From the IMG/VR virus record IMGVR_UViG_3300008217_000108, positions 1 to 22,831 of that record: a DNA stretch of 22,831 bases, one strand, 5' to 3'. The DNA comes from a virus. Position 1 is the first letter of the stretch, and every line of letters begins with the position of its first letter. Shown here one piece after another: positions 1 through 22,831 of this stretch. The notes under the pieces were generated by a model. That model had not been told where the DNA came from. It did no database searches and saw only the letters and a list, made by a program, of their open reading frames with translations. A program made the position numbers and the translations under genes.

Positions 1-190
1 CAATACCATTGGTGGCAACTTTTGAACTATCAAATGCGTCAGCAAGTGTAGCTAAAGGTTGTTCAGGATTGGTTCCATCGTTGTCATCAGATCCAGTACT
101 TGAATCTACGAAAATGGGTTGTTGGAAAAGAGCTTTAACAGGAAGTCCGCCAATAAGGGGAAGTCCTCTTACTCTTCTAACTGTAGCCAT
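1..190 (-). CDS. Partial beta-helix-like virion protein (N-terminal 63 residues)
   Basis: The gene starts at ATG 190-188 behind AAGGAG (spacer about 7) and runs off the left edge with no stop. The visible N-terminus is MATVRRVRGLPLIGGLP, then a stretch reading FVDSSTGSDDNDGTNPEQPLATLADAF. The pattern 'hydrophobic-V-D-x-x-x-G-S-D-D-N-D-G-T-x-x-x-P-x-x-T' is the typical opening of right-handed beta-helix (pectate-lyase-like) repeats found in phage tail spikes, capsid fibres and adhesins. It follows the major capsid gene on the same strand, separated by a GC-rich hairpin, so it is probably a head- or tail-surface protein. The fold is inferred from the N-terminal signature only; the body of the protein is outside the window. 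Confidence 0.6.
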   Translation of the reverse strand, partial: MATVRRVRGLPLIGGLPVKALFQQPIFVDSSTGSDDNDGTNPEQPLATLADAFDSSKVATNGI

Positions 191-215
191 TTTATTTCTC
201 CTTGCAGGTTACTGC

Positions 216-243
216 TGTGGGGGGCCAAGAGCTACCCCCCACA
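216..243 (-). other. GC-rich 9-bp hairpin after the capsid gene
   Basis: TGTGGGGGG (216-224) pairs perfectly with CCCCCCACA (235-243) around a 10-nt loop, 14 nt downstream of the capsid stop codon on the leftward transcript. No U-run follows, so it is not a classical intrinsic terminator. It could be a 3' stabiliser or processing site for the abundant capsid mRNA, or a weak attenuator before the next gene. Confidence 0.55.
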
Positions 244-257
244 TAGTTGAACATGAG

Positions 258-1178
258 TTAGCTGACTTGACCACCAAGAACGAAACGCCAGTCTCCATAG
301 CCTAGTGTATAGACCATGTATCCACGGTATTTCGCCTGAACTGTATCGAAGTCTTCTACTCTGGCAAATTCCACAGGAACTTTATCAAACCAGCGTAGGG
401 ACTCTTTCATTTCAGGTTGGTTGCAAATAAACCAGTTATTTGAATCAGTCAGTCGAATCCAGTCCACTACATTGTAGCGGCCAGACTCTGTGTTAACATT
501 ACCTTCTGCTGTGTCTAGACCAGTTTTGGTACGCACAATCTCGTCTGCTCTGTCTCTCAGATCAACTGGAACCAGAAGCATACCAGGTGCGTGACCGTCA
601 ATAGGTTGACCAGCAGCATCCTTAAACTTCCTGAACTGGGTATAAGCACTTCTCAAAGCTGTAGGGCTAAGAGCGGAAGTGACAAGGTTGTCAAAACCAG
701 TTGAAGTACTGACACCAGAACGGGTAGTCGTATGGGAATTAGTACACAACGATACAGCCTCAGAGTGGTTGTAGAAAGTTGTGTCATTTGAGAAGGCATT
801 GTTGAAAATACGGGCTGCATGAACTTGTCGAGTTTGACGTGCTGATCTAGCTAATAGCTTAAATCGGGTATCAATGATACCAAACTGGTCAAACTCCACC
901 AACAGTCTTTCGACTTCTACACCTTTGGCGTATTCTCTGTGTGTTGCAGAGACATCGTACTGTTGATCGGGACCGTCATAATTGACAGCTCCGCTAAATT
1001 CATTATACAGGCCCATTGGGGACAGGGAACTCCAACGCTCAGTCAACTGAGTGGGAGTTTCCATGCTGTAGAACTCGGAAATGCGATCCTGCTCTACAGC
1101 AAATTCACCGTCTGTAATTTCCCGAAACCTTGGATCAAGGACATCAGGAAATCCAGCGGTAGTCAATGGATTAGCCAT
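258..1178 (-). CDS. Major capsid protein, gpT-like HK97 fold
   Basis: This 306-residue protein most likely forms the icosahedral head shell. It reads like the Mu gpT-type/HK97-fold capsid family: an N-terminal segment predicting DPRFREITDGEF, a central region with 'GVEVERLLVEFDQFGIID' and an Arg/Gln-rich helix (ARSARQTRQVHAARIFNNAF), then the P-domain-like 'GHAPGMLLVPVDLRDRADEI' and a C-terminal 'YRGYMVYTLGYGDWRFVLGG'. No cleaved pro-domain is obvious, which fits the separate scaffold candidate upstream. The start ATG (1178-1176) follows AAAGGAGAATC. It sits directly after the head-associated gene at 1202 and before a hairpin. The family call rests on motif recognition and position, not on a database search. 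Confidence 0.75.
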   Translation of the reverse strand: MANPLTTAGFPDVLDPRFREITDGEFAVEQDRISEFYSMETPTQLTERWSSLSPMGLYNEFSGAVNYDGPDQQYDVSATHREYAKGVEVERLLVEFDQFGIIDTRFKLLARSARQTRQVHAARIFNNAFSNDTTFYNHSEAVSLCTNSHTTTRSGVSTSTGFDNLVTSALSPTALRSAYTQFRKFKDAAGQPIDGHAPGMLLVPVDLRDRADEIVRTKTGLDTAEGNVNTESGRYNVVDWIRLTDSNNWFICNQPEMKESLRWFDKVPVEFARVEDFDTVQAKYRGYMVYTLGYGDWRFVLGGQVS

Positions 1179-1201
1179 GATTTAGATTCTCCTTTAGGAA
1201 A

Positions 1202-1969
1202 TTACAAAGCCGTGCTAGAGAAAACGTGATCTTGAAAGTAGGTCACAAGTTCTACTAGTGGCTGACTAGGATTTTGTATTATAACACTGCCCTGATTAGG
1301 ACTAGATTCATCAATTAGCACATCCCATACTAGGAGATCACCCGTATCAGGAAGATCTACAGTAGCACCGAGTACTCCGACATATTGATCGAATGTAGTC
1401 GTAATCTCCACACCTGGGCCGTTATTAACCGCAAAGGTGCGAAGATAAGTATCATTTTGGGCAATATCGTTATCAAAGGGAACGACAACCGCAGTTGAAG
1501 TGTTATCTGTGTGGGCATCAATAATCCTGACAGCACCGGCATTATTACCGGATAAGCCAACAAGGTATCCACCCACAAATTCGGATGTTCCTACATCGGT
1601 ATCTGCCAGTGTAATACCAGCAGCTTCACCTGTAGGCTCAGTCATAATGACGTTATGTGTTGAACCGTCAAAATCGGTATCATTACCAGTTCCACCCGAA
1701 ACTTTTCCCCTGACCAGTTGGTGAGGAGAGAAAGTACATTTAACCATAACTTCTGCGGAGTTTTCGCCAGTTCCCTGAGTAGTTGAGTATGTTCCAGCTT
1801 CAAGACTGATACCAATGGCTTCAGTCTGGTCATTGACCGCTGCATCAGTAATCTCAGCATTTCCGGTTAGAGGGGATTTAACCACCATCTGACCTGCAAT
1901 AACTGAAGCACTGATGCGGAATCTACGAACATATTCTCCACCACCGCCGAGGATGCCAGCAGAATACAT
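1202..1969 (-). CDS. Putative head decoration / capsid-associated protein
   Basis: This is a 255-residue protein of low complexity rich in Gly, Thr, Asp and Val, with no Cys-rich motif, signal peptide or membrane segment except one Cys near residue 78. Alternating beta-prone stretches (for example VRIIDAHTDNTSTAVVVPF and YVGVLGATVDLPDTGDLLVWDV) suggest an all-beta protein. ATG 1969-1967 follows AAAGGAGTAAATA, and its first bases lie 1 nt after the stop of the upstream gene, so translation is probably coupled. Its place immediately before the major capsid gene is where phages often carry decoration or head-stabilising proteins, which is the basis of the call. I do not recognise the family. Confidence 0.45.
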   Translation of the reverse strand: MYSAGILGGGGEYVRRFRISASVIAGQMVVKSPLTGNAEITDAAVNDQTEAIGISLEAGTYSTTQGTGENSAEVMVKCTFSPHQLVRGKVSGGTGNDTDFDGSTHNVIMTEPTGEAAGITLADTDVGTSEFVGGYLVGLSGNNAGAVRIIDAHTDNTSTAVVVPFDNDIAQNDTYLRTFAVNNGPGVEITTTFDQYVGVLGATVDLPDTGDLLVWDVLIDESSPNQGSVIIQNPSQPLVELVTYFQDHVFSSTAL

Positions 1970-1970
1970 A

Positions 1971-2405
1971 TTATTTACTCCTTTTCATCATGTTGTAATA
2001 GTTTTGTGAACTAAAGCGTTTATCTCGCTCTACACTTAACAGGATCTTTCCGGTAGTGGATGTCTCATGCCAGAATCCGGTACACACGATCATAGTTGAA
2101 GAACAACCATCACAGTCTGTGATTTCTTTAAATCGGGTGTGTGGGAGATAGGAGTATTTTTTGTACCAGTCTCCATAGCGATTCCGACAGTTATGGCAGA
2201 GGGAAACGGATTTCCTTCTAGCCACGAAGTTATCCATCCAGGCAGCACCAAGCTGCCTTTCCGGTTTGACGACAGTCATATAACGACTTTGTTTTTCCAG
2301 CTTGGGAGCCATCTTCTGATGGTTAATTGTCCTGAGTTTACGCAGGTACTCCTGAACAGGAACTCGTCCAACTGTCTTAATGTTTACTGTAGGTTGCATA
2401 GACAA
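1971..2405 (-). CDS. Hypothetical protein with zinc-knuckle cysteines
   Basis: The protein has 144 residues from the TTG at 2405-2403, which has AAGGG six bases upstream; an in-frame ATG two codons later (2399) is the alternative start with a poorer SD distance. The N-terminal half is basic (RKLRTINHQKMAPKLEKQSR). The middle holds CHNC (C-x2-C) and, about 30 residues later, DCDGC, a spacing compatible with a four-cysteine zinc ribbon. The C-terminus is basic (NYYNMMKRSK). It lies between another Cys-x2-Cys protein and the head-associated gene. No catalytic motif is visible. Function is unknown; a nucleic-acid-binding or structural zinc fold is an inference from the cysteines. Confidence 0.6.
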   Translation of the reverse strand: MSMQPTVNIKTVGRVPVQEYLRKLRTINHQKMAPKLEKQSRYMTVVKPERQLGAAWMDNFVARRKSVSLCHNCRNRYGDWYKKYSYLPHTRFKEITDCDGCSSTMIVCTGFWHETSTTGKILLSVERDKRFSSQNYYNMMKRSK

Positions 2406-2435
2406 ACGTGACCCTTCAGAGTCAATGCCTCACAA

Positions 2436-2482
2436 CACCTAGTCTATTCAGCAGAACGCTGAGTAGTGCCTCGCTCTAGGTG
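2436..2482 (-). other. Two-tier stem-loop between leftward genes
   Basis: An outer 7-bp stem, CACCTAG (2436-2442) with CTAGGTG (2476-2482), encloses a second stem, ATTCAGC (2446-2452) with GCTGAGT (2458-2464, one G-T wobble). It occupies most of the 87-bp gap between the 2493 and 1971 genes. No U-run follows on the leftward strand, so RNA processing or attenuation is more likely than termination. Confidence 0.45.
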
Positions 2483-2492
2483 GGTTTAGGAT

Positions 2493-2765
2493 CTAACCTT
2501 TGCCTTTAAAGGGTGGGATTAGATCGCCAGCTTTCCCCCCATCTGCCCAAGCTGGTGAGTGACAGAACCAACACCCTTGGGAAGCTGACTGGTAGATAGT
2601 CTTATCCTGTCCTGCGGAAGAAGTTTGGTCACTGGCTGTCAGGTTCGCCTCGTAGGTGCCTCCCCTTGGCGTTCTTGACAACCTGTTGTAACTTCCACAG
2701 ACAGAACAACGAATAAGTTCTGTACCCTTAAAGTCAGATGGAGGTTTATTATAGTAGCTTTTCAA
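2493..2765 (-). CDS. Small zinc-binding-like hypothetical protein
   Basis: This is a 90-residue protein with two Cys-x2-Cys pairs: CSVC near residue 20 and CWFC near residue 66. That is the arrangement of a treble-clef or zinc-ribbon fold. The C-terminal segment after the second pair is GDLIPPFKGKG. The only start in frame is TTG 2765-2763, with no clear SD, so the start is uncertain. It is the first gene downstream of the internal promoter at 2792-2820, whose predicted start point (about 2785) gives a leader of about 20 nt. Function unknown; it may contribute to head or tail assembly given the operon. Confidence 0.55.
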   Translation of the reverse strand: MKSYYNKPPSDFKGTELIRCSVCGSYNRLSRTPRGGTYEANLTASDQTSSAGQDKTIYQSASQGCWFCHSPAWADGGKAGDLIPPFKGKG

Positions 2766-2791
2766 AGTTTAATTTAACTAATGGAATAGGT

Positions 2792-2820
2792 ATTATACCA
2801 AATTTTTAGAGGGAAGTAAA
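2792..2820 (-). promoter_or_regulatory. Internal leftward promoter with extended -10
   Basis: On the minus strand TTTACT (2820-2815), a 17-bp spacer and TATAAT (2797-2792) are present, with TGG directly before the -10 (extended -10). It would boost transcription of the zinc protein and the downstream head genes. The portal promoter has the same TGGTATAAT. Confidence 0.6.
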
Positions 2821-2821
2821 C

Positions 2822-2902
2822 CTATTTCTTTTTTTTCTTCTTCTTTTTCTTTTTAGGCGGTCTACCTCGCTTAGAACCGTAAGTTCCTTTACCGTATGGC
2901 AT
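2822..2902 (-). CDS. 26-residue Lys-rich AT-hook peptide
   Basis: A 27-codon gene starts at ATG 2902-2900 with AGGAG eight bases upstream. The product opens MPYGKGTYGSK, contains RGRPP, and ends in ten consecutive lysines before TAG. RGRP flanked by basic residues is the core of the AT-hook, which binds the minor groove of AT-rich DNA. Very short basic peptides beginning MPYG are, to my recollection, a recurrent item in phage head operons. It may condense DNA or RNA during packaging. The strong SD and position in the operon argue that the short reading frame is real. Confidence 0.7.
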   Translation of the reverse strand: MPYGKGTYGSKRGRPPKKKKKKKKKK

Positions 2903-2911
2903 AATATTCTC

Positions 2912-3169
2912 CTAATTAATAAGCTCTACATCCACATTATTAGTTTCCAGTTCAATCCAAACTCTTGCACCGCAACTTAAAGGCTTATGAGGACTGTAGA
3001 TCACTTTTGCAACTTCAACGCCATCTTTGGTTGTCAAAATTACCTTACGGGCATAGTTGTTGTCCTTATACGTTTTTACAGTTAAAACAGGTTCGTCAGT
3101 ACCTAGTTTGGTATTCTTACGAATCTTGTGCTGATTAACGTGAATTATCTTTTTCAATAAACTTGTCAC
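2912..3169 (-). CDS. Hypothetical small beta protein
   Basis: The reading frame gives 85 residues from GTG 3169-3167, overlapping the upstream membrane protein gene by 35 bp; an internal TTG (residue 5) is an alternative start. The N-terminus is basic and the remainder beta-prone: VLTVKTYKDNNYARKVILTTKDG, then VAKVIYSPHKPLSCGARVWIELE. The block YSPxKPLSCGARVWIE looks like a conserved phage-family core, but I know no function for it. No membrane segment or catalytic motif is visible. Its neighbours are the membrane mini-protein and the AT-hook peptide, 9 bp downstream. Confidence 0.6.
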   Translation of the reverse strand: MTSLLKKIIHVNQHKIRKNTKLGTDEPVLTVKTYKDNNYARKVILTTKDGVEVAKVIYSPHKPLSCGARVWIELETNNVDVELIN

Positions 3170-3338
3170 CGAAGTGACGCATCAATAAGGCTCCCATACT
3201 GGATAGTAATGGAGCAATTCGATCTGGACGCTCAATAAGTTCCCACCAGGACTTGTCACCAAAGTGAGAAAACCATCCAGCAAAGACCATGAACAGTCCA
3301 GACACAAGAATCCAGTTGTTTCTCTGCTGTAAGCTCAT
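3135..3338 (-). CDS. Small membrane protein, holin-like size
   Basis: ATG 3338-3336 overlaps the stop of the preceding zinc mini-gene as TAATG, a typical coupling signal, so I start here (67 residues) and not at the TTG four codons upstream. Residues about 8-27 (NNWILVSGLFMVFAGWFSHF) form one clear membrane helix; a second amphipathic stretch (DRIAPLLSSMGALLM) follows a Trp-rich linker, and the C-terminus is charged. Size and topology would fit a holin or another small phage membrane protein. No lysis enzyme is nearby in the window, so the holin idea is only a possibility. Confidence 0.55.
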   Translation of the reverse strand: MSLQQRNNWILVSGLFMVFAGWFSHFGDKSWWELIERPDRIAPLLSSMGALLMRHFGDKFIEKDNSR

Positions 3339-3463
3339 TAACCGCCACAACAGCTTTCAAAATAACCACAATGAGTACAAATCAACTTTTCTTTCTTGGG
3401 ACTCATCTCATGCCCACAAGAGGGACAGATAACAGAACAGGCTAAATCTGTGTATGTTTTAAT
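3338..3463 (-). CDS. 41-codon zinc-ribbon mini-protein, possible ATT start
   Basis: This frame fills the apparent gap between the scaffold candidate and the membrane protein. It reads CPSCGHEM, then LICTHCGYFESCCGG and TAA: two Cys-x2-Cys pairs 14 residues apart, a compact zinc ribbon, with an extra CC near the end. The stop overlaps the next ATG (TAATG). Going upstream, a TAG closes the frame two codons before an ATT at 3463-3461, which has AAGGAAGG about 7 bases upstream. An ATT start would give 41 residues and overlap the scaffold stop by 22 bp. The only ATG (3406-3404) would cut off the first Cys pair. I favour ATT, a rare but known initiator. Confidence 0.55.
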   Translation of the reverse strand: MKTYTDLACSVICPSCGHEMSPKKEKLICTHCGYFESCCGG

Positions 3464-4371
3464 GGTCTACCTTCCTTAATTCTTGCACTCTGCATACCAG
3501 GATAGGTTTTCTCTAACTGATCCCAATATCTTTTATATGGAGCTTCTTTATAGTTGTTGTCCCTCTGTCCCAGCTTCATAGCATAGTCTCGTTCTGCTGG
3601 ACTGAGATGTTTTTGAGGATTGAAGTTGCTTATGGCTCCTCCGGCACCCCCACGCTGAGAAGGTTCAGTAAAATGCGTACTAGTGTCTCTTACCATCTCT
3701 CTTGCGGTATTTGCTGAGACTCCCAGCTCTGCTTTAGCCTCTAATGCAGCATCGTGAAGCATACCAAGGTTGTAGTTACCGTAATTTGGTGATCCTTGAT
3801 GCAATAACTGAGAATTAGGGTCCATTACAAGTCGCTGATAGATTTCATTGGTTTTCTTAAAAATAGGACTGTTCTGATCCTGTAACTCAGGAGCAATTCT
3901 GCTTAGAGAAGACACAGCAGCTTGAAGTTTGTTTGCTTCAATATCTTTAGCCTGCCTTCTGGTTTCCAAGCGTTCTTCAATACGAGAAGCCTTCAGGTTC
4001 TCATATTCACGAATCTTCTCAGTTTTACCTTCCAGCCATGCCTGATTAAAATCATCAACTTCTTCTGATGTTAAAACATCTTTAGCTTTTACAGGTTCCT
4101 CTGGTTGAGCTGGTGCTTGCTGCTGTTGTATCTGTATCTGATTCTGCTGTTGAGCTAGATTATACAACTGATTGCGTAAAGTCTGGTTCTCCTGATAAAG
4201 TCTTTGGCCTTCTTGAGTTGAAGCAGCATATCGTTCTTTGTAATCATGTTCGGGAGCATTGACTACTTCAGGGTCAGTAGCGTCTTGACCGCTTAACTCA
4301 GTCCCTCCCGTAGCTGGAGTTTCCGTTGCTGCGGAGTCCTCGTTTGGGGTTAGAGTTTCATTGTCGGGCAT
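3442..4371 (-). CDS. Putative head scaffolding protein
   Basis: The product has 309 residues from ATG 4371-4369, which has AGGAGG eight bases upstream; a longer in-frame start exists but has no SD. The N-terminus is acidic and Thr/Pro-rich (MPDNETLTPNEDSAATETPATGG). Residues about 60-100 are a Gln-rich coiled coil (YQENQTLRNQLYNLAQQQNQ), followed by a long charged helix with many Glu, Lys and Arg (residues about 110-175). The C-terminus is basic. An acidic, highly helical, coiled-coil protein between portal and capsid genes is the usual profile of a scaffold. The order portal-scaffold-capsid supports the call. Sequence alone cannot show assembly function. Confidence 0.6.
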   Translation of the reverse strand: MPDNETLTPNEDSAATETPATGGTELSGQDATDPEVVNAPEHDYKERYAASTQEGQRLYQENQTLRNQLYNLAQQQNQIQIQQQQAPAQPEEPVKAKDVLTSEEVDDFNQAWLEGKTEKIREYENLKASRIEERLETRRQAKDIEANKLQAAVSSLSRIAPELQDQNSPIFKKTNEIYQRLVMDPNSQLLHQGSPNYGNYNLGMLHDAALEAKAELGVSANTAREMVRDTSTHFTEPSQRGGAGGAISNFNPQKHLSPAERDYAMKLGQRDNNYKEAPYKRYWDQLEKTYPGMQSARIKEGRPLKHTQI

Positions 4372-4390
4372 TAAAGTTACCTCCTGTTGA

Positions 4391-4429
4391 GTGATTGTGT
4401 TGTGGGGAGGCAACCACAAAGCCAATCAC
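4391..4429 (-). other. Nested hairpin in the scaffold leader
   Basis: GTGATTG (4391-4397) pairs with CAATCAC (4423-4429), and inside it TTGTGG (4400-4405) pairs with CCACAA (4414-4419), separated by a 2x3 internal loop. It ends about 8 nt before the AGGAGG of the scaffold gene on the leftward transcript. No U-run follows. It could be an RNase processing site or modulate scaffold translation. Confidence 0.5.
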
Positions 4430-4470
4430 CAGTGTTGTCAATGCCCCCTGAATCTGCACCAATCAGAAGA

Positions 4471-4818
4471 TTAATGCAGAAGATTAAGATCGTATCCTGT
4501 TGGATCTTCAAAGTTACTCATCATTTCATCAGCAACTTTCTTATCAAAGCCACCTTTGAACTGATTAGCACTATCCACTAATTGTTTATACCCCAAGAAC
4601 ATACCTTGAAAGAACCGTTGGTCCTTGGGAGATGTTAAAGCCCTCACAGCAATAATCTTTAATACTTGGGGCCAGATTTTAGTTGTCAGTATGTTCCAAC
4701 TATCAGATCGAAACATCTCTGATAGTGCTAATTCCTCATCTTTAGTAAGGTCTTTAGTAGGTACATACTCAGAAGGATCAGTAAGATCCATATTAGCGAG
4801 TTCGTCCAGTAAATTCAT
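4471..4818 (-). CDS. Hypothetical morphogenesis-operon protein
   Basis: A 115-residue soluble, acidic protein starts at ATG 4818-4816 behind CGGAGGCTAA. It opens MNLLDELANMDLTDPSEYVP, then has helical segments (KDEELALSEMF, IWPQVLKIIAVRALT) and 'FFQGMFLGYKQLVDSANQFKGGFDKKVADEMM'. There is no Cys motif, membrane span or recognisable catalytic signature. It lies between the histone-like and scaffold genes. A role in head assembly or as a packaging accessory is plausible from position only. Confidence 0.6.
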   Translation of the reverse strand: MNLLDELANMDLTDPSEYVPTKDLTKDEELALSEMFRSDSWNILTTKIWPQVLKIIAVRALTSPKDQRFFQGMFLGYKQLVDSANQFKGGFDKKVADEMMSNFEDPTGYDLNLLH

Positions 4819-4829
4819 TTAGCCTCCGT

Positions 4830-5345
4830 CTATTTTCTCCGCTTTAACCTTTTCTTAGCTCTGTCCTTAAACTTTTTAACTCTGCTCTTATCAGGTGCTA
4901 CATATTCAGAGCCTCTTGTTAGACCCCTTCTTTTAGTTTTTGGGGCAGGTCCACGTTTTGCCTTACCCTTCTTTTTCCTAGCTATATCTTTGTCAGTTAC
5001 CCTTCCCCTGATGGTCCTCGCTACTGGACCTTTTGTTGGTGCAGAGTTAAGTAATTTGAGGAGTTTTTTTGCTGTAGGACTTCCTGGTTTTATATCTTTT
5101 AAGATTTTTGCTACTGCTTCTGTACCTAGTCCAGCCGTGGCAGATCTGATAGACTTTGCAGTGACTCCAGTAGGACCAGTCGAAGTTGCCAAGGCTTTCA
5201 CCGCCCCCTTTACTGCCCTTGCTGCCCCTTTTACTGCCTTTCTTGTCTTTCGTTTTACTGTCTTCCTCCTTCCTTTTACTGGCTCCTTAAATGCTTTTAA
5301 AGCTCGTTTTTTCAAGGCGTTAGTTGCTTTTCTTCTTTTTGGCAT
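4830..5345 (-). CDS. Lys-rich histone-H1-like basic protein
   Basis: The product has 171 residues from ATG 5345-5343, with AAGGA about 7 bases upstream and just after the portal stop; an earlier in-frame start lies inside the portal gene. Both ends are extremely basic: KRRKATNALKKRALKAFKEP and repeated KxxxKGAxRAVKGAVKAL at the N-terminus, KRRGLTRGSEYVAPDKSRVKKF and RAKKRLKRRK at the C-terminus. A less basic middle part (about 60-105, TAGLGTEAVAKILKDIKPG) could form a small helical domain. Composition resembles eukaryotic-type H1 tails seen in some bacterial and viral DNA-compaction proteins. It may be packaged with or bind phage DNA. No enzyme motif is visible. Confidence 0.65.
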   Translation of the reverse strand: MPKRRKATNALKKRALKAFKEPVKGRRKTVKRKTRKAVKGAARAVKGAVKALATSTGPTGVTAKSIRSATAGLGTEAVAKILKDIKPGSPTAKKLLKLLNSAPTKGPVARTIRGRVTDKDIARKKKGKAKRGPAPKTKRRGLTRGSEYVAPDKSRVKKFKDRAKKRLKRRK

Positions 5346-5355
5346 AATCCTGTCC

Positions 5356-7356
5356 TTAACCTCCGACATCTACTTTCTGTTCTTCTATGTCAGCTTCAGC
5401 AGGCTGCTCTGCTTCTCCCTGTACTTCAGGCGGACCTTGAGGAACACCCTCAGCTCCAGGAGGTGCTTGTTGGCCAGGAACCCCCTGCTGTTGCTGCATT
5501 ACCTGAGCCTGTATCATCTCTTCTGGCCATATAGCCTCAAAGTTCTTTTTGCCTAGTGACTCATACAGTTGTTTGGCTAAAGCTCTTACAGACTGAGGTG
5601 CTTGACCTATATAGGGTATGGACATCATAAACTGGGCCATTTGCATGTTATCTTGCTGTTCCTGCAATCTATTGGGATTAAGCTGGAACTGGAAATCGAC
5701 ATCTTCATAGAATAAGTCACGTGTGATATTGGTCTTACGAAATAAATTAGTTTCCTGATTAAAGAACTTAAACTCCAGCTCTCTTGGAGCGTATCGTTGA
5801 TAGAGGATATGTACTCTGCGCAGCAACTCAGTAAATTGTTCCGCCATCAGGGCTACCATACGTGAAAAAGCGATGTTGGACTGCTGCATGAGCATTGCAG
5901 TGCCTCTGGCTGTTCTGGGTGCATTAGGTACTGAAGCTGCTCTTCCCTGGGTAAAGTCTGTAACTGCGGTGTCTCGTTCTGCCCATGCCTGTACTTGTTG
6001 CAGCACTGAGAGCTGAAAGTCCTTGTTGCCTTGGAATCTTGGGAAGTTCACACCACCTGAGTTTAGGACTGGTACGCCTTCTCCTGGTTTCAGTTGGTTC
6101 ATATCTCCTAATAAGCCAGTGGATGCTGGTTCATAGAAGAAGAACGGCATGTTCTGGAGTGTACCGTAGTCCATCATCTGGTTGAATGTGGAGTTGAGGA
6201 GCCTGTTCAGGTGCTTCATCTTGAATGGAATACCCTGACCAAAGAAGTGTCTGGGGATACGGGTAAAACGGTTCTCTACATGAGGACGTTTACCATCGGG
6301 ATAAAGTCTCGTCAGAGGGATAATACGGGCAATCTTCTTGGTATCTGCAAGATAGACAATCTCAACTTCTTCATGTAAGGCATTACCAATCTGATTTCCT
6401 TCATCATCAAACTCAATATTCTGTTTTTTAGTCTCGCCATCAAAACTCTTGACTTCGCCAGGCAGAGCCATACGCATGTAGAAGATAATAACTTTGGCTG
6501 TTTTAGTCGGATCAGTCTGACTGATCTCATCTTCTTCCCTTATAGCACGTTCTTTACTGGTTAGCTCATGTTCAGACAGCGTAGACCTTAGTTCTTCATC
6601 AATATTGTCATAACCGTGCTGTTTACGGGATCTGAGTTCATCCCAAGTTAAGTGAGTAACTTCATAGTACCAAGGACATTCAGGCCATTGAAGACCTAAG
6701 CCAGACGAAGGAGCTACAAAGAGTCTACCCATATCCGTGATATCTACAGCAGGTCTGTCTAATCTCTGAGAGGTTACTTCTTCAACAACTTTTTCATCAA
6801 AGCCAGCTACAGTCTCTACCTCAACTTCTTCACCCTCCAAAATCTCAAACTTCTCCTTTTTCATTCTAAGGGAGGTTTCTACACGCTGATCTCGAATTAA
6901 TGTCTCATCCCTGTCCCAGCGTACCTTTACAGCAGATGTGCCATCCAGGAGTGTGTCAAACAACCAATCGTTGCCGATTTCCTTCAGATTAAGTATCTTG
7001 GTCCAAACATGGTCAAAATAGAACATCTCCAGCAGCTTGGCTGATTCTACATCTGTTCCTTCGGTGCCAACTACAGTAGGTCTTTGTGCCAGCATAGCAT
7101 CATAAAACTGAGCCAGCAGACTGTCGATAGTGACACGGGTTAAAGGAAGGAATAAGTTGGAAGCACCACGCCAAGGCCAATTCTTGACCTCCTGGTCAGG
7201 CTTGGCTAGGTACATACTCATAAAGGTACTATGTTCGGAATCCCAATCACCTTTGAAGTCTTCAGCCTGTTCAATCATACGGGTTAACTGCTGAATAAGA
7301 TCTTCTTGACGGGATTGAGACAGACTGATCTTAGGGATTTGATTATTTACAGGCAT
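5356..7356 (-). CDS. Portal protein
   Basis: This 666-residue protein probably forms the dodecameric ring at the head vertex through which DNA is packaged. Visible family features are the N-terminal block 'NWPWRGASNLFLPLTRVTIDSLLAQFYDAML', a central 'HFFGQGIPFKMKHLNRLLNSTFNQMMDYGTLQN' helix region typical of portal stems, then 'PNAPRTARGTAMLMQQSNIAFSRMVALM'. The last 50 residues are Gln/Pro/Glu-rich and disordered. Length fits long portals of this type. The start ATG 7356-7354 has no purine-rich SD (upstream is pyrimidine-rich), which is unusual for such a gene. The promoter at 7431-7460 lies just upstream. It heads the morphogenesis operon. Confidence 0.85.
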   Translation of the reverse strand: MPVNNQIPKISLSQSRQEDLIQQLTRMIEQAEDFKGDWDSEHSTFMSMYLAKPDQEVKNWPWRGASNLFLPLTRVTIDSLLAQFYDAMLAQRPTVVGTEGTDVESAKLLEMFYFDHVWTKILNLKEIGNDWLFDTLLDGTSAVKVRWDRDETLIRDQRVETSLRMKKEKFEILEGEEVEVETVAGFDEKVVEEVTSQRLDRPAVDITDMGRLFVAPSSGLGLQWPECPWYYEVTHLTWDELRSRKQHGYDNIDEELRSTLSEHELTSKERAIREEDEISQTDPTKTAKVIIFYMRMALPGEVKSFDGETKKQNIEFDDEGNQIGNALHEEVEIVYLADTKKIARIIPLTRLYPDGKRPHVENRFTRIPRHFFGQGIPFKMKHLNRLLNSTFNQMMDYGTLQNMPFFFYEPASTGLLGDMNQLKPGEGVPVLNSGGVNFPRFQGNKDFQLSVLQQVQAWAERDTAVTDFTQGRAASVPNAPRTARGTAMLMQQSNIAFSRMVALMAEQFTELLRRVHILYQRYAPRELEFKFFNQETNLFRKTNITRDLFYEDVDFQFQLNPNRLQEQQDNMQMAQFMMSIPYIGQAPQSVRALAKQLYESLGKKNFEAIWPEEMIQAQVMQQQQGVPGQQAPPGAEGVPQGPPEVQGEAEQPAEADIEEQKVDVGG

Positions 7357-7430
7357 ATATGGTAGGAAGGTAAAGCGTTCAAATTAGGAATTTTTTAGAT
7401 AAAATTACTAGACTATTCTACGAAACTAAC

Positions 7431-7460
7431 ATTATACCACAAACAATATCAGCAGGTCAA
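7431..7460 (-). promoter_or_regulatory. Leftward promoter for the portal operon
   Basis: On the minus strand TTGACC (7460-7455), an 18-bp spacer and TATAAT (7436-7431), with TGG before the -10. The predicted start is near 7424, leaving a leader of about 68 nt before portal. This is the best candidate for the late or morphogenesis promoter. Confidence 0.65.
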
Positions 7461-7469
7461 CATAAATCT

Positions 7470-7787
7470 TTAGCGTTTTAGCTTTAATTGCTGAATAACC
7501 CGTTTGTTGTTAATTAGTATACCACCATAGAACAGATTTGCTATAATTAGGCAGCCGATACTCCATGCTGGAGAGTCTTGAAAGATTGAATAGCAGCCAA
7601 CAAGTACAATGACAGTAACAAGGGACTTCATTACGATTAATCCAGTTGATCCAAACTTCAAAAAGAACCTGGCCAGCCAGAATACTTCCCTTGCACCCAT
7701 TCTTAGTGCATCCAGGGTAGTTAAAATGTCAAATATTTGCAGACCAACCTGCAAAACAGCCAGTGAGAGAAAGATTAAGATAGTCAT
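7470..7787 (-). CDS. DUF5658-like integral membrane protein
   Basis: The protein has 105 residues from ATG 7787-7785, with GAGG about 10 bases upstream. There are three to four hydrophobic segments: residues 2-22 (TILIFLSLAVLQVGLQIFDIL), about 38-70 (VFWLARFFLKFGSTGLIVMKSLVTVIVLVG) and about 78-93 (SIGCLIIANLFYGGIL), with a basic C-terminus. The motif D-x4-T-x-D-A-x-x-M-G-x-x-E is what I associate with the DUF5658 family of small membrane proteins; their function is unknown. It ends just before the portal promoter and is the last gene of the leftward early side. A holin role cannot be excluded. Confidence 0.55.
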   Translation of the reverse strand: MTILIFLSLAVLQVGLQIFDILTTLDALRMGAREVFWLARFFLKFGSTGLIVMKSLVTVIVLVGCYSIFQDSPAWSIGCLIIANLFYGGILINNKRVIQQLKLKR

Positions 7788-8041
7788 CGGGAATTACCTC
7801 GTTATAAAAAATTATTTTGGGAAATTTTTTAAATTTAGAGTAAGGGACCCCTAATTTTTACACAGACGGAATGGACTTGTCAAGTTTTTTTAGAATCCAG
7901 AATTTTTTGGAAAATTTTAGTTGTTTTTATGTCTTTAAGTAACACTGTAAATTGGACACATTAAAATAAGAATCATTATTGATGTTGTTTTTTTATTATT
8001 GTTGACTAAATCGATAGATTAAGTAGATTATTAATATAAAC

Positions 8042-8162
8042 TGTCTCTTTTTTACAACACTGTTGCATAAATGAGACACCCCACCCTATCTTGTTGATAA
8101 CAAAAGACTTACCCCTCCACAGACCTGTCTCAAAAAGGACACACTGTTGCATAAATGAGACA
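8042..8162. repeat. Two 37-bp dyads of an 18-bp element
   Basis: The right arm TGTTGCATAAATGAGACA occurs identically at 8061-8078 and 8145-8162, inside a 23-bp perfect direct repeat (8057-8079, 8141-8163). Each is preceded, across a single central C (8060, 8144), by an inverted left arm starting TGTCTC: 8042-8059 (15 of 18 complementary) and 8126-8143 (12 of 18). Another inverted copy, TGTCTCACTTTTACAACA, lies at 8307-8324 (15 of 18) without a partner. The identical arm length and centre in both dyads suggest binding of a dimeric protein. Confidence 0.75.
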
Positions 8163-8228
8163 CAATACTTTACATAATGCAGATTTAGTCGTGCCTAACG
8201 TTTAGTCATGGCTAAATTCGCCATTAAC

Positions 8229-8294
8229 ATCCAATTTATTGGATTTATCCAATTATCTGGATTCAAAATAATGATTTAATCCAATTTTTTGGAT
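8229..8294. repeat. Three 16-bp palindromes ATCCAATTNNNTGGAT
   Basis: Copies at 8229-8244 (ATCCAATTTATTGGAT), 8247-8262 (ATCCAATTATCTGGAT) and 8279-8294 (ATCCAATTTTTTGGAT). Each is an inverted repeat ATCCA-N6-TGGAT; start-to-start distances are 18 and 32 bp. They look like an operator cluster or iterons. A weaker relative (ATCCAGAATTTTTTGGA) lies near 7893. Confidence 0.7.
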
Positions 8295-8306
8295 CGCTGA
8301 CGCTGG

Positions 8307-8324
8307 TGTCTCACTTTTACAACA
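8307..8324. repeat. Solitary inverted copy of the TGTCTC element
   Basis: TGTCTCACTTTTACAACA matches the reverse complement of the 8061-8078 arm at 15 of 18 positions, including both ends (TGTCTC and CAACA). It sits 12 bp beyond the third ATCCA palindrome, tying the two repeat families to one regulatory region. Confidence 0.6.
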
Positions 8325-8495
8325 CAACCACGTCAAGCACTCAAAATCAACGCCTGTGCAGTCTTAGGTATAAAATGAGGTACTACTATGCTTTAGAGGC
8401 TAACACGTCACCACGGGCAAATATGAGCGATTTAGGGGTAACTGTTTGGTAACTAAGTAGGCTAATCTGTCGTGGTATTTACTGGTTTTTTGGAC

Positions 8496-8524
8496 AAAAA
8501 AAAGAGGAGTTTGTTAGACTCCTC
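8496..8524 (-). terminator. Intrinsic terminator of the 8551-8868 gene
   Basis: GAGGAGT (8504-8510) pairs with ACTCCTC (8518-8524), loop 7 nt. On the leftward transcript it is followed by eight U (complement of 8496-8503). It is preceded by the 14-bp block TTTTCCTGGATTGT (8528-8541) that also precedes the next terminator at 8961-8989. Confidence 0.85.
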
Positions 8525-8550
8525 AGTTTTTCCTGGATTGTTAGGTTAGT

Positions 8551-8868
8551 TTAGTAATCCGCGATTGTATCTTTTACTCCGATCGCCTCATCTAAAAACC
8601 CATGCTCTCCGAAGTGCTTGTCATAGGTGCTATAATCCATTTTGTACAAATCTCCCGATACCCAGTCTGTACTTATAGCTGTTAGGTGTTGGACATAATA
8701 ATTATTGCCTTTTGAGTAGTGAATATCGGTGACTGAATATTCTGTTTCCGAAGATTCAGAACTCATTCTTCGAAGATCCTCTTCGGTGAATTTGTCCTGA
8801 ACTACTCCAATGACCCGACATCCTCGTAAGACTCTGGGCCTGTTTCCCTGTTTAATCTCGATGTACAT
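8551..8868 (-). CDS. Hypothetical early protein (leftward cassette 1)
   Basis: A 105-residue soluble protein starts at ATG 8868-8866 behind AAAGGAG (spacer about 8). The N-terminus is MYIEIKQGNRPRVLRGCRVIGVV, followed by a Ser/Glu-rich linker (RRMSSESSETEYSVTDIHY) and an acidic C-terminus (GFLDEAIGVKDTIADY). I do not recognise a family. It is a self-contained unit: promoter 8911-8940, conserved leader and terminator 8496-8524. An in-frame ATG at 8904, at the predicted transcript start, would add 12 residues (MLNNHQTKGENK). A small early phage protein of this type often targets a host function, but nothing in the sequence says which. Confidence 0.65.
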   Translation of the reverse strand: MYIEIKQGNRPRVLRGCRVIGVVQDKFTEEDLRRMSSESSETEYSVTDIHYSKGNNYYVQHLTAISTDWVSGDLYKMDYSTYDKHFGEHGFLDEAIGVKDTIADY

Positions 8869-8910
8869 TTTGTTCTCTCCTTTTGTTTGGTGATTGTTTA
8901 ACATGACTAC

Positions 8911-8940
8911 ATTATAATTGAGAATATTATTAGTTGTCAA
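8911..8940 (-). promoter_or_regulatory. Early promoter of cassette 1
   Basis: TTGACA (8940-8935), 18-bp spacer, TATAAT (8916-8911) on the minus strand. Six bases later comes ATGTTAAAC (from 8904), so transcription should start at or next to this ATG. The same arrangement recurs at the other early promoters of the window. Confidence 0.75.
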
Positions 8941-8960
8941 GTAAAATAACAAATAAAAAC

Positions 8961-8989
8961 AAAAAAAAAGGGAGGGTTTTATCCCTCCC
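8961..8989 (-). terminator. Intrinsic terminator of the 9014-9316 gene
   Basis: GGGAGGG (8970-8976) pairs with CCCTCCC (8983-8989), loop 6 nt, followed on the leftward transcript by nine U (complement of 8961-8969). The 14-bp block TTTTCCTGGATTGT (8992-9005) lies between the stop codon and the stem. The promoter of cassette 1 starts 21 bp further on. Confidence 0.9.
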
Positions 8990-9013
8990 AATTTTCCTGG
9001 ATTGTCAGTTGGT

Positions 9014-9316
9014 TTATGTCTCCTTTTCTAACAATCCTTGTTCTTGGCCAAAATTGCTAGTCCAAATATCTAGATTGTCTGCGCCATCTTTCAAAATTGC
9101 ACGTTTGATAATTTTCCCGTCAACTTTGAAAGTGTAGATCCTTTGCTTTTTTTCCTTGTCGTGGTAATGCGTCAAGTTCCATTCCAAAAAGTCGTGGGAA
9201 TTGCTAGAACTTGTTCCTACCATTACCTGACAATCTGAGTGTTTTCTGACACCATAGGACTTGCTGCTACTGTAGATACAGGACTTAATTTTATTCCAAA
9301 TAGGATACTGCCTCAT
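9014..9316 (-). CDS. Hypothetical early protein (leftward cassette 2)
   Basis: A 100-residue protein starts at ATG 9316-9314 behind AAAAGGAGATAAGAAA. It is basic at the N-terminus (MRQYPIWNKIKSCIYSSSKSYGVRK), has a Ser-rich segment (VMVGTSSSNSHDF), then a beta-prone stretch (LEWNLTHYHDKEKKQRIYTFKVDGKIIKRAIL) and an acidic tail. No known motif is apparent. Cassette 2 shares the promoter plan, a leader of the form TTAACTAATCACCAAACAAA, and the pre-terminator block with cassette 1, so the flanks are probably duplicated although the proteins differ. An in-frame ATG at 9352 would add 12 residues (MLTNHQTKGDKK). Confidence 0.65.
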   Translation of the reverse strand: MRQYPIWNKIKSCIYSSSKSYGVRKHSDCQVMVGTSSSNSHDFLEWNLTHYHDKEKKQRIYTFKVDGKIIKRAILKDGADNLDIWTSNFGQEQGLLEKET

Positions 9317-9359
9317 TTTCTTATCTCCTTTTGTTTGGTGATTAGTTAACATTAAAATC

Positions 9360-9389
9360 ATTGTAATTGATTTTCTATTTTGTTGTCAA
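9360..9389 (-). promoter_or_regulatory. Early promoter of cassette 2
   Basis: TTGACA (9389-9384), 18-bp spacer, TACAAT (9365-9360) on the minus strand; 7 nt later ATGTTAAC (from 9352). The -35 box lies inside the last codons of the upstream gene (9375-9776), so read-through from cassette 3 can also reach this gene. Confidence 0.7.
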
Positions 9390-9776
9390 GTCTCTTAGAT
9401 CAATTTCCACTGTAAAAGGATTCTCAATATGATAGACCTGGGCAACTTGAAAAATATAGTTGTCCATTCTGTCATGGTGCAAGTCCCTACCTTTTCTAGT
9501 TTGGATGGTTCCTTCTATTGTAGCTCCGAACACATCAGGACTAGGACTGCCTGCTGACTGATGCAAGGCGTCCAGGAACTTGGAATAGCTGCCCCATGCT
9601 GGAATTTCTGGATTGTCTGGAGTTCCAAATTGTCTGGACAGAATCTCAAACGCTTCTGGTTCTGTTAGAATAAACTCAAGTGTTTTGTAAGTTCTTGTGT
9701 GAATCTCTCCGTTTTTCCAGTCCCATTTGGCCAACTGTAAAATTTTTTGGTATGCTTCCAGTTCTTTGTTTTCCAT
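9375..9776 (-). CDS. Hypothetical early protein (leftward cassette 3)
   Basis: A 133-residue protein starts at ATG 9776-9774 behind AAAGGAGTTAAGACA. The N-terminal half is helical and charged (NKELEAYQKILQLAKWDWKNGEIHTRTYKTLEFILTEPEAFEILSRQFG). The middle is Pro/Ser-rich (NPEIPAWGSY, AGSPSPDVFG), and the C-terminus is beta-prone (ENPFTVEIDLRDLTTK). HHDR near residue 104 is the only catalytic-looking cluster, and I do not assign it. An in-frame ATG at 9809, at the predicted transcript start, would add 11 residues (MLTTKTKGVKT). There is no terminator directly after it, so it is likely co-transcribed with cassette 2. Confidence 0.65.
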   Translation of the reverse strand: MENKELEAYQKILQLAKWDWKNGEIHTRTYKTLEFILTEPEAFEILSRQFGTPDNPEIPAWGSYSKFLDALHQSAGSPSPDVFGATIEGTIQTRKGRDLHHDRMDNYIFQVAQVYHIENPFTVEIDLRDLTTK

Positions 9777-9816
9777 TGTCTTAACTCCTTTTGTTTTGGT
9801 GGTTAACATTACAGCA

Positions 9817-9845
9817 ATTCTACTGAATTAATATAATAAATGCAA
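9817..9845 (-). promoter_or_regulatory. Early promoter of cassette 3
   Basis: TTGCAT (9845-9840), 17-bp spacer, TAGAAT (9822-9817) on the minus strand, then 7 nt and ATGTTAACC (from 9809). The boxes are weaker than in the neighbouring promoters, but the geometry and the conserved start region are the same. Confidence 0.6.
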
Positions 9846-10146
9846 GCAATAATACAATTATTTTAAATAAAAATAAATTAATCAAATTAGCTAAAATTCA
9901 CACTCTAACCTATTGATTACAAAGGAGTTATACGAATTTCCACGATCTCCGAGTACCCCTAGTGCTACTATCAGTTCTTACCTTGCGTTGCGTCACAGCG
10001 ATATTTAGGCCCATAGCGTGGAGACACTGTATATATTCATTATATTCGTATAATTATACTATGATTTTTATTGTATTTTTTTACTTGCGTTTTGTTTTTA
10101 GTTGTGATTTATTATAAGAGAGTGAAAAAGTAAATTTGTAGGATTG

Positions 10147-10229
10147 CGTCAATTCTTAATGTTTTACTTTAACTGTTGACGGTTTTGATAATTTCGTCAA
10201 CTCTTAAGAAACTACATTAACTGTTGACG
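10147..10229. repeat. Two 35-bp units bounded by CGTCAA...TTGACG
   Basis: Unit 1 (10147-10181) and unit 2 (10195-10229) have the same length and start with CGTCAA and end with TTAACTGTTGACG. About 28 of 35 positions agree; differences cluster in the middle. Each unit is an inverted repeat at its ends, and the start-to-start distance is 48 bp. This looks like a pair of protein-binding sites. Confidence 0.7.
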
Positions 10230-10256
10230 AAAAGGTAAAAAGTTATCAGAATCTCT

Positions 10257-10326
10257 GGAAACAATACATCCAAAATTAAAACTTGGGAAACAATACGAAC
10301 CAGATCAGAAATCTGGGAAACAATAC
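10257..10326 (+). repeat. Three direct repeats GGAAACAATAC (iteron-like)
   Basis: GGAAACAATAC starts at 10257, 10286 and 10316; the last two extend to GGGAAACAATACGA. Spacing is 29 and 30 bp, close to three helical turns, as expected for sites read from one face of DNA. It follows directly on the CGTCAA dyads. Confidence 0.7.
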
Positions 10327-10355
10327 GAGTTAGATTTAATTTTAGACAGACAGGC

Positions 10356-10384
10356 AAAGAAAAAGGGTAGCATGGTAGCTACCC
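10356..10384 (-). terminator. Intrinsic terminator of the SSB-tail unit
   Basis: GGGTAGC (10365-10371) pairs with GCTACCC (10378-10384), loop ATGGTA. The leftward transcript continues UUUUUCUUU. It closes the leftward unit that starts at the promoter 10861-10889. Confidence 0.8.
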
Positions 10385-10416
10385 CTTCTCAGTTTGGTAG
10401 TGTTTACTTTTTCAGC

Positions 10417-10527
10417 TCACACACTGGCTACATGATAGCCCAGGTACAGGATCATAGTGGTCAAGACAATCACAGTAAACCAGTCTGTCCTGTTTTTTGT
10501 TTGTCTGTAGTTTAAGTAGTCTTTCAT
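10417..10527 (-). CDS. 36-residue membrane mini-protein
   Basis: A short reading frame starts at ATG 10527-10525 with AGGAGG six bases upstream. The N-terminus is basic and polar (MKDYLNYRQTKNRTD), followed by one membrane helix (WFTVIVLTTMILYLGYHVA) and a short tail SV. It starts 16 bp after the stop of the SSB-tail gene and is followed by the terminator at 10356-10384, so the two genes form one transcript. Size and topology suit a regulator of a membrane protein, an exclusion protein or a toxin-like peptide. No family is recognised. Confidence 0.6.
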   Translation of the reverse strand: MKDYLNYRQTKNRTDWFTVIVLTTMILYLGYHVASV

Positions 10528-10542
10528 CTTATCCTCCTACCC

Positions 10543-10824
10543 CTAGAAAGGGATATCGTTCTCTTCATCTATTGATTGAACCTGAACATCCTCAAGTTGA
10601 AAATCTGCATAGTCGCTATCAATGACTTCCTTCTCAACTTTAGGCTGCACTGGCTGGTCAGATGAATACTGGACAACATTATGGTCAGTAATATCTTTTT
10701 CATTCCAGGATCTTACTATTGTCTGATCCTGTCCCATACCAGTGTCAATGTAAAAAACCTTGCCACCGATATTGACGTATACTGCCTGACCTGACTCAAC
10801 ATTAACTCTTACTCCGTTTCTCAT
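10543..10824 (-). CDS. Small protein with SSB-like C-terminal tail (DIPF)
   Basis: The product has 93 residues from ATG 10824-10822, with AAGGAGG about 9 bases upstream; an ATG 30 bp earlier (10854) sits at the predicted transcript start. The N-terminal half is beta-prone (GVRVNVESGQAVYVNIGGKVFYID). A long acidic, low-complexity linker follows, and the last eight residues are DEENDIPF. Bacterial SSB ends in an almost identical acidic-DIPF peptide that recruits RecQ, PriA, ExoI, RecO and the polymerase chi subunit. The body is too short and does not look like a full SSB OB-fold. It may recruit or block host SSB partners. The tail is seen directly; the role is inferred. Confidence 0.7.
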   Translation of the reverse strand: MRNGVRVNVESGQAVYVNIGGKVFYIDTGMGQDQTIVRSWNEKDITDHNVVQYSSDQPVQPKVEKEVIDSDYADFQLEDVQVQSIDEENDIPF

Positions 10825-10860
10825 TGTTCTATCCTCCTTGTTTATTAACATCATAATAAT

Positions 10861-10889
10861 ATTATAAGTCCTTTATTATATAGTGTCAA
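10861..10889 (-). promoter_or_regulatory. Consensus leftward early promoter
   Basis: TTGACA (10889-10884), 17-bp spacer, TATAAT (10866-10861) on the minus strand: a perfect sigma70 consensus. ATGATGTTAAT follows after 6 nt (from 10854). It is the strongest-looking promoter in the window and is divergent from the promoter at 10921-10949. Confidence 0.85.
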
Positions 10890-10920
10890 GTATTATTATA
10901 ATTTTTTTTTATTTTTTTAC

Positions 10921-10949
10921 TTGCACGTGTCGGGGGGATAGTATAGTAT
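10921..10949 (+). promoter_or_regulatory. Rightward early promoter
   Basis: TTGCAC (10921-10926), 17-bp spacer, TAGTAT (10944-10949), then 7 nt and ATGTTAATC (from 10957). It drives the run of small genes 10984-13100 and shares the start-region block with the leftward early promoters. Confidence 0.65.
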
Positions 10950-10983
10950 TGTATTAATGTTAATCAACGAGAGGGAGATAGAG

Positions 10984-11241
10984 ATGAAATTGAAAGAACT
11001 AAAAGGAAAGATTGTCAAGTTGGATCAGAAGCTAAACCATAAGCACCTTGGATTTACTGACGCTGATATTTACGATCATCCAAACTACGGTGGCTCTGGG
11101 CTTAAACCTATTGCAGAGCTAAAAGGAATCACCCTAGAGGATGGAACATACATAGAAATTAAAATAGTAGAGTGTCAAGAAATTGACGATTGCAATCCGT
11201 ATTTTATAGCAACTGGTATCGTACACAAGGCAAGGAGATAG
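10984..11241 (+). CDS. Hypothetical protein, first gene of rightward early operon
   Basis: An 85-residue protein starts at ATG 10984, with GGGAG six to seven bases upstream; an ATG at 10957 (transcript start) is in frame and would add MLINEREIE. The protein begins MKLKELKGKIVKLDQKLNHKHLGF and continues with a Gly/Tyr-rich loop (YDHPNYGGSG) and a beta-prone C-terminal half (GTYIEIKIVECQEIDD, YFIATGIVHKARR). No family is recognised. It is 2 bp from the next gene and surely co-transcribed with it. Confidence 0.65.
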   Translation: MKLKELKGKIVKLDQKLNHKHLGFTDADIYDHPNYGGSGLKPIAELKGITLEDGTYIEIKIVECQEIDDCNPYFIATGIVHKARR

Positions 11242-11243
11242 AA

Positions 11244-11873
11244 ATGGAAAACAACAATCACATTTATTTTGTAGCTGATGGATTGAGTGAGGATGAGCAG
11301 GCGGAAAGAAGAAAAGACATAATGTCCCCTGACCTCATGGCAGGGACCGCTAGTATTGACAGCAAGCAATGGCATAAGTTGAGGCTCCGTGATGTCTCAG
11401 ATCAAAAAGAGAAATTTATAAGTGATCTGACACTAGGTCAGTTTCCTTGTCCTAGAGAATACTACTGCTCCTATAGTGGAACAGGCTCCATCGAGTACGA
11501 TGAGATCTACTGCCGAATCAGAATTGAGCCAGATCTATTTGATTGCCCAAAGTATGACATCCCAATAGATCCATTCTTTGTAGATGATCCTGAACTGCAA
11601 CAGGAACACATGCTGTGCTTAACACTCAAGGCATTGAATAATGGCTACGAGTACCATTGCAATGATACTTATAGCTCACGAACCGATGAGAGCTATTACC
11701 CTGTGACATCAGCTCAACTACTGGCAATTCAGCGAGTTGAAAATACTGACCAGGTGGATTTGATTTATGAGTACATGGCAGGTGAGGAAATTTCTTTAAG
11801 TCGTGACTGTGAAGCTGACGGTGTTTATAATAAACTGATAGACAAATACACAATTAAAAAGGAGGCAGTATGA
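11244..11873 (+). CDS. Hypothetical acidic protein
   Basis: The product has 209 residues from ATG 11244, with AAGGAG about 7 bases upstream; longer in-frame starts overlap the previous gene and lack an SD. It is acidic and rich in Asp, Glu and Tyr. It contains several cysteines (PCPREYYCSYSG, YCRIRIEPDLFDCPKYD, MLCLTLK, YHCNDTY) without regular Cys-x2-Cys spacing. No membrane segment, P-loop or nuclease motif is visible. It is the largest gene of the early operon, and its stop overlaps the next ATG (ATGA). Acidic early phage proteins are sometimes DNA mimics or inhibitors, but I see no direct support here. Confidence 0.65.
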   Translation: MENNNHIYFVADGLSEDEQAERRKDIMSPDLMAGTASIDSKQWHKLRLRDVSDQKEKFISDLTLGQFPCPREYYCSYSGTGSIEYDEIYCRIRIEPDLFDCPKYDIPIDPFFVDDPELQQEHMLCLTLKALNNGYEYHCNDTYSSRTDESYYPVTSAQLLAIQRVENTDQVDLIYEYMAGEEISLSRDCEADGVYNKLIDKYTIKKEAV

Positions 11874-12202
11874 GTAAACCAACAGAAGTCCTAGAATTTT
11901 ACAACGAAATACTAGAGGTGTGTGAAAGGCACTTAACAGATGGCAGCTACTTGAAGATGGAGCGAGATCCAGATTCGTGGGGTCCAGACCATGAACTTCG
12001 AGTGTACTGCCGTGGACTTGCTGATTCAATTTACGACAGAGACTTAAATCTTGAAGACAAAATCGAATACAAGGAACCTGAAATTCTTCACATTAAACCT
12101 ATACCACAAAAAACAATAGATGAATTACGGGCAGGTCTAAAAAGACTAGAAGAAAGAGTAGCAAAGGAGGGTTATGGCAAAGCTCATACAAGTCAAGACT
12201 AA
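11870..12202 (+). CDS. Hypothetical protein of early operon
   Basis: A 110-residue protein starts at ATG 11870 behind AAAGGAGGCAGT. Its N-terminus is helical (KPTEVLEFYNEILEVCERHL), the middle contains 'WGPDHELRVYCRGLADSIYDRDLNLEDKI', and the C-terminus is a charged helix (TIDELRAGLKRLEERVAKEG) that may form a coiled coil. It overlaps the previous gene by 4 bp and the next by 29 bp. No function is recognised. Confidence 0.65.
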   Translation: MSKPTEVLEFYNEILEVCERHLTDGSYLKMERDPDSWGPDHELRVYCRGLADSIYDRDLNLEDKIEYKEPEILHIKPIPQKTIDELRAGLKRLEERVAKEGYGKAHTSQD

Positions 12203-12413
12203 GGGAGGATACTTGGTAGACCATGAACTCATTGACGTACCAGTCACTTCTCTAGACTGGTTTGGTGGTGACAGCTTTACAATTAACTTTAATGATGAAT
12301 TCCATTTGGAATTAACAGAAGATGATGTAGAATGGTTGCGATCAAGAATGAAACCTAGAAATTCGATTAGTCGAAAAATCAGTGACAAAATTTTGTCCAA
12401 CAAAAGGAGGTAA
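12174..12413 (+). CDS. Hypothetical small protein of early operon
   Basis: A 79-residue protein starts at ATG 12174 behind AAAGGAGGGTT, inside the 3' end of the previous gene. The N-terminal two thirds are beta-prone with an acidic patch (FTINFNDEFHLELTEDDVEWL) and the C-terminus is basic (RSRMKPRNSISRKISDKILSNKRR), which could bind nucleic acid. No family is recognised. Its last codons contain the SD of the next gene. Confidence 0.65.
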   Translation: MAKLIQVKTKGGYLVDHELIDVPVTSLDWFGGDSFTINFNDEFHLELTEDDVEWLRSRMKPRNSISRKISDKILSNKRR

Positions 12414-12414
12414 C

Positions 12415-12615
12415 ATGAGACATGTAAGTGAGTATCTCAGTGGGATTTTACGAGAAATGCGAGTGGCACAGACTAAGAACTGGAAAGAATTCATTGATGA
12501 AGCCAAGCAGAGACAACATAAACTAAATGAGATATGCAAGAATGAATTACATAACGAAAAAATTCTTGAGTCTATTTGGTCTGGACCCCATGATGAGGAT
12601 AGTGCTGAACAGTGA
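12415..12615 (+). CDS. Hypothetical small helical protein
   Basis: A 66-residue protein starts at ATG 12415 behind AAAAGGAGGTAAC, one base after the preceding stop. It looks almost fully helical and charged (VSEYLSGILREMRVAQTKNWKEFIDEAKQRQHKLNEICKNEL), ending acidic (HDEDSAEQ). It overlaps the next gene by 4 bp (GTGA). No function is recognised. Confidence 0.6.
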   Translation: MRHVSEYLSGILREMRVAQTKNWKEFIDEAKQRQHKLNEICKNELHNEKILESIWSGPHDEDSAEQ

Positions 12616-12839
12616 AACTCGTATTTGTTGTAGAGTGGGAAGACAGAATTGTCGGCAACAGAAGTTGTAAAGAATACTTCTTCTCAAGAGATGAAGCTGT
12701 CTCCCTACTCAACATTTTAGAATCAGATAATTTTCTACCAGGCTCAAATTCCCGTCCAACAATAACAGAATACAGAATCCCTACCAGTGCTGAAGACATC
12801 AAAGAATTATTTAAACTCTTGGAGATTAAAAATGAATGA
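12612..12839 (+). CDS. Hypothetical small protein, GTG start
   Basis: A 75-residue protein starts at GTG 12612, overlapping the previous stop as GTGA; no separate SD is needed if translation is coupled. The N-terminus is beta-prone (KLVFVVEWEDRIVGN), then 'EYFFSRDEAVSLLNILESDNF' and a helical C-terminus (SAEDIKELFKLLEIKNE). The protein has no recognised domain. The ATG of a further mini-gene lies in its last codons. Confidence 0.6.
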   Translation: MKLVFVVEWEDRIVGNRSCKEYFFSRDEAVSLLNILESDNFLPGSNSRPTITEYRIPTSAEDIKELFKLLEIKNE

Positions 12840-12927
12840 TGACAATTCTGAACTGACCCTAGAAATGGGCCTACTGCTCATAGCCAGTATTTACTTCCTG
12901 TATCATATTGCTAAGTGGGCGTATTAA
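12832..12927 (+). CDS. 31-residue single-span membrane peptide
   Basis: A short frame starts at ATG 12832, with GGAG about 8 bases upstream, overlapping the previous gene by 8 bp. The product has an acidic N-terminus (MNDDNSELTLEM) and one hydrophobic helix (GLLLIASIYFLYHIA) ending KWAY. The overlap, SD and position in a compact operon argue that it is real. It is the second membrane mini-protein of the early region. Function unknown. Confidence 0.55.
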   Translation: MNDDNSELTLEMGLLLIASIYFLYHIAKWAY

Positions 12928-12929
12928 AT

Positions 12930-13100
12930 ATGAACACTCAACAACTTGACGATTTAGCCACTAACACAACTGCTAAAATCAATGTTCTATCCACCTTGGA
13001 ATTCAAAAGGAAATTAAAAATTATCAGAGCTGCACTAGAGAAAGCATTTGAGCTGGGAGTGAAAGTTGCAACCTACCGAAAATATTTAAATGAAGACTAA
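12930..13100 (+). CDS. Hypothetical 56-residue helical protein
   Basis: ATG 12930 lies 2 bp after the preceding stop; no clear SD is visible, and a GTG at 12915 is an alternative start. The product is helical: TQQLDDLATNTTAKINVLSTLEFKRKLKIIRAALEKAFELGVKVATYRKYLNED. The C-terminal half (RAALEKAFELGVKVATYRKYL) could be a helix-turn-helix-like segment, but this is weak. It is the last gene of the rightward early operon, followed by the hairpin at 13142-13170. Confidence 0.5.
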   Translation: MNTQQLDDLATNTTAKINVLSTLEFKRKLKIIRAALEKAFELGVKVATYRKYLNED

Positions 13101-13109
13101 AAAAAACTA

Positions 13110-13137
13110 TTGACTTTTGAAAAATCCATGATATAAT
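13110..13137 (+). promoter_or_regulatory. Rightward promoter-like sequence facing a convergent gene
   Basis: TTGACT (13110-13115), 16-bp spacer, TATAAT (13132-13137) with TGA before the -10. The predicted start (about 13144) falls in the 5' arm of the hairpin at 13142-13170 and would read antisense into the helicase gene. It could also be a chance match in AT-rich DNA. Confidence 0.45.
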
Positions 13138-13141
13138 AAGG

Positions 13142-13170
13142 CTTTTGCTGCTCCTGAAAAGCAGCAAAAG
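13142..13170. terminator. Perfect 11-bp hairpin between convergent genes
   Basis: CTTTTGCTGCT (13142-13152) pairs fully with AGCAGCAAAAG (13160-13170), loop CCTGAAA. It separates the 3' ends of the rightward early operon (13100) and the leftward helicase gene (13184), so a bidirectional terminator is the natural reading. However, neither side has a good U-run (UUACUACC and CCUUAUUAU). Confidence 0.6.
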
Positions 13171-13183
13171 TTACTACCCTCCA

Positions 13184-14227
13184 TTACACCGACGGTATAT
13201 TCTTGTAAATAAAGGCGTTACCCGATTTTAGCTGCATCCAATAATTCTTACAGCAATTAGCTAGCATCCAACGAGTTGCACTCTGAGGAAAGCTACCATT
13301 CTTATTTGAATTTAAGGTTTGCACAATCTCATCAACTCTAGCACCTGGTGATTTAATAAGATAGCGAGTGATGCCACTTCGCAGGTCAAAGAATTGATTG
13401 GGATTCACCACACAATCAGGCTGAAGCTGGTAGAACGCTCCTCTATCGTGTACCCATGTTCGATCTGACATGGGCAACCATCTTGTCTTGAAGCAATGTG
13501 CTGTGAAGCTGGCACTGTGATTGTTGATCTGTTTAAAGTTCTTCAGTGTGAGAGCATGATCGCAACCTCCACCAAGCTCTGAGCTTCCTCTGTAGGTTTG
13601 AAATTTTCCTGTATCGTGTGATGGCTTGCCAACTTGATGCAAAGAAATCACTGTAGCTGGGGCATTGCGAATTGATACCAGACTGTTCGTTACAAAGCTG
13701 GTATCTTTGACAGAATTTTCATCTCCCTGAAAGAAGCGGTTTAATGTGTCGAAGACAATCACAGTGTCAGGTCCCCATTCTTTTGCTACACGCTGATAGA
13801 ACTTCAGTCCATGATGAAAGTCTGGGGGTACATGTTCTTTGGCGGCGTTGGGCATTTCACACCAGAAGATGAGTCTTGATAGAGCTTCCTCTTCCATGTC
13901 ATTAAACATTGCTCTGGCTCTGGCCTGAATAGAAGCTAACGTATTCTCTTTATCTACATACAAAACTTGACACTTAGGATTGTTCGCAACGATCTGGCCG
14001 CTGAGCCACAAACTCAGGAAAGATTTCATTGAGCCAATCGGTGCAGTTAGAATCGTGCTGGTGCCTTTTACAATACCCAGATCTTTAAAAAGAAATGGAA
14101 TCGGAGTCGGCTTGGTGTTGAGAAGTTGGTTTCCTGTCTGTGCTGCTGAGTCAAAAAATTCACTGAGGGATTCATGTTGCATCTCTGGCATATCACTCAG
14201 TATACCCGCTGATTCTGGATCTGTCAT
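13184..14227 (-). CDS. RepA/DnaB-like RecA-fold ATPase (AAA_25 type), putative helicase
   Basis: This 347-residue protein has the RecA-fold core of AAA_25/RepA-type replicative ATPases: P-loop APIGSMKS (residues 62-69), a beta strand with acidic residue (VLYVDKENT, 88-96), Walker B DTVIVFDTLNRFF (154-166), and 'TVISLHQVGKPSHDTGKF' as a sensor-like segment. The C-terminal 70 residues look like a winged helix (GARVDEIVQTLNSN...SATRWMLANCCKNYW). The residue before the catalytic Lys is Met and not the usual Gly. It probably acts in phage DNA replication as a helicase or initiator-associated ATPase. The start ATG 14227-14225 has no clear SD. It is transcribed away from the nuclease gene. Confidence 0.7.
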   Translation of the reverse strand: MTDPESAGILSDMPEMQHESLSEFFDSAAQTGNQLLNTKPTPIPFLFKDLGIVKGTSTILTAPIGSMKSFLSLWLSGQIVANNPKCQVLYVDKENTLASIQARARAMFNDMEEEALSRLIFWCEMPNAAKEHVPPDFHHGLKFYQRVAKEWGPDTVIVFDTLNRFFQGDENSVKDTSFVTNSLVSIRNAPATVISLHQVGKPSHDTGKFQTYRGSSELGGGCDHALTLKNFKQINNHSASFTAHCFKTRWLPMSDRTWVHDRGAFYQLQPDCVVNPNQFFDLRSGITRYLIKSPGARVDEIVQTLNSNKNGSFPQSATRWMLANCCKNYWMQLKSGNAFIYKNIPSV

Positions 14228-14243
14228 TAATTATTTTTTGTGC

Positions 14244-14273
14244 TTGACAATGAATATAATATAGTTTTACAAT
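14244..14273 (+). promoter_or_regulatory. Rightward promoter before the nuclease leader
   Basis: TTGACA (14244-14249), 18-bp spacer, TACAAT (14268-14273), identical in boxes and spacing to the cassette-2 promoter. The predicted start is near 14280, giving a 120-nt leader before the nuclease gene. Unlike the other early promoters no ATG sits at the start point. Confidence 0.65.
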
Positions 14274-14281
14274 GAGTTATT

Positions 14282-14385
14282 GAGTCTTTTATGGTGGAAG
14301 ACTCTAACACAACATACCCATTTGTTGTGACGTGCCAGTGGGGGGGCTTTCGGGTTTTGACATCTCCTTCGTTTACTGAAAGCCC
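14282..14385 (+). ncRNA. Three-hairpin leader or small RNA candidate
   Basis: Three consecutive stems: GAGTCTT/AAGACTC (14282-14304, 7 bp), CACAACA/TGTTGTG (14308-14329, 7 bp) and GGGCTTTC/GAAAGCCC (14344-14385, 8 bp, 26-nt loop). They begin a few bases after the predicted start of the 14244 promoter and end 16 bp before the nuclease ATG. The last stem is followed by UUUCAUAUAAU, a weak terminator tail. It may be a regulatory leader or an independent small RNA. I recognise no known riboswitch. Confidence 0.45.
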
Positions 14386-14401
14386 TTTCATATAATGACT
14401 T

Positions 14402-15511
14402 ATGATTTCTAAGCTAATCAGTTCAAGATCAGCGTATGCAACCTACCTTGTCAGCCAACGTCAGTATTACATTGACTATCAATTTGCTGGCAGAGGCATT
14501 ACACCTAAAAGTATAAACCCCAATCTTCAAATCGGTATCTACTGCCACGCTGTCTGTGGTGGTGTGATGTCTGGAAAGAGTGAGGACTCCCAACAGGCAG
14601 AGCAGACTGAGATCTGGAATGAGTTAGCATCAACTAGAGGTTTCGATTCTCTGCATCCCCCAGAAATGTTACTGGCTCTTGCACAGGGACTAAGCTCTGC
14701 ATGGATTAGAACTAGATTTAAAGAAATTGAAAAATCTTATGAGATCTTGGCAGTTGAAAAACCTAGACTGCTGAGTATTCAAGATTCCGAATTTGAATTG
14801 TTGGTCCCTACCAGACTCGATGCAGAATTACGAAGTCTCAATTCCGACAAAAACTACCATGCACTTGAGATAAAAACTACCAGCTCTAAAAGATATTTCG
14901 ACAAATACAAATATGATATCCAACCACTGCAACACCTCTGGGCCATAGAAGATGCTTATGGTCAAGGATCTTGCCACTCCATCCTTATGGAGTTCTTATA
15001 TAAGGGCTACGGCAATATGCAAACTGGTGGAACCTGGTACAGTCCGTTTGTCAGAGGTTATGTGAAAATCGGGGTAGAGCCTTATGACTCCACTCAATAT
15101 TCAACTAACGGAAAGAAGTATGGCAATCGCAAGGATTGGAACGACTTCGATGTCTGGCAAAGATTTACACAGGATGAATGGTACGCCAAAGCAGGTAAAG
15201 TCCTGGATGCTCAGATTCTCAACATGTCTGTAGTCAGAGATCGAAGGGATCTTCCAGTGTACCAACACCAAATGTTCCATGCTCACAAACGCATAGCAGA
15301 GGGGCTACAAAAATTAGAGGATGCAACAAGTGAGAATGAGAAAGCAGAAATTTTGGGAATTTTTTTTCCTCTGGCCTACCATATGTTTGACCACCACCTG
15401 ATTAATTTCTCACCAGAGCAGGCTCTAGATAGTGGAGATTATATATTCAGGGAACCACACCACGAACTGGAAAAAGAATTTCTAGCTAAAAAGAGTTTTA
15501 ATACCCTGTAA
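14402..15511 (+). CDS. RecB-like PD-(D/E)XK exonuclease
   Basis: This 369-residue protein has the order of motifs of the RecB C-terminal nuclease (PDDEXK_1) family: an N-terminal 'SSRSAYATYLVSQRQYYIDYQF' resembling the S-x-x-x-x-Y/F-x-x-C-P-x-x-Y-Y entry of the family but without its cysteine, then H49 in GIYCHA, D140 in TRLDAEL, E156-x-K158 in ALEIKTT, and Q174/Q177 in IQPLQHLW. These are the expected metal-binding and QxxxY-type residues. It probably processes DNA ends for recombination or replication, together with the Sak4-like gene. ATG 14402 has no SD; a TATAAT at 14391-14396 would place the transcript start at or just beside this codon, that is a leaderless mRNA. The 3' end overlaps terL by 14 bp. 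Confidence 0.75.
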   Translation: MISKLISSRSAYATYLVSQRQYYIDYQFAGRGITPKSINPNLQIGIYCHAVCGGVMSGKSEDSQQAEQTEIWNELASTRGFDSLHPPEMLLALAQGLSSAWIRTRFKEIEKSYEILAVEKPRLLSIQDSEFELLVPTRLDAELRSLNSDKNYHALEIKTTSSKRYFDKYKYDIQPLQHLWAIEDAYGQGSCHSILMEFLYKGYGNMQTGGTWYSPFVRGYVKIGVEPYDSTQYSTNGKKYGNRKDWNDFDVWQRFTQDEWYAKAGKVLDAQILNMSVVRDRRDLPVYQHQMFHAHKRIAEGLQKLEDATSENEKAEILGIFFPLAYHMFDHHLINFSPEQALDSGDYIFREPHHELEKEFLAKKSFNTL

Positions 15512-17300
15512 CTGGATCAATAGAATCTCCACCCTCACGCTCAGAGAAAGGTGATAGACTATCTGATCTTCTAGGAGTCAGAGGTGCTGGGTAACTCTTT
15601 ACTTGTTGAAGTGCCAAGGCAAGTGCGAATACTCTGTCATCGTGGTATCCCCCAGATCCCTCTACCTTACCCCTGTTGTTATACTGTAATCTTTGCAGCT
15701 CTCGTATAGTTTCCTTGTCATGGATAATGATACTACGCTCATTGATGGCAGTTTTAAGATCTCCTAATAAAATAGGTCTGCTTGTAATGCTGGTTTTCCA
15801 ACCAATTTGCCTACTGCGTTTAGGGCGGTCTTTCAAAAAATCTGTCCTATGGTATAACATGTGTCTGGGGTAATTGTTACCAAGATAGGTACACAGTAAA
15901 GTACCATAGCCCGATACCTCTGGGCAGATAGCACAACCTGGCCCTGCATTGGAATAATAATGTCCCAATAAAGCCACCATCTCAGAGAAGGGTTCTTCAG
16001 GGATGTGACCTGCAAGGATAGCAACCTGTCTACATCCATCATCCAGATCCAGTACACAGGCTACTGATCTATCAGGATCTCTGGAAGAACTTCCACCAGG
16101 CAGGATTCCTTCTGCTGTATCTACTCCCATAGCATAGCGATGCGTCTTTACAGGATCTCTGAAGATTGAGAGGTCTTCTGATTTATCTGATATAAAACGA
16201 ATGTCTCTGTTCCAGCGTTCATCTCGAATCAGATAACCATTTCTTGCGTCTTCAGTAGGTTGTAGATTTAGCTTGGATAGATCTAGGAAGTTTCTACCTG
16301 ATGAGACAAAGGCTTCCTCTGGAGTAGCTGGAAATTCCTGTCTGCGGATATCGATATCTCCCTGACATTTCTGTCGAAGACAGTAGCGATACCAGTTGAG
16401 TTGTTCCAGACTTACTCGATAACGCTCCATCAGGTTCTGTTCTGATTCATCTAAGGTTTGAAAAAATCTGGATTTTTCTGCATCATCATCAAATGGCTTG
16501 GAGTAGTCTGGATCATCAAACACACTAATAAAATAAGGAAGGTAGCCATTAAAGTTCTCGCTGTCTAGGATGTCGATTTCTGGAAAAATATCTCCATCAC
16601 GCTTAACCCAGTTTATCTTACAATACTTATCAGCGTTCTCCCACATAGGATGGAACAGACTGTCGTATCCATTTGCGGTAGATTCTAATATCACTGTGGT
16701 GTCGGGGCCGTCACCGATAGCCTGAAACAGACTGACAGCAACATCGCTACCCTTGTGCCACTTGCTTACTTCTGATCCATGAATGAAGTGAGGAGTCAAT
16801 CCTGTTCCAGCCTGTACGTTATTGGCAGTCTCTACCATAATCATACCTTCACCTTCAAAGGTCATCTTGCGTACTGAGGACTGAGATTTTTTTGGTTTAC
16901 TGAGCGTGTACCTAGACTCAAACCTTGAGGCGATACTATAAATAAATTCTGCTGTAGGGCGATTGTGGGCAATGACCATTCCATCAATCCCTCTTAACCA
17001 ACACTCCTGTAGCATCAATCCTTCAATGAGGGTACTGATTCCAGTTTTCCTTGCCTTCAAAATGATTACCCTGCAAGGTCTGTTGTTCTCCTGGCTCCAT
17101 TCATAGAGCTTGAGCAGCTTGATCTGAGACTGTTTGAGGGGATTCATTGGGCGTATCTGACCATCTTTATCTTTTATAATAAAGTGGTTAGTCAGCCAAT
17201 GCTGTCTGTCCTGACGACACAGGGACTCTTCAATGAAGGTGGGATCTTTAGCTTGACCTGAATATTGTTGGGATAGATTATAGTAGCTTTTGTCGCTCAT
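15498..17300 (-). CDS. terL: Terminase large subunit
   Basis: This 600-residue packaging motor shows both expected modules. The ATPase has Walker A KARKTGIST (residues 82-90), a Walker B/catalytic-Glu segment HFIHGSE (171-177) and coupling motif ESTANG (206-211). The nuclease has GVDTAEG (392-398, first acidic residue D394), CPEVSGYG (459-466) and HDDRVFALALAL (553-564, D554/D555). Length and motif order are standard for TerL. ATG 17300-17298 overlaps the previous stop (ATGA), so it is translationally coupled to the 17297 gene. It converges with the nuclease gene, with a 14-bp overlap of the 3' ends. Confidence 0.93.
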   Translation of the reverse strand: MSDKSYYNLSQQYSGQAKDPTFIEESLCRQDRQHWLTNHFIIKDKDGQIRPMNPLKQSQIKLLKLYEWSQENNRPCRVIILKARKTGISTLIEGLMLQECWLRGIDGMVIAHNRPTAEFIYSIASRFESRYTLSKPKKSQSSVRKMTFEGEGMIMVETANNVQAGTGLTPHFIHGSEVSKWHKGSDVAVSLFQAIGDGPDTTVILESTANGYDSLFHPMWENADKYCKINWVKRDGDIFPEIDILDSENFNGYLPYFISVFDDPDYSKPFDDDAEKSRFFQTLDESEQNLMERYRVSLEQLNWYRYCLRQKCQGDIDIRRQEFPATPEEAFVSSGRNFLDLSKLNLQPTEDARNGYLIRDERWNRDIRFISDKSEDLSIFRDPVKTHRYAMGVDTAEGILPGGSSSRDPDRSVACVLDLDDGCRQVAILAGHIPEEPFSEMVALLGHYYSNAGPGCAICPEVSGYGTLLCTYLGNNYPRHMLYHRTDFLKDRPKRSRQIGWKTSITSRPILLGDLKTAINERSIIIHDKETIRELQRLQYNNRGKVEGSGGYHDDRVFALALALQQVKSYPAPLTPRRSDSLSPFSEREGGDSIDPVTGY

Positions 17301-17524
17301 AGAATTGCAACAACTAAACTCTGCATTGCTTCACATAACCTTAGTGTGGCGGTACTTAAAGCTGCACGATCATCACTATAAAGGCTGTCTTCAGCAAGAT
17401 TGCTACTTTCCTGTAATAATTCTTCAATATTATTTTTGAGTATTTTACGATCTTCCTGATCCATTGATGTAATTGTCCAGCCCTTTGCGTTGGGGGGTAT
17501 ATCTATTTGATGAGTCTTACTCAT
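17297..17524 (-). CDS. Hypothetical protein in terminase operon
   Basis: A 75-residue protein starts at ATG 17524-17522, overlapping the 3' end of the previous gene by 8 bp; the SD would lie in the upstream coding region. The N-terminus is MSKTHQIDIPPNAKGW, and the rest is a long helical, Asp/Glu/Leu-rich segment (EDRKILKNNIEELLQESSNLAED, ALSTATLRLCEAMQSLVVAIL) that could form a helical hairpin. The 4-bp overlap with terL indicates tight co-expression. No family is recognised. Confidence 0.6.
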   Translation of the reverse strand: MSKTHQIDIPPNAKGWTITSMDQEDRKILKNNIEELLQESSNLAEDSLYSDDRAALSTATLRLCEAMQSLVVAIL

Positions 17525-17798
17525 TGTGTTTGCGTTCTTTTATGAGGTCTTGTAAACAGACAAGGTACTGTAAAGAGTCGCACAGCTCTTCAATAATATC
17601 AGTCAGTCTATCTTCAATATTATTCCTTGGGGAGTCTTCCAGGCTTGAATGGAATTTCTCAAATCCTAGTCTGTCTCGATCTTTGAATAGTTGGATAATG
17701 GAATCAGTAACCTTGGATCTTCTAGTAACACCTTCAATGATTCTATCTGCCTCTGCGATTTCCCAATGCTGTAATCTAGGCTTGTACTGGTTTTCCAT
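17517..17798 (-). CDS. Possible MazG-like all-alpha nucleotide pyrophosphohydrolase
   Basis: A 93-residue, mostly helical protein starts at ATG 17798-17796, overlapping terS by 23 bp. The C-terminal part reads 'RDRLGFEKFHSSLEDSP...EDRLTDIIEELCDSLQYLVCLQDLI'. The E-E-x-x-D pattern in a helix, with an upstream charged segment, resembles short phage MazG-like proteins that hydrolyse non-canonical or excess nucleotides. The expected second acidic helix motif is not clear, so this is tentative. It could equally be a small structural helical protein linked to terminase. Confidence 0.45.
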   Translation of the reverse strand: MENQYKPRLQHWEIAEADRIIEGVTRRSKVTDSIIQLFKDRDRLGFEKFHSSLEDSPRNNIEDRLTDIIEELCDSLQYLVCLQDLIKERKHNE

Positions 17799-18294
17799 TA
17801 ACTAGGCGTTTAAACTCCTCCTCAGTCGGCCATCTTCCTTTTCCTTCACCTGCAATCCATTGTAACACAGACTTGGGAATATCCATACCAAAGCTGTAAT
17901 GTTTATGCTCATGCTTTTCCAGGTGCAGGGATTTAGGTAATTTTTCTTTTGGCTGCACCAGTTCCATTGCTTGCTTGGAAGCTTTCAATCTGGTCTGATG
18001 GTCAGGTGAAGAGGTAGCAACTCCTTGGAAACTCAGGTTAGCATCCAGGGCATCGTCAACTACTTTCAGACTTTTACTGACAGTCCCATTCAGCTCAAAC
18101 TGTGCTTCAATATAAGACTGTATGTGTGCATGGTTACTGTTGCGTACACCTAGTGTATGAGCTACCTGATCGTTTTTACAATCGTAGGCTCTGCGAGCTG
18201 CCTCAGTGGGACTACCACATTCGATTAGCTCGTCTGCAAATACCTTCTGTTTCTTAGTTAAGTTGTATATATTACTTGGTTTTTTCTCAGCCAT
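17776..18294 (-). CDS. terS: Terminase small subunit
   Basis: The product has 172 residues from ATG 18294-18292; an upstream TTG (18318) is in frame but lies inside a hairpin. The N-terminal 'LTKKQKVFADELIECGSPTEAARRAY' is the helix-turn-helix DNA-binding signature of Terminase_2-type small subunits. It is followed by an oligomerisation region (SYIEAQFELNG...VVDDALDANL) and a C-terminal tail (SVLQWIAGEGKGRWPTEEEFKRLVNG) for TerL contact. It recognises the packaging site. It is the first gene of the leftward terminase operon, driven by the promoter at 18363-18391 with a structured 62-nt leader. No SD is placed at normal distance. Confidence 0.8.
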   Translation of the reverse strand: MAEKKPSNIYNLTKKQKVFADELIECGSPTEAARRAYDCKNDQVAHTLGVRNSNHAHIQSYIEAQFELNGTVSKSLKVVDDALDANLSFQGVATSSPDHQTRLKASKQAMELVQPKEKLPKSLHLEKHEHKHYSFGMDIPKSVLQWIAGEGKGRWPTEEEFKRLVNGKPVQA

Positions 18295-18303
18295 AAATAG
18301 ATA

Positions 18304-18325
18304 GGGGCAGCCTTTCAACTGCCCC
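18304..18325 (-). promoter_or_regulatory. Hairpin in the terS leader
   Basis: GGGGCAG (18304-18310) pairs with CTGCCCC (18319-18325), loop 8 nt. On the mRNA the loop reads TTGAAAGG, so the only SD-like sequence and the upstream TTG are held in the loop, about 10 nt before ATG 18294. It may control terS translation. Confidence 0.5.
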
Positions 18326-18329
18326 CTGA

Positions 18330-18341
18330 GTTCTATAGAAC
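18330..18341. promoter_or_regulatory. Perfect palindrome GTTCTATAGAAC, operator candidate
   Basis: A 12-bp perfect inverted repeat lies about 15-26 bp downstream of the predicted terS transcript start, next to the leader hairpin. It is suitably placed for a roadblock repressor. The half-site order differs from Gram-positive LexA boxes (GAAC-N4-GTTC). Confidence 0.45.
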
Positions 18342-18362
18342 AGTGAACGGAGAGAGATAATT

Positions 18363-18391
18363 ACTATACAACAAAATGACTCATTTGTCAA
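18363..18391 (-). promoter_or_regulatory. Leftward promoter of the terminase operon
   Basis: TTGACA (18391-18386), 17-bp spacer, TATAGT (18368-18363) on the minus strand. It is back to back with the rightward promoter at 18407-18435; the two -35 boxes are 15 bp apart and form an inverted pair (TTGTCAA...TTGACAA), so shared regulation is likely. Confidence 0.75.
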
Positions 18392-18406
18392 TAGAAAAAT
18401 TGGGGG

Positions 18407-18435
18407 TTGACAATAGTAATGTAGGATATTAAAAT
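18407..18435 (+). promoter_or_regulatory. Rightward promoter of the recombination operon
   Basis: TTGACA (18407-18412), 17-bp spacer, TAAAAT (18430-18435), then 7 nt and ATGGAGGATG (from 18443). As at the early promoters near 9-11 kb, the transcript should start at or beside an in-frame ATG. Confidence 0.7.
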
Positions 18436-18454
18436 TAAAAACATGGAGGATGAA

Positions 18455-19222
18455 ATGGAGGCAGTAAATATGAGTGTAGATGCAAGCAACTTATTAAAGG
18501 GGACAGGCTTCAGACCAGCAAGTCAGATTAAAGTTCGTCAAAGATTAATCATCAATGTGCAGGGAAAGGAAGACACAGGTAAGACTCACTTCTTACTTAA
18601 CTGTCCTTACCCTTTAGCTTATTTTGATTTTGACCACAATGCAGAGAGCCTACTCTCCAAGCCAGAATTTGCTGATAAAGAAATTATGATTTCTCCTTAT
18701 TATTTCAGCAAGCCCACAGGGAAATCATCTGATGCAGATAAGATTCTCAAGGAGGCAAGTTCATTGTGGGACAGGTTTTCTTCAGAGTTCAGGCAAGCTC
18801 TCGATGAGTGTGCCACTGTAGCATTGGATACATCTGCTCAAGTTTGGGAAATGTTAAGGATGTCAAGGTTCGGCAAACACAACGTCCTTCCCCATCATTA
18901 TGGAGCATTGAACGCTGAATTCAGCAGTACAATATTTGACCAAGCCAAGCAGAGTAACTGTAATCTTATACTGAGTTCCCCTCTTGCAAAGCAGTTTGTC
19001 AATGATAAGGAAACTGGACTTTGGGTGAGACAGGGGTGGTCACAATTAGATTACAAAGTTCAGTATTCTCTGGAACTGGAAAAAGTCAAGGTTGGTCCAA
19101 ACAAAGGCAAGTTCCAAGGCAAGATATTCAAGTTCAAACCAGACCCTGATGTAATAGGGCAGGCAATAATCAACCCTAGTTTCAACGATATTTTTGAGAG
19201 GGCCTTTCCGAAAGGCGTTTAA
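18455..19222 (+). CDS. Sak4-like RecA-fold recombination ATPase
   Basis: The product has 255 residues from ATG 18455, with GGAGG five bases upstream; ATG 18470 (GGAGG eight bases upstream) and ATG 18443 (transcript start) are in-frame alternatives. Motifs: Walker A GKEDTGKTHF about 30 residues after the start, the strand LAYFDFDHN with acidic residues, Walker B ATVALDT, and a KxxKxGPNKGKFQGKIFKFKPDP C-terminal beta hairpin. This is the compact AAA_24/Sak4 type of single-strand annealing or recombinase-mediator ATPase of phages. Such genes usually travel with an SSB, and the next gene fits that. It probably works with the RecB-like nuclease and the Hjc-like resolvase. Confidence 0.75.
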   Translation: MEAVNMSVDASNLLKGTGFRPASQIKVRQRLIINVQGKEDTGKTHFLLNCPYPLAYFDFDHNAESLLSKPEFADKEIMISPYYFSKPTGKSSDADKILKEASSLWDRFSSEFRQALDECATVALDTSAQVWEMLRMSRFGKHNVLPHHYGALNAEFSSTIFDQAKQSNCNLILSSPLAKQFVNDKETGLWVRQGWSQLDYKVQYSLELEKVKVGPNKGKFQGKIFKFKPDPDVIGQAIINPSFNDIFERAFPKGV

Positions 19223-19251
19223 TTAACTAACATACCTTAAAGGAGGTAAAT

Positions 19252-19881
19252 ATGTTTGATCCAAGTACCTTTTCATCTCAAGAGGTAAAATTTACAGAGA
19301 ATTGGGAAGACAATCGTTTTCGTCTACCCACTCCTGGAAGTGAGTTTGTTGGAAGCATTGCTTCTATAGACGATGGTAATGAGTATCAAAGCAAGGACGG
19401 TAAGACCTACATGTGGATTAGGATGACACTTCAGTCTACAGATCCACCAGGAACTACAGCGTCAGCTTTCTTAAATAATCAACCTCGTCCTTTTGGCAAC
19501 AAGGCTTCTGGGATAGAGGATTTGATTCAGGCTTCTGGTATTGACTTTGATGCCAACTCCACTCATCAGGGTATTGCTGAGACTGTAGACCAAATCTGGA
19601 AGGAGCAAATTCCATTCAAATTTGATATTACATGGTCAGGCAGTTGCTCACAAATCTATAAAAATACTTTGATGGAGCTGACTGAAACAACCTCGTTTGA
19701 TGATGCCACAAACGTAGCAGACAAGCAGCAGAGGAAAGAAGCCAATAAAGCTGCTGAATTTAAAGCCAACAAATTCAAAGTAAATGGTGAGTATCAAGCT
19801 ACTGTCGAATGTGAGCAGACAAATACACCAGTTCGAGCTAGAATTGAAGTCAGAAATTTTCTAGCTCATAACAATTCTTAG
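19252..19881 (+). CDS. Putative single-stranded DNA-binding protein
   Basis: A 209-residue protein starts at ATG 19252 behind AAAGGAGGTAAAT. The N-terminal part is beta-prone with aromatic residues (WEDNRFRLPTPGSEFVGSIASIDDGNEYQSKDGKTYMWIRMTLQS). A middle region contains FKFDITWSGS, and the C-terminus is a basic helix (QQRKEANKAAEFKANKFKVNG) followed by a short beta segment. Together with its position right after a Sak4-like ATPase this suits an OB-type ssDNA-binding or DUF669-like protein. It has no acidic DIPF tail; that tail is on a different gene (10543-10824). The family is inferred from context and composition. Confidence 0.5.
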   Translation: MFDPSTFSSQEVKFTENWEDNRFRLPTPGSEFVGSIASIDDGNEYQSKDGKTYMWIRMTLQSTDPPGTTASAFLNNQPRPFGNKASGIEDLIQASGIDFDANSTHQGIAETVDQIWKEQIPFKFDITWSGSCSQIYKNTLMELTETTSFDDATNVADKQQRKEANKAAEFKANKFKVNGEYQATVECEQTNTPVRARIEVRNFLAHNNS

Positions 19882-19889
19882 GAGGTATT

Positions 19890-20135
19890 ATGCAAGCAGA
19901 AGATTTATTTAGACCGCTCGAACCCCACGCACTAAAGCCATTATTGGAGAAGCACAATATCAGACAGGCTCAAGCTGCTGATAAACTTGGTGTATCTCTG
20001 GCCTATCTCAATATGATCTTGAACGGACATACCCGTCCTAGTCAGGAACTTGATGATGCTATGGACGAATTGGTTGAGAAGATGAGTCCTATGGAACCAA
20101 TTCTAAGTGGTCAGAATGGAGATGGGTCTGCCTAG
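19890..20135 (+). CDS. XRE-type helix-turn-helix regulator
   Basis: An 81-residue protein starts at ATG 19890 behind TAGGAGGTAT. Residues about 15-55 (ALKPLLEKHNIRQAQAADKLGVSLAYLNMILNGHTRPSQELDDAM) are a classical Cro/C1-type HTH: 'QAQAADKLGVS' followed by the recognition helix 'LAYLNMILNG'. The tail is acidic. It probably binds an operator in this genome, perhaps one of the palindromes described here. Its stop overlaps the next GTG (TAGTG). Confidence 0.75.
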   Translation: MQAEDLFRPLEPHALKPLLEKHNIRQAQAADKLGVSLAYLNMILNGHTRPSQELDDAMDELVEKMSPMEPILSGQNGDGSA

Positions 20136-20443
20136 TGGGAAAGCTGAGTAGAAACAGAGGACGAGCTTTTGAGTATGCTGTGGCTAAGTTCATGGGAAAA
20201 GGGACTAGACGCAGCATATTCCGTCCTCACGATACAGAGGGGCATCCTCTCTTTGTATTTGAATGTAAGAAAAGAAAAGAACACGCTAAGACTTTAATGA
20301 AGTGGTGGAAGCAAGCAGTCAAGGCCACCCAAGAAGATAAACTACCAGCATTGGTTATGGCAGAATACCAACAGCCAGTTAAAAATGCCCTGTGTGTAAT
20401 TCGCCTTGAAGACCTTCGAGATCTTATTGATAAGGCATTATGA
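20135..20443 (+). CDS. Hjc-like Holliday junction resolvase
   Basis: A 102-residue protein starts at GTG 20135, overlapping the previous stop. It has the PD-(D/E)XK pattern of small archaeal-type/phage resolvases: RNRGRAFEYAVAKF with E13, D33 in RPHDTEGHP, and E43-x-K45 in FVFECKKRK, then a helix (HAKTLMKWWKQAVKA) and a final strand-helix (CVIRLEDLRDLI). It likely resolves branched recombination or replication intermediates before packaging. Size and motif spacing match the family. Related VRR-NUC or nicking enzymes are the alternatives. Confidence 0.7.
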   Translation: MGKLSRNRGRAFEYAVAKFMGKGTRRSIFRPHDTEGHPLFVFECKKRKEHAKTLMKWWKQAVKATQEDKLPALVMAEYQQPVKNALCVIRLEDLRDLIDKAL

Positions 20444-21567
20444 AAAAACCAGATACCTGTCAAAGCTGTGCGTTGGAGAAAAAGGGAATATCATTTACCC
20501 TGCCTGATGGATCTGGTAAGAATGGAGTCATGGTTATTGGTGAAGGTCCAGGTAAGACAGAAGCCATGCAGGGTGTCCCATTTGTAGGAAAAGCTGGAGT
20601 ACAACTTAACCGCTCTATCTCACGACAAAGACTAGAGCGTGAGGACTTCATATTATATAATCTGATCCAGTGCCAACCACCTAACAACTGGCTGGATAAA
20701 GCACCGTGGCAACGGGCATCCATAGATCAGTGTCGTACACATCTATATCCAGTCATCCAGAAATTCAAGCCCAAGGTTATTTCACTTCAAGGAGCATTAC
20801 CCATGAAGGAGCTGTTAGGTATAACAGGACTACTGCCCTCAGCCAAAAATAATTCTCCAAAGCGTGGTTATGTTTATGATGTGGAGATTGGTGGACATAA
20901 GTGTCTGGCTGTTCCTACCATACATCCTTCCTTTGTTATCCAGGGGAACCAGAATTATGCAGGGGTTCATGTCTTTGATTTATCTAAGGCAGTCAAGGTT
21001 GCAGAGAATGGTGAAGAGCCTGATGACTGTAACTACATCCTGACCCCTGCCTATAATGATGTAAAGGATTATATTAGAGAAGCCAAACAGTATGCTCAAA
21101 GAGAGGGATCTATCCTAGTCTCTGACATTGAAACCTCAGATTCGCCAAATCAGGATGAGTCTGAATATGGTACTCTTGTCTCCAGCGATATTTCATGTGT
21201 GAGCTTTTCATTTAAGGAAGGCCATGCCATTACCATTCCCTTTCATGCAGGAACACAGTTGCTAATCCAAGAACTGTTTGATATTCAATTTGACTACCTG
21301 GCATTTTGGAATGTAGATTTTGATGTCCCACGACTGAGCAGTAAGGGGATAATCTTTAAAGCCAATAGAATTATTGACAGTATGCTGGCATGGCATTGGC
21401 TACAGAGTGATGTACCTAAAGGTTTAGGATTTGTCAGCTCCTTCTTCTGTCCCTTTCGTGAGTGGAAAAGTCTGAGTGAGTCTCAACCTGAGTTCTATTC
21501 CTGTCGGGATGCAGATGCTACTCTGCGGAATACAGTTGCAATTAAGAGGTTAATTCAAACAACATGA
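20440..21567 (+). CDS. Uracil-DNA glycosylase (family 4-like) fused to a 3'-5' exonuclease
   Basis: The 375-residue protein has two domains. Residues 1-185 are a Fe-S uracil-DNA glycosylase: C7-x2-C10 and C78...C98 as cluster ligands, GEGPGKTE (34-41) with GVPFVGKAG (45-53), and the HPS motif (162-164). Residues about 195-375 are a DnaQ/PolA-type exonuclease: Exo I D229-I-E231, Exo II NVDFD (291-295) and Exo III Y353-x3-D357. All expected catalytic residues are present in both. UDG and exonuclease domains joined to family A polymerase occur in phages; here the protein stops after the exonuclease and no polymerase follows in the window. It overlaps its neighbours by 4 bp on each side. Confidence 0.8.
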   Translation: MKKPDTCQSCALEKKGISFTLPDGSGKNGVMVIGEGPGKTEAMQGVPFVGKAGVQLNRSISRQRLEREDFILYNLIQCQPPNNWLDKAPWQRASIDQCRTHLYPVIQKFKPKVISLQGALPMKELLGITGLLPSAKNNSPKRGYVYDVEIGGHKCLAVPTIHPSFVIQGNQNYAGVHVFDLSKAVKVAENGEEPDDCNYILTPAYNDVKDYIREAKQYAQREGSILVSDIETSDSPNQDESEYGTLVSSDISCVSFSFKEGHAITIPFHAGTQLLIQELFDIQFDYLAFWNVDFDVPRLSSKGIIFKANRIIDSMLAWHWLQSDVPKGLGFVSSFFCPFREWKSLSESQPEFYSCRDADATLRNTVAIKRLIQTT

Positions 21568-22076
21568 AACTATATAAAGGTTATAAACACATTGGCCCCT
21601 TTGGAAGAAAAGCACCTACAGCAGCTATCTACGCTCAGACAAGTTACCCTGTGTTACGACTGCCTTCAATATGTTCTGAGGGAAGAATAAGTCTTTATTT
21701 TGATGAAGAAACATTTGACATTCACGCCAAAATTCACAGTAAGGGGGCGTTAAAGATCTTCAGTCGTCCTCATATGGGAAATGGAGTAAGACACCTTGTC
21801 TGTTTGCAGGGATTTCTAGTATTAAACGCCTTGGACTATGAAGATGTTAAAGGTGTGTATTCAGTTCAGTGGGTAAAACAGCCTAAAAGTTTTGTTGTCC
21901 TATATAAAACCAGACGAAAAGAATTGATTGTAAGTAAGCATGATAAAAGGAAAGTTACTATCTGCTTATCTGCTAAAGAGAAAGAAAGTTGGGATCATAG
22001 GCGTGGGCAATTATCCATGTCTGCATTTGTACGTTCCGCTGTTAATCGTTACCTGGAAGATCGACATACTTATTAA
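21564..22076 (+). CDS. Hypothetical protein with ribbon-helix-helix-like C-terminus
   Basis: A 170-residue protein starts at ATG 21564, overlapping the UDG-exo stop (ATGA). Residues 1-120 are beta-prone with repeated aromatic strands (GRISLYFDEETFDIHAKIH, GVYSVQWVKQPKSFVVLYKTRRKE) and no known motif. The last 45 residues (KRKVTICLSAKEKESWDHRRGQLSMSAFVRSAVNRYLED) read as strand-helix-helix, as in Arc/CopG-type DNA-binding domains. It may be a regulator of the rightward operon. The family of the N-terminal part is unknown. Confidence 0.5.
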   Translation: MKLYKGYKHIGPFGRKAPTAAIYAQTSYPVLRLPSICSEGRISLYFDEETFDIHAKIHSKGALKIFSRPHMGNGVRHLVCLQGFLVLNALDYEDVKGVYSVQWVKQPKSFVVLYKTRRKELIVSKHDKRKVTICLSAKEKESWDHRRGQLSMSAFVRSAVNRYLEDRHTY

Positions 22077-22088
22077 AGGAGGCTATCT

Positions 22089-22595
22089 ATGTTAACTACC
22101 CCAATGGCTAAAAGTATCAACAACCAAATAGGCGATGAGTTTAATGCAGCTTATCTGTACCTGTCCATGTCAGTTTACTGTGATTCTATTGGATTTCGTG
22201 GGTTTGCCAAGTGGATGAGAAAGCAGAGTGAGGAAGAAATTGGGCATGGAATGAAATTGATTGACTACATGAACGATCAATTTAGTCGAGTAGAACTCCA
22301 GCAGATTTATGAGCCTGAGAAAACTTTCGGGAGTCTGACTGATATGATGGAACAGGCTTTACTGCATGAACAGGAAATCAGTGATGGAATCTATCTGCTG
22401 TATGGTCAGGCAGGAGAAGAAAATGATTACACCACTCAAAATTTTCTGGATTGGTTTATTGCAGAGCAACTGGAAGAAGAAAAAACAGTAGGGGATATTG
22501 TAGAGAAGTTGAGAATATTTGGCGAACACCACGACTCTGATCCACAGAAGACTTCACTTTATTTAATAGATCAGGAACTAGGTCAACGAGAATAA
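22089..22595 (+). CDS. ftn: Ferritin, FtnA-like, with complete ferroxidase site
   Basis: This 168-residue non-haem ferritin stores iron by oxidising Fe(II) in a 24-subunit shell. All ferroxidase residues align with E. coli FtnA without gaps in numbering: E17, Y24, E50, H53 (QSEEEIGH), E94 (LLHEQE), E126, Q127, E129 and E130 (AEQLEE). Length and four-helix pattern are normal. The SD AAAGGAGG before ATG 22089 is strong. It lies inside a phage recombination operon, 12 bp after the previous gene. Ferritin is very unusual cargo for a phage; it could sequester iron, protect from Fenton damage, or be host-derived. No sign of decay is visible. Confidence 0.88.
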   Translation: MLTTPMAKSINNQIGDEFNAAYLYLSMSVYCDSIGFRGFAKWMRKQSEEEIGHGMKLIDYMNDQFSRVELQQIYEPEKTFGSLTDMMEQALLHEQEISDGIYLLYGQAGEENDYTTQNFLDWFIAEQLEEEKTVGDIVEKLRIFGEHHDSDPQKTSLYLIDQELGQRE

Positions 22596-22610
22596 TTAAA
22601 GGAGACAAAA

Positions 22611-22831
22611 ATGACATATAACGCAAACAAACTAGCTTCAAAGGTAAGCACTGGAGAAGAAATAAGATACTTACGCAATTATCTTGACCGCAATAAACTT
22701 GAGATGAGCTTATTGTCAGATGCTATTGATGAGCTAGAAGGAGTTATAGCGGAAGCGGATCATTACTTAACAAATGGAATAGCTTACCTTGGGGTTAAAT
22801 CACTCAAGAAAAAACTAGAGGAAGAACTAAC
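22611..22831 (+). CDS. Partial hypothetical protein (right edge)
   Basis: ATG 22611 follows AAAGGAGACAAAA, 15 bp after the ferritin stop. The 73 visible residues are charged and mostly helical: MTYNANKLASKVSTGEEIRY, then LRNYLDRNKLEMSLLSDAIDE and a coiled-coil-like end (VKSLKKKLEEEL). The gene runs off the window. No domain can be assigned. Confidence 0.6.
   Translation, partial: MTYNANKLASKVSTGEEIRYLRNYLDRNKLEMSLLSDAIDELEGVIAEADHYLTNGIAYLGVKSLKKKLEEEL

Follow-up and report, generated by a model that had tools for sequence, protein, structure and literature searches.

The window analysed here, a stretch of DNA of 22,831 nucleotides, is a 22.8-kb IMG/VR virus record that represents a partial genome. 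The packaging and head genes are carried on its minus strand, while the plus strand bears an operon of at least eight genes, which begins at position 18443 and in which the gaps between consecutive genes range from -4 to +29 bp (Table 1). The genes of this operon appear in the order Sak4-like ATPase, ORF without match, HTH protein, PDDEXK nuclease, UDG-exonuclease, a second ORF without match, ferritin and an ORF truncated by the contig end; the ferritin, the seventh gene, is thus found together with replication and recombination genes. The initial annotation had placed it in a recombination operon, a fair description, given the Sak4-like protein (a weak match), the HTH protein, the PDDEXK nuclease and the UDG-exonuclease that precede it. 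Two sigma-70-like promoter matches (11/12 each) are located back-to-back at 18363-18435, between the minus-strand genes on the small-terminase side and the plus-strand operon. The window contains no tRNA, and no Fur box was found in it. Among the window proteins searched, neither an integrase or repressor nor any other ROS gene (catalase, SOD, Dps) was recognised.

Table 1. Features of the window and of the portal-linked ferritin contigs used for comparison.
Feature	Position	Strand	Basis or remark
Major capsid protein	258..1178	-	PHROGs phrog_371, 4e-14
Portal protein	5356..7356	-	PHROGs phrog_1216, 3e-21
Terminase large subunit	15498..17300	-	PHROGs
Sigma-70-like promoter match (11/12), before the Sak4-like gene	18407-18435		
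Sak4-like / AAA_24 ATPase, first operon gene	18443..19222	+	Sak4-like match weak, 3e-4
Operon protein without family match	19252..19881	+	No Pfam match; 53% homologue in G002
Small HTH protein	19890..20135	+	PF01381
PDDEXK nuclease	20135..20443	+	PF24608, 2e-8
Family-4 uracil-DNA glycosylase (UDG) fused to the exonuclease part of a phage DNA polymerase	20440..21567	+	Family matches
170-aa protein, overlapping the UDG-exonuclease gene by 4 bp	21564..22076	+	No Pfam or PHROGs match
Shine-Dalgarno sequence of the ferritin gene, AAAGGAGG	22077..22085	+	Sequence
FtnA-type (non-heme) ferritin, 168 aa	22089..22595	+	PF00210; FtnA alignment; AlphaFold model; dN/dS
Six-residue insertion (approximately HHDSDP), turn between helices D and E	22524..22544	+	Alignments; pLDDT about 70
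Downstream ORF with its own Shine-Dalgarno sequence, cut by the contig end	22611..22831	+	
Portal-linked ferritins (other contigs)			L024-L028, L073-L085; PHROG 16594 for L026
Example of portal-linked ferritin, L026	Ferritin 7995-8537, portal 8537-10660		

The ferritin ORF starts with ATG, 12 bp past the end of the preceding ORF, and both this spacing and the Shine-Dalgarno sequence reported previously were confirmed in the sequence. In the HMM search that had been proposed as a check of the assignment, PF00210 matched at E=3.4e-42 over positions 2-140 of its 142; its score of 144 bits far exceeds the cut-off of 24.5 and excludes a chance match. The nearest NCBIfam model was that of the non-heme ferritin PRK10304, with 97 bits, under its equivalog cut-off of 178. 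In an alignment with the FtnA sequence of E. coli MG1655, which is free of gaps up to residue 146, all of the residues singled out in the initial annotation (E17, Y24, E50, H53, E94, E126, Q127, E129 and E130) fall in the same columns, and E49 is likewise identical. These ten residues are kept in all of the cellular ferritins sampled. The intra-subunit diiron ferroxidase set (E17, E50, H53, E94 and E130, together with Q127 and Y24) is therefore complete, and the PF00210 match, the FtnA columns and the phage neighbourhood bear out the claim that the phage encodes a ferritin whose ferroxidase centre is intact.

The AlphaFold model of the protein (mean pLDDT 89.5) contains five helices, H4-33, H37-64, H83-110, H114-145 and H153-165, which correspond to a four-helix bundle and a short helix E. 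Its counterparts in the PDB are the ferritins of Archaeoglobus, Pyrococcus and Thermotoga, with TM scores of about 0.93 and 39-43% identity. A bacterioferritin was considered and rejected, as residues 49-53, read from the E. coli FtnA alignment, are EEIGH and contain no methionine; we take Met52, beside the ferroxidase E/H, to be the haem-ligand position that marks bacterioferritins. On account of the residues, the fold match and the missing haem methionine, the protein is assigned from its sequence to the FtnA type, with sites A, B and C predicted to be intact. It shares with the ferritins of P. furiosus, A. fulgidus, T. maritima and E. coli the fold, the length, ferroxidase sites A and B, the site-C glutamates and Tyr24. 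It differs from the cellular FtnA proteins in being encoded by a phage, in its identity of at most 52% to any cellular ferritin sampled and in a six-residue insertion before helix E. The insertion, whose exact bounds depend on the alignment, occurs only in the window and in a nearly identical contig (G001), while all other aligned ferritins, including that of the diverged contig G002, lack it. In an assembled cage the insertion would be situated near the fourfold-axis side.

The neighbourhood of the ferritin was searched for in other phage contigs, as the initial annotation had proposed, and the same gene order was recovered in both of these contigs. G001 is 99.9% identical to the window over 18.5 kb, the ferritin included. 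G002, which derives from another metagenome, has its genes in the same order, and its aligned blocks are about 64-83% identical to the window in DNA sequence; the order UDG-exonuclease, ORF without match, ferritin and ORF without match is common to the two phages. Within the family of the window phage, the ferritin was detected in two diverged phage genomes only (G000/G001 and G002). The two ferritins are 86% identical at the protein level, with dN of 0.07, dS of 0.71 and omega of about 0.10 (NG86), while the UDG is 73% identical and the product of 21564-22076, directly upstream of the ferritin, 50%. The latter gene had been described as a phage gene, which is supported by its position in the operon and by its homologue in G002, but not by any family match. 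The GC content of the ferritin gene (0.40) and its GC3 (0.38) are inside the range of the other phage genes.

These comparisons bear on whether a bacterial ferritin was simply misassembled onto a phage contig. Such an artefact could be suspected from the fact that the window, G001 and G002 all stop about 0.2 kb past the gene; it is nevertheless scarcely credible, since a diverged phage from another metagenome has the same order, with homologues on either side of the ferritin, and since the composition matches that of the phage and dN/dS is about 0.1 across the two phages. A chimera of the right end with a bacterial chromosome is likewise very unlikely, because of the synteny with G002 on both sides, the existence of G001, the phage-range GC and GC3 and the low dN/dS. 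The ferritin lies inside a phage genome, is conserved among phages and is under selection, as befits a phage auxiliary gene, and its 86% identity and dN/dS of about 0.1 between two phages indicate that it is functional phage cargo under purifying selection. Over the last ∼120 bases (22712-22831) the window and G002 agree completely, in contrast to a difference of ∼20% elsewhere, and the two contigs terminate at the same base. This identity suggests recombination or a common segment that broke the assembly, and the shared end resembles a break in the assembly graph where related strains meet. A search with the last 44 bases for sequence beyond the contig end matched two known contigs only, both of which end there.

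The closest cellular matches to the ferritin, at 46-52% identity, were observed in genomes of the KSB1 phylum, Bacteroidota and Verrucomicrobiota; the cellular sampling comprised these three phyla, picked from the matches of a first scan, together with E. coli and one S. aureus-like sequence. Phylogeny, from which the initial annotation had hoped to derive the donor lineage, did not provide one: a tree built from 53 ferritins unites the two phage sequences in a clade (100/100) at the end of a long stem (0.94), for which no sister group received support. The phage-like base composition and the lack of a sampled cellular relative above 52% identity indicate, at the level of sequence, that the acquisition was not recent from any sampled lineage. 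A search for the host, carried out without a positive control, revealed no relatives of the portal protein in 82 KSB1-phylum genomes, and INPHARED contained no close relatives of the phage.

The ferritin gene is part of a tightly packed operon with 4-bp overlaps, beside the UDG-exonuclease, and the packaging and head genes are on the opposite strand. This arrangement makes it more likely that the protein detoxifies or buffers iron inside the cell than that it loads the virion. We consider it moderately probable that this catalytically complete ferritin oxidises and stores Fe2+ during infection and limits free iron and Fenton damage. According to this proposal, the ferritin of this tailed phage would be made together with the replication and recombination proteins, and thus during DNA synthesis, as its place in the replication operon implies. 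It would assemble into the usual 24-subunit cage in the infected cell, where the ferroxidase centre would oxidise Fe2+ and the product would be stored in the cage. Free iron and Fenton chemistry would then be held down during the degradation of host structures and DNA and the copying of phage DNA, and the phage would presumably gain through less iron damage to its DNA. Counting against the proposal are the detection of the gene in just two diverged genomes of this phage family, the missing Fur box, the lack of a second recognised ROS gene in the set of window proteins searched and the partial state of the genome.

A different use of the iron is suggested by the UDG-exonuclease, two genes upstream in the same operon. 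Its residues C7, C10, C78 and C98 occupy the [4Fe-4S] cysteine positions of family-4 UDGs, and all four cysteines are present in both the window and G002. The ferritin may accordingly serve as a reservoir, which stores and releases iron for phage enzymes such as this predicted [4Fe-4S] protein or others encoded in the unsequenced part of the genome. This role is unlikely, as a single enzyme has only a small need for iron, and other phages (L086 and L088) encode Fe-S UDG-polymerase fusions in surroundings where no ferritin was detected. The UDG-exonuclease ORF itself comprises 375 aa; a polymerase domain was recognised neither in it nor elsewhere on the contig. In the related contig L088, the UDG, exonuclease and polymerase constitute a single 1290-aa protein, and the annotation of the Manatee Spring phage (MW202554) divides the polymerase between two consecutive genes. 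The polymerase of the window phage also appears to be split; the missing domain may be encoded downstream, in which case the ferritin would lie inside the split polymerase locus. A more specific proposal, that the ferritin belongs to the replication machinery as a dedicated component which guards, or supplies iron to, an Fe-S UDG/polymerase complex of the same operon, is a long shot; if true, the two would form a phage module for iron handling and DNA repair.

Benefit to the host, rather than to phage replication, was proposed for phage ROS-defence genes, ferritin among them, in PMC6802176. Expression in a lysogen or a long infection would help the host to survive iron or oxidative stress. For the window phage this is rather improbable, since the window proteins searched included no recognisable integrase or repressor, and the ferritin is inside the replication operon, not behind a promoter of its own. 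The cage could also withhold iron from the host, a competing phage or a defence enzyme, and hinder iron-dependent defences; a catalytically complete ferritin that shares an operon with replication genes is compatible with this purely inferential and very improbable role, for which no defence target was identified.

Iron loading of the particle, the Ferrojan Horse idea invoked in the initial annotation, would have the ferritin or its iron incorporated into the virion, where it would aid adsorption via siderophore receptors. This literature hypothesis, for which ferritin genes beside the portal gene of unrelated phages can be cited, is unsupported for the window phage and highly unlikely to apply to it. 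A ferritin of this kind would be encoded with tail or head genes, while that of the window accompanies replication genes, and terminase, portal and capsid are encoded on the other strand. Moreover, the single experimental test of the idea found in the literature for phages in which a ferritin is predicted was negative: Vi01-like phages infected mutants in TonB and FeoB as usual and showed no dependence on either protein (PMC10892097).

The ferritins beside portal genes were revealed by an IMG/VR profile search and form a separate phage clade (support 100/94) in the 53-ferritin tree. A dedicated search yielded 13 portal-linked contigs, some of them near-duplicates, and one additional contig (L023) without a portal match. 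In 13 of the 13, the portal gene is located within about 0.4 kb downstream of the ferritin, with stop/start overlap in several cases, and a terminase is encoded upstream wherever the contigs cover this region. The portals of L026, L025 and L024 are fused to a Mu-F domain (Pfam). These ferritins resemble that of the window in belonging to the FtnA fold family and in retaining sites A and B; in contrast, their E49 is replaced by Gly, and they are portal-adjacent and fall in a clade of their own. No counterpart was detected in INPHARED beyond weak matches to unverified Staphylococcus records. The portal-linked proteins are candidates for a role linked to the virion or head assembly, and a virion-linked ferritin is more plausible for their arrangement than for that of the window. 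They are perhaps also the more novel of the two.

Ferritin-like proteins of phages have been reported previously, such that the window ferritin is less unprecedented than it might seem. Freshwater phages carry ferritin among their ROS-defence genes, as described in PMC6802176; the likeness to the window concerns ferritin as phage cargo tied to oxidative stress. In gut phages (Gratiaviridae), Dps and Mn-catalase are recurrent and were likewise interpreted as control of iron and ROS in infection (PMC8008677), and Dps of Lactobacillus phages is placed near replication genes (PMC6669764). These proteins share with the window ferritin the ferritin-like superfamily and the proposed function. Dps, however, forms a 12-mer with an inter-subunit site, while the window ferritin has a complete FtnA site within the helix bundle. 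Two BFVD entries are similar in fold but belong to different phages: A0A8D9C9X5, a "putative bacterial non-heme ferritin" of an uncultured marine phage (TM 0.92, 31% identity), and A0A8S5Q7U4 (TM 0.81, 21% identity). The FtnA type remains rare in characterised phages, since tblastn of INPHARED with the ferritin returned only six unannotated records. These six GenBank "phage" records are probably bacterial and were not accepted as phage evidence; the four that were opened are labelled UNVERIFIED and are mostly short.

The control of iron by phages has so far been discussed mostly from surveys and annotations, to which synteny, selection and operon evidence are added here. A catalytically complete ferritin that two diverged phages retain under purifying selection, each at the same point of its replication operon, represents a clean candidate with which to examine iron detoxification or buffering by phages, and it separates this idea from that of virion loading.

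Elsewhere in the window, at 8866-9796 and 10143-10335, two kinds of repeats were observed: repeated leader-like stretches (39-nt and 23-nt repeats) before three small minus-strand genes, and tandem repeats of 27-39 nt in AT-rich non-coding DNA, which possibly represents a regulatory or origin region.
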